From the NCBI RefSeq assembly GCF_035918095.1, contig NZ_CP109137.1:2420001-2484000 (forward strand): a stretch of 64,000 bases of DNA, in the 5' to 3' direction. This stretch comes from Streptomyces sp. NBC_01750. Lineage in GTDB: Bacteria > Actinomycetota > Actinomycetes > Streptomycetales > Streptomycetaceae. The notes below the pieces were generated by a model. The model saw only the letters and a program-made list of their open reading frames with translations, was not told the origin of the DNA and made no database searches. This document shows, piece after piece, positions 1-64,000 of the stretch. Made by a program: the position numbers and the translations under genes. Numbering within the stretch: position 1 is the stretch's first letter; each line of letters begins with the position of its first letter.

Positions 1-67
1 GCGCGGCACCGTCCAGCAGGGAGTACTGGGTGTGGACGTGAAGGTGCGTAAAAGGCGGCTTGGTCAC
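1..67 (-). CDS. dnaE: DNA polymerase III alpha subunit, N-terminal fragment
   Basis: Only the first 22 codons lie in the window; the gene runs off the left edge. Reading leftwards from GTG at 67 gives MTKPPFTHLHVHTQYSLLDG, the hallmark start of the PHP domain of bacterial replicative polymerase DnaE (metal-binding HLHVHT followed by YSLLDGA). A GGAGG Shine-Dalgarno lies 9 nt upstream of the GTG. The product is the catalytic subunit of the replicative polymerase; whether this is DnaE1 or a DnaE2-type paralogue cannot be decided from 22 residues, although the location near the ftsZ region fits dnaE1. Confidence 0.88.
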   Translation of the reverse strand, partial: MTKPPFTHLHVHTQYSLLDGAA

Positions 68-263
68 GGCGGAGTGCCTCCGGAGAACGGTGGACGACAG
101 GCTGCGGACAGTCTGGGGGGACAGCCTGGAAGTCTACGTCTCCGCACTGACAGTGGGCGGGCACTCCCGGGTACCGTCGTCCGTTGAAGGGGCGGAACTG
201 CCCTCCCCCTCGCCACCGCTGGGGGGACCCCCACGTTCGTCATGCACCAGGAGGCACCCAGCG

Positions 264-1598
264 ATGTCGGTACCGCGACCCGCCGAGGTCACAGCTGAAG
301 AGCGCGGTGAGCAGATTCTCACCGTTTTCGACACCGCGTTCGGCGAGCTTCTGGCCGCCGACCCGGCCGCGTTCCGGGTCAAGTTCCGGAAGATGGCCGC
401 CTCGGCCTTCGCCTTCTACCGCGGCACCGCCTGCCTGTTCTACAACGACCTGGAGCAGGAACAGCACGGCGGACCGTTCCTCGACGACCGCACCGGCCGG
501 GTGTGGATCCACGGCGACCTGCACGCCGAGAACTTCGGCACGTACATGGACGCCAACGGCCGGCTGATCTTCAACGTCAATGACTTCGACGAGGCGTACG
601 TCGGCCCCTTCACCTGGGACCTGAAGCGGCTGTCCGCCTCGCTGGCGCTGGTCGGCTACACCAAGGCGCTCAGCGACGAGCAGATCACCGAGCTGGTGAG
701 GATCTACGCCGCCGCCTACCGCGAGCGCATCCACGCCCTGGCCACCGGCGCCAAGAACGACGAGGTGCCGCCCTTCACGCTGGACACCGCCGAGGGCCCC
801 CTGCTCGAGGTGCTGCGCGACGCCCGCTCACTCACACGCTTCTCGCTGCTGGACTCGATGACCGAGATCCGTGACTTCGAGCGGCGTTTCGCGCCCGGCG
901 GCGGCTCCATCGAGCTGGACGCGGCCACCCGCTACAAGGTGCTCGCCGCCTTCGACGGCTATCTGGAGACCCTTCCCGAATCCAGCCTGACCAGGCCCGA
1001 CTCGTACCGGGTCAAGGACGTCGTGGGGCGGCGTGGCATCGGCATCGGCTCGGCGGGCCTGCCCTCGTACAACATCCTGCTCGAGGGCAACAGCGACGCC
1101 CTCGAGAACGACGTCGTGATCTATATGAAGCAGGCACAGACCCCGGCGGTCTCCCGGCACATCACCGACGCCACCGTGCGTGAGTACTTCCAGCACGAGG
1201 GTCACCGCACGGTGATCTCGCAGCGCGCGCTCCAGGACCATGCCGACCCGTGGCTGGGCTGGACCGAGCTGGACGGCTCGGGCCAGCTGGTGGCCGAGGT
1301 CTCGCCTTACGCGGTGGATCTGGACTGGTCGGACATCGACGACCCGGAGGAGATCGCGGCGGTCGTCGCCGACCTCGGCCGGGCGACGGCCACGATGCAC
1401 GGCGCGGCGGACGAGGAGAGCGGTCACTCGCTGGTGCCGTTCTCGACGGAGCGGGCCATCGACGCGGCGATCGCGGCCGACGAGGACGGCTTCGGCGAGC
1501 TGCTGGTGGAGTTCGCGCACCGCTACGGCGCGCGGGCGCGGGCGGACCACCAGATCTTCGTGGACCTCTTCCGTAACGGAAGGATTCCGGGTCTCTAG
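264..1598 (+). CDS. DUF2252 domain protein
   Basis: 444 aa. The start is ATG 264, with a perfect AGGAGG at 249-254; an upstream in-frame start at 60 would run through the dnaE promoter and has no such signal. The protein belongs to DUF2252, which has an aminoglycoside-phosphotransferase/protein-kinase-like fold: the segment HGDLHAENFG (a catalytic-loop-like H-G-D-x-H-x-x-N) is followed by NDFDEAYVGPFTWDLKRL (a metal-binding D-F-D). Substrate and reaction are unknown. It is divergent from dnaE, with the two starts separated by 196 bp. No membrane segment or signal peptide is seen. Confidence 0.85.
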   Translation: MSVPRPAEVTAEERGEQILTVFDTAFGELLAADPAAFRVKFRKMAASAFAFYRGTACLFYNDLEQEQHGGPFLDDRTGRVWIHGDLHAENFGTYMDANGRLIFNVNDFDEAYVGPFTWDLKRLSASLALVGYTKALSDEQITELVRIYAAAYRERIHALATGAKNDEVPPFTLDTAEGPLLEVLRDARSLTRFSLLDSMTEIRDFERRFAPGGGSIELDAATRYKVLAAFDGYLETLPESSLTRPDSYRVKDVVGRRGIGIGSAGLPSYNILLEGNSDALENDVVIYMKQAQTPAVSRHITDATVREYFQHEGHRTVISQRALQDHADPWLGWTELDGSGQLVAEVSPYAVDLDWSDIDDPEEIAAVVADLGRATATMHGAADEESGHSLVPFSTERAIDAAIAADEDGFGELLVEFAHRYGARARADHQIFVDLFRNGRIPGL

Positions 1599-1690
1599 GG
1601 CCGGCCGGATCCCGACGGGGTCCGGGCCCGGTCCCTGCCCGGTCCGGGCGGGGCGCAGGCCGGGTCCTTAGGGGGCGTTTACACGGACGC

Positions 1691-2395
1691 ATGGGACACT
1701 CCCCGGTGATGGACATGGGCGAGACGCGGCTCAGGGGGCTGCGGGCAGCGATCTTCACGGCACTGGTCGTGACGCTGTCCGCCGCTTCCCATGTGTTGCT
1801 GTCGCGGGTCCCGCTGCAGCTGACGACCGTCGCCGGACTCGCGGCGGGAGTCTTCGCCGTCGCATACGCGCTGTGCGGCCGGGAGCGTGGCTTCTGGCGG
1901 ATCGCGGGCATGCTCGTTCCACTGGAGCTGGCCGCCGACACCGTCTTCACCACCGGCCAGGACGTCTGTTACGGCCCCGGCGGCGGACCGGTCGCCGGTT
2001 CGCTGCGCGCGGTCGGTTTCGATGTGCTGTGCGGCGGCAGCGTCGGCACGGCACTGCCCGGGGTGCGCGTACCCGAGCGGGGCGCGGCCGCGCTGCTGCA
2101 CTCCACGGACCCGGCCCTGCCCTGGCTGCTGCTCGCCGCACATGTGTCGGTCGGGCTGCTCGCCGCGGCCTGGCTGCGGCGCGGGGAGTCGGCCCTGGCC
2201 GGACTGGTGCGGGCCGTCGGCGCGTTCGCGTTCCGGCCGCTGCGGCTCACGGTCGTAGCGGTGGACGCGGCCCACCGTTCCGTACGCCGCGGAGCGCGCC
2301 CCGCGCCGCGCCGGCCCCGTACCTCCGGCACCCGTCTGCTGGTGCACTCCGTCGGACGGCGGGGACCACCCCGCTCGGCCGCAGTTTTCGGCTGA
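1691..2395 (+). CDS. Conserved integral membrane protein of unknown function
   Basis: 234 aa. Four hydrophobic segments are visible (about residues 18-35, 44-60, 66-80 and 143-163), separated by a Gly/Cys-containing loop, and the tail is very Arg-rich (residues 170-234), probably cytoplasmic. I do not recognise a characterised family. Possible starts are ATG 1691, 1709 and 1715; none has a strong Shine-Dalgarno, so the N-terminus is uncertain. It sits between the DUF2252 gene and the DsbA-like gene, on the same strand as both. The coding call rests on hydrophobic pattern and codon bias; a minus-strand frame across the same bases looks like a GC shadow. Confidence 0.6.
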   Translation: MGHSPVMDMGETRLRGLRAAIFTALVVTLSAASHVLLSRVPLQLTTVAGLAAGVFAVAYALCGRERGFWRIAGMLVPLELAADTVFTTGQDVCYGPGGGPVAGSLRAVGFDVLCGGSVGTALPGVRVPERGAAALLHSTDPALPWLLLAAHVSVGLLAAAWLRRGESALAGLVRAVGAFAFRPLRLTVVAVDAAHRSVRRGARPAPRRPRTSGTRLLVHSVGRRGPPRSAAVFG

Positions 2396-2452
2396 GCCCG
2401 CAGTCCCCCTTTTCCGTATCTCCTGATACGACATCACACGGAGTGAATGAGC

Positions 2453-3274
2453 ATGAGTGCACGCAACAGCCAGGCCAACAAGGCGGCGGCCCGCGAGCGG
2501 CTGCGCCAGGAGCGTGAGCGCCAGGCCAGGAAGGACAAGACCCGCCGGCAGCTGATCGTCATCGGCTCGACGGTCCTGGTCCTCGCGATCGCGGGTGGCG
2601 CCGGTTACGCGATCATGCAGGCCAACAAGCCGACCCACTGGGAGTCGGCGAAGGCCGAGAAGAACGTCACCGCGCCGAAGAACACCACGGGTGAGAACGG
2701 GACGACCGTCGTCATCGGCAAGCCGACCGCGAAGAAGACCCTGGAGCTGTACGAGGACTCGCGCTGCCCGGTCTGCGCGAGCTTCGAACAGACGGTGGGC
2801 GCGACGGTGAAGAAGGATGTCGACGCCGGCAAGTACAAGATCAAGTACATCGGTGCCACGTTCATCGACGGCGCGAAGTCCATCAACGGCCAGGGCTCGA
2901 AGAACGCCCTGAGCGCGCTGGGCGCGGCGCTGAATGTGAGCCCGGAGGCGTTCGCCGAGTACAAGACCGCCCTGTACTCGGCGAAGTTCCACCCGAAGGA
3001 GACGGACGACAAGTTCTCCAAGGACTCGTATCTGCTCGAGATCGCGGACACCGTGCCGGCGCTGAAGGACAACAGCGAGTTCAAGAAGAACGTGGAGGAC
3101 GGGACCTTCGACGCGTGGGCGATGAAGATGACGGACGCGTTCAACAAGAGCGGGGTCACGGGCACGCCGACGCTGAAGATGGACGGCAAGACGGTCACGG
3201 CGGAGGGCAGCAAGAACCCGCCCATGGCGGTGGAACAGTTCAACGCGGCGATGGCCAAGGCTCTGAAGGCCTGA
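2453..3274 (+). CDS. Membrane-anchored DsbA-like thiol oxidoreductase
   Basis: 273 aa. Start ATG 2453 has GGAG 9 nt upstream (2440-2443); ATG 2447 is too close to it. The order is a basic cytoplasmic N-terminus (1-32), one transmembrane helix (about 34-56), then an exported thioredoxin_4/DsbA-like domain with the active-site motif CPVC at residues 105-108 and a cis-Pro loop (GTPTLKM). It probably introduces or isomerises disulphides in secreted proteins. The following genes encode exported enzymes (PhoD, metalloprotease), possible clients by context only. A strong hairpin lies 11 nt after the stop. Confidence 0.85.
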   Translation: MSARNSQANKAAARERLRQERERQARKDKTRRQLIVIGSTVLVLAIAGGAGYAIMQANKPTHWESAKAEKNVTAPKNTTGENGTTVVIGKPTAKKTLELYEDSRCPVCASFEQTVGATVKKDVDAGKYKIKYIGATFIDGAKSINGQGSKNALSALGAALNVSPEAFAEYKTALYSAKFHPKETDDKFSKDSYLLEIADTVPALKDNSEFKKNVEDGTFDAWAMKMTDAFNKSGVTGTPTLKMDGKTVTAEGSKNPPMAVEQFNAAMAKALKA

Positions 3275-3284
3275 CCGCGCGGAG

Positions 3285-3311
3285 GGGCGTGGGGGCGTCG
3301 TCCCCACGCCC
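3285..3311 (+). terminator. Rho-independent-type hairpin after dsbA-like gene
   Basis: A perfect 10-bp stem (GGGCGTGGGG / CCCCACGCCC) with a 7-nt loop starts 11 nt after the stop codon. There is no T-run, as is common in Streptomyces. Further C/G hairpins follow at 3323-3351. Confidence 0.75.
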
Positions 3312-3383
3312 AACCTCCCCCCGGGGGCTGCGAATCGCCCCCGCTTCGGGGAGCGGCGCTGCAGGGGAAACCTCATCCGCCCC

Positions 3384-3429
3384 GTTCCGCCTGTTCACCC
3401 CGTTCACCCTGTTCTGCCCGGTTACCGCC
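3384..3429 (+). repeat. Tandem GTTC-type 9-nt iterons upstream of phoD
   Basis: Units GTTCCGCCT (3384), GTTCACCCC (3393), GTTCACCCT (3402) and GTTCTGCCC (3411) follow each other with exact 9-nt spacing, and GTTACCGCC comes at 3421. GTTCACC is the conserved core of the Streptomyces PhoP-binding PHO-box unit, but those units normally repeat every 11 nt. The iterons lie 112-157 nt upstream of the phoD start, so they may be an atypical PHO box or an unrelated repeat. Confidence 0.5.
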
Positions 3430-3468
3430 ACGCCTCCACCCGACCCATGAGCAACGCCGCGGTAGACC

Positions 3469-3538
3469 GTTCGCCATCGCCCGGCGAACTTTCGCCGTTC
3501 GCTCACCCATTCGTCCTACCGATCAGTAGTCTGATCGG
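3469..3538 (+). promoter_or_regulatory. phoD promoter/operator region with two inverted repeats
   Basis: The first inverted repeat is GTTCGCC (3469-3475) / GGCGAAC (3483-3489). The second is CCGATCAG (3519-3526) / CTGATCGG (3531-3538), directly abutting the GTG start at 3541 with a TAGT loop. TAGTCT (3527-3532) could be a -10 box, which would make the phoD transcript leaderless or nearly so; no Shine-Dalgarno is visible. The assignment as a regulatory site is inference. Confidence 0.45.
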
Positions 3539-3540
3539 CC

Positions 3541-5193
3541 GTGACCAGTCGATTTTCCTCAACTCCCAGCCGCCGCACGGTCGTCAAGGCCGCCGCCGCC
3601 ACCGCTGTCATCGCCGCTCCCGCCCTCGCGGCCGCCTCCTCCGCCAACGCCGCCTCCACCGAGGAGGCCCCGGCCTTCCTGCACGGCACAGCCTCCGGCG
3701 ACCCGCTGCCCGACGGCGTGCTGCTGTGGACACGCATCACGCCCACCCCCGACGCCGTGCCCGGCTCGGGCAAGGGCCCGGACACCGCGGTGGGTTGGGA
3801 GGTCGCCGAGGACAAGGGTTTCACCCGCATCGTCGCCCGCGGCACCACCACGTCGAAGGCGGCCTCCGACCACACCGTCAAGGTTGACGTAAGGGGCCTG
3901 CGCCAGGCGACCGCGTATTACTTCCGCTTCACCTCGGGTACCGCCCTCTCCCCCGTCGGCCGTACCCGCACCGCCCCGGCCACCGACGCCGCCACACCCG
4001 GTGTCCGTTTCGGTGTGGTCTCCTGCGCCAACTGGGAGTCCGGTTACTTCTCCGCGTACCGGCATCTGGCCGCCCGTGCCGACCTCGACGCGATCCTCCA
4101 TCTCGGTGACTACATCTACGAGTACGCCACCGGCGGCTACCCGGAGCCGAAGTACGTCGTACGGCAGCACTCGCCGAAGAACGAGATCATCACGCTCGCC
4201 GACTACCGCACCCGCCACGCCACATACAAGACGGACACCGACCTGCAGGCACTGCACGCCGCGCATCCGGTGATCGCGATCTGGGACGACCACGAGTTCG
4301 CGAACGACGCCTGGTCGGGCGGCGCGGAGAACCACACCCCGGGCACCGAGGGCGACTGGGCGGCCCGCGCCGCCGCCGCCCGCCAGGCCTACTTCGAGTG
4401 GATGCCCGTACGCGCCTCCACCGAGGGCACCGTCTACCGTCGGCTGCGCTTCGGCAAGCTCGCCGATCTGCATCTGCTCGACCTGCGGTCCTTCCGCTCG
4501 CAGCAGACGACGATCGGCAACGGCAGCGTGGACGACCCGGAGCGTTCGATCACCGGCCGCGCCCAGCTGGACTGGCTGAAGTCCGGTCTGGCCGGATCCG
4601 ACGCGGCGTGGAAGCTGGTCGGCACCTCGGTGATGATCTCGCCCGTCGCCTTCGGCTCCGTACCGGCCCATCTGCTGGGCCCGATAGCAGAGTTGCTCGG
4701 CCTGCCCAAGGAAGGCCTCGCGGTCAACGTCGACCAGTGGGACGGCTACACGGACGACCGCAAGGAGCTGCTCGCGCATCTGACGCAGCGCGGCATCGAG
4801 AACACCGTCTTCCTCACCGGCGACATCCACATGGCCTGGGCGAACGACGTCCCGGTCAAGGCCGCGACGTATCCCCTCTCGCAGTCCGCCGCGACCGAGT
4901 TCGTGGTAACGTCGGTGACCTCCGACAACCTGGACGACATCCTCCATGTCGCGCCGGGCACGGTCTCGTTGGTGGCCTCCGCGGCCGTCAAGGCGGCCAA
5001 CCGCCATGTGAAGTGGCTGGACATGGACTCGCACGGCTACGGCGTACTCGACGTCACCGCCGAGCGCTCGCAGATGGACTACTACGTCCTGTCCGACAAG
5101 ACGAAGCAGGACGCGACCTCGAAGTGGGCTCGCTCCTACCGGACGCTCAGTGGAACGCAGAAGGTCGAGCGAGTGAATCAGCCGGTGCGCTGA
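3541..5193 (+). CDS. phoD: Secreted PhoD-type alkaline phosphatase/phosphodiesterase
   Basis: 550 aa from GTG 3541. The N-terminus has a twin-arginine signal ([11 protein letters not shown], then an Ala-rich hydrophobic stretch and an ANA-like cleavage site near residue 38), so export is by the Tat pathway. A PhoD N-terminal domain ([21 protein letters not shown]) is followed by the calcineurin-like metallophosphoesterase core with metal-ligand motifs [29 protein letters not shown] and GDIHMAW. The enzyme releases phosphate from phosphomono- and diesters outside the cell, and PhoP control under phosphate limitation is usual for the family. It is a single-gene unit ending in a strong hairpin. 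Confidence 0.93.
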
Positions 5194-5244
5194 CGGCGAA
5201 TTCCAGCCACACCGCGATGTGTTAACCAGTGATCACATCGCCAC

Positions 5245-5290
5245 GACGGGTGGTGTGTTCCGTGGCCTGAATACGGACACACCACCCGTC
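5245..5290 (+). terminator. Terminator hairpin after phoD
   Basis: Left arm GACGGGTGGTGTGTTCCG (5245-5262) pairs with CGGACACACCACCCGTC (5274-5290) over 17 bp with one bulged T, and the loop is 11 nt. It lies 51 nt after the stop. Confidence 0.8.
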
Positions 5291-5381
5291 GCTGTATCCC
5301 CACGTGTTACGCGGGGATCTCAACCCCCGGATGACACAAAGGCGTTTATCCCTGTTGTCCTCAGTTCTACGCGAGTTGATT

Positions 5382-5407
5382 GGGCCTGATCACCTCTCAT
5401 CAGGCCC
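5382..5407 (+). promoter_or_regulatory. Inverted repeat in the leader of the metalloprotease gene
   Basis: GGGCCTGAT (5382-5390) and ATCAGGCCC (5399-5407) form a perfect 9-bp inverted repeat with an 8-nt spacer, 75 nt before the GTG start of the metalloprotease. It could be an operator or an RNA leader hairpin; no T-run follows, so a terminator is less likely. The remaining bases of the 5194-5481 gap show no coding signal. Confidence 0.4.
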
Positions 5408-5481
5408 TGTCATGCACCCGTAATCTCCCCGCGGTGGCCAGAAAAAGGCCACTTCCCCAACCCCCCACGCGAGGAGACACT

Positions 5482-6492
5482 GTGCTTACTCTTGCCCGAA
5501 TATCGCCACGTTTGCGCAACCGCGCACTCGGTACGGCAATCATGGCCGGAACCCTGGCCCTCTCACCGCTCTCCGCCCCCGCGGGCGTCGCCGCAGCCAA
5601 GGCACCCGCCGCTAAGGTGTCCAAGGTCTCCGACGAATGCGCCGAGGACACCGGCACGAGCGCGGTCGCCCGTAAGGCCCGCCCCGTCGGCAACGCCCAG
5701 GCCCACGAGCCCAACGAGGTCACCGCCGCCAAGGCCAAGGCCATGGACGCGGATCTGAAGAAGAGAATCGGGGCGGCCCGGGCCGACGGCCGCAGACTCT
5801 CGGTCGCCGCCGCGACCACCATCCCCGTCTACTTCCACGTCATCCACAGCGGTTCGACCGGCAAGCTCACCGCCACCGACATCTCCCGGCAGATCTCGGT
5901 CCTCAACGCGGCCTACGCCGGCCAGGGCACCGGCAACACCAACTCGAGCTTCCAGTTCTCGCTGGCCGGCACGGACTACACGGACAACTCCACCTGGTAC
6001 AACGGCATCCAGCCGGGCTCCTCCGCCGAGACGGCGATGAAGTCGCAGCTGCGCAAGGGCGGCGCCGGCGCCCTCAACTTCTACACCGCCAGCCTCGGCG
6101 GCGGCCTGCTCGGCTGGGCCACCTTCCCTTCCTCGTATTCCTCCGACCCGTCCGACGACGGTGTGGTGGTCCTCGACACCTCGCTGCCTGGCGGCTCCGC
6201 GACCAACTACAACGAGGGCGACACCGCCACCCACGAGGTCGGCCACTGGATGGGGCTCTACCACACCTTCCAGGGCGGCTGCACCGGCAGCGGCGACTAC
6301 GTCTCGGACACCCCGGCCGAGAAGACCGCCGCGACGGCATGCCCGACCGGCCGTGACAGCTGCGCCAACAAGACCGGTGTGGACCCGATCCACAACTTCA
6401 TGGACTACACCTACGACCCGTGCATGTACCAGTTCACCGCGGGTCAGGTGCAGCGGATGAAGGACAGCTGGACCGCCTACCGGGCGGGCTGA
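5482..6492 (+). CDS. Secreted M43-family zinc metalloprotease (pappalysin/cytophagalysin type)
   Basis: 336 aa. GTG 5482 is preceded by GAGGAG at 5471-5476; upstream in-frame codons would cross the leader inverted repeat. A Sec-type signal peptide (basic start, hydrophobic [20 protein letters not shown]) leads to a propeptide-like segment, then a catalytic domain. The zinc motif [11 protein letters not shown] is at residues 251-261 (HExxHxxGxxH, three His ligands and a catalytic Glu), and the downstream FMDYTYD supplies the Met-turn of metzincins. Cysteines around [14 protein letters not shown] and CMYQF fit a disulphide-stabilised extracellular enzyme. It is monocistronic and faces a convergent gene across a shared hairpin. 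Confidence 0.9.
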
Positions 6493-6497
6493 CCGAA

Positions 6498-6527
6498 GGC
6501 TGCCCGCCGCACCCGCGGCGGGCAGCC
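6498..6527. terminator. Bidirectional terminator between metalloprotease and hydrolase genes
   Basis: A perfect 13-bp stem (GGCTGCCCGCCGC / GCGGCGGGCAGCC) with loop ACCC lies between two convergent genes, 5 nt after one stop and 26 nt from the other. Confidence 0.85.
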
Positions 6528-6553
6528 GTTCCCCACCTCACCGGGCAGTACAC

Positions 6554-7132
6554 CTAGTCCTCCTGGAGCGTCTCCAGGAAGCCGAGCGCGATCCGCCAGG
6601 TCAGCTCGGCCGACTCCTCGTCGTAGTCCGGCAGACCGGGGTCGGTGAACAGATGCCCGGCACCCGGGTAACGGTAGATCTCCACATCCGCGCCCGCCCG
6701 CTGCATCTGCAGATACCAGGCACTCAGCCAGTCGTGCGGCTCGAACGGGTCGGGGTCGGCGACATGGAGCTGTACGGGCAGCTCGTCCACACTCGCACCC
6801 TCCGCGATGTCGGACGTTCCGTGCATGAGCAGCAGCCCGCGGGCCTTCTCGTCGCCCAGCGCGAGGTTCTGCGCGATCGAGCCCCCGAGGGAGAACCCCG
6901 CGTACACCAACCCCTCGTCCGAGTAGGGCGCGGCCGCCAGGACCGCGCGGCGCAGCAGCTCCTCCTGGCCGATCTTCTCCTTGAGCTCCCTGCCCTCTTC
7001 GACGGTCTCGGCGGTTTGCCCTTCGAAGAGGTCGGGCACGCGAACCTGGTGCCCGGCTGCGCGCAGCCGCTCGGCTGCCGCGTGCACCGCCGGACGCACA
7101 CCGTAGACCGAATGAAAAAGCATGATGTTCAT
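6554..7132 (-). CDS. Dienelactone hydrolase family alpha/beta-hydrolase
   Basis: 192 aa from ATG 7132, with AGGA 7 nt upstream; a farther in-frame start at 7174 would overlap the ribosome-binding region of the divergent channel gene. The protein is a small alpha/beta-hydrolase. The nucleophile elbow GFSLGG puts a Ser at residue 81 where classical dienelactone hydrolases have Cys, with Asp in VADPDPFEPHDW (126 or 128) and His in GAGHLF (160) completing the triad. The substrate is unknown; an esterase-like role is likely. It is a single gene transcribed away from the mscS-like gene. Confidence 0.85.
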   Translation of the reverse strand: MNIMLFHSVYGVRPAVHAAAERLRAAGHQVRVPDLFEGQTAETVEEGRELKEKIGQEELLRRAVLAAAPYSDEGLVYAGFSLGGSIAQNLALGDEKARGLLLMHGTSDIAEGASVDELPVQLHVADPDPFEPHDWLSAWYLQMQRAGADVEIYRYPGAGHLFTDPGLPDYDEESAELTWRIALGFLETLQED

Positions 7133-7182
7133 TCGGCCATCCTGCCAGTTGGTGTCTGAGTCAAACGGAGTCAAAGGGAGTC

Positions 7183-8349
7183 ATGGAGAACGCACTGCGC
7201 CCGTTGACCGTGATCGGTGGCTCGGTCGTGCTCACCCTGCTGCTCGGCTGGGTCGTCGACCTGCTGCTGCGCCGGGCGGACGACCGCCACCCCGAGACCC
7301 CCTTGTGGGGGCTCCTGCGCCGCTGCCGGCTGCCCCTCCAGGTCGTCCTGCTCACCGCCCTGCTGAGAGGGTCCTACCGCGAGACGAAGTGGCGGCTCAT
7401 CGAGAAGCAGGAGGCCGGCATCGGGCACATCCTGTCGCTGGTGCTGATCAGCGCCGGCGCCTGGCTGGTGGTACGCATCGTCTCCGCCGCCGTGGAGTCC
7501 ACCTACGCCCGCTACGCGTCCTCGACCCGCGATCCGGCCCGGGTACGCCGGGTGCGTACGCAGGTCACGCTGATCATGCGGATCGTCATCGCGGTCGTCG
7601 TGGTGGTGGCGGTCGCCGCGATGCTGCTGACCTTCCCCGGCATGGAGAAGGTCGGCGCCTCGATGCTGGCCTCCGCGGGCATCATCGGCATCGTCGCCGG
7701 TGTCGCCGCACAGTCCACGCTCGGCAATCTCTTCGCCGGCTTCCAGATCGCCTTCGGCGACATGGTGCGGATCGGGGACACGGTGGTGGTGGACGGTGAG
7801 TGGGGGGTCATCGAGGAGGTCACGCTGACGTTCCTGGCGGTACGGACCTGGGACGAGCGGCGGATCACCATGCCGGTGTCGTACTTCACCAGCAAGCCCT
7901 TCGAGAACTGGTCACGCGGCGGGGCGCAGATGACCGGAACGGTCTTCTTCCATCTGGACCACTCGGCGCCGGTGGCCCTGATGCGCGAGAAGCTGCGGGA
8001 CATCCTGCGGGAGTGCGCGGCGTGGGACGGCCGGGACTGGAGCCTGGCGGTCACGGACACCACGCCGAGCACGATGCAGGTACGGGCGGTGGTCACGGCC
8101 AAGGACGCCGACGACATCTGGACGGCGCGGTGCGCCGTACGGGAGCAGATGATCACGTGGCTGTGCGAGAAGCATCCGTACGCGCTGCCGCGGATCGCGA
8201 CATCGCCGGGGGTGCTGCCGCCGGGTGTGCTGCCGCCGAACGGATCGTGGTTGGCCCGCCCGGAGCCCGCACCGGTCGTGGAGCCGGGTCCCGAGCGGAG
8301 CGACGGAGACCACGCCGGAGGAACGCAGCCGCGGACGGGCCGGGGCTGA
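7183..8349 (+). CDS. MscS-family mechanosensitive ion channel
   Basis: 388 aa from ATG 7183, with GGGAG just upstream. Transmembrane segments lie at about residues 5-28, 88-112 and 126-150. The pore-lining helix is ASAGIIGIVAGVAAQSTLGNLFAGFQIAF, leading into the MscS beta domain (MVRIGDTVVVDGEWGVIEEVTLTFLAVRTWDERRITMP..., given by key residues). The C-terminal 40 residues are Pro/Arg-rich and probably disordered. The channel would open under membrane tension to release solutes on hypo-osmotic shock. It is monocistronic and convergent with the antiporter gene, 37 bp away, with no clear hairpin between them. Confidence 0.9.
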   Translation: MENALRPLTVIGGSVVLTLLLGWVVDLLLRRADDRHPETPLWGLLRRCRLPLQVVLLTALLRGSYRETKWRLIEKQEAGIGHILSLVLISAGAWLVVRIVSAAVESTYARYASSTRDPARVRRVRTQVTLIMRIVIAVVVVVAVAAMLLTFPGMEKVGASMLASAGIIGIVAGVAAQSTLGNLFAGFQIAFGDMVRIGDTVVVDGEWGVIEEVTLTFLAVRTWDERRITMPVSYFTSKPFENWSRGGAQMTGTVFFHLDHSAPVALMREKLRDILRECAAWDGRDWSLAVTDTTPSTMQVRAVVTAKDADDIWTARCAVREQMITWLCEKHPYALPRIATSPGVLPPGVLPPNGSWLARPEPAPVVEPGPERSDGDHAGGTQPRTGRG

Positions 8350-8386
8350 CGTCCGGTCGCCGCATTGCGTCCGCCGCACCCACCCG

Positions 8387-9973
8387 TCACCGCAGGCTGC
8401 GTACGTCGAGGTGCCGCAGGATCCGGTCCACCACCTCCGGGTCCGCGCCCGGTTCGTTGCGCGCCGAGAGCACCTCGTGGCGCGCCGCCGACAGCATCTC
8501 CCGCTGGATCCGCTGCACCGTCCTGAGGCGCTCCACCCGTTTCGCGAACCACTCGCGCCGCTCGTCGTCGACGATGTCCGGGCTGATCCTCGCCCCCATG
8601 TCGTACGCCGTGCGCAGCAGCCGTTCGCTGATGTCCTCGGGCAGGTCCTCCACCGCCTCGATCTCCCTGAGCCGGCGTTTCGCCGCCTTCGCCGCGCGAA
8701 TCGCGAGGTTCCGTTCCAGCTCGCCTTCCGCGTCCGCGTCCGCCCGCACACCGAGTCGCCGGACCAGCCACGGCAGGGTGAGACCCTGGAGCACAAGCGT
8801 CGCCAGGATGACCGCGAACGCGATGAAGATGATCTCGTCCCGGGCCGGAAAAGGCGCTCCGCTCTCCGTCTTCAGCGGGATGGCGAGCGCCAGCGCCACC
8901 GACGCCACGCCCCGCATCCCCGACCACCACATGATGACGGTCTCCCGCCAGCTCACGGGGATCTCCTCGTCGTAGTCCCGCAGCTTGTGCAGGCGCTTGG
9001 CGAGCCACGTCGCGGGCATCAGCCACAGCAGCCGTACGACCACGACAACCCCGATGATCGCGGCGCTCCAGCCCAGAATCTGCACCTCGCGCCCGCCCGC
9101 CGTGCCGAAGACGTTGTGCAGTTCGAGGCCGATGAGGCCGAACGCGACCCCGGTCACCAGCATGTCGACGATCTGCCAGAACGTGGTACCGGCCAGCCGC
9201 CCCATCACATCGTCCGCGTCGGCGGTGTGCTCGGCGAGGAAGAGCGCGGTGGTCAGGACGGCGAGCACGCCCGACCCCTTCAACTCCTCCGCCAGCACAT
9301 AGCTGACGAACGGCACCATCAGCGACAGGCCGATCTGCAGCGTCGCGTCGCCGAGCATGCCCATCAGCTTGTTGGAGAGCCAGCCGAGCCCGAGCCCGAC
9401 CGCGACGGCCACCACGGCCGACAGCACGAGGTCCCCCGCCGCGTCCGGCCATGAGAACGTTCCGCTCACCGCCGCCGCGATCGCCACGTGGTAGAGCACG
9501 ATCGCCGTGACGTCATTGAACAGCCCCTCCCCCTCCAGGATGGAGATCAGCCGTCGCGGCAGCCCGAGCGACCCGGCGACCGCGGTCGCCGCGACCGGGT
9601 CGGGCGGCGCCACCAGCGCGCCGAGCGCGAACGCCGCGGCGATCGGCAACCCGGGCACGATCGCGTGGGCGACGGCCGCCACCGCCGCCATCGTGACGAA
9701 CACCAGCGCGACCGCGAGCAGCAGGATGGGCCGGATGTTGGCCGTGAACTGCCGCCAGGAGGTGCGCTGTACGGCCGCGTACAGCAGAGGCGGCAGCAAC
9801 AGCGGCAGGATGAACTCCGGCGGCAGTTCGACATTCGGTACGAAGGGCAGGAACGCCAGGACGATCCCGCCGACCGTCATCAGCACGGGCGCGGGCAGCC
9901 GGAGCCGCTCCCCCAGCGGCACTGTCACCACGGCCCCGAGCAACAGCAGGAACAGCAGCGCCAATTGATCCAT
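8387..9973 (-). CDS. CPA1-family Na+/H+ antiporter
   Basis: 528 aa from ATG 9973, with GGAGG 7 nt upstream; an earlier in-frame ATG at 10003 lacks this. There are about 12 hydrophobic helices in residues 1-400. The ion-binding region GALVAPPDPVAATAV and the GEGLFNDVTAIVLYH motif (Asn-Asp pair) are typical of the CPA1/NhaP-like group. The hydrophilic tail of about 120 residues, rich in Arg/Glu helices, is cytoplasmic and probably regulatory. It exchanges cytoplasmic Na+ (or K+) for protons. It stands alone downstream of the rluD-GNAT operon. Confidence 0.92.
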   Translation of the reverse strand: MDQLALLFLLLLGAVVTVPLGERLRLPAPVLMTVGGIVLAFLPFVPNVELPPEFILPLLLPPLLYAAVQRTSWRQFTANIRPILLLAVALVFVTMAAVAAVAHAIVPGLPIAAAFALGALVAPPDPVAATAVAGSLGLPRRLISILEGEGLFNDVTAIVLYHVAIAAAVSGTFSWPDAAGDLVLSAVVAVAVGLGLGWLSNKLMGMLGDATLQIGLSLMVPFVSYVLAEELKGSGVLAVLTTALFLAEHTADADDVMGRLAGTTFWQIVDMLVTGVAFGLIGLELHNVFGTAGGREVQILGWSAAIIGVVVVVRLLWLMPATWLAKRLHKLRDYDEEIPVSWRETVIMWWSGMRGVASVALALAIPLKTESGAPFPARDEIIFIAFAVILATLVLQGLTLPWLVRRLGVRADADAEGELERNLAIRAAKAAKRRLREIEAVEDLPEDISERLLRTAYDMGARISPDIVDDERREWFAKRVERLRTVQRIQREMLSAARHEVLSARNEPGADPEVVDRILRHLDVRSLR

Positions 9974-10213
9974 GGTGCGCCCTCCGGCGGCTCGAAACCT
10001 CAACGATCAAGACTTCAAGCCTGCCACGCACATAGCCCCAACCACCCCAACGGCCGTGATCACCGCACCAGGCGCGCACCCGGAGGGCCCGGGGGATGTC
10101 CCCGCAACGGAAGACCGGACGAGGTGGGGCCTGCCGACCTGACGGGGCCGGGCACGCTGGGCGGCGCGCTGCGGGGGCTCCCTCCGATGGCGCGAGGCCA
10201 CCGCCCTCCGGGT

Positions 10214-10230
10214 CGGGGGAACGGCCCCCG
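10214..10230 (-). terminator. Possible terminator after the GNAT gene
   Basis: A CGGGGG / CCCCCG stem with a 5-nt loop lies 8 nt beyond the stop of the minus-strand acetyltransferase gene. It is short and lacks a T-run. The rest of the 9974-10237 gap shows nothing I can assign apart from the ribosome-binding site of the antiporter gene. Confidence 0.45.
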
Positions 10231-10237
10231 GCCTCGG

Positions 10238-10711
10238 CTACAACGCCCTGCGCATTGCCCGATGCCCGATCCCCGCGTCCAGGAACTCCGCCCCGTACGC
10301 CACGTAACCCAGCCGCTCGTAGAACCCCACCGCCTGCGTCTGCGCATGCAGATCCACCGCCGCCAGCCCGCGCTCCCGCGCCGCCCTCTCGATGCCCCGC
10401 ACCAGCGCCACGCCCACGCCGAGTCCCCGCGCCGCCTTGCTCACCGCGAGCCGGCCCAGCGAGCCCACCGCATCGTCACCGCCGGTCTTTCCCGCCGCGT
10501 CCGGGCCGTAGAGCAGGCGACCGGTACCCAGCGGGACCCCGTCCGCGCCGACCGCGAGGACATGCACCGTGGCCGCGTCCTCCGCGTCGAACGCGTCGTA
10601 CTCGATCTCCGCCGGCACCCCCTGCTCGACGACGAAGACCTCCTTCCGGACCGCGAAACACGCCTCACGGTCGGCCGGGCCGACCGCCTCACGCACCGCG
10701 AAAACGCTCAC
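10238..10711 (-). CDS. GNAT-family N-acetyltransferase
   Basis: 157 aa from GTG 10711, whose GTGA overlaps the stop of the rluD-like gene, so the two are translationally coupled. The fold is a compact GNAT: N-terminal [15 protein letters not shown], and the acetyl-CoA loop region [21 protein letters not shown] (R/Q-x-x-G-x-G/A equivalent RGLGVG), then the C-terminal [15 protein letters not shown]. The VFVVEQGVP/FDxxD pattern resembles ElaA/YjcF-type members, whose physiological substrates are unknown. It is the last gene of the dksA-like-lspA-rluD operon. Confidence 0.88.
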
Positions 10712-11649
10712 TCGCTCTCCGCCGCGATCTTGTCCAGAGCCTCCTGCAGATCGTCCGGGTACGTGCTCCCGAACTCGACCCACTGCCCGTCCGACGGGTG
10801 CTCGAAGCCGAGCCGCACCGCGTGCAGCCACTGCCTGCTCAGTCCCAGCCGCTTCGCCAGTGTCGGGTCGGCGCCGTAGGTCAGATCGCCCACACACGGG
10901 TGCTTGTGCGCCGCCATGTGCACTCGGATCTGGTGCGTGCGCCCCGTCTCCAGCTTGATGTCCAGCAGAGACGCCGCCCGGTACGCCTCGATCAGGTCGT
11001 AGTGCGTCACCGAAGGCTTGCCCTCCGCCGTGACCGCCCACTTGTAGTCGTGGGTCGGGTGCCGGCCGATCGGCGCGTCGATCGTCCCGCTCATCGGGTC
11101 CGGGTGCCCCTGCACCAGCGCGTGGTACCGCTTGTCCACGACCCGGTCCCGGAACTGCGCCTTCAACAGGGTGTACGCCCGCTCCGACTTGGCGACGACC
11201 ATCAGGCCGGACGTGCCGACGTCCAGCCGGTGCACGATCCCCTGCCGCTCAGCCGCGCCCGACGTCGAGATCCGGTACCCGGCCGCCGCGAGACCGCCGA
11301 TCACCGTCGTCCCGGTCCAGCCCGGACTCGGATGCGCGGCCACGCCCACCGGCTTCATGATCACGACGATGTCGTCGTCGTCGTGCACGATCTCCATGCC
11401 CTCGACCGGCTCGGCCACGATCTGTACCGGGGCGGGCGCCTGAGGCATCTCCACCTCGAGCCACGCGCCGCCGTGCACACGCTCGGACTTTCCGACGGCC
11501 GAACCGTCGACCAGCACCTTCCCGGCAGCTGCCAGTTCGGCCGCCTTCGTACGGGAGAACCCGAACATCCGGGAGATGGCGGCGTCGACGCGCTCGCCCT
11601 CAAGGCCATCGGGTACGGGCAGGGTGCGGATCTCGGGAACTGTACTCAC
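10708..11649 (-). CDS. rluD: RluD-family pseudouridine synthase
   Basis: 313 aa from GTG 11649. An N-terminal S4 RNA-binding domain (about 19-80, [18 protein letters not shown]) precedes the RluA/RluD catalytic domain. The signature [12 protein letters not shown] contains the catalytic Asp at about residue 143, and [12 protein letters not shown] is the second family motif. The family isomerises uridines in the large-subunit rRNA; the exact target sites cannot be read from sequence. It lies 17 nt downstream of lspA, the usual arrangement in actinobacteria and firmicutes. Confidence 0.92.
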
Positions 11650-11666
11650 CCGACGAGTATGCCTTG

Positions 11667-12233
11667 TCAGTCCTTGTGGACTGTCCCGTCGGGGTCCAGC
11701 CCCTTGAAGGACAGGATCACAATCAGGAAGCCGCCGCAGACGATCGCGGAGTCGGCGAGGTTGAATACCGCGAAGTGCGCGGGCGCGATGAAGTCGACGA
11801 CCGCCCCCTCGAAGACGCCCGGCGCACGGAAGATCCGGTCGGTGAGATTGCCGAGCGCACCGCCGAGCAGCAACCCGAGGGCGATCGCCCAGGGCAGGCT
11901 GTAGAGCTTGCGCGCCAGCCTGGCGATCACGATGATCACCGTCGCCGCGATACAGGTGAAGATCACGGTGAAGGCCTCGCCCATGCCGAAGGCCGCGCCG
12001 GGGTTCCGGACCGCCTCGAACTTCAGCAGATCGCCGATGATCTCGATCGGCTCGTGGTGCTCCAGCTTGGCCACCACGAGCATCTTGCTGACGAGGTCGA
12101 TCAGGTAGGCCACGACCGCCACGCCGAACAGCACAGCGATCTTGCGGCTGCCCCTGGGCTGCTCGGCGGGCGCCGCAGCCTCGTCGGCTCCCGCTGGATT
12201 CGACGTACCGATGGTGCGCTCCGCCTCTGCCAC
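11667..12233 (-). CDS. lspA: Lipoprotein signal peptidase II
   Basis: 188 aa from GTG 12233, with GAGGG 6 nt upstream. After a 30-residue charged N-terminal extension there are four transmembrane helices. Catalytic-site motifs are [19 protein letters not shown] (first catalytic Asp) and [11 protein letters not shown] (second Asp), the A8 aspartyl-peptidase signature. The enzyme cleaves prolipoproteins before the lipidated Cys in the cytoplasmic membrane. It is the second gene of a four-gene operon. Confidence 0.95.
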
Positions 12234-12306
12234 GTGAGTCCCTCAACCTAGGTGCCTGACTGAGCACGAGGGTACGGCACACACGTACGGAGTCTCAGCC
12301 CCGCGG

Positions 12307-13341
12307 TCAGCCCCGCCGTTCCTGCTTCTGCTTGTCCTCCACGCAGAGTGTGGCGCGCGGGAACGCCTGCATACGGGCCTTTCCGATCGGCTTGCCACAG
12401 ATCTCGCAGAGCCCGTAGGTCCCCGCGTCGAGCCGTAGCAACGCCCGCTCGGTCTGCTCCAGCATCTCCCGGGCGTTGGCGGCGAGCGACATCTCGTGCT
12501 CGCGCGTGATGTTCTTGGTCCCGGTGTCCGCGTCGTCGTCGCCTGCACCGTCCCCGGAGTCCCGCATCAGCCCGGCCAGCGCCGCCTCGGAGGAGGTGAG
12601 CTCACTGTTCAGCCGGGTGACCTCGCCCTCCAGCTCGGCGCGCGCACCGGCGACCTCTTCCGGGGTCCACGGGTCCTCGCCGGGCCGTACGGCGAGCTCC
12701 TCCGGCGGTGTCGCGGCCGCTGTAGGGGCCGTGGACAACGCTGTCGTGCTCTTGCCGGCAGCTGCTGCCGTACCCGCGGTCTTCTTCGCTCCCACCGTTC
12801 TGGCTCCTGTCTGCTTGGCGGCCTGGGCCGCCCCCTTGGCCGCAGGTGCGGCCTTCTTGGCGGCCTTCTTGGCGGTCGCCCCAGCGGGCGCCGCCTTTCT
12901 GGCCGCGGCTTTCTTCGCAGGTGCCTTCTTCACCGGTGCCACCTGAGGCACCGATGCGGCCGTCTCCTGCACGGCCGTCGCCTTCTTCCCGGTCGTCGTC
13001 TTGGAGGTGGACTTCTTGGAGGTGGTCTTCTTCGAGGTGGTCGTCTTGGCGGATGCTTTCCGGGCCGAGGCTTTCTTCCCGGTCGTCGTCTTCGCCGACC
13101 TCGTCTTCCGAGCAGGCGCCTCCTTCGCGGGTGCCTTACCCGCCGACGCTTTCTTCGTCACCGCTCTCTCCGCCGCCACGGTCCTCTTCGCGGCCACGGT
13201 CTTCTTCACAGCCGCCTTGCCGGTGCCTGCGACGGCCTTCTTCGCGACGGCGTTCTTCTTCCCGTTCGTGTCCTTGGCCGCCGCCTCAGCGGCGGTGGAT
13301 CTTGCGGACGCCGACTTCTCGGCAGTCTTCTTCGCCACCAT
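12307..13341 (-). CDS. DksA/TraR-like zinc-finger protein with long Lys/Ala-rich N-terminal region
   Basis: 344 aa from ATG 13341. Residues 1 to about 215 are low-complexity Lys/Ala/Thr/Ser with many AKKA and SKKT repeats, like histone H1 tails. A coiled-coil hairpin (about 225-300) and a C-terminal finger follow. The finger reads CEIC (312-315), then LCVED: the fourth expected Cys is Asp336, so the site is C-C-C-D or may not bind zinc. DksA-type proteins insert the coiled coil into the RNA polymerase secondary channel; the basic region might bind nucleic acid (inference). It is the first gene of the operon with lspA. Confidence 0.85.
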   Translation of the reverse strand: MVAKKTAEKSASARSTAAEAAAKDTNGKKNAVAKKAVAGTGKAAVKKTVAAKRTVAAERAVTKKASAGKAPAKEAPARKTRSAKTTTGKKASARKASAKTTTSKKTTSKKSTSKTTTGKKATAVQETAASVPQVAPVKKAPAKKAAARKAAPAGATAKKAAKKAAPAAKGAAQAAKQTGARTVGAKKTAGTAAAAGKSTTALSTAPTAAATPPEELAVRPGEDPWTPEEVAGARAELEGEVTRLNSELTSSEAALAGLMRDSGDGAGDDDADTGTKNITREHEMSLAANAREMLEQTERALLRLDAGTYGLCEICGKPIGKARMQAFPRATLCVEDKQKQERRG

Positions 13342-13626
13342 GGCCGCGGCCCCTTCACATACTGTGATATCGCTCGCGAATCGTGCTGGGACGATAAATC
13401 GACCCCAGCCCCGCGGCAAACGGGGCACGCCGCCGATTCGCCCCGCCTCGGCCGGGGCAAGACGAACCTGCATCCGTTGTGCCCAGCTCCCCGCCCGGTA
13501 ATCCGCCGGCCGGGCGGAGCCGGAGCTCGCCGGAGGACGTATGGCCATTCGGGTCAACCGCGTGGCCCGCGGGCGAGCCGGGGACGGCCCGGTGAAATGC
13601 GGTCGGCCCCCCGCCGTACGGGCCCG
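13342..13626. other. Intergenic region with promoter of the dksA-like operon
   Basis: No gene is supported here. The interval between two divergent starts holds an inverted repeat TCACA-TAC-TGTGA at 13355-13367, only 14 nt from the dksA-like start, and presumably the promoters of both divergent units. Long minus-strand frames crossing it have no start signal or family match. Confidence 0.5.
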
Positions 13627-13632
13627 TACACT
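13627..13632 (+). promoter_or_regulatory. Candidate -10 box of ileS
   Basis: TACACT fits the TAnnnT pattern and would start transcription near 13640, just before the T-box leader. No good -35 element is seen. Confidence 0.3.
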
Positions 13633-13640
13633 GGGCGCAG

Positions 13641-13905
13641 CGAAAGGCGTGGATGGGGACGAGTAGCTTCGTACGCAGCCATGAGCGACCCGGGGACGGT
13701 GAGAGCCCGGGGGCGAGCACGAGGTGAAGCATCACCCCTGAGCCGTCGGAAGAAAGCCCGCAGCACGACCGCGGGCGACTAGACCCGGCATCGCGACCCC
13801 AATGAGGGGGCTCACCGGCACGGTCGGCGGGCCAAGGAGGGTGGTACCGCGGGAGCACGCGCTCTCGTCCCTCCGACGGAACAGACTTTGTCCGTTGGAG
13901 GAGCT
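13641..13905 (+). promoter_or_regulatory. T-box riboswitch (translational type) controlling ileS
   Basis: The leader contains the diagnostic T-box AGGGTGGTACCGCGG at 13838-13852, which binds the uncharged tRNA acceptor end. A candidate specifier codon AUC (Ile) followed by A is at 13731-13733, and a GGACGAGTA element lies at about 13657. The 3' part can form two exclusive helices: CCTCC at 13870-13874 either closes the antisequestrator with GAGGG near 13837, or pairs in CCTCCGACGGA (13870-13880) / TCCGTTGGAGG (13891-13901), hiding the ileS Shine-Dalgarno. Uncharged tRNA-Ile would therefore expose the ribosome-binding site, as known for actinobacterial ileS leaders. Confidence 0.93.
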
Positions 13906-13910
13906 CGCCG

Positions 13911-16900
13911 ATGACGCCACCCCAGTACAACCAGGTGCCCGCCCAGGTCGACCTGCCCGCGCTCGAGCACGCCGTGCTCGACTTCTGGCGCGAGAGCAAG
14001 ATCTTCGCCAAGAGCCTCGAGCACTCCGAGGGCCGTCCCGAGTGGGTGTTCTACGAGGGCCCGCCGACCGCCAACGGCATGCCCGGTGCGCACCACATCG
14101 AGGCCCGGGTCTTCAAGGACGTCTTCCCTCGCTTCCGCACCATGCGCGGCTATCACGTCGCCCGCAAGGCCGGCTGGGACTGCCACGGTCTGCCGGTCGA
14201 GCTCGCCGTCGAGAAGGAGCTCGGCTTCTCCGGCAAGAAGGACATCGAGGCGTACGGCATCGCGGAGTTCAACGCCAAGTGCCGTGAGTCGGTGACCCGG
14301 CACACGGACGCGTTCGCCGAGCTGACGACCCGGATGGGTTACTGGACCGACCTCGACGACGCGTACCGCACCATGGACCCGTCGTACATCGAGTCGGTCT
14401 GGTGGTCGCTGAAGGAGATCTTCAACAAGGGCCTGCTGGTCCAGGACCACCGCGTCGCCCCGTGGTGCCCGCGCTGCGGCACCGGTCTCTCGGACCATGA
14501 GCTGGCGCAGGGGTACGAGACGGTCGTCGACCCGTCCGTCTTCGTGCGCTTCCCGCTGACTTCCGGCCCGCTGGCCGGCGAAGCGGCCCTCCTCGTGTGG
14601 ACGACGACTCCCTGGACCCTGGTCTCCAACACCGCCGTCGCCGCGCACCCCGAGGTCACGTACGTCGTCGCGACGGACGGCGAGGAGAAGCTCGTCGTCG
14701 CGCAGCCGCTGCTCGAGAAGGCGCTGGGCGAGGGATGGGTAACCACCGGGCAGTCCTTCACGGGCGCCGAGATGGAGCGCTGGACGTACGACCGACCCTT
14801 CGACCTGGTCGAGTTCCCTTCACCGGCGCATTACGTCGTCAACGCCGAGTATGTGACGACCGAGGACGGTACGGGTCTGGTTCACCAGTCCCCCGCCTTC
14901 GGTGAGGACGACCTCAAGGTCTGCCGCGCGTACGGCCTGCCGGTGGTCAACCCGGTCCGCCCCGACGGCACCTTCGAGGAGGACGTCCCGCTGGTCGGCG
15001 GCGTCTTCTTCAAGAAGGCCGACGAGACCCTCGTGGACGACCTGCAGACCCGCGGGCTGCTCTTCAGGCACGTCCCGTACGAGCACAGCTACCCGCACTG
15101 CTGGCGCTGCCACACCGCGCTGCTCTACTACGCGCAGCCGTCCTGGTACATCCGCACCACGGCCATCAAGGACCGGCTGCTCGAGGAGAACGAGAACACC
15201 AACTGGATCCCGGACTCGGTCAAGCAGGGCCGGTACGGCGACTGGCTGAACAACAACATCGACTGGGCGCTGTCGCGAAACCGCTACTGGGGTACGCCGC
15301 TGCCGATCTGGCGCTGCGAGGAGAACCACCTCACGTGCGTCGGCTCGCGCGCCGAGCTGACCGAGCTGACCGGCACGGACCAGTCGGCGCTGGACCCGCA
15401 CCGTCCGTTCATCGACGATGTCACGTTCCCGTGCCCGACCTGCCGGCAGACCGCGACGCGCGTCCCCGAGGTCATCGACGCCTGGTACGACTCGGGTTCC
15501 ATGCCGTTCGCGCAGTGGGGCTATCCGTACAAGAACAAGGAGCTCTTCGAGAAGCGCTACCCGGCGCAGTTCATCTCGGAGGCCATCGACCAGACGCGTG
15601 GCTGGTTCTACACGCTGATGGCCGTGGGCACGCTGGTCTTCGACAAGTCCTCGTACGAGAACGTGGTGTGCCTGGGCCACATCCTCGCCGAGGACGGCCG
15701 CAAGATGTCCAAGCACCTGGGGAACATCCTTCAGCCGATCCCGCTGATGGACCAGCACGGCGCGGACGCGGTCCGCTGGTTCATGGCGGCCGGCGGCTCC
15801 CCGTGGGCCGCCCGCCGGGTCGGCCACGGCACGATCCAGGAAGTGGTCCGCAAGACCCTTCTGACGTACTGGAACACGGTGGCCTTCCAGGCGCTGTACG
15901 CCCGTACGTCCAACTGGGCGCCGTCCGCGGCGGATCCGGCACCGGCGGAGCGCACGGTCCTGGACCGCTGGCTGCTGAGCGAGCTCAACGCGCTGGTGGA
16001 TCAGGTCACTTCGTCCCTGGAGGCCTACGACACCCAGCGCGCCGGCAAGCTGCTGTCGGCGTTCGTCGACGATCTGTCCAACTGGTACGTACGCCGGTCG
16101 CGGCGCCGCTTCTGGCAGGGCGACAAGGCGGCGCTGCGCACCCTGCACGACGTGGTCGAGACGGTGACCCGCCTCATGGCCCCGCTCACCCCCTTCATCA
16201 CGGAGCGGGTCTGGCAGGACCTGATCGTCCCGGTCACGCCGGACGCCCCTGAGTCGGTCCACCTCTCGACCTGGCCCGAGGCCGACCTCGGCGCCATCGA
16301 CCCGACCCTGTCATCCCGGATGGCGCTGGTCCGCCGCCTGGTGGAACTGGGCCGCGCGACGCGTGCGGAGTCGGGTGTGAAGACCCGCCAGCCGCTCTCC
16401 CGCGCGCTGGTGGCGGCGGCGGGCTTCGAGTCCCTCTCGCCCGAGTTGCACGCCCAGATCACGGAAGAGCTGAACGTCTCGTCCCTGGCCTCCCTCTCCG
16501 AGGTCGGCGGCTCCCTGGTCGACACGACGGCCAAGGCGAACTTCCGTGCGCTGGGCAAGCGGTTCGGCAAGGGCGTCCAGGCAGTGGCGAAGGCGGTCGC
16601 CGAGGCGGACGCCGCGGCGCTGTCGCTGGCCCTGCGCGAGGGCACGGCGTCGGTCGAGGCCGACGGCCGTACGGTGTCCCTCTCCCCGGAGGAGGTCATC
16701 ATCACGGAGACCCCGCGCGAGGGCTGGTCGGTGGCCTCGGACTCGGGCGCGACGGTCGCGCTGGACCTGGAGATCACTCCGGAGCTGCGTCTCGCGGGCC
16801 TGGCCCGTGACGCGATCCGGCTGATCCAGGAGGCACGCAAGAACAGCGGCCTCGACGTCTCGGACCGTATCGCGGTGAGCTGGTCCTCAACGGATCCGTC

Positions 16901-17048
16901 CACCACCCAGGCCCTGACAGAGCATGCCGGCTTGATCGCGGACGAGGTGCTGGCGACGACGTTCACCACGGACCCGGCGGACGACACGTACGGGGCCCCG
17001 TTCACGGACGAGGGCCTGTCCCTGACGTTCCGCCTCCGCAAGGCCTGA
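13911..17048 (+). CDS. ileS: Isoleucyl-tRNA synthetase, type 2 (eukaryote-like)
   Basis: 1045 aa from ATG 13911, with GGAGGAG 7 nt upstream inside the T-box sequestrator. The enzyme is a class I synthetase: Rossmann core, CP1 editing domain, anticodon-binding domain (HRPFI... to C-terminus) and KMSKH at residues 598-602. The HXGH signature position reads GMPGAHHIE, giving G59-A60-H61-H62, i.e. the first and third residues of HXGH are exchanged. Length and NGMP/WYIRTT-type motifs place it in the type 2 group, which is generally mupirocin-tolerant. It charges tRNA-Ile in the cytoplasm and is monocistronic, with a hairpin 17 nt after the stop. Confidence 0.96.
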   Translation: MTPPQYNQVPAQVDLPALEHAVLDFWRESKIFAKSLEHSEGRPEWVFYEGPPTANGMPGAHHIEARVFKDVFPRFRTMRGYHVARKAGWDCHGLPVELAVEKELGFSGKKDIEAYGIAEFNAKCRESVTRHTDAFAELTTRMGYWTDLDDAYRTMDPSYIESVWWSLKEIFNKGLLVQDHRVAPWCPRCGTGLSDHELAQGYETVVDPSVFVRFPLTSGPLAGEAALLVWTTTPWTLVSNTAVAAHPEVTYVVATDGEEKLVVAQPLLEKALGEGWVTTGQSFTGAEMERWTYDRPFDLVEFPSPAHYVVNAEYVTTEDGTGLVHQSPAFGEDDLKVCRAYGLPVVNPVRPDGTFEEDVPLVGGVFFKKADETLVDDLQTRGLLFRHVPYEHSYPHCWRCHTALLYYAQPSWYIRTTAIKDRLLEENENTNWIPDSVKQGRYGDWLNNNIDWALSRNRYWGTPLPIWRCEENHLTCVGSRAELTELTGTDQSALDPHRPFIDDVTFPCPTCRQTATRVPEVIDAWYDSGSMPFAQWGYPYKNKELFEKRYPAQFISEAIDQTRGWFYTLMAVGTLVFDKSSYENVVCLGHILAEDGRKMSKHLGNILQPIPLMDQHGADAVRWFMAAGGSPWAARRVGHGTIQEVVRKTLLTYWNTVAFQALYARTSNWAPSAADPAPAERTVLDRWLLSELNALVDQVTSSLEAYDTQRAGKLLSAFVDDLSNWYVRRSRRRFWQGDKAALRTLHDVVETVTRLMAPLTPFITERVWQDLIVPVTPDAPESVHLSTWPEADLGAIDPTLSSRMALVRRLVELGRATRAESGVKTRQPLSRALVAAAGFESLSPELHAQITEELNVSSLASLSEVGGSLVDTTAKANFRALGKRFGKGVQAVAKAVAEADAAALSLALREGTASVEADGRTVSLSPEEVIITETPREGWSVASDSGATVALDLEITPELRLAGLARDAIRLIQEARKNSGLDVSDRIAVSWSSTDPSTTQALTEHAGLIADEVLATTFTTDPADDTYGAPFTDEGLSLTFRLRKA

Positions 17049-17065
17049 CTCCGGCCCCCTGCGGC

Positions 17066-17109
17066 GGGCTTGCCCCCACCCCGCCCCTTCCCGAACCGGG
17101 GGCAAGCCC
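17066..17109 (+). terminator. Hairpin after ileS
   Basis: GGGCTTGCCCCC (17066-17077) pairs perfectly over 12 bp with GGGGGCAAGCCC (17098-17109), with a 20-nt loop, starting 17 nt after the ileS stop. Confidence 0.65.
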
Positions 17110-17183
17110 CGGACCCCGCACGCCCTTCGGGCGTTGTCCTCAGTCGCCGGACGGGCTCACATGTCCGCCGAACCGGCAAACTC

Positions 17184-17398
17184 AAGCCCCGCCGGCGACT
17201 GAGGCGTGGGTCCGGGGGCGGAGCCCCAACAGCAGCCCCAACACCAGCCCCGCCGGCAGTCGAGCCGCTGGGATCCGGGGGCGGAGCCCCGACAACCAGG
17301 CCCGTCGGCGATTCAGGCGCAGGCGGCCGGGGACCGAGCCCCGAAAAACCAGCCCCGCCGACGATTGCGGCGCAGGGGACGGGGGACCGAGCCCCCGG
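17184..17398 (+). repeat. Four degenerate tandem copies of a Streptomyces intergenic repeat
   Basis: Units begin near 17184, 17244, 17294 and 17346. Each follows the pattern CAGCCCCGCCGGCGA, then a TGAGGCGC-like middle, then GGGTCCGGGG and CGGAGCCCC, with a period of about 50-60 nt. A half-related element, GTCCTCAGTCGCCGGACGGG, sits just before at 17136-17155. The stretch is not convincingly coding in any frame. Similar elements occur at 59060-59130 and inside ftsW at 26084-26135. Confidence 0.75.
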
Positions 17399-17425
17399 AC
17401 GGGCGGGTGCGGGCGTCGTACGCAA

Positions 17426-17465
17426 AAGGGCCGGGCCCGGGACATCAGTCCCGGGCCCGGCCCTT
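17426..17465. terminator. Bidirectional terminator between ileS and divIVA
   Basis: A perfect 18-bp stem (AAGGGCCGGGCCCGGGAC at 17426-17443 with its complement at 17448-17465) has loop ATCA. It begins with A's and ends with T's on both strands and lies between two convergent genes. Confidence 0.9.
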
Positions 17466-17505
17466 CAGCCTGCCGACGGCTACGCGCGATACGCGCGACC
17501 CGCCG

Positions 17506-18603
17506 TCAGTTGTCGTCCTCGTCGATCAGGAAGCCGCGCATCGGCGACGGAGCCTGCTGCATCGGCTGCGGCGCCTGCGGCCGCACCGGTGCCATCGGCT
17601 GGGTCATCGCCGGCGACATCTGCTGCTGGCCACCGTAGGACGGGCCACCGCCCATGGACTGGTTGCCGCCCATCTGCTGTCCCATGGACTGACCCATCGA
17701 CGGGTTGCCGCCCATGGTGTGACCCATCGCACCCGCACCGGCCGGAGCCATCGACGGGGACGGCGGCAGCGACGCGGTCGCGGGGGTCCGCGGCGGAGCC
17801 AGCGAGTCGTCCGCCTGGGTCTCCAGCTGACGCAGCTGGCTCTCCAGGTAGGACTTCAGCCGCGTCCGGTACTCACGCTCGAAGCCTCGCAGGTCCTCGA
17901 CCTTGCGCTCCAGCGTGGCACGCGCGGACTCCAGCGAGCCCATCGCGACGCGGTGCTTCTCCTGAGCGTCCCGCTCCAGCGCATCGGCCTTGGCACGGGC
18001 GTCGCGCTCCAGACCCTCGGCACGGCTGCGAGCCTCGCCGACGATCTTGTTGGCCTCGGAACGGGCCTCCGCGATCGCCTGGTCGGCGGTCTGCTGCGCC
18101 AGCGAGAGCACACGCGCGGCGCTGTCGCCGCCGGGGCCCTGCTGCGGCATCTGCGGGCCGTGGCCGCCCATGGGGCCGCCCATCGGGCCACCCATGCCGC
18201 CCTGCATCGGGCCGGGACCCATCGGGCCGCCAGGCCCCTGCGGGCCACCGTGGCTGGGACCGGCGGGCAGCTGCGGAGCACCACCGGGCAGCTGGGGGGG
18301 ACCCATCTGCGGGGGCTGCTGCTGGACCGGCGGTCCGGATATGGCGGCGGGTACCGGTGCACCCGGTCCACGGCCGTCCTGCGGCTCCGGCGGCTTGCGC
18401 ATGCCCTGCTGCTGCTGGTTCTGCGCCGCCGCACGGGTCGCCGCGGCCAGCTTGGCGCGCAGATCCTCGTTCTCGCGGAGCAGGCGGGTCAGCTCGGACT
18501 CGACCTCGTCGAGGAAGGCATCAACCTCGTCCTCGTCATAGCCTTCTCGAAGGCGGACGGTCGTGAACTGCTTGTTCCGCACGTCCTCGGGAGTCAGCGG
18601 CAT
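17506..18603 (-). CDS. divIVA: DivIVA/Wag31 polar growth protein
   Basis: 365 aa from ATG 18603. The conserved N-terminal membrane-binding domain (MPLTPEDVRNKQFTTVRLRE, then a coiled coil to about residue 60) is followed by a Pro/Gly/Gln/Met-rich linker (about 65-155, with GPMGGPMGG-type repeats). A long coiled coil (about 160-260, rich in Ala/Glu/Arg) and a second Met/Gly/Gln-rich tail complete it. In Streptomyces the protein marks hyphal tips and directs apical wall synthesis, and it is a Ser/Thr kinase substrate in actinobacteria. It is the last gene of the ftsZ-distal block and probably has its own promoter too. Confidence 0.95.
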   Translation of the reverse strand: MPLTPEDVRNKQFTTVRLREGYDEDEVDAFLDEVESELTRLLRENEDLRAKLAAATRAAAQNQQQQGMRKPPEPQDGRGPGAPVPAAISGPPVQQQPPQMGPPQLPGGAPQLPAGPSHGGPQGPGGPMGPGPMQGGMGGPMGGPMGGHGPQMPQQGPGGDSAARVLSLAQQTADQAIAEARSEANKIVGEARSRAEGLERDARAKADALERDAQEKHRVAMGSLESARATLERKVEDLRGFEREYRTRLKSYLESQLRQLETQADDSLAPPRTPATASLPPSPSMAPAGAGAMGHTMGGNPSMGQSMGQQMGGNQSMGGGPSYGGQQQMSPAMTQPMAPVRPQAPQPMQQAPSPMRGFLIDEDDN

Positions 18604-18652
18604 CTCTTCTTCACCTCTACGTAGTCGTCGGCAGTCGGCAAGACCGTATCGC

Positions 18653-18949
18653 TCACATCCGGCTCGCAAAGTTGTTCACGATGGAGATCAGGATGTAGAC
18701 GATGATCATCAGAACGAAGAAGGACAGGTCGAGTGCCACGCCCCCGAGACGCAGCGGCGGAATGAACCGCCGCAAAAGCTTGAGCGGTGGATCGGTGACA
18801 GTGTAGGTGGCCTCAAGAACGACCACCATCGCCTTGCCGGGTTGCCATGAGCGGGCGAACTGGAAGACGTAGTCCATGACCAGCCGAAAAATGAGCACGA
18901 TGAGGAAGCACATCAGCGCGATGTAGACAACCTGTAGTGCGACGCCCAT
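18653..18949 (-). CDS. ylmG: YggT/YlmG family membrane protein
   Basis: 98 aa from ATG 18949. Two hydrophobic segments (about 4-28 and 72-92) flank the conserved YggT motif PPLKLLRRFIPPLRLGG. The family is linked to division and membrane organisation in Gram-positives and plastids, but its molecular role is unknown. It lies between sepF and divIVA, 68 nt from the former and 49 nt from the latter, the order standard for Gram-positive ylm clusters. Confidence 0.92.
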   Translation of the reverse strand: MGVALQVVYIALMCFLIVLIFRLVMDYVFQFARSWQPGKAMVVVLEATYTVTDPPLKLLRRFIPPLRLGGVALDLSFFVLMIIVYILISIVNNFASRM

Positions 18950-19017
18950 CCCGCGCTTCCCTCTCCCCTGGCTCTCCAGTCCGGCCTTGCGGCCGGGTCG
19001 TTCCGGTGTCGTGTCTC

Positions 19018-19623
19018 TCAGCTCTGGTTGAAGAACCCGCCCTCTGCGATGCGGGCCTTGTCCTCCGCCGTGACATCGACGTTAGCAGGCGACAACAGGA
19101 ACACCTTCTGCGTCACCCGCTCAATGCTGCCATGGAGGCCGAAGACGAGTCCCGCAGCAAAGTCGACAAGTCGCTTCGCATCCGTGTCGTCCATCTCCGT
19201 GAGGTTCATGATCACCGGGGTGCCCTCGCGGAAGTGTTCCCCGATGGTACGGGCTTCGTTGTAGGTCCGCGGGTGCAGCGTGGTGATGCGGTAAGGCTCC
19301 CGCTCGGACACAACCTTGGGCATGATCACCGGCGAGTTCTTCTCCAGGCTCGGACGTTCAGGTGTGATGGATGCCACGGGGGCAATTCGTGCCGGACGTC
19401 CGCTTTCAGCGGGAAGCGGAACCGGCTCGCGCTGCGCGGGCGGCTGCACCATCCTCACCGGTTCCTCCCGCTCCACCTGGTGCGGGGGCTGGTGCCGCCG
19501 GTGGTCCCGCTCGGGCTCCGGCTCGGGTTCGAAATCGTCATCGGGATCGAAACCCCGGCCGTCGTAGCCATCGTCCTCCACGAGGCCGAGGTAGACCGCC
19601 ATCTTGCGCATCGCGCCGGCCAT
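19018..19623 (-). CDS. sepF: Cell division protein SepF
   Basis: 201 aa from ATG 19623, with GGAGG 11 nt upstream. An N-terminal amphipathic start ([14 protein letters not shown]) for membrane attachment is followed by an acidic/Pro-rich linker (about 15-100). The SepF core (about 105-190) has [42 protein letters not shown] and [11 protein letters not shown]. SepF binds the FtsZ C-terminal tail and tethers Z-rings to the membrane; actinobacteria lack FtsA, so it is the main anchor. The copy beside ftsZ is the canonical one, although Streptomyces usually carries further paralogues elsewhere. Confidence 0.95.
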
Positions 19624-19747
19624 TCTCTGAGTCCTCCGCTCTGTGGTGGATCGGCGTCGTCACCAAGCGCCCGCGATCCACTCGGTCCGCCCGCTGTGTG
19701 ACGGGAATGACCATATTTTCTGCTGTGGTCCGACTTGCTTAGCGACG

Positions 19748-20467
19748 CTACCCGAGCCGGGGTCGGACTCCGAGTACCGCAGTGCCGACGCGCACATGTG
19801 TCGCTCCGGCCGCCACGGCTTCCCCGAGGTCCGCACTCATCCCTGCTGACACCATGTTCGCAGCCGGATGCCCGGCGCGCAGGCTGGATGAGAATTCCAT
19901 CAGCCGCTCGAACGCCGCCTGTTGCCGCCCCGCGTACGGCCCGGTGAGCGGCGCGACGGTCATCAGTCCGTCGAGTCGCAGTCCCGGTGACTTCGCCACC
20001 GCTGCGGCCAACTCCTCGATGCCGTCGGGCCCGACGCCGCCCCGCTCCCCGCGCTCGCCCGATTCGGCGTCGAGAGCGACCTGGATCAGACAGCCGAGCT
20101 CACGCTCCGCTCGTACTGCCGCAGCGGAGAGCGACGAGATGAGCTTGAGACGGTCGACGGACTGCACCACATCGGCATAACCCGCCACAGAGCGGACCTT
20201 ATTTGTCTGCAACTGTCCGACAAAGTGCCAGATGAGATCCAGATCCGAGCAGGCCTCGGCCTTGGGGGCCGCGTCCTGGTCACGGTTCTCGGCGACATGG
20301 CGCACGCCGAGTTCATGGAGGAGCCGCACATCGCTCGCCGGGTAGGTCTTGGTGACCACGATGAGGGTCACCTCCTCCCGCTTGCGGCCGGCGGCCGCGC
20401 AGGCGGAGGCGATACGTTCCTCCACCATTGCCAGATTCCTGGCGAGTTCGGTCTTACGGTCCGTCAT
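19748..20467 (-). CDS. yggS: YggS-family pyridoxal-phosphate homeostasis protein
   Basis: 239 aa from ATG 20467. It is a single-domain alanine-racemase-like TIM barrel with the PLP lysine in LIVVTKTYPA (about residue 40) and conserved HFVGQLQTNKV, plus the GLRLDGLMTVAP and SAGMSADLGEAVAAG phosphate-binding motifs. It is cytoplasmic, binds PLP and keeps vitamin B6 and amino-acid pools balanced. It sits 9 nt downstream of ylmD, in the conserved block between ftsZ and sepF (called ylmE in Bacillus). Confidence 0.93.
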   Translation of the reverse strand: MTDRKTELARNLAMVEERIASACAAAGRKREEVTLIVVTKTYPASDVRLLHELGVRHVAENRDQDAAPKAEACSDLDLIWHFVGQLQTNKVRSVAGYADVVQSVDRLKLISSLSAAAVRAERELGCLIQVALDAESGERGERGGVGPDGIEELAAAVAKSPGLRLDGLMTVAPLTGPYAGRQQAAFERLMEFSSSLRAGHPAANMVSAGMSADLGEAVAAGATHVRVGTAVLGVRPRLG

Positions 20468-20476
20468 TGCCGTCCG

Positions 20477-21232
20477 TCATTCCTGTCCGTCATCCCGTCC
20501 GTCCAGCCAGACGTATCCGGCGAGCCGTCCGGTGGTGCGATCGCGACGGTACGAGTAGTGGTCGCCCGATTCCATTGTGCAGACCGACGAGGCCTGCCGG
20601 TCCCGCACGCCGAGCGCTTCGAGCTGGGCATGGACTCCGGCGGTGACATCGACGGCCGGGGTGCCCCAGCTGGTCTCGGACCAGGCGGCCGGTTCGACCG
20701 CGGCCACCTCGGCCCGCATCTGCCCGGGAACTTCGTAGCAGCGTCCGCAGACAGCGGGTCCGGTACGGGCGATGATGCGGGCCGGCTCCGCGCCCAGCGC
20801 CTTCATCGCCTCCACGGCGGCGGGCACGACGCCCGCGACCATCCCGGGACGGCCCGCGTGCGCGGCGGCCACGACACCCGCGACCGGGTCGGCCAGCAGT
20901 AGGGGGGTGCAGTCCGCGGTCAGTACGGCGAGGGCCAGCCCGCGCCGCGCGGTGACGAGAGCGTCCACCGGCGGAGTCGGCCCGGCGGCCCAGGGCCCGT
21001 CCACCTCGGCGACGTCCCTGCCGTGGACCTGGTTCATCCAGACGACCCGGTCCGGGTCGAGGTCCAGCGTCTTCGCCGCGATCTTCCGGTTGGCCAGTAC
21101 GGCCGCGGGGTCGTCGCCGACCGCGCCGCCGAGGTTGAGCTCCTCGTACGGAACGGCGCTCACCCCGCCCCACCTGTCGGTGAAGGCGAAGTGCGCGCCG
21201 CTCGCGTGTATCGCGTCGTGCCGCACTGTCAC
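20477..21232 (-). CDS. ylmD: YfiH/YlmD-family purine nucleoside phosphorylase-like protein
   Basis: 251 aa from GTG 21232, which overlaps the ftsZ stop as GTGA. The laccase-like (DUF152) fold is shown by [27 protein letters not shown] and [10 protein letters not shown], which contribute the His/Cys zinc site. Family members act as purine nucleoside phosphorylase/adenosine deaminase rather than true laccases. One family member removes a misincorporated UDP-MurNAc-L-Ser in wall synthesis, which would suit this location (inference). Translation is coupled to ftsZ. Confidence 0.9.
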
Positions 21233-22434
21233 TTCAAGAAGTCCGGAACGTCCAGCTCTTCGGCCTGGCTGTCCTGGTACGGACGGGCCGGCGGAACCTG
21301 CGCGGACCCGGAGTTCAGGTCGTTCGCCACGGGCGCGGGCTCGGCCGGGGCCAGGGACTCCTCGCGCGCGGGTACGGTGCCGAGTCCGCCGCCCGCCCGC
21401 GAGGTCTCCGAACCACGGGACGAGGCCACCGGCTCCTCCCGCTTGCTCGCGCCGGCGCCGAGAACGGTGTCCCGGCGGGTCGGCGGCTGTCCGCCGTCGA
21501 AGCCGGCCGCGATGACCGTGACCCGCACCTCGTCGCCGAGAGCGTCGTCGATGACCGCACCGAAGATGATGTTGGCCTCGGGGTGGGCGGCCTCGCTCAC
21601 CAGCTGGGCGGCCTCGTTGATCTCGAAGAGGCCGAGGTCCGAGCCACCGGAGATGGAGAGCAGCACACCCCGGGCACCGTCGATGGACGCCTCGAGCAGC
21701 GGCGAGGAGATCGCCATCTCGGCCGCGGCCACCGCGCGGTCGTCGCCGCGGGCCGAGCCGATTCCCATGAGCGCGGATCCGGCCTCGGACATCACGGACT
21801 TGACGTCGGCGAAGTCGAGGTTGATCAGACCCGGCGTGGTGATGAGGTCGGTGATCCCCTGGACACCGGAGAGCAGCACCTGGTCCGCGGACTTGAACGC
21901 GTCAAGCACGCTGACCTGGCGGTCCGAAATGGACAGCAGCCGGTCGTTGGGGATGACGATGAGGGTGTCGACCTCTTCGCGGAGTTCAGCGATACCGTCC
22001 TCCGCCTGGTTGGCGCGACGGCGGCCCTCGAAGGTGAACGGCCGGGTGACCACACCGATCGTCAGGGCGCCGAGCGTGCGCGCGATATTGGCGACGACGG
22101 GTGCGCCGCCGGTGCCGGTGCCGCCGCCTTCGCCGGCGGTGACGAAGACCATGTCGGCCCCCTTGAGGACCTCCTCGATCTCCTCGCGGTGATCTTCTGC
22201 CGCCTTACGACCGACTGCCGGATTCGCTCCGGCGCCGAGGCCTCGGGTGAGTTCACGGCCGACGTCGAGCTTGACGTCGGCGTCGCTCATCAACAGTGCT
22301 TGCGCATCGGTGTTGATGGCGATGAACTCGACGCCCTTGAGACCGACCTCGATCATTCGGTTGATGGCATTGACACCACCGCCGCCGACACCGATGACCT
22401 TGATGACTGCGAGGTAGTTCTGCGGTGCTGCCAC
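21229..22434 (-). CDS. ftsZ: Cell division GTPase FtsZ
   Basis: 401 aa from GTG 22434. The GTPase domain contains the tubulin signature [12 protein letters not shown], with [16 protein letters not shown] at the N-terminus and the T7 loop [13 protein letters not shown] disordered linker of about 75 residues leads to the conserved C-terminal peptide ELDVPDFLK, which binds SepF. It forms Z-ladders for sporulation septation and hyphal cross-walls. A 274-nt gap separates it from ftsQ, where Streptomyces ftsZ promoters are known to lie, so it is transcribed both from these and from read-through. Confidence 0.98.
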
Positions 22435-22708
22435 GTCGAAGGCCTCTCGCCTCGAGTTACGTGTCGTCGCTTCGCGGTTGCCGCGTCGCGACGACGGATG
22501 CCGATGGGACGGTCCGAACGCCGACCCAAACCCTAACGCTGAAGTTTAGGGTTGCCAGTGTGTCTGCTTCTTGGACTCTCCGAACAGGACACTAAGTCGA
22601 CAAGCGGCGCACGTTCAACGAACACGCCGAACCTCCCGTTTTTCTTTTCACCCTATGTGATCACCCATAGCGCTGACCAACCAGGGTGCTGGCCAGCGCA
22701 AATGCGCG
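22435..22708 (-). promoter_or_regulatory. ftsZ: ftsZ promoter/leader region
   Basis: This is the only gap over 150 nt in the ftsQ-divIVA block apart from 3' junctions, and it is notably AT-richer (for example around 22600-22680). It contains a perfect 8-bp inverted repeat AACCCTAA (22529-22536) / TTAGGGTT (22546-22553), about 95 nt upstream of the GTG. Several developmentally controlled promoters are known between ftsQ and ftsZ in Streptomyces; I cannot assign individual -10/-35 boxes. Confidence 0.6.
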
Positions 22709-23515
22709 TCAACTCCCTGCCGCCGCAGGGGCGGTGGGAGCACTCACATCGAAGTACCTGGCCTTCGGCGCGGCTTTCATCAGTGCGGTGAGTGCGCGCG
22801 CCTTCGCCTCGCCCTCCTCGGCGCTGCCCCAGACCACCGTACGGTCCCGGCTCAACTCCAGGGAGATGTAGTCGTATGAGCGCACTGTCACAACTCTGGT
22901 GTCCGCCACGACTTCGCCGGGGAGTTCACCCCTGACCCGTACCGCCTCCTCAAGGAGCCGGTCCGCGCCGAAACGCCGCAGACTTGGGGACTGTTCCACG
23001 GTCAATTCCAGTCGCGGAACAGCCTTGGGAGCCTTGTCCACCGTGGCGAACCGAACGCTCTTCGCGTCCACTTCGATGAACTTTGCGCCCTTTTCGATAA
23101 GCAGGATTGGCTTTCGCTCGGTCACTTTCAGACCGATCCCGTCGGGCCATGACCGGACGACATCCACCGAGTCGATACGGGGCAGCTTATGCCGCAGCCG
23201 GGCCTCAATGGCGTCCGTATCGACGGAAATCAGTGGCGCTCCGACCGGAACCGCCGCCGCGGCCATCACCTCGGCCGGTGTCAGAACCTCGGTTCCGGTG
23301 GTCTTCACCCGTTCCACGCGCAGCCAGTCGGAGCCGTAGAGCACCCAGATTCCGGCCGCGACGGCCAGCACCAAGGCGGCGGCGATCAGCAGGAAACGGC
23401 GGCCGGGGAGGCGCGGCCGACGGGCATCGGAGCCCTGGCCGGGCGGGCGGGCCGACCCCGCGTACCCACCGGGGGACTTGCCTGCCCCGCGTTCGGCGGT
23501 GGTCGGTCCGGCCAC
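22709..23515 (-). CDS. ftsQ: Cell division protein FtsQ/DivIB
   Basis: 268 aa from GTG 23515. A basic, disordered cytoplasmic N-terminus (1-45) and a single transmembrane helix (about 46-66, FLLIAAALVLAVAAGIWVLY) are followed by a POTRA domain (LRVERVKTTGTEVLTPAEV...) and the FtsQ beta domain. It is a bitopic divisome component that binds FtsL and DivIC. It lies 15 nt downstream of murG; murC, which separates them in mycobacteria, is absent here. Confidence 0.94.
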   Translation of the reverse strand: MAGPTTAERGAGKSPGGYAGSARPPGQGSDARRPRLPGRRFLLIAAALVLAVAAGIWVLYGSDWLRVERVKTTGTEVLTPAEVMAAAAVPVGAPLISVDTDAIEARLRHKLPRIDSVDVVRSWPDGIGLKVTERKPILLIEKGAKFIEVDAKSVRFATVDKAPKAVPRLELTVEQSPSLRRFGADRLLEEAVRVRGELPGEVVADTRVVTVRSYDYISLELSRDRTVVWGSAEEGEAKARALTALMKAAPKARYFDVSAPTAPAAAGS

Positions 23516-23530
23516 GCTCCCCTGCCCTTC

Positions 23531-24625
23531 TCACGCCTTGCGGCGTGCAGCGATCGCCTCGTACACCATGCCGACGAGCAGGTCGTCGGCATCCCTGCGG
23601 CCGAACTCGGCGGCGGCACGGGACATCTCGTACAGCCGGTGCGGATCGGCGAGCACCGGAAGGACGTTGCCCTGGACCCACTCGGGGCTCAGTTCGGCGT
23701 CGTCGACCAGCAGTCCGCCGCCGGCCTTCACGACCGGCTGGGCGTTGAGCCGCTGTTCGCCGTTGCCGATCGGCAGCGGTACATACGCGGCGGGCAGCCC
23801 GACGGCGGAGAGTTCGGCGACGGTCATCGCGCCCGCGCGGCAGAGCATCATGTCGGCCGCGGCGTACGCGAGATCCATCCGGTCCACGTACGGTACCGGG
23901 ATGTAGGGCGGCATACCGGGCATGTTGTCCACACGCGGCAGTTCGTTCTTCGGGCCGACCGCGTGCAGGATCTGGATTCCGGAGCGCTGGAGCACCGGAG
24001 CGATCTGCTGGATCACCTCGTTGAGGCGGCGGGCGCCCTGCGAGCCGCCGGAGACCAGCAGCGTCGGCAGGTTGGGGTCGAGACCGAAGGCGGCACGCGC
24101 CTCGGGGCGCACCCGGGCCCGGTCCAGTGTGGCGATGGTGTGGCGCAACGGGATGCCGATGTAGCGGGAGTTGCGCAGCTTGCTGTCCGGGGTGGCGACG
24201 GCGACCCCGGCCGCGTACCGCGAACCGATCTTGTTGGCCAGGCCGGGACGGGCGTTGGCCTCGTGCACCACGATCGGCACACCGAGCCGCTTGGCGGCCA
24301 GATAGCCGGGCAGCGCGACATAGCCGCCGAAGCCGACGACGCAGTCCGCCTTCGTGCGCTCCAGGATCTGCTCGGCGGCCTTGATGGTGCCGCGGAGCCG
24401 TCCGGGGACGGTGATCAGCTCAGGGGTGGGCTTACGAGGCAGCGGAACGGCCGGGATGAGCGCCAGCTCGTAACCCCGCTCGGGTACGAGCCTGGTCTCG
24501 AGCCCCTTCTCCGTGCCCAGGGCCGTGATTCCCACGGTCGGGTCCTGCCTGCGCAGGGCGTCCGCGAGGGCGAGCGCGGGCTCGATGTGGCCGGCGGTCC
24601 CCCCACCGGCGAGTACGACATGCAC
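23531..24625 (-). CDS. murG: UDP-GlcNAc-undecaprenyl-PP-MurNAc-pentapeptide transferase MurG
   Basis: 364 aa from ATG 24625. This GT-B glycosyltransferase has the N-terminal glycine loop VVLAGGGTAGHIEPALALAD, and GGYVALPGYLAA, VVHEANARPGLAN and SGGSQGARRLN, all MurG signatures. It adds GlcNAc to lipid I, making lipid II at the inner face of the membrane. It starts 6 nt after the ftsW stop, so the two are probably coupled. Length and motifs are normal. Confidence 0.97.
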   Translation of the reverse strand: MHVVLAGGGTAGHIEPALALADALRRQDPTVGITALGTEKGLETRLVPERGYELALIPAVPLPRKPTPELITVPGRLRGTIKAAEQILERTKADCVVGFGGYVALPGYLAAKRLGVPIVVHEANARPGLANKIGSRYAAGVAVATPDSKLRNSRYIGIPLRHTIATLDRARVRPEARAAFGLDPNLPTLLVSGGSQGARRLNEVIQQIAPVLQRSGIQILHAVGPKNELPRVDNMPGMPPYIPVPYVDRMDLAYAAADMMLCRAGAMTVAELSAVGLPAAYVPLPIGNGEQRLNAQPVVKAGGGLLVDDAELSPEWVQGNVLPVLADPHRLYEMSRAAAEFGRRDADDLLVGMVYEAIAARRKA

Positions 24626-24631
24626 CGAAAT

Positions 24632-26200
24632 TCACCGCTCTCCGGACGGACGCTTCTTGACGCGCCGTCTCATCGTCTTCCATCTCACCCCGGGCCGCCG
24701 CATGGCGAGGGCCGCCTTCGCGGCGGGATCCTCCCGCGCGAAAGCGATCAGCAGCCCTACCGCGAACATGGTCGGCAGCAGGGCCGATCCTCCGTAGGAG
24801 AACAGCGGGAGCGGGACACCGGCGATCGGCAGCAGACCGAGCACCGCACCGATATTGACCACGGCCTGGGCCGTGATCCAGGTGGTCACACCTCCCGCCG
24901 CGTACCTCACGAAGGGGTCCTCCGTGCGTCCGGCCACGCGGATACCCGCATAGCCTAGAGCCGCGAAGAGGGCGAGCACCGACAGCGTCCCCGCCAGGCC
25001 CAGTTCCTCACCGGCGATCGCGAAGATGAAATCGGTGTGCGGTTCGGGGAGTTGACCCCATTTTTCCACACTTGCACCGAGGCCGGAACCGAACCATCCG
25101 CCGGAGGCTAGAGCATAGATGCCGTGCACGGCCTGCCAGCACTCGCCTTGGGGGCCGAGGTCGATGGCGCCGATGCAGGAGAGCCGTGACATGCGGTTCT
25201 CGTTGGTCTTGATGAGCACGAAACCGACAAAGCCGGCGACTGCGAGTACACCCGCGAAGAGCCGGGTCGGCGCTCCGGCCAGCCACAGCAGACCGAAGAG
25301 GATCGCGGTGAGGATGATCGCCGTACCCATGTCGCCGCCGAGCATGATCAGGCCGAGCAGCAGGAAGGCGACCGGGACGAGCGGCACCAGCATGTGCTTC
25401 CACTGGGTCAGCAGCCGCTTGTCCTGCTTGCGGGCGAGCAGATCGGCGCCCCACAGGATCAGCGCCAGCTTGCCGAACTCACTGGGCTGGAGCTGGAACG
25501 GGCCACCCAGATAGATCCAGTTCTGGTTGCCGTTGACCGCATGCCCTATCCCGGGGATCTGGACGAGCACCATCAGAAAGACGGTGCCCATCAGGAGCGG
25601 GTACGACAGGGCCCGGTGGAGCTTGCCCGGCATCCGGGAGGCGGCCAGCAGCAGACAGGTGCCGAGTACGGCGGCGATGAACTGCTTGCGGAAGAAGTAC
25701 GAGGCCGGGAGCGAGAGCTCGAGTGCCTTGATCATCGAGGCGGAGTAGACCATCACCAGGCCGAGCACGGTGATCAGGAGGCTGCTGCCGAGGATCAGGT
25801 AGTACGCGGTCAGCGGCCGGTCCCAGGCCCGTCGCGCCTGCTCGTACAGCCGCCGTGGCGGGCGCGGAGCGCTTGGCCCGCGGCTTCCGCCACGGCCGGC
25901 GGGCGGACGGCGTACGGCTCCCCCGGCCCTGATCCGCAGCGCGAGTCCCGTGTGGGCCGGCGCCGGGCCGGCGAGAGCGGGGACGGTCGCGGGCACAACG
26001 GCACGCCCGAGCGCCTCGGCACCTCGGCGCAGCGCGCGCACGGCGTCCGGGAGCCGGGGTCCGGCGAGGACGGTCCCGAGCCCGGCCGGGGCTCCGCCCC
26101 AGACCCTGCGCCTCAGACGTCGGCGGGGCTGAATCTCAGCCGGGCGCCGCTTCGGACGGGCCGCGCTCCGCGCGGCGGGGGCGGTGTCATCGGCCGGCAT
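24632..26200 (-). CDS. ftsW: Lipid II polymerase/division protein FtsW
   Basis: 522 aa from ATG 26200, with GGAGG 11 nt upstream. The SEDS core begins at about residue 128 with ten membrane helices (TAYYLILGSSLLITVLGLVMVYSAS as the first, cited by its ends), and the conserved TDFIFAIAGEELG loop carries the catalytic Asp region. It polymerises septal glycan together with FtsI. The N-terminal extension of about 127 residues is unusual: codons 22-40 are read from a copy of the intergenic repeat found after ileS, so the true start may be further downstream. It is followed closely by murG. Confidence 0.93.
   Translation of the reverse strand: MPADDTAPAARSAARPKRRPAEIQPRRRLRRRVWGGAPAGLGTVLAGPRLPDAVRALRRGAEALGRAVVPATVPALAGPAPAHTGLALRIRAGGAVRRPPAGRGGSRGPSAPRPPRRLYEQARRAWDRPLTAYYLILGSSLLITVLGLVMVYSASMIKALELSLPASYFFRKQFIAAVLGTCLLLAASRMPGKLHRALSYPLLMGTVFLMVLVQIPGIGHAVNGNQNWIYLGGPFQLQPSEFGKLALILWGADLLARKQDKRLLTQWKHMLVPLVPVAFLLLGLIMLGGDMGTAIILTAILFGLLWLAGAPTRLFAGVLAVAGFVGFVLIKTNENRMSRLSCIGAIDLGPQGECWQAVHGIYALASGGWFGSGLGASVEKWGQLPEPHTDFIFAIAGEELGLAGTLSVLALFAALGYAGIRVAGRTEDPFVRYAAGGVTTWITAQAVVNIGAVLGLLPIAGVPLPLFSYGGSALLPTMFAVGLLIAFAREDPAAKAALAMRRPGVRWKTMRRRVKKRPSGER
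26084..26135 (-). repeat. Copy of the dispersed intergenic repeat inside the 5' end of ftsW
   Basis: On the minus strand this reads CAGCCCCGCCGACGT, CTGAGGCGCAGGGTCTGGGG, then CGGAGCCCCG, matching the units at 17184-17398 almost base for base over about 45 nt. It is in frame with ftsW and is translated as QPRRRLRRRVWGGAPAG if the ATG at 26200 is used. Confidence 0.75.
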
Positions 26201-26290
26201 GATCGCTGTCCCCTCCAGTCGGGCCTGGCGCGGCTGCCGCGGTCCCGGGGCGGCCCCCCCGGGGTGCACAGCACGGCGCGGGGGTCGGGC

Positions 26291-27709
26291 TCAGGCGCGC
26301 TCGGCGGCGAGTGCGCGGACCGCGTCCGCGAACGCCTCGCCTCGCTTGTTGTAGTTGGTGAACATGTCCATCGAGGCGCAGGCCGGGGCCAGCAGAACGG
26401 TGTCTCCCGGCCGGGCGAGTCGTGCTGCTTCCTGGACCGCCGCCGGCATCGCCCCAGTGTCTGTCCGGTCGAGGTCGACGACCGGGACCTCGGGGGCGTG
26501 TCGCGCGAGGGCTTCACGGATCAGGGCGCGGTCCGCGCCGATCAGTACGACGGCGCGCAGTCGCTTTGCCGACTTCTCGACGAGTTCGTCGAAGCTCGCG
26601 CCCTTGGCCAGACCGCCCGCGATCCACACGATCGGGTCGTAGGCGGCCAGGGACGCCTCGGCGGCATGCGTGTTGGTGGCCTTGGAGTCGTCGATGTACG
26701 CGACGCCGTCGACGTCCACGACATGCTCGATGCGGTGGGGGTCGGGGCGGAAGTTGCGCAGTCCGTCGCGTACGGCGGCGGGCGCGACGCCGAAGGCGCG
26801 GGCCAGCGCGGCAGCCGCGAGGGCGTTGGCGACGTTGTGCGGGGCCGGCGGATTGACGTCCGCCACCTCGGCGAGCTCCTGGGCCTGCTTCTGCCGGTTG
26901 TCGACGAAGGCGCGGTCCACCAAGAGGCCCTCGACGACCCCGAGTTGGGAGGGCCCGGGCGAACCGAGGGTGAATCCGACGGCCCGGCAGCCCTCCTCCA
27001 CGTCTGCCTCGCGCACCAGGTCCTCGGTCGCCCTGTCGGCGGCGTTGTAGACGCAGGCGACCGTGTTGCCTGCGTAGATACGGCCCTTGTCGGCGGCGTA
27101 GGCCTCCATGGAGCCGTGCCAGTCGAGGTGGTCGGGCGCCAGGTTGAGCACGGCGGCGGAGTGGGCGCGCAGCGAAGGCGCCCAGTGCAGCTGGTAGCTG
27201 GAGAGTTCGACGGCGAGTACGTCGTACGTCTCGTCGCCGAGGACCGCGTCCAGCAGCGAGACGCCGATGTTGCCGACGGCCGCCGTGCGCAGGCCCGCGG
27301 CCTCGAGGATCGAGGCGAGCATCCGAACCGTCGTGGTCTTGCCGTTGGTGCCGGTGACCGCGAGCCACGGCGCCGCCCCCGGCCCGCGCAGCCGCCAGGC
27401 CAGTTCGACGTCGCCCCAGATGTCGACGCCCGCCTCGGCGGCGGCCAGGAAGAGCGGCTTGTCCGGCTTCCAGCCGGGCGCGGTGACGATGAGCTCGGTG
27501 CCTGCGGGCAGCGTCGCGCCGTCGCCGAGGCGCACGGTGATTCCCTCGGCCTCCAGCTCGGCGGCCTGTGTACGTGAGCGCTCGTCGTCGCCGTCGTTGA
27601 CGACCGTGACGAGGGCGCCGAGGCCGTGCAGCACCCGGGCGGCCGGGATCCCGGAGACGCCGAGTCCCGCGACCGTCACCCGCTTGCCCTGCCAGTCCTG
27701 CGTGCTCAC
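26291..27709 (-). CDS. murD: UDP-MurNAc-L-alanine:D-glutamate ligase
   Basis: 472 aa from GTG 27709, whose GTGA overlaps the mraY stop. A Mur ligase with three domains: an N-terminal UDP-binding Rossmann-like domain (VTVAGLGVSGIPAARVL), a central ATPase (VTGTNGKTTTVRMLASIL) and a C-terminal domain with HRIEHVVDVDGVAYIDDSKATN, the MurD-specific motif. It adds D-Glu to the cytoplasmic precursor. There are 90 nt before ftsW, the widest gap in the mur block, but no terminator-like hairpin. Confidence 0.96.
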   Translation of the reverse strand: MSTQDWQGKRVTVAGLGVSGIPAARVLHGLGALVTVVNDGDDERSRTQAAELEAEGITVRLGDGATLPAGTELIVTAPGWKPDKPLFLAAAEAGVDIWGDVELAWRLRGPGAAPWLAVTGTNGKTTTVRMLASILEAAGLRTAAVGNIGVSLLDAVLGDETYDVLAVELSSYQLHWAPSLRAHSAAVLNLAPDHLDWHGSMEAYAADKGRIYAGNTVACVYNAADRATEDLVREADVEEGCRAVGFTLGSPGPSQLGVVEGLLVDRAFVDNRQKQAQELAEVADVNPPAPHNVANALAAAALARAFGVAPAAVRDGLRNFRPDPHRIEHVVDVDGVAYIDDSKATNTHAAEASLAAYDPIVWIAGGLAKGASFDELVEKSAKRLRAVVLIGADRALIREALARHAPEVPVVDLDRTDTGAMPAAVQEAARLARPGDTVLLAPACASMDMFTNYNKRGEAFADAVRALAAERA

Positions 27710-28776
27710 TTGTCGGCCGCCCAGCCCGCGTAGAAGAGCCCCAGTCCCACGATGACGCACATGCCCTGGATGATCCAGAAGCGGACCACGACAAGGACCT
27801 CGGACCACCCCTTGAGTTCGAAGTGGTGCTGGAGCGGCGCCATCCGGAAGACGCGCTTGCCGGTCATCTTGAAGGAGCCGACCTGAATGACCACGGACAT
27901 GGTGATCAGGACGAACAGTCCGCCGAGGAGGGCCAGCAGAAGCTCCGTACGGGAACAGATCGCCAGACCCGCCAGCGCTCCGCCGAGTGCGAGCGACCCT
28001 GTGTCGCCCATGAAGATCTTGGCCGGCGAGGTGTTCCACCACAGGAAGCCGAAGCAGGAGCCCATCAGGGCGGAGGCCACGACCGCGAGATCGAGTGGAT
28101 CGCGTACTTCGAAGCAGGCGTTGGGGTTGGTCAGCGTCACGGCGTTGGCGCAGGACTCCTGGAACTGCCAGAGCCCGATGAAGGTGTACGCGCCGAAGAC
28201 CATCACCGACGCGCCGGTGGCCAGACCGTCCAGACCGTCCGTCAGATTCACGCCGTTGGACATGGCGAGAATCATGAACAGCGCCCAGACAACGAAGATC
28301 ACCGGGCCGATCGACCAGCCGAAGTCCGTGATGAACGACAGCTTGGTGGATGCGGGGGTCTGGTGGCGACTGTCGGCGAACTGCAGTGACAGCACGGCGA
28401 AGGCGATGCCGACGATCAGCTGTCCGGCCATCTTCGCCTTGGCCCGCAGACCGAGCGAGCGCTGCTTGACGATCTTGATGTAATCGTCCAGGAAGCCGAC
28501 CAGGCCCATGCCCGCCATCAGGAAGAGCACCAGCACACCCGAGAACGTCGGGTCCTCGCCGGTGATCACCTTGGCGAGGGCGTACGCGATGAGCGTGGCC
28601 ATGATGAAGGAGATGCCGCCCATGGTGGGCGTGCCCTTCTTGCTGCCGTGGCTGCGCGGGCCGTCGTCCCGGATGAACTGCCCGTATCCCTTGCGGGCCA
28701 GGAGTTTGATCAGCAGCGGAGTACCGACCAGGGTCAGGAAGAGCCCGATGGCCCCCGCGAAGAGGATCTGCCTCAT
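27706..28776 (-). CDS. mraY: Phospho-MurNAc-pentapeptide transferase MraY
   Basis: 356 aa from ATG 28776, overlapping the murF stop as ATGA. About ten membrane helices carry the family motifs DDGPRSHGSKKGTPTMGG, GFLDDYIKI (catalytic Asp pair), NLTDGLDGLATG and the C-terminal PLQHHFELKGWSE with its His cluster. It transfers phospho-MurNAc-pentapeptide to undecaprenyl phosphate, giving lipid I. It is sandwiched, with 4-nt overlaps on both sides, between murF and murD. Confidence 0.97.
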   Translation of the reverse strand: MRQILFAGAIGLFLTLVGTPLLIKLLARKGYGQFIRDDGPRSHGSKKGTPTMGGISFIMATLIAYALAKVITGEDPTFSGVLVLFLMAGMGLVGFLDDYIKIVKQRSLGLRAKAKMAGQLIVGIAFAVLSLQFADSRHQTPASTKLSFITDFGWSIGPVIFVVWALFMILAMSNGVNLTDGLDGLATGASVMVFGAYTFIGLWQFQESCANAVTLTNPNACFEVRDPLDLAVVASALMGSCFGFLWWNTSPAKIFMGDTGSLALGGALAGLAICSRTELLLALLGGLFVLITMSVVIQVGSFKMTGKRVFRMAPLQHHFELKGWSEVLVVVRFWIIQGMCVIVGLGLFYAGWAADK

Positions 28777-30188
28777 CGGCCGGTGACCTCACCCTCGGTG
28801 GTGTTCTCGAGCAGTGCCTGGGCCACCCGCTCGAGCCCGACCGACCTGGAAGCCTTCACCAGCACGACGTCTCCCGGACGCAGCTCACTGCGCAACAGGT
28901 CGACCGCCGCCTGCGCGTCGGACACGTGCACCGACTCCTCACCCCACGAACCCTCGTTATATGCGCCCAGTTGCAGCCAGGACGCTTCCCTGCCCCCGAC
29001 TGCGACGAGCTTGCTGACGTTGAGCCGGACGACCAGCCGTCCGACAGCGTCGTGCTCGGCGAGCGCTTCGTCGCCGAGCTCGGCCATTTGGCCGAGCACC
29101 GCCCAGGTCCGCCGCCCCTGGCCCATGGCCGCGAGCGCACGCAGCGCCGCTCTCATGGACTCGGGGTTCGCGTTGTAGGCGTCATTGACGATCGTCACGC
29201 CGTCCGGACGCTCGGTGACCTCCATCCGCCAGCGGGAGAGGGTGCCCGCCTCGGAGAGCGCGCGGGCGATCTCATCGACGGACATGCCCAGCTCATGGGC
29301 GACGGCGGCCGCGGCGAGCGCGTTCGACACGTGGTGCTCACCGTACAGCCGCATGGTCACGTCGCTGCACCCGGAGGGTGTGTGGAGCCTGAAAGCGGGC
29401 TGTCCGTTGTCTGTGAGCCGGACATTCTCGGCACGTACGTCGGCGTCCTCGGCCTCTCCGAACAGGACCACACGGGCCTTGGTACGGGAGGCCATGGCGC
29501 GTACGAGACGGTCGTCGGCGTTGAGTACGGCGATGCCCCCCGCTGCCGCCGGGGGAAGGCATTCGATGATCTCCCCCTTGGCCTCGGCGATCTGCTCGCG
29601 GCCGCCGAACTCGCCGATGTGGGCGGTGCCGACGTTCAGTACGAGACCGACCTTCGGCGGGACCAGACTGGTGAGGTAGCGGATGTCGCCGATATAGCGG
29701 GCGCCCATTTCGAGGACGAGGTGCTCGGTGTCCTCGCCGGCTCGCAGCGCGGTCAGCGGCAGGCCGATCTCGTTGTTGAGATTGCCTGCCGGGTAGACGG
29801 TGGGGCCTTTGCGCTCGAGGAGTTGGGCGATGAGGTCCTTGGTGCTGGTCTTGCCGGCCGAGCCGGTGAGCGCGACCGTGGTGGTGCCGAGGCGTTCGAC
29901 GACGGTGCGCGCGAGGGCGCCGAGCGCGGCGGTGACGTCCGGCACGACGATCGCGGGTACCCCGACGGGGCGGGTCGCCAGCACGGCCACCGCACCCGCC
30001 GCCACGGCGCTCCGGGCGTAGTCGTGGCCGTCGACGTGCTCGCCGGCGAAGGCGGCGAAGAGACTGCCGGGCTGGACCGCGCGGGAGTCGATCACGACGG
30101 GACCGCTGATCCGTGTGGCCGGATCCGGTATGTCGTGCGACTGCCCGCCGACGATTTCGGCGATCTCGGCGAGAGAGAGGGCGATCAC
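28773..30188 (-). CDS. murF: UDP-MurNAc-tripeptide:D-alanyl-D-alanine ligase
   Basis: 471 aa from GTG 30188, with AGGGG upstream overlapping the end of murE, whose stop is 4 nt away. Mur ligase architecture: N-terminal domain IALSLAEIAEIVGG with SRAVQPGSLFAAFAGE, an ATPase loop TGSAGKTSTKDLIAQ, and NDAYNANPESMRAALRAL, the MurF-type C-terminal signature. It completes the cytoplasmic pentapeptide with D-Ala-D-Ala. Its stop overlaps the mraY start. Confidence 0.96.
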   Translation of the reverse strand: MIALSLAEIAEIVGGQSHDIPDPATRISGPVVIDSRAVQPGSLFAAFAGEHVDGHDYARSAVAAGAVAVLATRPVGVPAIVVPDVTAALGALARTVVERLGTTTVALTGSAGKTSTKDLIAQLLERKGPTVYPAGNLNNEIGLPLTALRAGEDTEHLVLEMGARYIGDIRYLTSLVPPKVGLVLNVGTAHIGEFGGREQIAEAKGEIIECLPPAAAGGIAVLNADDRLVRAMASRTKARVVLFGEAEDADVRAENVRLTDNGQPAFRLHTPSGCSDVTMRLYGEHHVSNALAAAAVAHELGMSVDEIARALSEAGTLSRWRMEVTERPDGVTIVNDAYNANPESMRAALRALAAMGQGRRTWAVLGQMAELGDEALAEHDAVGRLVVRLNVSKLVAVGGREASWLQLGAYNEGSWGEESVHVSDAQAAVDLLRSELRPGDVVLVKASRSVGLERVAQALLENTTEGEVTGR

Positions 30189-30192
30189 TTGG

Positions 30193-31860
30193 TCACCCCT
30201 GACTGTTCTGGATAGCTGCGCGAAGTACCTGACGGTCGTCGAAGGGGCGGACCACTCCGGCGATGTCCTGGCCCTGCTCATGGCCCTTGCCGGCGATCAG
30301 CACGGTGTCACCGGGCTGCGCGCGGGCCACGGCCGCGGCGATGGCCGCGGCCCGGTCGGCCTCGACCAGGACATCGCCACGCTCGTGGATCGGCACCTCG
30401 GCGGCGCCCGCGAGCATGGCGGCGAGGATCGAGAGCGGGTCCTCGGACCGGGGGTTGTCGGAGGTCAGTACGGCGGTGTCGGCGAGTCGTGCGGCGGCGG
30501 CGCCCATCGGGCCGCGCTTGGTCTGGTCGCGGTCGCCGCCGCAGCCGAGCACGATATGCACCTTGCCCTCGGTGACCTTGCGCAGGGACCGCAGGACCGA
30601 TTCGACGGCGTCCGTCTTGTGGGCGTAGTCGACGACGGCGAGGTACGGCTGGCCCACGTCGACGCGCTCGAGGCGGCCCGGCACGCCGGGGACTGCGGCA
30701 ATGCCGTCGGCGGCGGTCTGCGGATCGAGGCCGGCCACGGCGAGGGTGACGATCGCCGCCAGGGTGTTGGCAACGTTGAACGGTCCGGGCAGCGGGGCCT
30801 CGGCGCGTACGCGCTCGCCCCGGGGACCGACCGCGGTGAAAATCGAGCCGACTGCGCTGATTTCGACGTTCTCGGCCCGCCAGTCGGAGTCCGGGTGGCC
30901 CTCGGCGGAGAAGGTGGTGACCGGGACGGATGCCTCCTTGAGCAGCCTGCGGCCGTACTCGTCATCGAAGTTGACGACCGCGAGCCGGCTCCGCTTCGGC
31001 GTGAAGAGCTGCGCCTTCGCCTGGAAGTAGTCCTCCATGTCGGAGTGGAATTCCATGTGCTCGGGGCTGAGGTTGTTGAAGACTGCGACGTCGAAGACGC
31101 AGCCGTCGACCCGGCCGAGCACGAGGGCGTGGCTGGAGACCTCCATGGCGACCGAATCGACGCCGCGCTCACGCATGACGGCGAACAGGGCCTGGAGGTC
31201 GGTGGCTTCGGGGGTGGTGCGCTCGGACTTGATGCGCTCCTCGCCGATGCGCATCTCGACCGTGCCGATCAGACCGGTCGAGCGGCCCGCCGCCTTGAGC
31301 CCGCCCTCCACGAGGTACGCCGTGGTGGTCTTGCCGGAGGTTCCGGTGATGCCGATCTGGAGCAGGTCCTCGCCGGGATGTCCGTAGATCTCGGCGGCGA
31401 GCTCGCCCATGCGGCCTCGCGGGTTCTCGGTGACCAGGACCGGCAGACCGGTCCCGGCGGCGCGTTCGGCGCCGGTCGGGTCGGTGAGGATCGCGGCCGC
31501 TCCGAGGTCCGCGGCCTGCGCCACGAAGTCGGCCCCGTGAAGGCGGGCGCCGGGCAGGGCGGCGTACACGTCACCGGGGCGTACCGCCCGTGAGTCGTGG
31601 GTGATGCCGGTGACGCCAGCGGTGCCGGGGCTCTGCACACCCAGCCGGGCGGCCAGCTCCCCCAGGGGTGTCGGGCGGGGCCGGTCCGGTCGGGGCGCTC
31701 CCGGGTGTTTCGCGGGGGCGTCCGGCTCGGTGGTTCGGTACTGATCAGCGTGTGACACGGCGGTGAGCGTACCGGGCGCACCCGGCCCGGGGCGAAGTGA
31801 GGGGGCTGCGGCGGCGCGGTTCTCCGGCAGGTTCCCGGAATCGGAGGTGATGCTTGTCAC
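30193..31860 (-). CDS. murE: UDP-MurNAc-dipeptide:diaminopimelate ligase
   Basis: 555 aa from GTG 31860, with GGAGG 8 nt upstream; a later GTG at 31758 has no ribosome-binding site. The poorly conserved N-terminus (1-65) is Pro/Arg-rich. The Mur ligase core follows, with the ATP loop GITGTSGKTTTAYLVEGG, a carbamylated-Lys region, and DNPRSEDP, the motif selecting diaminopimelate (LL-DAP is expected in Streptomyces). The ribosome-binding site and start belong to a 43-bp tandem duplication shared with the end of ftsI. Confidence 0.95.
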   Translation of the reverse strand: MTSITSDSGNLPENRAAAAPSLRPGPGAPGTLTAVSHADQYRTTEPDAPAKHPGAPRPDRPRPTPLGELAARLGVQSPGTAGVTGITHDSRAVRPGDVYAALPGARLHGADFVAQAADLGAAAILTDPTGAERAAGTGLPVLVTENPRGRMGELAAEIYGHPGEDLLQIGITGTSGKTTTAYLVEGGLKAAGRSTGLIGTVEMRIGEERIKSERTTPEATDLQALFAVMRERGVDSVAMEVSSHALVLGRVDGCVFDVAVFNNLSPEHMEFHSDMEDYFQAKAQLFTPKRSRLAVVNFDDEYGRRLLKEASVPVTTFSAEGHPDSDWRAENVEISAVGSIFTAVGPRGERVRAEAPLPGPFNVANTLAAIVTLAVAGLDPQTAADGIAAVPGVPGRLERVDVGQPYLAVVDYAHKTDAVESVLRSLRKVTEGKVHIVLGCGGDRDQTKRGPMGAAAARLADTAVLTSDNPRSEDPLSILAAMLAGAAEVPIHERGDVLVEADRAAAIAAAVARAQPGDTVLIAGKGHEQGQDIAGVVRPFDDRQVLRAAIQNSQG

Positions 31861-31938
31861 TGGTGGTTCCTCCGGGTCACTCGCCGGGTTCGAAGGTTGT
31901 CACTGGTGGTTCCTCCGGTCACTCGCCGGGTTCGAAGG
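31854..31938 (-). repeat. 43-bp tandem duplication at the ftsI/murE junction
   Basis: Copy 1 is 31854-31896 (43 nt) and copy 2 is 31897-31938 (42 nt); they differ only by one G in a GGG/GG run. Each copy contains the last eight codons of ftsI, its stop, the GGAGG ribosome-binding site and the GTGACAA start of murE. The duplication is exactly head-to-tail. Confidence 0.95.
31877..31903 (-). CDS. Duplication-born mini-ORF between ftsI and murE
   Basis: GTG at 31903 has its own GGAGGA 8 nt upstream and is followed by codons for TTFEPGE and a TGA, so ribosomes can in principle make the octapeptide MTTFEPGE. Its sequence is the murE start fused to the FtsI C-terminus as a by-product of the tandem duplication. 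It may affect coupling of murE translation; no evidence that the peptide is functional. Confidence 0.35.
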   Translation of the reverse strand: MTTFEPGE

Positions 31939-33853
31939 TGACGGGCAGCCGGGCGGGATCGTTGCCGGTCGGTGCGACCTGGAGGGTCTTGAGGGCGAAT
32001 TCCATGACCTTCCGGTAGATCGGCCCGCAGATCTGGCCGCCGAAGTAGCTGCCCTTGGTGGGGTTCTGGATGGCGCAGTAAACAGTGATCCGCGGTTTGT
32101 CGGCGGGCGCGAAGCCGGCGAAGGAGGCGGTGTAGCCCTTGTAGCGGCCCAGTTCCGGGTCGACACGGTTGGCGGTTCCGGTCTTGCCTGCGACGCGGTA
32201 GCCGGGGATACGGCCCTTGGCGCCGGTGCCCTCCTCGTCACCGACGACCGACTCCAGCATGGTGGCCAGCGTCCTGGCGGTCGGCTCGCTGACCACACGG
32301 GTCTTCTTGGGGGCGGGGGCCGGGGTGAAGCGCCCGTCGGGCCCCTTGGTGCCGCGGATCAGGGTGGGCTCGATGCGTACGCCGCCGTTGGCGATCGTCG
32401 AGTAGACGGAGGCCGCCTGCATGGCGTTGAGCGAGAGGCCCTGGCCGAAGGGGATCGTGTACTGCTGCGAGGTGGACCACTTCTGCGGCTTGGCGAGGAT
32501 GCCGGGCGTCTCGCCCGGGTAGCCGATCCCGCTCGGGCTGCCCAGACCGAATTTCCGCAGATAGGAGTACAGCACCCGATTCGCCGCCGCCTGAGTCCCG
32601 CCGAGCTGGCCGGTCGCGAGGATCGTGCCGATATTGCTGGACTTGGCGAGCACGCCGTTGAGCGTCAGGTGCCAGGTGGGGTGGTCGATGTCGTCCTTGA
32701 AGAGCCGGTCGCCGCGGTGCAGCCGGTTGGGCACAACGACATGCGTTCCGGGGGTGGCGGCCTTCTCCTCGAGGACGGCGGCCATCGACATCACCTTGGC
32801 GGTGGAGCCGGGTTCGTACGCGTCCTGGAGCGCGGCGTTGCCCATGGCCGCCGAGTTGGCCTGGGAGAGATCATTGGGGTCGAAGCCAGGCGCGTTGGCC
32901 ATGGCGAGGACCTCGCCGGTCTGGGTGTTCTGCACTATCACGTAGCCGCGGTCGGCCTTCGACTTCTTCACCTGGTCGGCGATGGCCTGCTGGGCGGCCC
33001 ACTGGATGTCGCGGTCGATGGTCAGCTCGATGTCGGAGCCGGGGACGGCGGGGACCTCGCGGGAGCCCGCGGTGGGGACCCGCCGGCCGCCGGACTGGGC
33101 GTAGGTGATCTGTCCGTCCTGACCGGCGAGGACCTTGTCGAGCATCGACTCGACGCCGCCGCCTCCCTTGCCGTCACCGGTGACATAGCCCAGTATCCCG
33201 GCGGCGAGATCGCCGTTCGGGTAGACGCGCCTACTGCTCGGCTCCTGGAAGACGCCGCTCAGCACATTGGCGCCGGGGCCTCCCTCGGCCTCGTCGGCCC
33301 TGGCCTTCTCGGCGAAGACGCCCTTGAGGTCCTTGATCTGGTTCCAGACCTGAGGGGTCTGGCGGCGTGCCAGCACGGTGTACCGGGATTTGGGCGTCCT
33401 GAGCTTCTTCGCCAGCTCGTTGACGTCCTTGCCGAGGATCGGGGCGAGCAGCGCGGCCGCCTGTTCCGGAGCGTTGGGAGCCTTGCTCTCCTCGGGCGTG
33501 AACAGCTTCGGGTCGGCGGTGATGTCGTACGCGTCGACGCTGGTGGCCAGGGCGATTCCGGCCCGGTCGGTGATCTCGCCGCGCTCCGCCGTCAGCTTGT
33601 GGCTGAGGTAGCGATTCTTCTCCGCCTTGGCGGCGTACGCGCCGGCGTCGACGGCCTGCACCTGGAGCAGCCGGACGACGAAGGCCAGCATGACGAGCGT
33701 CAGGCCGAGGCTGACCAGCCGCAGCCGGGGGCGGGGGCTGCCGAGCCGGATCGGGCGGGCCGCCGGGCGCGGCCGCCGACGGACCGCAGGACGTGCGGAC
33801 GGCCGCCGTGCGGGGCCCGGGACGCGGCGGCGCGGTGGTTCCTTGAGGGGCAC
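31919..33853 (-). CDS. ftsI: Septal class B penicillin-binding protein FtsI (PBP3)
   Basis: 644 aa from GTG 33853, with AGGTGA overlapping the ftsL stop; an in-frame ATG at 33916 would overlap ftsL. A basic N-terminus, a single membrane anchor (about 47-66, LVSLGLTLVMLAFVVRLLQV), a PBP dimerisation domain and a transpeptidase domain follow. Active-site motifs are STAK (Ser at about 350), SSN in LAKSSNIGT and KTG in AGKTGTAN. It cross-links septal peptidoglycan with FtsW as polymerase partner. Its 3' end lies in the tandem duplication. Confidence 0.96.
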   Translation of the reverse strand: MPLKEPPRRRVPGPARRPSARPAVRRRPRPAARPIRLGSPRPRLRLVSLGLTLVMLAFVVRLLQVQAVDAGAYAAKAEKNRYLSHKLTAERGEITDRAGIALATSVDAYDITADPKLFTPEESKAPNAPEQAAALLAPILGKDVNELAKKLRTPKSRYTVLARRQTPQVWNQIKDLKGVFAEKARADEAEGGPGANVLSGVFQEPSSRRVYPNGDLAAGILGYVTGDGKGGGGVESMLDKVLAGQDGQITYAQSGGRRVPTAGSREVPAVPGSDIELTIDRDIQWAAQQAIADQVKKSKADRGYVIVQNTQTGEVLAMANAPGFDPNDLSQANSAAMGNAALQDAYEPGSTAKVMSMAAVLEEKAATPGTHVVVPNRLHRGDRLFKDDIDHPTWHLTLNGVLAKSSNIGTILATGQLGGTQAAANRVLYSYLRKFGLGSPSGIGYPGETPGILAKPQKWSTSQQYTIPFGQGLSLNAMQAASVYSTIANGGVRIEPTLIRGTKGPDGRFTPAPAPKKTRVVSEPTARTLATMLESVVGDEEGTGAKGRIPGYRVAGKTGTANRVDPELGRYKGYTASFAGFAPADKPRITVYCAIQNPTKGSYFGGQICGPIYRKVMEFALKTLQVAPTGNDPARLPVTFEPGE

Positions 33854-33857
33854 TGCG

Positions 33858-34553
33858 TCACCTGCCGGGGGTCGTCGGGGGCGGCTTCGCGGGTTCCTGC
33901 GACGGCTTGGCCGCATTGGCGGGCGGGGGCTTGGCGGGCGCGGGGGGCGCGGGCTTGGCGGGCGGGGCGGGCGCCGGCTTGGCGGGCGGGGCGGGCGCGG
34001 GGGTCCGAGGCGCGGGCGGGGCTGCGGGCGCGGACTGCTGTGCCTGCCCGGTGGGCGGGGCGGATGCGGAGGGGTGCGCGGCGGGAGCCCGGTCCGGGCG
34101 GGAGGCGGACGGCGCCGGGGATGCCGGGAGCGTCGGCGCCACCGGTTGCTGGATCTCCATGGGAGACGGTTCCGGGCGGGGCTGCCCCTTGGCCTCGCGG
34201 GGCACTCCGCGGACCGTGCCGTCCGGGTCCAGGAAAGCGGGACTGCCTCCGGGCACCATGCCGAGCTCGCGGGCCCGGCGCTCGAGCGCGTCCGGGGCGG
34301 AACGGTTGTCCACGTCCCGCTGCAGCGCCTGTTCCTCGTCGGTGAGCTCGGTGGTCTGCTTCTTGAGCTCGCTCAGCCTGAACGAGCCCTCGTTGAGGGC
34401 GGAGTTCAGCAGGAGCAGCGTGATCAGCCCGCCGCTGAGGAGGAGCACGACCAGCAGGACGAAGGGGGTGCGGGCGGCGGTGCTCGGCCCCGACGGCATC
34501 AGCCGCGCGAGCCGCGCCGCCCGCCCCTTCAGCTGCTTGGCCGCTGCGCTCAC
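33858..34553 (-). CDS. ftsL: FtsL-like divisome membrane protein with Pro/Ala-rich tail
   Basis: 231 aa from GTG 34553, overlapping the rsmH stop as GTGA. A cytoplasmic basic N-terminus and one membrane helix (about 30-50, [19 protein letters not shown]) are followed by a short leucine-zipper coiled coil (about 58-100, [20 protein letters not shown]). A long extracellular Pro/Ala/Lys tail (about 120-231) with repeated PAPPAKPA units completes it. The position between rsmH and ftsI identifies it as FtsL, which bridges FtsQ and FtsW-FtsI. The extended tail is far longer than in most bacteria and may interact with the wall (inference). Confidence 0.88.
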
Positions 34554-35503
34554 ACGTCCTCCCGGATGCGCTGCGCTCCCCTGAACCGCGCGGGTGCCGC
34601 TCGGCGGTTCTCGGCGACCTCTTCCTCCGTCGGGAGTTCCGCGCCGCGGGTCAGCAGCTTCAGCCGTGGCTGGTACTGCTCGGGTACGACGGGCAGTCCG
34701 GGCGGCGCGGTGTTGGCCGCGCCGGCCGCGAAAACGTGCTTGACCAGCCGGTCCTCGAGCGAGTGGTACGAGAGCACGGCGATCCGGCCGCCGACCGCGA
34801 GCGCTTGAACGGCGGCCGGGACGGCCCGCTCCAGAACGGCCAGTTCGCCGTTGACCTCGATACGCAGCGCCTGGAACGTGCGCTTGGCCGGGTTGCCACC
34901 GGTGCGCTTGGCTGCCTGCGGCAGCGCGTCGCGGATCAGCTCGACGAGCCGGGCGCTGTTGGAGAAAGGCTCCTTCTCCCGTTCCCGTACGACCGCGGAC
35001 ACGATCCGCTTGGCCTGCTTCTCCTCGCCGTACGCGCGCAGGATCCGCACCAGCTCGCCCGGCGGGTAGGTGTTGAGGACCTCGGCGGCGCTCATGCCGG
35101 TCGTCTGGTCCATGCGCATATCGAGGGGGGCGTCCTGGGCGTACGCGAATCCGCGGTCCGCCTCGTCGAGCTGCATGGAGGAGACGCCGAGGTCGAAGAG
35201 AATGCCCTGGACCTTCGGGATCTTCAGGCGCTCAAGGACGTCGGGCAGCTCGTCGTAGACGGCGTGCACCAGGGTGGCCCGGTCGCCGAACGGCGCGAGC
35301 CGCTCGGCCGACAGCCGCAGCGCCTCCGTGTCGCGGTCGAGCGCGACGAGCTGTACCTCGGGGAACTGCGTGAGCAGGGCCTCGCTGTGTCCGCCGAGGC
35401 CGAGGGTGCAGTCGACGACGACCGCGCCCGGCCGGTCCAGCGCCGGGGCCAACAGGTCCAGGCACCGCTGGAGCATCACCGGGACGTGTCGGGTCTGGCT
35501 CAT
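34550..35503 (-). CDS. rsmH: 16S rRNA (cytosine-1402-N4)-methyltransferase RsmH
   Basis: 317 aa from ATG 35503. SAM-dependent methyltransferase of the MraW family: [13 protein letters not shown], then [17 protein letters not shown] (SAM loop), [20 protein letters not shown], and [15 protein letters not shown] and [11 protein letters not shown], all diagnostic. It modifies the decoding site of 16S rRNA. It is the first gene of the dcw cluster here; mraZ, which usually precedes it in other bacteria, is absent, as known for Streptomyces. Confidence 0.96.
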
Positions 35504-35842
35504 GCGCCCTCTCAGGTCCTGCGCGGGCGTGCGTACTGCCGGGTCCCCGCCCGCTCAGAAGGGTCGTACGTACGCAGCACACGCGGGGAAAACGTCAAAC
35601 TTGCAGGATGTGCAGGATGTGTCCGTGAACTTCGCGTCACTTTAGTCCACACATCTTTCCGGTCAATCAACCGGCGGGCGCGTGGCGCGGAGCGGGTGAG
35701 GACGGGTTCCGGGACGTGACGGTTCACCCGTACGGACGCGGCCGCATCCCGCGTGTGGGTTAGCTCACAACAAGCCTCATTGATGTTCTTTGTCCCGTCT
35801 CACAGCAGGCCTCGACTGCCAGTGACCATTACCGTCGTCCCT
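35504..35842. other. Intergenic region with divergent promoters of rsmH and carbonic anhydrase
   Basis: This 339-nt gap separates the divergent dcw cluster and the carbonic anhydrase gene. On the minus strand TTGACG (complement of 35593-35598) could be a -35 box for the dcw operon. A short direct repeat GCAGGATGT occurs twice near 35603-35622. The part close to the plus-strand gene is AT-richer (35755-35800). No coding evidence is seen; minor frames there lack start signals. Confidence 0.4.
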
Positions 35843-36385
35843 ATGTCGACTTCCGCGCACCACTCCGCCGACGCAGCACGTTCCGGCCACACGGTCACCG
35901 ACCGTCTCGTCGAGGCGAACCTGCGCTACGCCGCCCGTTTCCAGGACCCCGGGATGGACGCGCGTCCCGTGCTGCAGGTGGCCGTGGTCGCGTGCATGGA
36001 CGCCCGGCTCGACCTGCACGACGCGCTCGGCCTGGAGCTGGGCGACTGCCACACGATCCGCAACGCGGGCGGCGTGGTCACGGACGATGTGATCCGGTCG
36101 CTGACCATCAGCCAGCGGGCGCTCGGCACCCGCAGCGTGATACTCATCCACCACACCAACTGCGGCCTGGAGTCGCTCACCGAGGACTTCCGGCACGAGC
36201 TGGAGGACGAGGTCGGGCAGCGGCCGGCCTGGGCGGTCGAGGCGTTCCGGGACGTCGATCAGGACGTACGGCAATCGATGCAGCGGGTGCGCACCTCACC
36301 GTTCCTTCCGCACACCGACGACGTGCGCGGCTTCGTCTTCGATGTGACGGTCGGTCGGTTGCGGGAGATCGACCCCGCAGTGTGA
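35843..36385 (+). CDS. Beta-class carbonic anhydrase
   Basis: 180 aa from ATG 35843; a longer frame from 35753 has no ribosome-binding site. Zinc ligands fit the beta class: C51-M-D53-A-R55, then H104 and C107 in HHTNCG, with spacing identical to the small mycobacterial enzymes (Rv1284 type). The Asp53-Arg55 dyad and GDCHTIRNAGG complete the active site. It interconverts CO2 and bicarbonate in the cytoplasm. It is monocistronic; no clear terminator precedes the moxR gene. Confidence 0.92.
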   Translation: MSTSAHHSADAARSGHTVTDRLVEANLRYAARFQDPGMDARPVLQVAVVACMDARLDLHDALGLELGDCHTIRNAGGVVTDDVIRSLTISQRALGTRSVILIHHTNCGLESLTEDFRHELEDEVGQRPAWAVEAFRDVDQDVRQSMQRVRTSPFLPHTDDVRGFVFDVTVGRLREIDPAV

Positions 36386-36586
36386 CCGGTCGGACACCTG
36401 AGAAAACACACCAAACTCGGCATATCCCACCCTCTTATCCACAGGCGAGTGACACGACGCGGTAGCGGCAACAAGAATGCGTGTGTGGCACCCTTCCGGA
36501 ACCATCCGGAGAAGGTGTCCGTGTTTTGGGGTGGGCCGGGCCGTCCGAAGAGCAACCGGCCCGCAGAACGGGCCGAGGAGGGCCGG

Positions 36587-37633
36587 GTGACGACCTATGA
36601 CGATCGAGCGAGCCTCACAGATCTGACCACCACAGCGGAGCGTGTCCGCAGGTCGGTGGAGGGTGTGATCGAGGGCAAGCCTGAGGTCGTACGGCTTTCG
36701 CTGACCGTGCTGCTCGCCGAGGGGCATCTGCTCATCGAAGATGTACCGGGCGTGGGCAAGACAATGCTGGCCAAGGCGCTGGCGAGATCCATCGACTGTT
36801 CGGTGCGGCGTATCCAGTTCACACCGGATCTGCTGCCGTCGGACATCACCGGTGTGTCGATCTTCGACCAGCAACGGCGTGACTTCGAGTTCAAGCCGGG
36901 CGCGATCTTCGCCCAGATCGTGATCGGCGACGAGATCAACCGCGCGTCGCCGAAGACCCAGTCGGCGCTGCTGGAGTCGATGGAGGAGCGTCAGGTCACC
37001 ATCGACGGGCACACGTACGAACTGCCCAGCCCCTTCATGGTGGTGGCCACCCAGAACCCGGTGGAGATGGAGGGCACGTACCCGCTGCCGGAGGCGCAGC
37101 GCGACCGCTTCATGGCGCGGGTGTCGATCGGCTATCCCAGCGCGGACGCCGAGCTGCAGATGCTCGATGTGCACGGTGGCGTCTCGCCGCTGGACGATCT
37201 GCAGCCGGTGGCGCACGCCCACGACATCGTGAAGCTCATCGACGCGGTGCGTACGGTCCATGTCGCCGATTCCGTGCGGCGGTACGCCGTGGAGCTGGTG
37301 GCGGCCACCCGTAACCACCCGGATCTCAGACTCGGAGCGTCGCCGCGCGCCACGCTGCATCTGCTGCGCGCCGCGAAGGCCACAGCCGCGCTCAGCGGCC
37401 GTGACTACGCCCTGCCGGACGACGTCCAGTCGCTGGCGGTGCAGGTGCTGGCGCACCGGCTGCTGCCCACCGCGCAGGCGCAGTTGAACCGCCGTACGGC
37501 CGAGCAGGTCGTGCTGGAGATCATGCAGCGCATCCCCGTGCCCACCGCCGGGGGCTCGGAGAGCTCTTATGTCCCGGGCCGGCCGGCTCAGTCGCCGCTC
37601 TACGGCCAGCAGCCCGGCGCCCGGCGGTTGTGA
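36587..37633 (+). CDS. MoxR-family AAA+ ATPase
   Basis: 348 aa from GTG 36587, with GAGGAGG at 36575-36581; an upstream ATG at 36449 lacks a signal. Walker A is EDVPGVGKTMLAKALA, Walker B is IVIGDEINRASPKTQSALLESM, and sensor 1 is VVATQNPVEMEGTYPLPEAQRDRF, the MoxR signature. MoxR ATPases act as chaperones for maturation of partner complexes and are genetically linked to DUF58 proteins, as here: the next gene overlaps its stop. The three genes with the transglutaminase form one operon. Confidence 0.93.
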   Translation: MTTYDDRASLTDLTTTAERVRRSVEGVIEGKPEVVRLSLTVLLAEGHLLIEDVPGVGKTMLAKALARSIDCSVRRIQFTPDLLPSDITGVSIFDQQRRDFEFKPGAIFAQIVIGDEINRASPKTQSALLESMEERQVTIDGHTYELPSPFMVVATQNPVEMEGTYPLPEAQRDRFMARVSIGYPSADAELQMLDVHGGVSPLDDLQPVAHAHDIVKLIDAVRTVHVADSVRRYAVELVAATRNHPDLRLGASPRATLHLLRAAKATAALSGRDYALPDDVQSLAVQVLAHRLLPTAQAQLNRRTAEQVVLEIMQRIPVPTAGGSESSYVPGRPAQSPLYGQQPGARRL

Positions 37634-38988
37634 TGTCGGCCGGGGCGCCCACCGCCGCGGAAGGCAAGGACACCAGCGGGGTGCGGGCGGCCCTGGGCGG
37701 GCTGACCACGCGCGGCCGTTCCTTCCTCGCGGCCGGGGTGGCCGCGGCGGTGTGCGCGTATGTCCTGGGGCAGGGCGACCTGTTGCGGGTCGGACTGCTG
37801 CTCGGCGTACTGCCGCTGGTCTGTGTGGCCGTGCTGTACCGCACCCGCTACCGGGTCGCGGGCAGCCGGCGCCTTTCGCCCCTGCGGGTGCCCGCGGGGT
37901 CCGAGGCGCGGGTGCATCTGCGAATGGACAATGTCTCGCGGCTGCCCACCGGCCTGCTGATGCTCCAGGACCATGTGCCGTACGTACTGGGACCGCGGCC
38001 CAGATTCGTTCTCGACCAGGTGGAGGCGGGCGGCCGGCGCGAGGTGTCGTACCGGGTGCGCTCGGATCTGCGCGGGCGCTATCCGCTCGGGCCGCTCCAG
38101 CTGCGGCTGAGCGACCCGTTCGGGATGTGCGAGCTGACCCGCTCCTTCAGCGCGTACGACACCCTGACCGTCATTCCGCACACCGAGGCGCTGCCTCCGG
38201 TGAAGCTGGCGGGCGAGGCCTCGGGGTACGGCGACGGGCGGCAGCGCTCGCTGGCGCTGGCGGGCGACGACGACATCATCCCGCGCGCCTACCGCTACGG
38301 CGACGATCTTCGCCGGGTGCACTGGCGCTCCACCGCGCGCTACGGCGAGCTGATGGTGCGCCGCGAGGAGCAGCCGCAACGCGCCAGATGCACGGTGCTG
38401 CTCGACACCCGGCGGGTCGCCTACCAGGGCGCCGGTCCCGACTCCGCCTTCGAGTGGGCGGTCTCGGGCGCGGCCTCCGCACTGGTGCACATGCTGGAAC
38501 GGGGTTTCGCGGTCCGGCTGTTGACGGACACGGGGAACTCGGTGCCGGGTGAGGGCGCCGACGGCTTCGCCGGATCGACCCAGGAGTCCGCGGACTCCGC
38601 GGGGCTGATGATGGACACGCTCGCGGTTGTCGACCACTCCGACGGGGCGGGGCTCTCGCCCTCGTACGACGTCCTGCGCGGCGGGAACGAAGGACTGCTG
38701 ATCGCCTTCTTCGGCGATCTGGACGAGGAGCAGGCTGCCGTCGCGGCCAGGATGCGGCAGCGCAGCGGCGCGGCTGTCGCCTTCGTCCTGGACAGCGGGA
38801 CCTGGGTGACGAGCGGCGCGGTCGCAGGGGCGGTCGACGAGCGGCTGAGGCAGCTGTCCGAGGCGGGCTGGACGGCGCTCGCCGTGCCGCCCGGGACACC
38901 GCTGTCCGATCTGTGGCAGCAGGCCGGCCGGCAGCGCGTCGAGTCTCCCGGCGGCAGTACGAACGGTTTCTCTGGGGGTTGGTCATGA
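37633..38988 (+). CDS. DUF58 domain membrane protein
   Basis: 451 aa from ATG 37633, overlapping the moxR stop as TGATG; GTG 37630 is an alternative one codon earlier. Two membrane helices near the N-terminus (about 28-45 and 52-70) are followed by a beta-rich segment. The DUF58 core has DDIIPRAYRYGDDLRRVHWRSTARYGELMVRREE (cited by its ends), a von Willebrand A-like region. The function is unknown; with MoxR and the transglutaminase it probably forms an envelope-associated assembly system. Its stop overlaps the next start by ATGA. Confidence 0.88.
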   Translation: MSAGAPTAAEGKDTSGVRAALGGLTTRGRSFLAAGVAAAVCAYVLGQGDLLRVGLLLGVLPLVCVAVLYRTRYRVAGSRRLSPLRVPAGSEARVHLRMDNVSRLPTGLLMLQDHVPYVLGPRPRFVLDQVEAGGRREVSYRVRSDLRGRYPLGPLQLRLSDPFGMCELTRSFSAYDTLTVIPHTEALPPVKLAGEASGYGDGRQRSLALAGDDDIIPRAYRYGDDLRRVHWRSTARYGELMVRREEQPQRARCTVLLDTRRVAYQGAGPDSAFEWAVSGAASALVHMLERGFAVRLLTDTGNSVPGEGADGFAGSTQESADSAGLMMDTLAVVDHSDGAGLSPSYDVLRGGNEGLLIAFFGDLDEEQAAVAARMRQRSGAAVAFVLDSGTWVTSGAVAGAVDERLRQLSEAGWTALAVPPGTPLSDLWQQAGRQRVESPGGSTNGFSGGWS

Positions 38989-41408
38989 GCGGTCGCGGAA
39001 GGCTGGCACTCTGCGCCTTCGCCGCCACGCTGATGGCGGCGGGCGCGATGCTGCCGCTGGTCGAACCGGCTTCCTGGATGCTGCAGGCGGCGTTCCTGCT
39101 GGCGATCCAGAGCGGGGTGGGCGCGCTCGCCCGGCGGGTTCCGCTGGCCAGGCCGCTGACGGTGGCGGTGCAGGCGCTCGTCACGCTGCTGCTGCTCACC
39201 GTGGTCTTCGCCCGGGGCCAGGCGATCCTCGGGCTGCTGCCGGGGCCCGAGGCGATCGAGCAGTTCGGCCAGTTGCTGAACGCGGGCGCCGAGGATGTCG
39301 GGCGGTACGCGATCCCGGCGCCGGCGACCGACGGCATCAGGCTGATGGTGATCGGCGGCGTGCTGGTGATCGGCCTCGCGGTGGATGCCCTCGCGGTGAC
39401 GTTCCGCAGCTCGGCCCCGGCCGGGCTGCCGCTGCTGGCGCTCTATTCGGTGGCCGCGGGGCTCTCCGGCGGCGACGCGAGCTGGCTCTGGTTCCTGCTC
39501 GCAGCCTCCGGATATCTGGTGCTTCTGCTGGCCGAGGGCCGGGACCGGCTCTCCCAGTGGGGCCGGGTCTTCGGCGGAGCCGCGTCGGCACAGGCGCGTA
39601 CCGCGGTCGGATTCGACTCGGCGGGCGGCCATCCGCTGGCACCGGTCCGTACCGGTCGGCGTATCGGCGCGCTCGCGCTGGGCGTGGCACTCGTGGTCCC
39701 GGCGGCGCTGCCGGCGCTGGACGGCGGGCTGCTGGGCAGTGCGGGCAGCGGGGACGGACAGGGCGCGGGCGGCGGCACCATCTCCGCGGTGAACCCGCTG
39801 GTCTCGCTGCAGGACAGCCTCAATCAGCCCGAGGACCGCGAGGTCATCCGGTATCGCACCAACGCGACGAACACCCAGGACCTGTATCTGCGGATCGTCG
39901 CGCTGGACCAGTTCGACGGCACGGCCTGGAAGTCCTCCGAGCGCAAGGTCAAGGACGTACCGGACGAGCTGCCCCGGCCGGACGGGCTGAGTCCGTCGGT
40001 CGGCGCCACCGAGATCAAGACGAACATTTCGGCGGCCGGCTCGTACAAGCAGAGCTGGCTGCCGCTCCCGTACCCGGCGACGAAGGTGCAGATCAACGGC
40101 CGCTGGCGGTACGAGCCCACCGGCCGGACCCTGGTCGGCGACCGCGGCCAGAACACCCGTGGAGCGCAGTACTCGGTCACCAGCCTGCTGGTGAAGCCGA
40201 CGCCGGACCAGCTGGCCAAGGCGCCAGCGCCGCCGGCCGCGCTGCTGCGCGAGTACACCAAGGTGCCCGATGTGCTGCCCGACGAGGTCAGGAACACGGC
40301 GCGCAGGGTGACGAAGGGCGCCACGAACGACTATGAGCGGGCCGTCAAGCTGCAGGACTGGTTCGCCGTGAACGGTGGCTTCAGCTACGACACCCAGGTC
40401 CAGTCGGGTACGGGTGTCACCGCGATCACCCGCTTCCTGAGGCAGAAGGAAGGCTTCTGCGTCCACTTCTCGTTCTCCATGGCCGCGATGGCCAGGACGC
40501 TGGGGATTCCGGCGCGGGTCGCGGTGGGCTTCACCCCGGGCGCCCCGCGGTCGGACGGCACCATGTCGGTGGGTCTGCAGGCGGCGCACGCCTGGCCGGA
40601 GCTGTACTTCGAGGGTGTGGGATGGACGCGGTTCGAGCCGACCCCGACCCGGGGCTCCGCGCCCGAGTACACGCGGGCGCAGTCGCCGTCCGGTCAGCCG
40701 ACCACCCCGGCGCAGCCCGGGGCCAGCAGCTCGCCGACGCCCTCCGCAGCGCCCTCCGCCCAGGACAACTGCCCGGCGCAGGCGAAGCGGATCGGCGAGT
40801 GCGGAGCGGCCGCGCCGCAGGACATCCTGCCGCCCGCCGACCCCGGGACTTCGCTGGGGACCGTGCTGGGCGTGGCTCTTGCCGTGCTGGCGGTGGTGGT
40901 GCTGCCGATGCTGCCGATGCTCTGGCGGATGAGGGTGCGTGCGCGACGGCTCGGCTCGGGTGGGCGTACGCCGGCGGACGCCGCGGCCCGGACGCTGGCG
41001 GCCTGGCAGGAGATCACCGATACGGCCTGGGACCACGGCATCACGCCCGACGACTCGCAGACACAGCGAAAGGCGGCCGCGCGCATCGTCCGGCTGGGAG
41101 GGCTGGAGGACGAAGCGGCGGACGCGGTGCACCGGGTGGCCGGAGCGGTGGAGCAGGTGCTGTACGCCCCTGAGCCCCGGCCCGGTACGGGGCTGGCCGA
41201 TGACGCCGAGCTGATCCGGGCCGGGCTGGGCGACGCGGCGAGCCGGGTGACGCGGCTGCGGGCACTGCTCGCGCCCCGTTCCGCCATTCGGGTGATGTGG
41301 GCCTTCTCGGCCCGCTGGGCGACCCTCACCGATCGGTGGGGCGTGCCCCGTTGGCGCCTGGACCGGTGGACGGCACTTCTGCGCCGCCCGTCCCGGCAGC
41401 GAGGCTGA
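38985..41408 (+). CDS. TgpA-type membrane transglutaminase-like protein (DUF3488/DUF4129)
   Basis: 807 aa from ATG 38985. Six or so N-terminal helices (about 8-245; DUF3488/TgpA_N) precede an extracytoplasmic transglutaminase-like domain. Its catalytic Cys is in EGFCVHFSFSMAAMARTLGIPAR (about C492) and the His in QAAHAWPELYF (about H535), with GWTRFEPTPT supplying the acidic third residue. A Pro/Ser linker, another helix (about 625-645) and a DUF4129-like C-terminal cytoplasmic domain follow. Such proteins are possible proteases/peptide transferases of the envelope. The gene ends the MoxR operon at a very strong hairpin. Confidence 0.9.
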   Translation: MSGRGRLALCAFAATLMAAGAMLPLVEPASWMLQAAFLLAIQSGVGALARRVPLARPLTVAVQALVTLLLLTVVFARGQAILGLLPGPEAIEQFGQLLNAGAEDVGRYAIPAPATDGIRLMVIGGVLVIGLAVDALAVTFRSSAPAGLPLLALYSVAAGLSGGDASWLWFLLAASGYLVLLLAEGRDRLSQWGRVFGGAASAQARTAVGFDSAGGHPLAPVRTGRRIGALALGVALVVPAALPALDGGLLGSAGSGDGQGAGGGTISAVNPLVSLQDSLNQPEDREVIRYRTNATNTQDLYLRIVALDQFDGTAWKSSERKVKDVPDELPRPDGLSPSVGATEIKTNISAAGSYKQSWLPLPYPATKVQINGRWRYEPTGRTLVGDRGQNTRGAQYSVTSLLVKPTPDQLAKAPAPPAALLREYTKVPDVLPDEVRNTARRVTKGATNDYERAVKLQDWFAVNGGFSYDTQVQSGTGVTAITRFLRQKEGFCVHFSFSMAAMARTLGIPARVAVGFTPGAPRSDGTMSVGLQAAHAWPELYFEGVGWTRFEPTPTRGSAPEYTRAQSPSGQPTTPAQPGASSSPTPSAAPSAQDNCPAQAKRIGECGAAAPQDILPPADPGTSLGTVLGVALAVLAVVVLPMLPMLWRMRVRARRLGSGGRTPADAAARTLAAWQEITDTAWDHGITPDDSQTQRKAAARIVRLGGLEDEAADAVHRVAGAVEQVLYAPEPRPGTGLADDAELIRAGLGDAASRVTRLRALLAPRSAIRVMWAFSARWATLTDRWGVPRWRLDRWTALLRRPSRQRG

Positions 41409-41424
41409 CACCAGGCGGATCCGA

Positions 41425-41470
41425 GTACGGGTGAGGGGCGACGCTCTTGAGCGTCGCCCCTCACCCGTAC
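41425..41470. terminator. Bidirectional terminator, 22-bp perfect palindrome
   Basis: Arms 41425-41446 and 41449-41470 are exact reverse complements over 22 nt, with a two-base centre (TT). The hairpin lies between the convergent transglutaminase and DUF3040 genes. Left arm begins GTACGGGTGAGGGGCG. Confidence 0.9.
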
Positions 41471-41551
41471 AGCAAGCTTTTGTGTATGAGCGCGGCCTCG
41501 TACGAACCCGGACCGCGGCTCTGCTACGTCACTTCGACGAAGCCGCGGTGC

Positions 41552-41953
41552 TCAGTGGCCGCCCTGTTCGTCGCGGCGACGCTGCCACCGTTCCTCGATC
41601 CGGTTCATCATCGACCTGCGCCGGCGGGGCTGGCGGCGAGCTGATGCCGCCGGGTCCCCCTGGGGCTGTTGCTCACCCGGTTTGGGCGCTCTGCGCCAGC
41701 CGGTGACCGCGAGAACCGCACAGCCGAGCATGACGAGGAACCCCACCACGCTGATCCAGATCTGCTGCGCGACCATTCCGGCCATGAGGAGCGCGATACC
41801 CACCAGGAAGCCTGCGACCGCCTGGTAGACCCGTCGCCGGGTGTACGTACGCAGCCCGCTTCCCTCAAGCGCTGTAGCGAACTTGGGATCTTCGGCGTAC
41901 AGCGCTCGCTCCATCTGCTCGAGCATTCGCTGCTCGTGCTCCGAGAGCGGCAC
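41552..41953 (-). CDS. DUF3040 membrane protein
   Basis: 133 aa from GTG 41953, with GGAGGA just upstream. The N-terminal MPLSEHEQRMLEQMERALYAEDPKFA is the DUF3040 hallmark. Two membrane helices (about 44-62 and 66-84) and a basic C-terminal tail (QPRRRRSMMNRIEERWQRRR) follow. The family is actinobacterial and uncharacterised; in many genomes it is near the cell-wall cluster. It is monocistronic, with a 249-nt gap upstream that shows no further gene. Confidence 0.9.
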   Translation of the reverse strand: MPLSEHEQRMLEQMERALYAEDPKFATALEGSGLRTYTRRRVYQAVAGFLVGIALLMAGMVAQQIWISVVGFLVMLGCAVLAVTGWRRAPKPGEQQPQGDPAASARRQPRRRRSMMNRIEERWQRRRDEQGGH

Positions 41954-42202
41954 GGAGTCCTCCTAGTCGTCGGTCGCGGGGGGCGACCGGTATGCGGCCC
42001 TTTCAGGATAGGCAGGGAATCGCCCCCGTGAAACCCGCCGTCTACGCCAAATCGCCAGTCCGGGCCGCCATGCCGGCTCGGTGTCGAGGCGTAAATTCCC
42101 CAACCTCCGATCCGTCATGCCGGATGGTGTCCACCGATCATACGGGGCGGAGGCCACGATCGGGGGGTCTGTGGCGTACTCCATGTGCGGCTGCGCCGCT
42201 GA

Positions 42203-42961
42203 TCAGCCCCGCTTCTCGCCCAGTACGTGGAGCTGGGTCGCGACCGAGTGGAAGGCCGGCAGCTCGGCGGCCGCCGCCTCCAGTTTGAGCAGCGCGTCGA
42301 GAGCGCCGGGCTCGGTGTCCACCAGGACACCCGGGACCAGGTCGGCGAAGACCCGAACGCCGTGCACGGCACCGACTTCGGCACCGGCCGCACTGACGAG
42401 TTCGGTGAGCTGCTGGGCGGTGAAGCGCCGCGGCACCGGGTCGCCGGTGCCCCACCGGCCCGCTGGGTCGGTCAGCGCGTTGCGGGCCTCGGTGAAGTGC
42501 CCGGCCAGCGCCCTGGCCAGGACAGCCCCGCCGAGCCCGGCGGCGAGCAGGCTGAGCGCGCCGTTGGGCCGGAGTGCGTCCACGGCGTTCCGTACGCCCT
42601 CGGCGGGGTCGTCCACGTACTCGAGGACTCCGTGGCAGAGCACCGCGTCGTAGCCACCGCGCTCGACGACCTCGAAGAGGCCGTGGATGTCGCCCTGGAC
42701 GCCGCGCACGCGGTCGGCCACGTCGGCCTCGGCGGCCCGGCGCTCCAGCGCGAAGAGCGCGTTGGGGCTGGGGTCGACGACGGTGACGCGGTGCCCCAGC
42801 TTGGCCGCGGGCACGGCGAAGTTGCCGCTGCCGCCGCCGGTGTCGAGGACGTCCAGGGCTTCCGTCCCGACCGCCTTGACCCGGCGGTCGAGGGCCTCCT
42901 TGAGGACCTCCCAGACCACGGCGGTACGGAGAGAGGCGCGGGGTCGCATCGGGTCCGACAC
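42203..42961 (-). CDS. SAM-dependent methyltransferase
   Basis: 252 aa from GTG 42961, with GAGGAG 9 nt upstream; an in-frame ATG at 43063 lacks one. A class I Rossmann methyltransferase: motif I LDVLDTGGGSGNFAVPAA, motif II VTVVDPSPNAL, and the post-motif VLCHGVLEYVDDPAEGVRNAV, which resembles the SmtA/CmoM-like group. The substrate is not identifiable; CmoM family members methylate tRNA wobble uridines, but the C-terminus does not let me assign this. The gene lies 135 nt downstream of the HEPN gene. Confidence 0.85.
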   Translation of the reverse strand: MSDPMRPRASLRTAVVWEVLKEALDRRVKAVGTEALDVLDTGGGSGNFAVPAAKLGHRVTVVDPSPNALFALERRAAEADVADRVRGVQGDIHGLFEVVERGGYDAVLCHGVLEYVDDPAEGVRNAVDALRPNGALSLLAAGLGGAVLARALAGHFTEARNALTDPAGRWGTGDPVPRRFTAQQLTELVSAAGAEVGAVHGVRVFADLVPGVLVDTEPGALDALLKLEAAAAELPAFHSVATQLHVLGEKRG

Positions 42962-43096
42962 GGCAGTTGACTCCTCGGACGGTGCCGCCCCGGCTGTGCG
43001 GGGCGTGAGGGGGCGGACGGACGAACACCGTGAAGCGGTGAACACGTTGAAGACGCAGTCCACCCTATTGCCTCCGTCGGGCGCCCCAGCTCCGGA

Positions 43097-43636
43097 TCAC
43101 CCCACGGCGTCACCCGTCTCCGGTCGCTCCGTCCGGGGCTGGGGCAGCACCGGCTGCAGCACGAGCATCCGCTCGACCAGGCGCAGGAACATGGCCGCGT
43201 CGCGCAGCAGGTCGTCGGCGTCGCGGTTGCTCGCCGCGCCATGGATCCCGGCCTCGGCGCGCGCCCTGCGCCGGGCCCCGGAGGCGAACAGAACACTCCA
43301 CTCGGACAGTTCCGGAGCTATCTCGGGCAGGACTTCCCAGGCGCTGCGGATCCGCTGCCTGCGGCGCTCGCTGGTCTCCGGGCGGCCGCGGGCGGCGAGG
43401 ACCGCGGCTGCGGTGCGCAGGGCGGCCAGATGTGCGGTGGCGTAACGCTCGTTCGGCGTTTCGAGAGTGGCGGCCTCGTCGAGGCCCGTGCGGGCCTGGG
43501 CGAGCAGGTCGAGGGCGGCGGGCGGTGCCGAGGCCCGCCGCAGGACGGGGTGCACGTCGTTCGCCGGTCCGGTCGGTGAGGGGGCAGGGCCGGTGGCGCG
43601 GCGCCGGTGTGCGGCTGCTGCGTAGGAGCTGGCCAT
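43097..43636 (-). CDS. SAV_6107-family HEPN domain protein
   Basis: 179 aa from ATG 43636, with GGAGG 7 nt upstream. Residues about 40-160 form the helical HEPN-like domain found in streptomycete and mycobacterial proteins named after SAV_6107 (ALDLLAQARTGLDEAATLETPNERYATAHLAALRTAAAVLA, cited by its ends). HEPN domains are often RNA-binding or nuclease modules, but the R-x4-6-H active motif is not evident here. Function unknown. It is divergent from the PP2C phosphatase gene. Confidence 0.85.
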   Translation of the reverse strand: MASSYAAAAHRRRATGPAPSPTGPANDVHPVLRRASAPPAALDLLAQARTGLDEAATLETPNERYATAHLAALRTAAAVLAARGRPETSERRRQRIRSAWEVLPEIAPELSEWSVLFASGARRRARAEAGIHGAASNRDADDLLRDAAMFLRLVERMLVLQPVLPQPRTERPETGDAVG

Positions 43637-43797
43637 GACGAACCTCCTGTCGTCGTGTGACGGCGCTGTGGCCGTATGTGTCCATCGTGAGGGGCGCCAC
43701 TGACAATCGCTCTGACCTCCCCCTTCCCTCTGGAGGTGGTGTGCGGGGGACGACGGCTAGAGTGAGAGGAGGAGGCTGTGGGACACCGGAGCGCTCA

Positions 43798-44625
43798 ATG
43801 CGCGGACATCGCAACGACCCGCCCGACAATGCGCAACTCCTGATCACCCTCGGGCGACTCGTCGACCAGGCCCTGGAGCGGATCAAGCTCCAGCAGGCTC
43901 GGGTAGAGCTGGCCATGGCCCTGCAGCGCCATATGCTCCCGCCCGAATTGCCGGAGCTGCTCGGTGTGCATATCGCGGCCAAGTACGCGCCCTCACGGGA
44001 CGGGCTGGACGTGGGCGGCGACTGGTACGACGCCTTTCTGATGATGGACGGGTCGCTCGGGCTCTCGATCGGAGATGTGCAGGGCCATGATGTGGAGGCC
44101 GTCGCCTTCATGGGACAGGTCCGCACCAGCCTGCGGGCCCTCGCCGAGGCGACGAGCGATCCGAGCGAGGTACTGAGCCGCGCCAACGACCTGCTGATCT
44201 CGATGAGCTTCGGCCTCTTCGCGACCTGCTGCTTCCTGCGTTTCGACCCGCTCAGCCGCGATCTCACCGTGTCCCGGGCCGGTCATGTGCCGATGGTCTG
44301 GGCCACCGCCGGCGGCCGCTCCGGCATCGCCCTGGACCGCGGCGGCCCGCCCCTCGGCGTCGTGGCCGGCGAGCGCTATCCGGTGACCCACCGGCGGCTA
44401 CTGGAGGCAGGAGTCCTCGTCCTGCTCACCGACGGGGTCGTGGAAGGACCGCACTACCCGATGGAGGCCGGTCTGGCCGAGGTGCATCAGCTCGTGCGCG
44501 CGGGATTCGACGCCGACCCCGACGTACTGGCCTCAGCCGTCGTCAAGGTGGCGGATCGGACCGGCCACCGTGACGATGCCGCCGTTCTCGTTGTGCGCTA
44601 CGACGGCCCGCCGGAGTCCCGGTAA
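43798..44625 (+). CDS. PP2C-family (SpoIIE/RsbU type) Ser/Thr phosphatase
   Basis: 275 aa from ATG 43798, with GGAG 6 nt upstream. A coiled-coil N-terminal signalling helix (about 14-45, ending LQRHMLPPELP) joins the SpoIIE-type catalytic domain. Metal-binding Asp residues are in GGDWYDAF (D75) and IGDVQGHDVEA (D93), with TDGVVEG and RDDAAVLVVR completing the site. Such phosphatases dephosphorylate anti-anti-sigma factors, releasing stress or developmental sigma factors. No sensor domain is present, so input is probably from a partner. It may be co-transcribed with the MASE1 gene 51 nt downstream. Confidence 0.92.
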   Translation: MRGHRNDPPDNAQLLITLGRLVDQALERIKLQQARVELAMALQRHMLPPELPELLGVHIAAKYAPSRDGLDVGGDWYDAFLMMDGSLGLSIGDVQGHDVEAVAFMGQVRTSLRALAEATSDPSEVLSRANDLLISMSFGLFATCCFLRFDPLSRDLTVSRAGHVPMVWATAGGRSGIALDRGGPPLGVVAGERYPVTHRRLLEAGVLVLLTDGVVEGPHYPMEAGLAEVHQLVRAGFDADPDVLASAVVKVADRTGHRDDAAVLVVRYDGPPESR

Positions 44626-44676
44626 CCGCTCGGCGCCACCTGAGTCGCCGCGGGCCCACCGGGAGCGCAGACTGCA

Positions 44677-45639
44677 GTGGTGCGCAATGCGGAGATCGGT
44701 GGTTATGGGTCTGCTGCTCTGCGGATCCTCGCTGTCGCCGCCGTCTACTACGGGTCCGCCCGGCTCGGGCTTCTTCAGCAGCTGGTGCGCGGTCAGGTCA
44801 CGCCCCTGTGGCCGCCGACGGGGGTGGCCCTGGCCGGTCTGCTCGTCCTCGGTCTGCGGATCTGGCCGGGCATCGCGCTCGGCGCCTTCCTGGCCAATGC
44901 GTCCATCGGCCCTTCGCCCCTCGCCGTGCTGGGCATCGTCGCCGGCAACACCCTGGCCCCGATCTGCGCGTACCTGATGCTGCGCCGTGCGGAGTTCCGC
45001 GAGCAACTGGACCGGCTGCGGGACGTACTGGCACTCGTTTTCCTCGGCGCGCTGGCCGGGATGCTGATCAGCTCGACCGTGGGCAGCGGTGTGCTGGTGC
45101 TGGCCGGGGCGCTGAAGGCGAGCGCCTTCTGGCCGACGTGGTCGGTGTGGTGGACCGGCGACGCGATGGGGGTCCTTGTCGTCACTCCGTTCCTGCTCAC
45201 CCTCCGCAGGGCCCGGTGGCCGCGGCGCGCCGGGCTCGTCCGCTGGATCGAGGCGGTGGCGCTGGCGCTGGGCACGCTCTTCGCGACGATTCTCGCGACA
45301 CACACCACCAACTCGTCCCTGCTCTTCGTGGTCTTCCCGTTCCTGATCTGGGCCGCCTTCCGCTTCCAGCTGGCCGGTGCCGCGCCGTGCGCCCTGGGGG
45401 TGTCGACGCTGGCGATCCTCGCCGCGGCCGCGGAGACCGGCCCGTTCGCCGGTCAGGACCTGTTCGACAGCATGGTCACGCTGCAGGCCTTCAACGGCAT
45501 CACGGCGCTGACGGCCCTGCTGCTCGCGGCGGTCATCACCGAGCGGAACAAGACCCATGAGGAGCTCGCACGGGTCTGCACACGGCTCGCCGGGATGGTG
45601 GCCGACATCGAGCCGCGCCCGGATTCGAACGACGTCTGA
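44677..45639 (+). CDS. MASE1-domain integral membrane protein
   Basis: 320 aa from GTG 44677 (GTG 44680 is equally possible), with GGGAG 11 nt upstream. It has about eight membrane helices and the MASE1 features VTPLWPPTGVALAGLLVLGLR, FWPTWSVWWTGDAMGVLVVTPF and FRFQLAGAA. MASE1 usually serves as the sensory input of histidine kinases and diguanylate cyclases; here no output domain is attached, so the protein is a stand-alone sensor or transporter-like unit. The neighbouring PP2C phosphatase lacks its own sensor, and the two might act together (inference from context). Confidence 0.88.
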   Translation: MVRNAEIGGYGSAALRILAVAAVYYGSARLGLLQQLVRGQVTPLWPPTGVALAGLLVLGLRIWPGIALGAFLANASIGPSPLAVLGIVAGNTLAPICAYLMLRRAEFREQLDRLRDVLALVFLGALAGMLISSTVGSGVLVLAGALKASAFWPTWSVWWTGDAMGVLVVTPFLLTLRRARWPRRAGLVRWIEAVALALGTLFATILATHTTNSSLLFVVFPFLIWAAFRFQLAGAAPCALGVSTLAILAAAAETGPFAGQDLFDSMVTLQAFNGITALTALLLAAVITERNKTHEELARVCTRLAGMVADIEPRPDSNDV

Positions 45640-45673
45640 CCAGCCGGGTTTTGCTTCGGTCCACAGCTGGGGT

Positions 45674-45705
45674 AGTTTTTGAACTGACCAGTCAGTTCAA
45701 AAACT
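45674..45705 (+). promoter_or_regulatory. 32-bp palindromic TetR-type operator
   Basis: Perfect arms AGTTTTTGAACTGAC (45674-45688) and GTCAGTTCAAAAACT (45691-45705) flank CA. The palindrome starts 43 nt and ends 11 nt before the ATG of the ATPase gene, in an AT-rich patch unlike the surroundings. The cassette's third gene encodes a TetR regulator, the likely ligand, which would give autoregulation. Confidence 0.85.
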
Positions 45706-45716
45706 TTGGGGGGAAC

Positions 45717-46610
45717 ATGGACAGCCCTGTCAGCCCCGACGGCAGTCACGGGGCAGCCGTCACGGCCGAGGGCTTCGGGCTCAAGGGCCCGCGCGGCTGG
45801 GCGTTCCGCTCGGTGAGCATCGAGGCGGAACCCGGCTCACTCATCGCGATCGAAGGCCCGTCCGGATCCGGCCGTACCTGTCTGCTGCTCGCGCTCACCG
45901 GCCGGATGCGTCCCACCGAGGGCCGGGGCGAGGCCGGCGGCCTGCAGCTGCCGCGGAAGATGGCCGCCGTACGCCGGATCAGCGCACTCGGCCCGGTAGC
46001 GGGCGTCAGCGAGCTCGACCCGGCGCTGACCGTCGCCGAACATCTGCGCGAACGCGCTCTGCTGCAGCGCCGCTTCGACGGCTCGCTGCGCACCCTGCTG
46101 CGGCCCCGCGCCGAGCGGGTCGCCGCGGCCCGGAGCCGTATCGCCGAGGCACTGGAGGCGGCGGGGCTGGACCTGGCCACTCTGGCCAAGGAGGAGCGCA
46201 CGGCCGTACGCGATCTGGAGCGCCTTGAGGCGCTGCGCCTGTCCGTCGCCCTCGCGCTGGTCGGCCGTCCGCGGCTGCTCGCCGTCGACGACACCGATCT
46301 CAAACTTTCCGACAGCGACCGGGCCGAGGCCTGGAAGCTGCTCCGCTCCGTCGCCGACGGCGGTACGACCGTGCTCGCCGTCTGCAGCCAGGCCCCCGAG
46401 GGCACGACGACGATCCGCACCCTCGCGGACACCGCTCCGAGGAGCGAAGACCCGACCGGGCACGCGCCAGGAGGCACGGCCCGGCCGAAGTCCGAAGACC
46501 CGACCGGACCGAAGCCCGAAAGCACGGTCCGGCCGAAGCCCGAAGTCACGATCGAGGACACCAACGAGGAGGGGGCGGCCGATGCGCTCGCCGAAACTGG
46601 CCGCGCTTGA
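45717..46610 (+). CDS. ABC-transporter-like ATP-binding protein with degenerate motifs
   Basis: 297 aa from ATG 45717, with GGGGGG upstream. It resembles an ABC ATPase: a Walker A-like GPSGSGRTC, where the conserved Lys is Arg, a Walker B-like RPRLLAVDDTD, and a switch-like AVCSQAP. The ABC signature LSGGQ is replaced by RDLERLEALRLSVALAL. The tail (about 225-297) is charged and Pro-rich and contains a repeated SEDPTG / RPKPE segment. It may have lost or reduced ATP hydrolysis. It is translated together with the YhgE/Pip gene, which overlaps its end by 29 nt. Confidence 0.82.
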   Translation: MDSPVSPDGSHGAAVTAEGFGLKGPRGWAFRSVSIEAEPGSLIAIEGPSGSGRTCLLLALTGRMRPTEGRGEAGGLQLPRKMAAVRRISALGPVAGVSELDPALTVAEHLRERALLQRRFDGSLRTLLRPRAERVAAARSRIAEALEAAGLDLATLAKEERTAVRDLERLEALRLSVALALVGRPRLLAVDDTDLKLSDSDRAEAWKLLRSVADGGTTVLAVCSQAPEGTTTIRTLADTAPRSEDPTGHAPGGTARPKSEDPTGPKPESTVRPKPEVTIEDTNEEGAADALAETGRA

Positions 46611-48669
46611 GCTGAAGCGGTTCGGCAGGGGGAAGCTGCCGCGCGCCGCGCTCGTCGCAGTCCTGCTGCTGCCGCTGCTGTACGGCGCCCTGTACCTGTG
46701 GTCGTTCTGGGATCCCTACGGTCAGCTCGACCGGATACCCGTCGCGCTCGTCAACGACGACAAGGGAGCCACCGCCGCAGGCAGGAAGGTCGCGGCCGGC
46801 GACGAGATCACCAAAGGCCTGCTGGAGAGCAAGGTCTTCGAATGGCACGAGGCCAGCGCCGCCGATGCCCGCAAGGGCGTCGAGGACGGCGCGTACTACC
46901 TCTCGCTGACCATGCCGAAGGACTTCAGCAAGCGCATCGCGTCCAGCTCCGGCGACTCTCCCGAGACCGGCGCCCTTCAGGTACGCACGAACGACGCCAA
47001 CAACTACATCGTCGGGCAGATCTCGCGGACGGTCTTCTCCGAAGTCCGTACCGCCGCCTCGACCAACGCCTCCCGCTCCTTCCTCGACCGGATCTTCATC
47101 TCCTTCTCCGACATCCATGACGCGACGGAGAAGGCCGCGAAGGGCGCCGACCGGCTCAAGGACGGGGTCGGCAAGGCGAAGAAGGGCTCCAAGGACCTCG
47201 CGGACGGGCTGAAGGACGCCAAGGACGGCAGCGGCAAGCTGGTCGGCGGCCTCTCCAAGCTCAACAAGGGCGCGAGCGATCTCGAGACCGGATCCAAGCA
47301 GGTCTGGGAAGGCACCCAGATGCTCGCCGGCAAGGTCAACGGGATGGCCGCCGACGTACGTCCGTACCTCAAGGACAACGGCAGGACGATCGGTGACACG
47401 GCCCGGCTGGTCGCCGACTCCTCCCAGGCGGTCCGCCACAACCTCGACATCCTCGTGAAGACGGCTCCCGGATCGGCCGTCCTCGCCCACAAGTCGGCGG
47501 ACGAGCTGAGCGCGATCTACAAGACGCACTGTGAGGACGCGCTGCTGCCCGACCCGACCGTCTGCCCCGCACTGAAGCGCGCCAAGACCACGGCGGCCGA
47601 TGTCGCCAAGGTCGCAGACGACGTCAACGTGCTGGTGAAGGACAACAAGGGCGATTTGAAGAAGCTGGACGGCCACCTCGCCGACCTGCAGAAGAAGGCG
47701 ACAGACCTCGCCAGGCGCTCACCGCGTCTCGACGAGGATCTGGAGTCGGCCGTCGACAAGATCAACGAGCTCAACTCGGGTGCGAAGAAGGTCGCTCAGG
47801 GAGCGGACAAGCTGCACACCGGGCTGAGCAGCGCCAAGACGGGCTCCAGTGACCTCGACACCGGCGTCGGCAGGCTCAAGAAGGGCGCGGGCAAACTGGA
47901 CGGCGGGCTCTTCAAGATCGCTGACGGCTCGACCGAGCTGGCCGGCGGACTGAACAGCGGCGTGGACAAGATCCCCGACTACGGCAAGAAGGACCGCGAC
48001 CGCCGTACCGAGGTGATGGCCGACCCCGTGAAGCTGGCCGGCCAGGCCCTGCACAAGGCGCCCAACTACGGCACCGGCTTCGCCCCGTACTTCATCCCGC
48101 TCTCCCTCTGGGTGGGCTCGATGGTGGCGTACATGATCATCCAGCCGCTCAACCGGCGGGCCCTCTCCACGGGCACCTCCGCCTGGCGGATCGCGCTGGC
48201 CGGCTGGCTGCCCGTCGCCGCGATCGGCCTGCTGCAGGTCGGTGCGCTGATGTCGGTACTGCACTGGGGCCTCGGCCTGCAGATGGCGTACGCGGCCGGC
48301 GCGATCGGCTTCCTGGCACTGGTGACCTGCTGCTTCGCCGCGATCATCCAGTGGCTGAACGCTCGCTTCGGAGCAGCGGGCCGGATCCTCGTACTGGCGC
48401 TGCTGATGCTCCAGCTGACCTCGGCCGGCGGCACCTACCCCGTACAGACCAGTCCGGCGTTCTTCAATGCGATCCATCCCTTCCTCCCGATGAGTTACGT
48501 CGTCGGGGCGCTGCGCACGCTCATCACGGGCGGCGGCCTCGGCCCGGTGTGGCAGGCGTGCGCGGTACTGGCCGCCTTCACCGGGGGCGCGATCGCGCTG
48601 ACTGCCGTGTCGGCGCGGCGCAAGCAGGTGTGGACGATAGACCGTCTGCACCCCGAGCTGAGTCTGTAG
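46582..48669 (+). CDS. YhgE/Pip-family membrane protein
   Basis: 695 aa from ATG 46582, with GGAGGGGGC at about 46567, overlapping the previous gene by 29 nt. One N-terminal helix (about 20-42) ends in SFWDPYGQLDRIPVALVNDDKGA, the Pip signature. A large extracytoplasmic domain of about 450 residues, with coiled-coil KxSxDLxxG repeats, leads to five or six C-terminal helices (about 500-680). YhgE/Pip proteins include phage-infection and type VII-associated factors in firmicutes; in actinobacteria they are ABC2-exporter-like. With the ATPase-like partner it may form an exporter. Confidence 0.9.
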   Translation: MRSPKLAALELKRFGRGKLPRAALVAVLLLPLLYGALYLWSFWDPYGQLDRIPVALVNDDKGATAAGRKVAAGDEITKGLLESKVFEWHEASAADARKGVEDGAYYLSLTMPKDFSKRIASSSGDSPETGALQVRTNDANNYIVGQISRTVFSEVRTAASTNASRSFLDRIFISFSDIHDATEKAAKGADRLKDGVGKAKKGSKDLADGLKDAKDGSGKLVGGLSKLNKGASDLETGSKQVWEGTQMLAGKVNGMAADVRPYLKDNGRTIGDTARLVADSSQAVRHNLDILVKTAPGSAVLAHKSADELSAIYKTHCEDALLPDPTVCPALKRAKTTAADVAKVADDVNVLVKDNKGDLKKLDGHLADLQKKATDLARRSPRLDEDLESAVDKINELNSGAKKVAQGADKLHTGLSSAKTGSSDLDTGVGRLKKGAGKLDGGLFKIADGSTELAGGLNSGVDKIPDYGKKDRDRRTEVMADPVKLAGQALHKAPNYGTGFAPYFIPLSLWVGSMVAYMIIQPLNRRALSTGTSAWRIALAGWLPVAAIGLLQVGALMSVLHWGLGLQMAYAAGAIGFLALVTCCFAAIIQWLNARFGAAGRILVLALLMLQLTSAGGTYPVQTSPAFFNAIHPFLPMSYVVGALRTLITGGGLGPVWQACAVLAAFTGGAIALTAVSARRKQVWTIDRLHPELSL

Positions 48670-48683
48670 GAGCGGGCGGACCT

Positions 48684-49310
48684 GTGAGAATCGACGCCAT
48701 GGACAGCAGCACCAGCACCAGACGCCGGGCGACCCGGGCAAAGCTCTACGAGGCCGCGGTGACGCTCATAGCCGAGCAGGGCTTCTCCGCCACGACGGTG
48801 GACGAGATCGCCGAACGCGCCGGGGTCGCCAAGGGCACGGTCTACTACAACTTCAAGAGCAAGACCGAGCTCTTCGAGGAGCTGCTGCGGTACGGCGTCG
48901 GGTTGCTGACAGCCTCACTGCAGTCCGCCGCCGACGAGACGGCGGAGCACGGCGGCACCAAGGTCGAGGCGCTGGACGCGATGATCAAGGCCGGTCTGGG
49001 CTTCATCGAGCGTTATCCGGCCTTCACCCAGCTGTACGTCGCCGAGCTGTGGCGCACCAACCGGGCCTGGCAGTCGACGCTTCTCGTCGTACGGCAGCAG
49101 GCGGTGGCCGTGGTCGAGACGGTCCTGCGGGAAGCAGTCGAGAGCGGCGAGCTGAGCGAGGAGATCGATGTGCCGCTGACGGCCGCCGCGTTGGTCGGGA
49201 TGGTGCTGGTGGCAGCGCTGGACTGGCAGGCGTTCCAGCCGGAACGGTCGCTCGAGGATGTGCACTCGGCGCTGTCGCGGTTGCTGCACGGCCGTGTGAG
49301 TGGCCGTTAG
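48684..49310 (+). CDS. TetR-family transcriptional regulator
   Basis: 208 aa from GTG 48684, with AGGAG 11 nt upstream; an in-frame ATG at 48699 without ribosome-binding site would shorten it by five residues. The N-terminal helix-turn-helix is TTVDEIAERAGVAKGTVYYNFKSK (cited by its ends), and the ligand-binding C-terminal domain is all-helical. It is the third gene of the cassette and the probable repressor acting at the 32-bp palindrome upstream of the first. The effector is unknown. Confidence 0.9.
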   Translation: MRIDAMDSSTSTRRRATRAKLYEAAVTLIAEQGFSATTVDEIAERAGVAKGTVYYNFKSKTELFEELLRYGVGLLTASLQSAADETAEHGGTKVEALDAMIKAGLGFIERYPAFTQLYVAELWRTNRAWQSTLLVVRQQAVAVVETVLREAVESGELSEEIDVPLTAAALVGMVLVAALDWQAFQPERSLEDVHSALSRLLHGRVSGR

Positions 49311-49399
49311 ACCTTCCATACGGCGGCCCGGACGAAGACGTCGCACGAAGACAGTCGGGGCAGACGCGGCCGCACAGAGACGGACAGGGACAGAAAAGT

Positions 49400-49444
49400 G
49401 CCGGTCGGGCGAGGCTCGATCCCCCCGAGCCTCGCCCGACCGGC
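49400..49444 (+). terminator. Terminator of the YhgE/Pip cassette
   Basis: A 19-bp perfect stem (GCCGGTCGGGCGAGGCTCG at 49400-49418 and its complement at 49426-49444) has a 7-nt loop ATCCCCC and is followed by GTTTCC. It lies 90 nt after the TetR stop. Confidence 0.88.
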
Positions 49445-49753
49445 GTTTCCCCCGTGTCCCCCCGTTGGCCCCCCGTTGGCCCCCGTCGTGCCGAAGAACC
49501 CGTTACCCCCGTTTTTCCCCGTGGTCACTGGGTTCTCCGTCGTGCTCCCCCCGCTCCGTCCGGGGAGCCGCGCCGTTCCGCCGCCCCGTGTCGGCGGTGC
49601 CGGCGCTGCGCCCCTTCCGTGGTCACCACTCTTCCTTCTGCGCAGGTAGGACCCCATCCGCGCGCGTACTCATCTCGCCCCCTAGGTACGGATACTCAGC
49701 CATCCGTGCTCAACCCCACCCGCGCGCGCCGGGGTCTGGTTACGATCGCGTCC
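49445..49753. other. Non-coding interval with C-rich short repeats
   Basis: No gene is supported between the terminator and the DUF4126 start. The stretch is C-rich on the plus strand, with CCCCCCGTTGGC repeated twice in tandem near 49457-49480 and CCCCCGT-type units continuing to 49520. TACGAT at 49741-49746 could be a -10 box for the DUF4126 gene. Confidence 0.5.
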
Positions 49754-50371
49754 GTGTCCGTACTCCCTCTCGTCTTCATCAGCGGCTGGGCCAGCGGGAT
49801 CAATGCCTATGCGGTGGTCCTGCTGTTCGGCATCTTCGGCGCGACCGGGCTCACCGACGAGGTGCCCGCATCACTGCAGCGCACCGATGTCCTGATCGTT
49901 GCGGGCGTGCTGTTCCTCTGCGAGGCGGTGGCGGACAAAATCCCGTACGTCGACTCCGTATGGGACACCGCGCACACCGTGATCCGGCCGGTGGCGGGCG
50001 CGGTCGTGGCCGCGCTGCTGGCCGGGGAGAGCGGCTCGCTTCCGGAGCTCGCGGCGGGCGCCGTCGGCGGCTCGACCGCATTGATGAGCCACCTGGTCAA
50101 GGCCGGCACCCGGATGGCGGTCAACACCTCGCCCGAGCCGTTCAGCAATGTCGCGGTGAGCATGGCGGAGGATCTGGGCGTCGCCGGGATCATCACCTTC
50201 GCGATCTTCCATCCGCTGGCGGCCGCGCTCGTCGCCGGGACGCTGCTCCTGCTGGGCATCGTGATACTGGCCTTCCTCGCCACGAAGATCCGCCGTTTCC
50301 TGCGGCGCAGAGCACAGCGCCGCGAGGAGAGACGGCCGGCGGGCGCGGAAGCGTCCAGAGCGCCCTGGTGA
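49754..50371 (+). CDS. DUF4126 membrane protein
   Basis: 205 aa from GTG 49754; GTG 49706 is an alternative in-frame start. It has five or so membrane helices and the DUF4126 features SGWASGINAYAVVLLFGIFG, CEAVADKIPYVDSVWDTAHT and KAGTRMAVNTSPEPFSN. The C-terminal tail is very basic (IRRFLRRRAQRREERR). The family is uncharacterised. A candidate -10 box (TACGAT) ends 7 nt before the GTG and no Shine-Dalgarno is seen, so a leaderless transcript is plausible. Confidence 0.87.
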   Translation: MSVLPLVFISGWASGINAYAVVLLFGIFGATGLTDEVPASLQRTDVLIVAGVLFLCEAVADKIPYVDSVWDTAHTVIRPVAGAVVAALLAGESGSLPELAAGAVGGSTALMSHLVKAGTRMAVNTSPEPFSNVAVSMAEDLGVAGIITFAIFHPLAAALVAGTLLLLGIVILAFLATKIRRFLRRRAQRREERRPAGAEASRAPW

Positions 50372-50437
50372 CCGGACCGGACCGCTCGGAAGAGCCACCG
50401 CGACGGACTGTCAGTGGTGGCCGATAAAGTCGCGGAC

Positions 50438-51925
50438 ATGGCACGGATTGCGGTGATCGGCGCCGGGATGGGCGCCATGGCGGCTGCCGCCCGGCTGGCC
50501 GTGGCAGGCCACCGGGTGACGGTGTACGAGCGCTCGGCGACCTACGGCGGCGCGGTGGGCCGGTTCGAGCGCGAGGGCTTCGTCTTCGACACCGGACCCG
50601 GTCTGCTGCATCTGCCCGCCGTCTGGCGGGACTTGTTCATCAAGACGGGCAAGGAACCGCTGGAGCGGTGCGTCGGGCTCGTCCAGGTGGACCCGGCGGG
50701 CCGGCATCTCTTCGCCGACGGCACCGAGGTGTCCCTGCCGAACGCCTCGCGGGCCGGAGTCGTCTCCGCGCTCGAAGCCGCGCTGGGCGCGGGAGCGGGC
50801 GAGCGGTGGGGCGCGTTCCTGGGCCGGGCCCGGGACGCCTGGGACCGTTCCCGGCGCCCCCTGCTCGAGGAGCCCCTGCGGACCGACTGGCAGGTGCTCG
50901 CACGCGATCCCTATCCGGCGCCGCGGCAGCGCAAGTTGCTGCGCACCCGGCAGGCGTCCACGGTCGCCGAGGTCGGCGCCCGGGAGCTGGCCGACCCGCG
51001 GCTGGCCGCGCTCCTCGAGGGGTATGCCCTCGCGTACGGCCTGGATCCCCGGCATGCCCCGGCGGGTGCCGCCCTGCTGCCGTACATGGAACAGACCTTC
51101 GGCAGTTGGTACGTCGAGGGCGGGATGCGGGAGCTGGCCCGCGCGGTGTACGAGCGGTGTCTGGCCCGGAAGGTGGAGTTCGTCTTCGGGACCGAGGTGG
51201 CCCGCATCGTCGAGAAGGACGGGCGGGCGGCGGGAGTCGAGCTCGTCGGCGGGGCGGTCGCCGGGGCCGACCATGTGGTGGCAGGCGTCGAGGCCGCCGA
51301 TCTGGTGGCACATGAGCTCTGGCAGGACAAAGACGTACGGCCCCAAGGGACCGCCGGCGGTTCACAGTTGCCCGGCAGGTTCACCGTGCTGCTGGCGCTG
51401 CGCGGGACACGGCCCGCGTCCGCCGTCCACCGGAGCGTGGTCCACTCACCCGACACCGGCGCCGAGGCTCTGGCCGTCTTCGGCGGCCGGACGGCCGAGC
51501 GGCCCACCGTCACCGTGCTGCGACCGGACGATCCGCGTACCCGCCCGGACGACGCGCACGAGGCGGTGACCCTCTCGGCGACCGTCGCGGCACACGGCGG
51601 CCAGGTCGACTGGACGGAAGCGGAGCTGCGCGAGCGGTACGCCGGGTTGCTCATCGACGCCGCGGGCGCGGCCGTGCGAGAGATACGCGAGCGCCTGTTG
51701 TGGCACGAGATCCGTACGCCCGCTGAGACGGGTGCGTTGCCCGCGCCCGCGCTCGCCGGGGTCGGCGGACGCTATCTGCACCCGGCGAACAGCACCCGGC
51801 TGCCCGGTCTGTATCTGGTGGGCGGCCGGTCGCACCCGGGCGGCGGACTGGCGCATGCCGGAATGTCGGGGGCGCTGGTGGCCGGACTGATCGTGGAGGG
51901 CAAGGACTTCCGTGGCTCTCAGTGA
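50438..51925 (+). CDS. Phytoene-desaturase-like FAD-dependent oxidoreductase
   Basis: 495 aa from ATG 50438 (GTG 50414 is a possible longer start). The N-terminal FAD-binding Rossmann motif ARIAVIGAGMGAMAAAARLAVAGHRVTVYE (GxGxxG) and GGAVGRFEREGFVFDTGP, together with the C-terminal GGRSHPGGGLAHAGMSGALVA, are typical of the CrtI/carotenoid desaturase group. No carotenoid or isoprenoid genes are nearby, so the substrate is open. Transcribed 66 nt after the DUF4126 gene, possibly in one unit. Confidence 0.88.
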   Translation: MARIAVIGAGMGAMAAAARLAVAGHRVTVYERSATYGGAVGRFEREGFVFDTGPGLLHLPAVWRDLFIKTGKEPLERCVGLVQVDPAGRHLFADGTEVSLPNASRAGVVSALEAALGAGAGERWGAFLGRARDAWDRSRRPLLEEPLRTDWQVLARDPYPAPRQRKLLRTRQASTVAEVGARELADPRLAALLEGYALAYGLDPRHAPAGAALLPYMEQTFGSWYVEGGMRELARAVYERCLARKVEFVFGTEVARIVEKDGRAAGVELVGGAVAGADHVVAGVEAADLVAHELWQDKDVRPQGTAGGSQLPGRFTVLLALRGTRPASAVHRSVVHSPDTGAEALAVFGGRTAERPTVTVLRPDDPRTRPDDAHEAVTLSATVAAHGGQVDWTEAELRERYAGLLIDAAGAAVREIRERLLWHEIRTPAETGALPAPALAGVGGRYLHPANSTRLPGLYLVGGRSHPGGGLAHAGMSGALVAGLIVEGKDFRGSQ

Positions 51926-51940
51926 GCCATCGCCGGTGCC

Positions 51941-52804
51941 TCAGTAGCGGTACTGCTGCTCGTTGTACCCGGGGTCGTAGCCGTAGGGAGAAGGCTGCTC
52001 CTGCGGCATTGGCGGGGCCTGCTGCTCGCCGTCACGCTGCTGCGGGACCCACACCCCGCCGGGCGGCGTCTCGCCGTACGGCTGCTGGGCGTACGGGTCG
52101 GCGTACTGCTGCTGGCCGCCGTAACTGTCGTAACTGGTGTAGGGCTGGTACGCGTTGTACTGCTGACCGCCGACGTAGGGGTCGGAGTACGCGGCGTATT
52201 CCTCCTGCTGCCCGGTCCCGTAGTCGTACTGCCCGGCGTATATGTCCTGGCCCGCCGGCTGCTGACCGTAGCCGGAGTAGGTGTCGTAACCCGTGCCGTA
52301 CGTGGTGTGGTTCTGGCTCTGGTCCTGCTGCTCCGCGGCATACGCGGCCTCGCTGTACACGCCGTACTGGCCGGTGTCGTCCGGCAGCGGCTGCGGCTCG
52401 TAGACCGCCTCGGGCTCGGATGCCGCGGGAACGCTCTCGTACGCGAGGTCAACGGGCTCGTACGCGAGGTCGGAGACCTCCAGCGTCGGCTCGCGCGAGG
52501 CAGCCGGGTCCTGCTTGCCGCCGGACTTGCGCCGACGGCTCGCTCCCGGGCTGCCGCCGAGCGCCCAGCCGGTGGAGAAGCCCTTGCGGAAGGAGAGCGT
52601 GACGTATGTCTGGCCGACGGCGAAGGTGATCGCGCCGAGCGCGATCACCACGACGGAGGGCGTCAGTACGCCGAGGACCACGCACAGGAAGCCGGCGAAG
52701 GCGAGCAGCCGCCAGCGCAGCCGTGCCTTGTACTGCAGCAGCACCTCACCGAGCAGCCACAGCGCGACGACGCCGAACGCGATATAGAGGACCGTCCAGC
52801 CCAT
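51941..52804 (-). CDS. Membrane protein with Tyr/Gln-rich low-complexity tail
   Basis: 287 aa from ATG 52804. Two N-terminal helices (about 3-24 and 30-70 region, VVLGVLTPSVVVIALGAITFAV) precede a short basic segment (ASRRRKSGGK). Then about 180 residues of low complexity are dominated by Tyr, Gln, Gly, Ala and Pro, with motifs such as YGQQPAG, QYDYG and YAQQPYG. The tail is prion-like in composition. I do not recognise a characterised family beyond Streptomyces-conserved hypothetical. It is convergent with the oxidoreductase gene, with only 15 bp between the stops. Confidence 0.85.
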   Translation of the reverse strand: MGWTVLYIAFGVVALWLLGEVLLQYKARLRWRLLAFAGFLCVVLGVLTPSVVVIALGAITFAVGQTYVTLSFRKGFSTGWALGGSPGASRRRKSGGKQDPAASREPTLEVSDLAYEPVDLAYESVPAASEPEAVYEPQPLPDDTGQYGVYSEAAYAAEQQDQSQNHTTYGTGYDTYSGYGQQPAGQDIYAGQYDYGTGQQEEYAAYSDPYVGGQQYNAYQPYTSYDSYGGQQQYADPYAQQPYGETPPGGVWVPQQRDGEQQAPPMPQEQPSPYGYDPGYNEQQYRY

Positions 52805-52855
52805 GCCCGCCCCTCTCCTGCGGCCGCCGCTCCGGGTCGGAGCGGGTTCGGCCGA

Positions 52856-53773
52856 TCACGACTGCTCGTGCAGTCCGAGATTCTCGTAGATCTCGAGCGT
52901 CGCCGTGGAGTTGTTGAGTGTAATGAAATGCAGACCGGGGACGCCCTCGGAGAGCAACCCGGCGCAGAACTCCGTCGCGAACTCGATGCCAATGGAGCGT
53001 ACAGCGGCGGGATCGTCCTTGACGGTGAGGATGCTCTCTTTGAGCTCGGGCGGGAACTCGGCATTACTGAGCTGCGCGAACCGTTCGAGCTGCTTGACGC
53101 TGGTGACCGGCATGATCTCCGGGATGATCGGGGTCGCGCAGCCCGCGGCCTCGACCCGGTCACGCAGCCGCAGATAGTCCTCGGGCTGGAAGAACATCTG
53201 TGTGATCGCGTAGTCGGCGCCGGCCCGGCACTTGTCGACGAAGTGCTGGATGTCGGTTTCCCAGTCCTCCGAGCGCGGGTGCATCTCGGGGAAGGCCGCG
53301 ACGCCGACGCAGAAGTCCCCGGACTCCTTGATCAACTGTACGAGCTCGGCGGCGTACCGCACACCGTCGGGGTGCTTGACCCACTCGCCCATGGGGTCGC
53401 CGGGCGGGTCGCCACGGACGGCGAGGATGTTGCGGATCCCCGCATCAGCGTATTGCCCGATCATGTTGCGCAGCTCGGCCACGGAGTGGTTCACCGCGGT
53501 GAGGTGCGCGACCGGGGTGAGCGTGGTGTCGGCGGCGATCTGCTGGGTGGCCTTGACCGTGCCGGCGCGCGTCGAGCCGCCGGCGCCGTAGGTCACCGAG
53601 ACGAAGTTGGGGGCCACTGCTTCTACCCTGCGCAGCGCGTTCCAGAGGTTCCGCTCGCCCTTCTCGGTCTTGGGCGCCCAGAACTCGAAAGAGTACGACG
53701 TTTTGCCGGTCGCGAGCAGCTCGCGCACCGTTCGTGCGCGATCCGTCCTGGTCGAAGCTGTACCGAGGGCCAT
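52856..53773 (-). CDS. metF: Methylenetetrahydrofolate reductase
   Basis: 305 aa from ATG 53773. A TIM-barrel flavoenzyme: [18 protein letters not shown] (with the key Glu), [32 protein letters not shown] and [13 protein letters not shown] are family motifs. It reduces 5,10-methylene-THF to 5-methyl-THF, feeding methionine synthesis. It is monocistronic, between the Tyr/Gln-rich protein gene and thiE, all on the minus strand. Confidence 0.96.
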
Positions 53774-53840
53774 ACCCGCAGGTTAACCACGCCTCGCCGG
53801 TCACCCAACCGGATCACGGAAATATGCCGGTTTTGTCGGC

Positions 53841-54536
53841 CTACTGTCCACGCACTGTCCACCCCTCGGACACTTGGCCGGTCCGCTCCCCCGCACGCTC
53901 CCGCACGCGCTTCGCCAGCGCCGCTGTCGCCGCGGCCGGATCGCCGGCCTCGGTGATGGCCCGTACGACGACGATCCTGCGCGCGCCCGCGTCCAGCACC
54001 TCGTCCAGATTTCCGGCGTCTATCCCGCCGATCGCGAACCAGGGCCGGTCGGTCTCCAGCGCGGCCGCGTACCGCACCAGACCCAGTCCCGGGGCATACC
54101 GGCCGGGCTTGGTCGGGGTGGGCCAGCAGGGGCCCGTGCAGAAGTAGTCCACACCGGGCTCGGCGGCGGCCGCGTCCACCTCGGCCTCGGCGTGCGTCGA
54201 GCGGCCCATGAGCACCTCGCCACCGACGATCGCGCGGGCGGCCGGAACCGGCAGATCACCCTGTCCCAGATGCAGCACGTCGGAGCCGATGGCGTGCGCC
54301 ACATCGGCCCGGTCGTTCACGGCGAGCAGCCTGCCGTGCCTGCGGCAGGCGTCGGCGAAGACCTGGAGGTGATCCAGTTCCTCACCCGCTTCCATGCCCT
54401 TGTCCCGCAGCTGCACGATGTCGACCCCTGAGGCGAGCACGGCGTCGAGGAACTCCGCGAGGTCGCCCTGCTTCTTCCGGGCGTCCGTGCACAGATAGAG
54501 CCGGGCGTCGGACAGCTGCATACGGGCCGTGGACAT
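53841..54536 (-). CDS. thiE: Thiamine-phosphate synthase
   Basis: 231 aa from ATG 54536, with GGGGGG 7 nt upstream; an in-frame ATG at 54581 has none. TIM-barrel motifs are [44 protein letters not shown] (cited by its ends), [10 protein letters not shown], and [17 protein letters not shown], all typical of ThiE. It joins HMP-pyrophosphate and thiazole phosphate. It faces the thiO-thiS-thiG genes across about 2 kb. Unlike thiO, I do not find a TPP riboswitch immediately before it. Confidence 0.95.
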
Positions 54537-54623
54537 GGCGGTTCCCCCCGATGGGTCGGCGGCGTACGGGCAGGGCGGCACTGCCCCCCGGCCCGCACAC
54601 CGCGTGTTGTTGTCGTCAGGACG

Positions 54624-54989
54624 TCAGACGGCGAGCGCCTGGGCCCGGCGCTTCACCTCCGTGCCGCGATTCTCGCTGAGCGCCTGCGCCGGCGTGCCGG
54701 GCAGGCTCGGGTCGGAGGTGAAGAGCCATTCCAGCATCTCTTCGTCGGTGAAGCCGTCGTCCCTCAGGAGCGTCAGGGTCCCTGCGAGACCCTTGACCAC
54801 CTTGTCGCCGTCGATGAAGGCGGCAGGCACCTGAAGCGCCCGGTTCTCACCACGGCGTACGGCGATCAGCTGGCCTTCCTTGACCAGCTGCCGGACGCGC
54901 GTCACCTCGACATCGAGCATTTCCGCGATGTCAGGAAGGTGGAGCCAGGCGGGGACGAGAGCATCGATCTTTGCGTCAATCTCGGTCAC
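54624..54989 (-). CDS. Rv2175c-family DNA-binding protein
   Basis: 121 aa from GTG 54989. A winged helix-turn-helix of the Rv2175c family: WLHLPDIAEMLDVEVTRVRQLVKEGQLIAVRRGENRALQVPA (cited by its ends), followed by a helical C-terminal half with GTLTLLRDDGFTDEEMLEWLF. In M. tuberculosis Rv2175c is adjacent to, and a substrate of, a Ser/Thr kinase (PknL). Here a PASTA kinase gene lies 4.3 kb away, so a similar regulatory link is possible. Its target genes are unknown. Transcribed towards thiE. Confidence 0.85.
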   Translation of the reverse strand: MTEIDAKIDALVPAWLHLPDIAEMLDVEVTRVRQLVKEGQLIAVRRGENRALQVPAAFIDGDKVVKGLAGTLTLLRDDGFTDEEMLEWLFTSDPSLPGTPAQALSENRGTEVKRRAQALAV

Positions 54990-55032
54990 AGGACAAGCGT
55001 GCCATCCCGGACTGACAGTCGGTAGCCGGGCC

Positions 55033-56268
55033 CTAGTCCGCCGCCGCCTTCAGAGGGACGGAGGGATCGGCTGCGCGTGCCGGATCCAGCCGGTTTCCGG
55101 ACAGGATGAGCTTGCGCCCTTGCGCCAGATCCCGGGCCCTGCCTACGGCGAGCAGCGCGACCAGAGCGCCGTCCCGCAGCCACAGCACCGACCAGGCCGC
55201 GCCCGCGGGATCGCCGCGCCACACCATCGTGTCGGCGGCCTCGTGATGGCCCGCGTACTGCACAAAGCGGCCGAACTGCTCGGACCAGAAGTACGGCACC
55301 GGGTCGTAGACCTCCGGTGGCTCCTGTCCCGGCGCGGCGCCGATGACATTGGCGGCGACCGTGCGCGGCCCCTGCAGGGCGTTGTCCCAGTGGTGCACGA
55401 GCAGCCGCCCGCCGTAGCGGCCGGACGGGAAGGAGGCGCAGTCCCCGACCGCGTACACATCGGGCAGCGAGGTGCGCAGATACGCGTCCGCGGCGATTGC
55501 GCCGTCCGGGCCCAGTGCGATGCCGGATCCGGCGAGCCAGGCGGTGGCGGGCCGGGCGCCGATGCCCACGACCACGGCGCCCGCCGGAAGCTGCCGGCCG
55601 TCGGCCAGGATCACCGAGCCGGGCTCGATGTCCGCCACGCGCGCGTGGGTGAGCAGTTCGACCCCGTACTCCGCGTACCAGTCGGCCATCGGGCCGGCGA
55701 CCTCGGCGGGCAGGGCTCCGGCCAGCGGACGCTCGGCGGCCTCGACGACGGTGACCGCGCAGCCCGCCTCGCGGGCGGCCGTCGCGAACTCCGCGCCGAT
55801 CCAGCCCGCGCCGACGACCACGATGTCGTGCTGCTCCGTGAGGACGGGGCGCAGCCGCGCGGCGTCGTCGAGGGTGCGCAGCAGATGAACGCCGGGAACG
55901 CCCACGGCGCCCGGCAGGCTGACCGGTTCCGCACCACTGGCGATGACCAGGTCGTCGTACGGGACCGGACCTGCCTCTGTGTCCAGCTCATGCGCCCCGG
56001 GCCGTACGCCGGTCACCTCGCAGCCCAGCCGCAGCTCGATGCCGAGCGCCTCGAAGTCGATGTCGAAAGCCGAGCCCTCCGCCTTGCCGAGCAGGATCGC
56101 CTTGGAGAGCGGGGGCCTGTCGTACGGCTGATGAGGTTCGGCACCGATCAGGGTGACAGGACCGGTGAAACCCTGCTCGCGCAGTGCCACCGCGGTCTGT
56201 ACACCGGCCATTCCCGCGCCGACGACGACCACGCGCCGCTGCCTCTGTGCTGTCTGCTGCTCGCTCAC
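55033..56268 (-). CDS. NAD(P)/FAD-dependent oxidoreductase (ferredoxin reductase-like)
   Basis: 411 aa from GTG 56268. Two Rossmann folds: FAD-binding VVVVGAGMAGVQTAVALRE and NAD-binding DIVVVGAGWIGAEFATAAREAG, with DVYAVGDCASF as the C-terminal FAD motif and PYDRPPLSKAIL typical of ferredoxin/putidaredoxin reductases. It probably passes electrons to a ferredoxin or Rieske protein; no partner is adjacent. It lies between the Rv2175c-like gene and a small hypothetical gene, all on the minus strand. Confidence 0.92.
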   Translation of the reverse strand: MSEQQTAQRQRRVVVVGAGMAGVQTAVALREQGFTGPVTLIGAEPHQPYDRPPLSKAILLGKAEGSAFDIDFEALGIELRLGCEVTGVRPGAHELDTEAGPVPYDDLVIASGAEPVSLPGAVGVPGVHLLRTLDDAARLRPVLTEQHDIVVVGAGWIGAEFATAAREAGCAVTVVEAAERPLAGALPAEVAGPMADWYAEYGVELLTHARVADIEPGSVILADGRQLPAGAVVVGIGARPATAWLAGSGIALGPDGAIAADAYLRTSLPDVYAVGDCASFPSGRYGGRLLVHHWDNALQGPRTVAANVIGAAPGQEPPEVYDPVPYFWSEQFGRFVQYAGHHEAADTMVWRGDPAGAAWSVLWLRDGALVALLAVGRARDLAQGRKLILSGNRLDPARAADPSVPLKAAAD

Positions 56269-56296
56269 CCGACAACCTTACGCACCTGACGGATCA

Positions 56297-56638
56297 TCAG
56301 GAAGGCAGTTGTTCGACGACGCTCGTCCCGCTGCCCTCCTGAGACTCCCATTCCCAGCTCTCCTCAAGCCGCAGCCGCCCGTCCTCGAGCTCGAGCACGG
56401 TGGAGACGCAGTGTCCTGAGGACGTCCCGCCGTCCGCCTTCAGCTGCACATAACGGAAGTCGAGCCGGTCGCCCTCCCTGGTGCCCACAAGATGGCCGCG
56501 GAGCACATCGCCGCCCTCGTACTCGGCCCAGATCCGGCCGTTCTCCTCGTGGTACGTGAACCGGGTCCGGGTCCCCACCTGGCCCGGAGCCTGGTCCACG
56601 ACCGGTGAGAGCACGAGATTGTCGAGCGACCCTGCCAC
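56297..56638 (-). CDS. Small beta-rich hypothetical protein
   Basis: 113 aa from GTG 56638, with GGGAG 8 nt upstream. The sequence alternates hydrophobic and polar residues with frequent Gly/Thr/Trp (FTYHEENGRIWAEYEGGDVLRGHLVG; GRLRLEESWEWESQEGSGTS), suggesting a small beta-barrel of the lipocalin/avidin-like kind. I cannot name a function. It is divergent from the thiO operon, 161 bp from thiO, and 28 bp upstream of the oxidoreductase gene, with which it may be co-transcribed. Confidence 0.75.
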   Translation of the reverse strand: MAGSLDNLVLSPVVDQAPGQVGTRTRFTYHEENGRIWAEYEGGDVLRGHLVGTREGDRLDFRYVQLKADGGTSSGHCVSTVLELEDGRLRLEESWEWESQEGSGTSVVEQLPS

Positions 56639-56693
56639 AGTGGCTGCTCCCTTACTGCGAGTTGGGGCCTGGGGTTAGGGTGGCCACCGTAAG

Positions 56694-56788
56694 GCACTCG
56701 CGGGAGTCCGGACGCACCGGGCTGAGAGGGAGGCTGGACGGCCTCCGACCGTACGAACCTGATCCGGGTCATGCCGGCGAAGGGAGGG
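56694..56788 (+). promoter_or_regulatory. Thiamine pyrophosphate (THI-box) riboswitch
   Basis: The THI element is clear: GGGCTGAGAGGG (56719-56730) contains the CUGAGA pyrimidine-sensor core, and GACCGTACGAACCTGATCC with GGGTCATGCCGGCGAAGGGA downstream forms the pyrophosphate-sensor arm. The element lies directly upstream of thiO, with the Shine-Dalgarno AGGGAGG at 56781-56787 adjoining its 3' end. TPP would hide the ribosome-binding site and shut off translation; a transcriptional terminator is not evident. Confidence 0.93.
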
Positions 56789-56799
56789 GCTGGACGCCC

Positions 56800-57957
56800 A
56801 TGTCGCGTACCTCAGACGTCCTCGTTGTCGGGGGCGGAATCATCGGCCTGGTCACGGCCTGGCGTGCGGCGCAGCGCGGGCTGCGGGTCACGGTCGCGGA
56901 TCCGGAGCCCGGCGGCGGTGCCGCGCAGGTCGCGGCGGGCATGCTCGCCGCCGTCACCGAACTGCACTACGGCGAGCAGACGCTGCTCGCCCTCAATCTG
57001 GAATCCGCACGGCGCTATCCCTCCTTCGTCGCCGAGCTGGAGGAGGCGAGCGGGCAGTCCGTCGGCTATCGCGCCTGTGGCACGCTCGCCGTCGCGCTCG
57101 ACGCCGACGATCGCGCGCATCTTCGTGAACTGCACGCCCTGCAGCGTCAGTCCGGCCTGGAGTCGGAGTGGCTGGCGGGGCGCGAATGCCGCCGACTCGA
57201 GCCGATGCTCGCACCCGGCGTGCGCGGGGGTCTGCGGGTGGACGGCGACCACCAGGTCGATCCGCGGCGGCTGGCCGCAGCGCTGGTGGCGGCCTGCGAG
57301 CGGGCCGGGGTGGTCTTCCACCGCGGCTGGGCCGAGCGGCTGTCGGTGGTACGGGACCGGGCGGCCGGAGTCGTACTGACGGACGGCAGCGAGCTCACCG
57401 CGGACCAGGTGGTGCTGGCGTGCGGCAGTCTGAGCGGCAGGCTCGGCGGGGTACCGGCGGATGTGCTGCCGCCGGTACGGCCGGTGAAGGGCCAGGTACT
57501 GCGGCTGACCGTGCCCCGCGCGTACGCACCGTTCCTCTCCCGGACCGTGCGGGCCATGGTGCGCGGCAGCGACGTCTATCTGGTGCCTCGCGAGAACGGC
57601 GAGCTGGTCATAGGCGCGACCAGCGAGGAGCTCGGCTGGGACACCACGGTGACGGCAGGCGGGGTGTACGAGCTGCTGCGCGACGCTCACGAGCTGGTGC
57701 CCGGCATCACCGAGCTGCCGCTCACCGAGACCCGCGCCGGGCTGCGCCCCGGCTCTCCCGACAATGCGCCGCTGCTCGGACCGACGGCCCTGCCGGGCCT
57801 GCATCTGGCCACCGGCCACCACCGCAACGGGGTGCTGCTCACACCCGTCACCGGCGATGTGATGGCCACGGTGCTGGTCACCGGCGGGCTGCCGGACGAG
57901 GCCCGCCCCTTCACTCCTCGCCGCTTCTCCCCCGTACCGCAGGAGCAGCCCGCATGA
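56800..57957 (+). CDS. thiO: Glycine oxidase ThiO
   Basis: 385 aa from ATG 56800, with AGGGAGG upstream at the end of the riboswitch. An FAD-binding GxGxxG motif SDVLVVGGGIIGLVTAWRAAQRG, an R-x-C-G-like segment YRACGTL, and the C-terminal LGPTALPGLHLATGHHRNGVLLTP fit D-amino acid oxidase/ThiO. It oxidises glycine to dehydroglycine for the thiazole moiety of thiamine in aerobes. Its stop overlaps thiS as ATGA. Confidence 0.95.
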   Translation: MSRTSDVLVVGGGIIGLVTAWRAAQRGLRVTVADPEPGGGAAQVAAGMLAAVTELHYGEQTLLALNLESARRYPSFVAELEEASGQSVGYRACGTLAVALDADDRAHLRELHALQRQSGLESEWLAGRECRRLEPMLAPGVRGGLRVDGDHQVDPRRLAAALVAACERAGVVFHRGWAERLSVVRDRAAGVVLTDGSELTADQVVLACGSLSGRLGGVPADVLPPVRPVKGQVLRLTVPRAYAPFLSRTVRAMVRGSDVYLVPRENGELVIGATSEELGWDTTVTAGGVYELLRDAHELVPGITELPLTETRAGLRPGSPDNAPLLGPTALPGLHLATGHHRNGVLLTPVTGDVMATVLVTGGLPDEARPFTPRRFSPVPQEQPA

Positions 57958-58178
57958 ACGTCCCCGTGTCGCTCACCATCACCGTCTCCGTCAACGGCGA
58001 GACGCGCGAGCTCGCCACCGGCACCACGCTGGATGCCCTGGTCACCGCCCTCACCGCCGCCCGGTCGGGAGTCGCCGCCGCCGTCAACGAGACGGTCGTC
58101 CCGCGCAGCCGGTGGACCGGCACACGGCTCGGCGACGGCGACCGCGTCGAAGTCCTCACCGCAGTGCAGGGAGGCTGA
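57954..58178 (+). CDS. thiS: Sulfur-carrier protein ThiS
   Basis: 74 aa from ATG 57954, overlapping the thiO stop. A small beta-grasp protein of ubiquitin-like fold (VSVNGETRELATGTTLDALVTAL; VAAAVNETVVPRSRW; DGDRVEVLTAVQGG) ending in the Gly-Gly that is adenylated and thiocarboxylated. It supplies sulfur to ThiG for thiazole formation. thiG starts 6 nt after its stop. Confidence 0.94.
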   Translation: MNVPVSLTITVSVNGETRELATGTTLDALVTALTAARSGVAAAVNETVVPRSRWTGTRLGDGDRVEVLTAVQGG

Positions 58179-58979
<801 letters not shown>

Positions 58980-58984
58980 CCTGC

Positions 58985-59005
58985 GGGGGGCGTTTCGCCC
59001 ACCCC
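58985..59005 (+). terminator. Possible terminator after thiG
   Basis: GGGGGGCG and CGCCCACCCC pair with one bulged A around TTT, starting 5 nt after the thiG stop. Confidence 0.5.
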
Positions 59006-59045
59006 GCCCTGCCCGTGACGGGGGCTGCGTCCCGGACCCCTGGAC

Positions 59046-59130
59046 GCCCTCCGGGCATGTGTCCTCAATCGCCGGAAGGCCGAATGTTGCCCCGGGCGCT
59101 CCGGGCGTGTTCTCCATCACCGGACGGGCT
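59046..59130 (+). repeat. Dispersed intergenic repeat elements before the kinase gene
   Basis: CGCCCTCCGGGCATGTGTCCTCAATCGCCGGAAGG (given by its ends, 59046-59083) resembles CGCCCTTCGGGCGTTGTCCTCAGTCGCCGGACGG at 17122-17155. A second partial unit (GGGCGTGTTCTCCATCACCGGACGGGCTG) follows at 59104-59131. These are typical Streptomyces intergenic repeats and not coding. The rest of the gap up to 59264 shows no gene. Confidence 0.65.
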
Positions 59131-59251
59131 GCATCCTCGGCCGAGGAATGCGCTCCGGAGCGAGTCCCGGGAAGGCCCGGCGCTGTCACAGCTCGGCTGC
59201 AGTACGGCCCCGGTCCCGCCCCGGGGCGTCGGGGCTGTCCGCGGTGGCTCG

Positions 59252-59257
59252 TAGACT
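59252..59257 (+). promoter_or_regulatory. Candidate -10 box of the kinase gene
   Basis: TAGACT lies 7 nt before the GTG start, with no Shine-Dalgarno between, suggesting a leaderless transcript. No convincing -35 element is seen. Confidence 0.4.
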
Positions 59258-59264
59258 CTCCCGC

Positions 59265-61217
59265 GTGGATACGACCCTCAAGGACCCCCTCGTCGGGCAT
59301 GTGCTCGACGGCCGCTACCGCGTCGACGCGCGCATCGCCGTCGGCGGGATGGCCACGGTCTACCGGGCCGTCGACACCCGGCTGGACCGGGTGCTCGCGC
59401 TCAAGGTGATGCATCCCGCCCTCGCCACCGACGCCTCCTTCGTGGAGCGCTTCATCCGCGAGGCCAAGTCCGTGGCGCACCTCGCCCACCCCAATGTGGT
59501 GGGGGTCTTCGACCAGGGCGCCGATGGCGCGTACGTCTATCTGGCGATGGAGTACGTCGCGGGCTGCACGCTGCGCGACGTACTGCGCGAGCGCGGGGCG
59601 CTCCAGCCGCGGGCCGCGCTCGACATCATGGAGCCCGTGCTGGCCGCGCTCGGCGCCGCGCACCGGGCAGGTTTCGTGCACCGGGACATGAAGCCGGAGA
59701 ACGTGCTGATAGGTGACGACGGCCGGGTCAAGGTCGCCGACTTCGGTCTGGTACGGGCCGTGGGCTCCGTCACCAGCACCACCGGCACGGTGCTCGGCAC
59801 GGTCTCCTATCTCGCTCCCGAGCAGATCGAGTACGGCACAGCCGACACCCGCGCCGATGTGTACGCCTGCGGGGTCGTCCTCTACGAGATGCTCACCGGC
59901 GCCAAGCCGCACACCGGCGACACCCCGGGCCAGGTCCTCTTCCAGCATCTGAACGAAGACGTTCCGGCGCCTTCCGCACTCGTCCCCGGGCTTGCCGTCG
60001 AGCTCGACGAGCTGGTGGCGAGCGCCACCGCCCGTAACCCCGAGGTCCGACCGGACGACGCGGTGGCGCTGCTCGCGCACGTCCGCGAGGCCCGTGCGGA
60101 GCTCGGTGACGAGCAGTTGGACCTGGTGCCGCCCCAGGCGCACACCGAGGAGCAGGCACAGGACCGGTCCGGGGAGCGGCGCACGGACGAGGTCCCCGAC
60201 TCCGAGGACCGTACGAGCGTGATCCCGCGTGTGCTCCCGCGCGAGGAGCCGGAGGTCAACCGCACATCCCGGCTGGCGATGCCCCCGGCTCCGCCGCGCC
60301 CCCCGGAGCAGTCCGGTCGGCGCGCCATCCCCCGGCGCGGCATCCTCGCGCTGGTGGTCGCGCTGTTCCTGCTCCTCGGCGTGGGCGCCGGCGTCTGGTA
60401 CATCAACTCCGGGCAGTTCACCCGTGTCCCTGCCCTGATCGGCAAGACCGAGAAGGACGCCAGGCAGGAGCTGAACGCCGCCGGCCTGGACGTGAAGAAG
60501 GTCCGCTTCGACTTCAGCGAGACGGTCAAGCGCGGCACGGTCATCAACAGCGACCCCGCGACCAACGAGCGCATCCGCGGCAATGGCTCGGTGACCATCG
60601 TCGTCTCGCGCGGCCCGGAGATCGTCAAGGTCCCCGAGCTCAAGGGCAAGCCGCTCGCCAAGGCCGAGCGCGAGCTGAAAAAACTCGGCCTCGCCCCGGG
60701 AGTGGTGACGAAGACGTTCAGCGAGGAGATCGCGCAGGGCTCGGTGATCAGCACGGACCCGGAGGCCGGGACCGGGCGCAGCCCCGATTCCGCGGTCGCC
60801 CTCGTCGTCAGCAAGGGCGCTCCGATCGATGTCCCCGGCGTGAGGGGCGATTCGCTTCAGGACGCCACCAGCGAGCTCGAAGCTGCCGGGTTCAAGGTCA
60901 AGGTCGCCTCCGGACAGATCAACTCCCCGGAGGAGGCGGGCTCCGTCGCCGAGCAGTCCGCGGCCGAGGGCACTCAGCTGGCCCGCGGCGACACGATCAC
61001 TCTGACGGTCTCCAAGGGCCCGCGGATGATCGACGTGCCCGATGTGGTCGGCAAGAAGGTCGATGAGGCCACGAGCAAGCTCGAGGCGGCCGGCTTCGAG
61101 GTCAAGGTCGAGAAGAACTTCCCGTTCCTCGGCGACAAGGTCGAGAGCCAGTCGGTGGCGGGCGGCGGTCAGGCCCCCGAAGGCAGTACGATCATCATCA
61201 AAACCAAGGGACTGTAG
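59265..61217 (+). CDS. PASTA-domain Ser/Thr protein kinase (PknB-like)
   Basis: 650 aa from GTG 59265. The kinase domain (about 17-275) has the glycine loop RIAVGGMATVYRA, catalytic Lys47 (LALKVM), HRDMKPEN with Asp141, DFG at 159-161, and APEQ. A charged juxtamembrane segment leads to one helix (about 362-384), then four extracellular PASTA repeats (about 388-650), each with a VPxLxGK-like start. PASTA domains bind muropeptides or lipid II, so the kinase can sense wall status and phosphorylate division and wall proteins, DivIVA being a known substrate type. Adjacent to nfo, with no operon partner. Confidence 0.95.
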   Translation: MDTTLKDPLVGHVLDGRYRVDARIAVGGMATVYRAVDTRLDRVLALKVMHPALATDASFVERFIREAKSVAHLAHPNVVGVFDQGADGAYVYLAMEYVAGCTLRDVLRERGALQPRAALDIMEPVLAALGAAHRAGFVHRDMKPENVLIGDDGRVKVADFGLVRAVGSVTSTTGTVLGTVSYLAPEQIEYGTADTRADVYACGVVLYEMLTGAKPHTGDTPGQVLFQHLNEDVPAPSALVPGLAVELDELVASATARNPEVRPDDAVALLAHVREARAELGDEQLDLVPPQAHTEEQAQDRSGERRTDEVPDSEDRTSVIPRVLPREEPEVNRTSRLAMPPAPPRPPEQSGRRAIPRRGILALVVALFLLLGVGAGVWYINSGQFTRVPALIGKTEKDARQELNAAGLDVKKVRFDFSETVKRGTVINSDPATNERIRGNGSVTIVVSRGPEIVKVPELKGKPLAKAERELKKLGLAPGVVTKTFSEEIAQGSVISTDPEAGTGRSPDSAVALVVSKGAPIDVPGVRGDSLQDATSELEAAGFKVKVASGQINSPEEAGSVAEQSAAEGTQLARGDTITLTVSKGPRMIDVPDVVGKKVDEATSKLEAAGFEVKVEKNFPFLGDKVESQSVAGGGQAPEGSTIIIKTKGL

Positions 61218-61222
61218 TTCTG

Positions 61223-62071
61223 ATGCGCAACCCCGTCGGCGGCCATGTCCCCGTGGCGGGCGGCCTCGCCACGACCGGTCTCGGCTACGCCCGTGAGCTG
61301 GAGGCGGAGACGGTCCAGGTCTTCGTCGCCAATCCGCGCGGCTGGGCGACGCCCACCGGAAACCCGGCGCAGGACGAGCAGTTCCGCAGGGAGTGCGCGG
61401 CCGAGGGGATCTCGGCGTACGTCCATGCGCCTTATCTGATCAACTTCGGCTCGCACACCGAGGCGACCGTCGAGAAGTCCGTGGAATCCCTGCGGCACTC
61501 GCTGCGCCGGGGCCGGGAGATCGGCGCGCTGGGTGTGGTGGTGCACACCGGCTCGGCGACCGGCGGCCGTTCCCGCGAGCTGGCGCTGGCGCAGGTACGG
61601 GAGCGGATACTGCCGCTGCTCGAGGAGCTGACGCACGACGACGACCCGTTCCTGCTGCTGGAGTCGACGGCAGGACAGGGCTCGTCGCTCTGCTCGAGGA
61701 CCTGGGACTTCGGCCCGTACTTCGAGGCGCTGGACTTCCATCCCAAGCTGGGCGTCTGTCTGGACACCTGCCACATCTTCGCGGCCGGGCACGATCTCGC
61801 CGGCCCGCACGGGATGGCGCAGACTCTGGATCTGCTGGTGGACACGGTCGGCGAGGGGCGGCTGAAGCTGATCCATGCCAATGACTCCAAGGATGTGGCC
61901 GGTGCCCGCAAGGACCGCCACGAGAACATTGGCTCCGGCCACATCGGCGTGGAGCCGTTCCGGGAGCTGATGCGGCACCCGTCGACCGAGGGCATACCGC
62001 TGATCACCGAGACGCCCGGAGGCCGGGAAGGGCACGCGGCGGATGTGGCGCTGCTGAAGAAACTCCGCTGA
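61223..62071 (+). CDS. nfo: Deoxyribonuclease IV (AP endonuclease)
   Basis: 282 aa from ATG 61223, 5 nt after the kinase stop. The AP-endonuclease-2 TIM-barrel family signature is clear: VGGHVPVAGGL at the start, VHAPYLINFGS, LLLESTAGQGSSLC, LGVCLDTCHIFAAGHDL, KLIHANDSKDVAGARKDRHENIGSGHIG and LITETPG, giving the trinuclear zinc ligands. It cuts 5' of abasic sites in base-excision repair. Close spacing to the kinase suggests read-through. Confidence 0.95.
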   Translation: MRNPVGGHVPVAGGLATTGLGYARELEAETVQVFVANPRGWATPTGNPAQDEQFRRECAAEGISAYVHAPYLINFGSHTEATVEKSVESLRHSLRRGREIGALGVVVHTGSATGGRSRELALAQVRERILPLLEELTHDDDPFLLLESTAGQGSSLCSRTWDFGPYFEALDFHPKLGVCLDTCHIFAAGHDLAGPHGMAQTLDLLVDTVGEGRLKLIHANDSKDVAGARKDRHENIGSGHIGVEPFRELMRHPSTEGIPLITETPGGREGHAADVALLKKLR

Positions 62072-62087
62072 GGGACCTCCATCGGGA

Positions 62088-62104
62088 ATACCCCCCAGGG
62101 GTAT
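62088..62104 (+). promoter_or_regulatory. CsoR-like copper operator
   Basis: ATACCCC-CCA-GGGGTAT is a perfect 7-bp inverted repeat with 3-nt spacer, 51 nt upstream of the DUF4396 ATG. It closely matches the palindrome recognised by the CsoR family of Cu(I) sensors. It would also overlap the promoter (GGGTATACGGT could be a -10 region). Confidence 0.75.
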
Positions 62105-62154
62105 ACGGTTTCTTGCTGTCGACAGGAACCGCCATCTGACTCCGGGGGCTTCTC

Positions 62155-62658
62155 ATGCAGCACGACACCCACACCGCGCCCGCTCACCACACCCACGAAG
62201 AGCACCCGCACGACATCGGCAGGGTCAGCTGGTCCATGGCAGCCCGGGCAACCCTCCACTGCCTCACCGGCTGCGCCATCGGCGAGGTCCTGGGGATGGT
62301 GCTCGGCACCGCGTTCGGCTGGGGAAATGCGCCGACGATGATCCTGGCGATCGTGCTGGCGTTCTTCTTCGGCTACTCACTCACACTGCGCGGCGTCCTC
62401 AAGGCCGGCGTCGGCTTCGGTACCGCGGTCCGGGTGGCACTGGCCGCCGACACCCTGTCCATCGCCGTGATGGAACTGATCGACAACGGCGTGATCGCGC
62501 TCTGGCCGAACGCCATGGACGCGCATCTCTCGGACGCGCTGTTCTGGGGCGCCCTCGCCGCCTCACTCGTCCTCGCCTTTGTGGTCACCACACCCGTCAA
62601 CAAGTGGATGATCGGCCGCGGCAGGGGCCACGCGGTGGCCCACCGGTACCACCATTGA
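62155..62658 (+). CDS. DUF4396 membrane protein with His-rich N-terminus
   Basis: 167 aa from ATG 62155. The first 20 residues carry eight His (MQHDTHTAPAHHTHEEHPHD), a typical metal-binding patch. About four membrane helices follow (29-48, 55-75, 87-105, 128-148) with the DUF4396 features HCLTGCAIGEVLGM and FFFGYSLTLRG; the tail ends in RYHH. Cys37/Cys41 and His residues near the first helix could also bind metal. The CsoR-like box upstream suggests copper-inducible expression and a role in copper handling (inference). Confidence 0.88.
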   Translation: MQHDTHTAPAHHTHEEHPHDIGRVSWSMAARATLHCLTGCAIGEVLGMVLGTAFGWGNAPTMILAIVLAFFFGYSLTLRGVLKAGVGFGTAVRVALAADTLSIAVMELIDNGVIALWPNAMDAHLSDALFWGALAASLVLAFVVTTPVNKWMIGRGRGHAVAHRYHH

Positions 62659-62683
62659 CCAGCACCAGCACCAGCACCAGGAC
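62659..62683 (+). repeat. CCAGCA hexanucleotide repeat
   Basis: About three and a half copies of CCAGCA occur between the convergent DUF4396 and molybdoenzyme stops. No terminator hairpin is seen here. Confidence 0.6.
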
Positions 62684-63316
62684 TCAGAGCTCGGGGCCGT
62701 CCCCGGGCTCTTCCTGGTACGAGTAGCGCTGCTCGCGCCACGGGTCTCCGAGGTTGTGATAGCCGCGCTCCTCCCAGAAGCCCCGGCGATCGGCGGTCAT
62801 GTACTCCACGCCCCGGACCCACTTGGGCCCTTTCCAGGCGTACAGCTGCGGCACGACCAGCCGCAGCGGAAAGCCGTGCTCGGCGGTGAGCAGCTCACCG
62901 TCCTTGTGGGTCGCGAAGATCGTGCGCTCCGAGGCGAAGTCGGAGAGCCGCAGATTGGCGCTGTAGCCGTACTCGGCCCAGACCATGACATGGGTGGCGT
63001 TCGGTGCCGGCGGCGCGAAGTCCATCAGCGTACGGGCGGACACACCGCCCCATTCGGCCCCCTGCATGCTGAACTTCGTCACGCAGTGCAGATCGGCGAC
63101 GACGCTGGAGAAGGGCAGCGCCGAGAACTCCTCATGGTTCCAGCAGCGTTTGTCGCCGTCCGCCGTGGCGCCGAAGACCCTGAACTCCCAGCGGTCCGGC
63201 TTGAACTTGGGTACGGGGCCGTAGTGGGTGACCGGCCAGCCACGCTGAAGTCGCTGCCCCGGAGGAAGCTCGGACTCCTCTGATGCGCGGTATTCCCGGC
63301 TCTCCGGCTGACCCAT
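62684..63316 (-). CDS. Sulfite-oxidase-like molybdopterin oxidoreductase
   Basis: 210 aa from ATG 63316; in-frame codons upstream do not offer a better start, and no strong Shine-Dalgarno is seen. It is a short SUOX-fold protein of the YuiH/YedY-like class: DRWEFRVFGATADGDKRCW, then DLHCVTKFS, with Cys78 as molybdenum ligand, VMVWAEYGYSANLRLSDF, LLTAEHGFPLRLVVPQLYAWKGPKWVRGVEYM (cited by ends). It lacks a signal peptide or heme domain. The substrate is unknown. It is divergent from bfr. Confidence 0.9.
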   Translation of the reverse strand: MGQPESREYRASEESELPPGQRLQRGWPVTHYGPVPKFKPDRWEFRVFGATADGDKRCWNHEEFSALPFSSVVADLHCVTKFSMQGAEWGGVSARTLMDFAPPAPNATHVMVWAEYGYSANLRLSDFASERTIFATHKDGELLTAEHGFPLRLVVPQLYAWKGPKWVRGVEYMTADRRGFWEERGYHNLGDPWREQRYSYQEEPGDGPEL

Positions 63317-63471
63317 GCCTTCAATGGTGACAGACCAGGAGGGGTGGTCATGACCAGGTCTGAGCCGATTCGGGCAACTCGTACTAAGCATGCACTTACT
63401 GGACGCCCCTCGGTCGCGGTGCGAGGATGCGCGCACCTGCCCCAGTCATACGTGCGGAAGGAGCCTCTGCG

Positions 63472-63951
63472 ATGCAGGGCGACCACGAGGTCATCGAGTT
63501 TCTCAATGAGCAGCTGACCGCCGAATTGACCGCCATCAACCAGTACTTCCTGCACGCGAAGATGCAGGAGAACTTCGGCTGGACGAAGCTCGCCAAGTAC
63601 ACCCGCGCCGAGTCGTTCGACGAGATGAAGCACGCGGAAGTACTGACCGACCGGATCCTCTTCCTCGACGGCCTGCCGAACTACCAGCGCCTTTTCCATG
63701 TGCGCGTCGGCCAGACGGTCACCGAGATGTTCCAGGCCGACCGGCAGGTCGAGGTGGAGGCGATCGACCGCCTCAGGCGCGGCATCGAGGTCATGCGTGG
63801 CAAGGGCGACATCACGTCGGCGAACATCTTCGAGTCGATCCTGGCGGACGAGGAGCATCACATCGACTATCTCGACACCCAGCTGGAGCTGGTCGAGAAA
63901 CTCGGTGAAGCGCTCTACATCGCCCAGCTGATCGAGCAGCCGGAGAGCTGA
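63472..63951 (+). CDS. bfr: Bacterioferritin
   Basis: 159 aa from ATG 63472, with GGAAGGAG 8 nt upstream. Four-helix ferritin-like protein with ferroxidase ligands Glu18, Glu51, His54 and the downstream Glu and His in ADEEHHIDYLDTQLELVEKLG. Met52 is present as the axial ligand of inter-subunit heme b, which separates Bfr from ferritins. The 24-mer stores iron and protects against peroxide. It is monocistronic, divergent from the molybdoenzyme gene. Confidence 0.96.
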   Translation: MQGDHEVIEFLNEQLTAELTAINQYFLHAKMQENFGWTKLAKYTRAESFDEMKHAEVLTDRILFLDGLPNYQRLFHVRVGQTVTEMFQADRQVEVEAIDRLRRGIEVMRGKGDITSANIFESILADEEHHIDYLDTQLELVEKLGEALYIAQLIEQPES

Positions 63952-63965
63952 ATCGCCTCGTGGGG

Positions 63966-64000
63966 CTAGGCGGCCTCGCTGAGCTCCGGGTCCACGGCGA
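63966..64000 (-). CDS. C-terminal end of a gene running off the right edge
   Basis: Reading on the minus strand the last codons are AVDPELSEAA followed by TAG at 63968-63966. The 3' end is convergent with bfr, 14 bp away. Too little remains to identify the gene; a real protein end is plausible from codon bias, but this is only an open frame of 11 codons. Confidence 0.35.
   Translation of the reverse strand, partial: AVDPELSEAA

Follow-up and report, generated by a model that had tools for sequence, protein, structure and literature searches.

The window, a 64,000-nt stretch of Streptomyces sp. NBC_01750 (contig NZ_CP109137.1), contains the junction between the cell-wall genes ftsI and murE on the minus strand. 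The gene order around the two genes appears to be that of the dcw cluster, the names of the other genes having been read from ORF translations. The features of the junction, in the order in which they are transcribed, are as follows.

31919..33916, minus strand: ftsI, the penicillin-binding protein gene of the dcw cluster (ORF; NCBIfam PBP families; C-terminus of the type seen in relatives)
31898..31939, minus strand: outer repeat unit of 42 bp, with CC (sequence, TRF, and repeat finder)
31912..31916, minus strand: GGAGG preceding the mini-ORF GTG by 8 nt (sequence)
31877..31903, minus strand: mini-ORF, GTG to TGA, 9 codons and 8 residues, VTTFEPGE (sequence)
31855..31897, minus strand: inner repeat unit of 43 bp, with CCC (sequence, TRF, and repeat finder)
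31869..31873, minus strand: GGAGG of murE, 8 nt before its GTG (sequence)
30193..31860, minus strand: murE (ORF; NCBIfam; N-terminus conserved in relatives)
31756..31773, minus strand: conserved element GGTACGCTCACCGCCGTG with an in-frame GTG (31758-31756), inside murE at codon 35

The FtsI protein ends in PVTFEPGE, with the TGA stop of its gene at 31921-31919, and murE opens with the GTG at 31860-31858. The murE start is backed by a conserved VT[T/S]IT.. (VTTITPDPGN-type) N-terminus in the relatives, and the MurE sequence matches NCBIfam NF001124 with 614 bits over residues 79-553. At this start codon, pairing between GTGA and TCAC is possible in 156 of the 164 genomes with a murE start of the usual type; a conserved fold was not found there, the fold energy being close to that of shuffled sequences (mean z -0.32; 164 genomes).

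Each of the two head-to-tail copies holds the end of ftsI, its TGA, a GGAGG, and the murE GTG with one more murE codon. Read on the minus strand, ACCTTCGAACCCGGCGAGTGACCGGAGGAACCACCAGTGACA (42 bp) comes first and is repeated at once with a C inserted (43 bp), after which the rest of murE is reached. The outer and inner copies show no substitutions and a single indel, the extra C (G on the plus strand) of the inner copy, and base 31854 is a 1-bp end common to both. TRF reported the repeat at 31854-31939 with a period of 42, a 97% match, and a score of 165, which is far above chance (30 dinucleotide-shuffled versions of the window reached 88 at most), and the repeat finder gave the same pair. 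As a class, short near-perfect tandem arrays are not rare in this genome: 11 TRF rows with a period of 20-200 and a match of at least 95% were counted in 864 kb, including the junction repeat, and two of these rows overlap. The tandem duplication proposed in the initial annotation, with copies differing by one G, is therefore borne out by the concordant sequence, TRF, and repeat-finder results, except that its unit is 42/43 bp and not simply 43 bp.

Copies that differ only in the length of a C-run invite the suspicion of an assembly or polishing artefact in a genome that truly carries one copy, as run-length errors are of a common type. We regard such an artefact as very unlikely: ordinary reads are longer than the whole structure of 85 bp, the copies differ from each other, and the assembly consists of 3 contigs with a completeness of 100 and a contamination of 1.43.

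The outer murE start opens the mini-ORF, which runs in the frame of ftsI and not in that of murE. Its annotated extent, from the GTG at 31903 to the stop at 31877 behind a full GGAGG, was found in the sequence. The encoded peptide, V(M)-T-T-F-E-P-G-E, joins the beginning of MurE to the end of FtsI as had been proposed, although it consists of two MurE residues and the last six residues of FtsI, and not of the FtsI C-terminal octapeptide ascribed to it. From the ftsI stop to the murE start there are 58 nt here, as compared with 16 nt in the closest relative found (G309), and the mini-ORF splits this spacer into two stop-to-start intervals, the first of 15 nt and the second of 16 nt, both having an identical GGAGG 8 nt before the GTG. 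We considered a regulatory leader peptide (attenuator) and rejected it, given that, among the genomes compared, the mini-ORF was found only in this one and that neither an Rfam match (positions 30000-34000) nor a terminator-like site (0 in 31700-32300) was found.

The junction was then compared with those of related genomes. A search of the genus with the junction region matched 384 of 392 genomes, the window genome included, and 168 distinct junctions were compared, representing the window genome and 167 relatives; this selection took in less than half of the draw, for the most part matches with higher scores. A later, partly different draw covered 394 genomes in the family, of which 379 matched, and contributed 7 further junctions, and the junction of genome G336 was added from an exact-pattern search, bringing the total to 176. 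In four of the 168 junctions (L051, L052, L158, and L178), the script used recognised no usual murE start; these were left out of the counts per 164 genomes and are included in the repeat test. Among the 176 same-genus junctions, a near-identical repeat exceeding 14 bp spans the ftsI stop and the murE start in the window genome only, and the other 175 junctions contained no near-identical second or third copy in this test, which is ungapped and penalises mismatches and thus misses decayed duplications (a diverged double start in G336 scored 6). The next best repeats were those of L170 (an array with a 12-bp period, within ftsI), L177 (within murE), and L107 (14 bp long, where the spacer begins).

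No relative closer than G309 appeared in the later family draw. Over eight genes of the cluster, the nucleotide difference between G309 and the window genome is 8.2%, rising to 20.3% at fourfold sites. G309 carries one copy of the unit, with a spacer and murE start identical to the inner copy, and the outgroups G030, G129, G174, G157, and G662 (L245) also have one copy each. Genome G157 equals the outer version over the spacer and start, so that the ancestral C-run could have had either length. The comparison with relatives suggested in the initial annotation has thus been carried out, and among the junctions compared, two near-identical copies occur in the window genome alone. An ancient conserved element, for which all relatives would carry two copies, was rejected on the single copy of G309 and the lack of a near-identical second copy at the other junctions compared. 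On a wider scale, an exact scan of 84,980 species for two occurrences of CCCGGCGAGTGA at a distance of 25-50 nt returned 8 loci, not one of them recognisable as an ftsI-murE junction; its reach is confined to species with CCCGGCGAGTGA at the end of FtsI, and it has possibly left out the window genome itself or very near genomes.

The spacer between ftsI and murE ranges from -4 to 83 nt in the genus, with a median of 18 nt. Spacers of at least 58 nt occur in 23 of 163 relatives, and 22 of those 23 have no SD-led ORF. Such ORFs are rare in the spacer, with three cases in 164 genomes (G000, G057, and G274, the last as locus L157); the mini-ORF of the window genome is not shared, and the other two ORFs are unrelated to it in sequence. 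The one in G057 (L024) has 10 codons (VGPGRAHDPQ) with AAGGAGG 5 nt before its GTG, and similar spacers in G082 and G683 (L250) are without its start. Genomes G059 (L173) and G336 (L195) each have a further sequence resembling the murE start, GTGACCATGATCACC, at 44 nt upstream of the start itself. In both, it begins a frame of 15 codons, the stop of which shares bases with the start of murE (GTGA). This arrangement was found by exact pattern in 2 of 392 genomes, has no good SD by eye, and looks like an older, independent duplication of the start site. The spacer motifs ACCGAGC (27 of 164 genomes) and TGATCAG (14 of 164), some of them repeated (e.g., in L107, L131, L145, and L183), resemble the sequence just downstream of the conserved element inside murE. 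The ftsI-murE spacer seems prone to small duplications.

We conclude, with good confidence, that the structure in the window genome arose by a recent, lineage-specific small tandem duplication that was probably near-neutral, and that the mini-ORF is its by-product. A tandem duplication of 42-43 bp, by slippage or end joining, would have copied the end of ftsI together with the murE start site. The outer murE start would have become a 9-codon frame because its two murE codons run by chance into the frame of ftsI. There is practically no microhomology at the duplication (1 bp). The absence of substitutions in 42 bp places the divergence of the copies at or below about 7% (95%), and this divergence (0/42, one indel apart) is lower than that from the closest relative (20.3% of fourfold sites), suggesting that the duplication took place after the window genome and G309 had separated. 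On these figures, it would be younger than about one third of the G309 split if both copies were free to change, or than about two thirds if one partner at each site was constrained. Perfect identity of the copies could instead reflect constraint or homogenisation from repeat to repeat, which would weaken this age bound. The single copy in G309 and in the outgroups favours a gain in this lineage over a loss in G309. Near-identical head-to-tail copies, practically no microhomology, and a single copy in the closest relative found are features of ordinary, recent small tandem duplications in bacteria, from which the present one differs in its chance position across the border between two wall genes.

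With regard to translation, the extra termination and reinitiation step envisaged in the initial annotation is possible from the anatomy of the junction, which holds a second complete start site and stop. Ribosomes finishing ftsI would restart 15 nt further on, at the mini-ORF, whose translation would end 16 nt before murE and be followed by a restart at murE, so that the supply of MurE would stay near that of the one-copy relative. According to a review (PMC12548453), coupling generally falls as the spacing rises to about 40 nt, with exceptions in which it is already lost at +12 or +13 nt or is kept beyond +50 nt, and ribosomes offered two starts in one phage test system took the nearer one. 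A relay at the mini-ORF would be expected from this weakening with spacing and from the use of the nearer start. The steps at our junction, each with an SD, fall within a spacing for which coupling has been reported, the ranges in that review differing by system. The junction thus resembles known termination-reinitiation coupling in its close stop and start with an SD between them and in the expected preference for the nearer start (PMC12548453), and is unlike it in that the upstream unit is a 9-codon by-product frame of a duplication and the coupling is putative. We judge the prospect that the mini-ORF serves as a relay, with coupling to ftsI roughly kept, to be evenly balanced; this relay, the mutational route, the translation of the mini-ORF, and near-neutrality are all things that we infer.

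A duplication of the same origin may also be inert, the mini-ORF remaining untranslated and murE being started at its own GGAGG or at an internal start. This possibility, which overlaps with our preferred explanation and differs from it only in the relay, is one that we hold to be rather unlikely while still taking it seriously. It agrees with the retention by murE of its own GGAGG and start and with the 22 of 23 long-spacer relatives that manage without an SD-led spacer ORF. Against it, the mini-ORF has the murE start site duplicated in full, 15 nt past the ftsI stop, and a terminating ribosome would likely use it.

Predicted accessibility differs between the two starts. In 73-nt folds, the unpaired fraction was 0.48 for the mini-ORF start and 0.24 for the murE start, as compared with 0.38 for 600 random ATG/GTG triplets; in a 261-nt fold, the values were 0.64 and 0.16, and the murE start of G309 had 0.02. 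The more open mini-ORF start in these models suggests room for a modest gain in MurE. In a bicistronic design, the SD of the gene lies inside the leader cistron. The junction is similar to such designs (PMC10367133 and PMC5995908) in that a short SD-led cistron precedes the gene and could open its start, and is dissimilar in that the mini-ORF is natural, sits behind another gene, and is followed by the murE SD only after its stop. A natural bicistronic relay, in which the open duplicated start would load the leader and open the murE start, MurE would be raised or partly freed from ftsI, and extra copies would act as a dial, is in our view very unlikely.

It had also been proposed that MurE synthesis is tuned by the copy number of an unstable repeat, and a switch of this kind, with slippage among one, two, and three copies altering MurE synthesis, has some grounds: adjacent near-identical copies of 42/43 bp are of a slippage-prone type, and the mini-ORF start is the more accessible one by prediction. 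As in contingency loci and phase variation, near-identical repeat units stand next to each other before a gene. However, in contingency loci the copy number switches the frame or start, whereas here the murE frame is independent of the number of units, and extra units leave both frame and start intact, each bringing its own stop, SD, and start. Copy-number variation was not seen among relatives, in that the other 175 junctions are without a near-identical extra copy and this species is represented by one genome. Long spacers (at least 58 nt) are evidently tolerated in the 23 relatives mentioned above, and the conserved internal GTG of murE may supply MurE in any case. The proposal of tuning by copy number finds no support in these observations, and we consider the switch highly improbable.

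Overall, the duplication looks like a recent accident with little effect, and not like a regulatory device. Taken alone, it leaves the picture of cell-wall gene control unchanged. Its interest lies in being a clean recent case in which a small duplication across a junction yields a translatable-looking frame and breaks neither neighbour, which makes it useful as a natural experiment on how spacing and relays affect coupling, and a caution against taking such mini-ORFs for regulators. Judging by titles and the openings of abstracts, we found no published work on this junction, and none was found on duplication of the murE start site (ribosome binding site and start codon) in Streptomyces.

The conserved element inside murE is a separate observation. 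The codons GGT ACG CTC ACC GCC GTG are identical in all 164 genomes with the usual murE start, and the internal GTG lies 102 or 90 nt inside murE in 148 of them. The N-terminal extension of MurE around GGTACGCTCACCGCCGTG is variable, and even within a conserved part of the MurE body, codons show third-base variation. In an independent pattern search, which counted matches wherever they lay in a genome, 130 of 132 same-genus genomes (the window genome included) contained the 18-mer either exactly or with a single mismatch, and 5 of 15 genomes of other genera had a one-mismatch match. A -10-like box, TACGCT, is located 7 nt upstream of the internal GTG. For Streptomyces griseus, 364 leaderless mRNAs and a -10 motif ANNNT are given in PMC8914203. 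The element is possibly an internal leaderless promoter and start that would give a shorter MurE; a consensus scan speaks against this with 0 sigma-70-like promoters in 31700-32300, at a cut-off that TACGCT could not pass. Initiation at residue 35 would still yield a complete protein, since the MurE domain match begins at residue 79, and if the internal start is real, MurE would not depend wholly on the duplicated junction.
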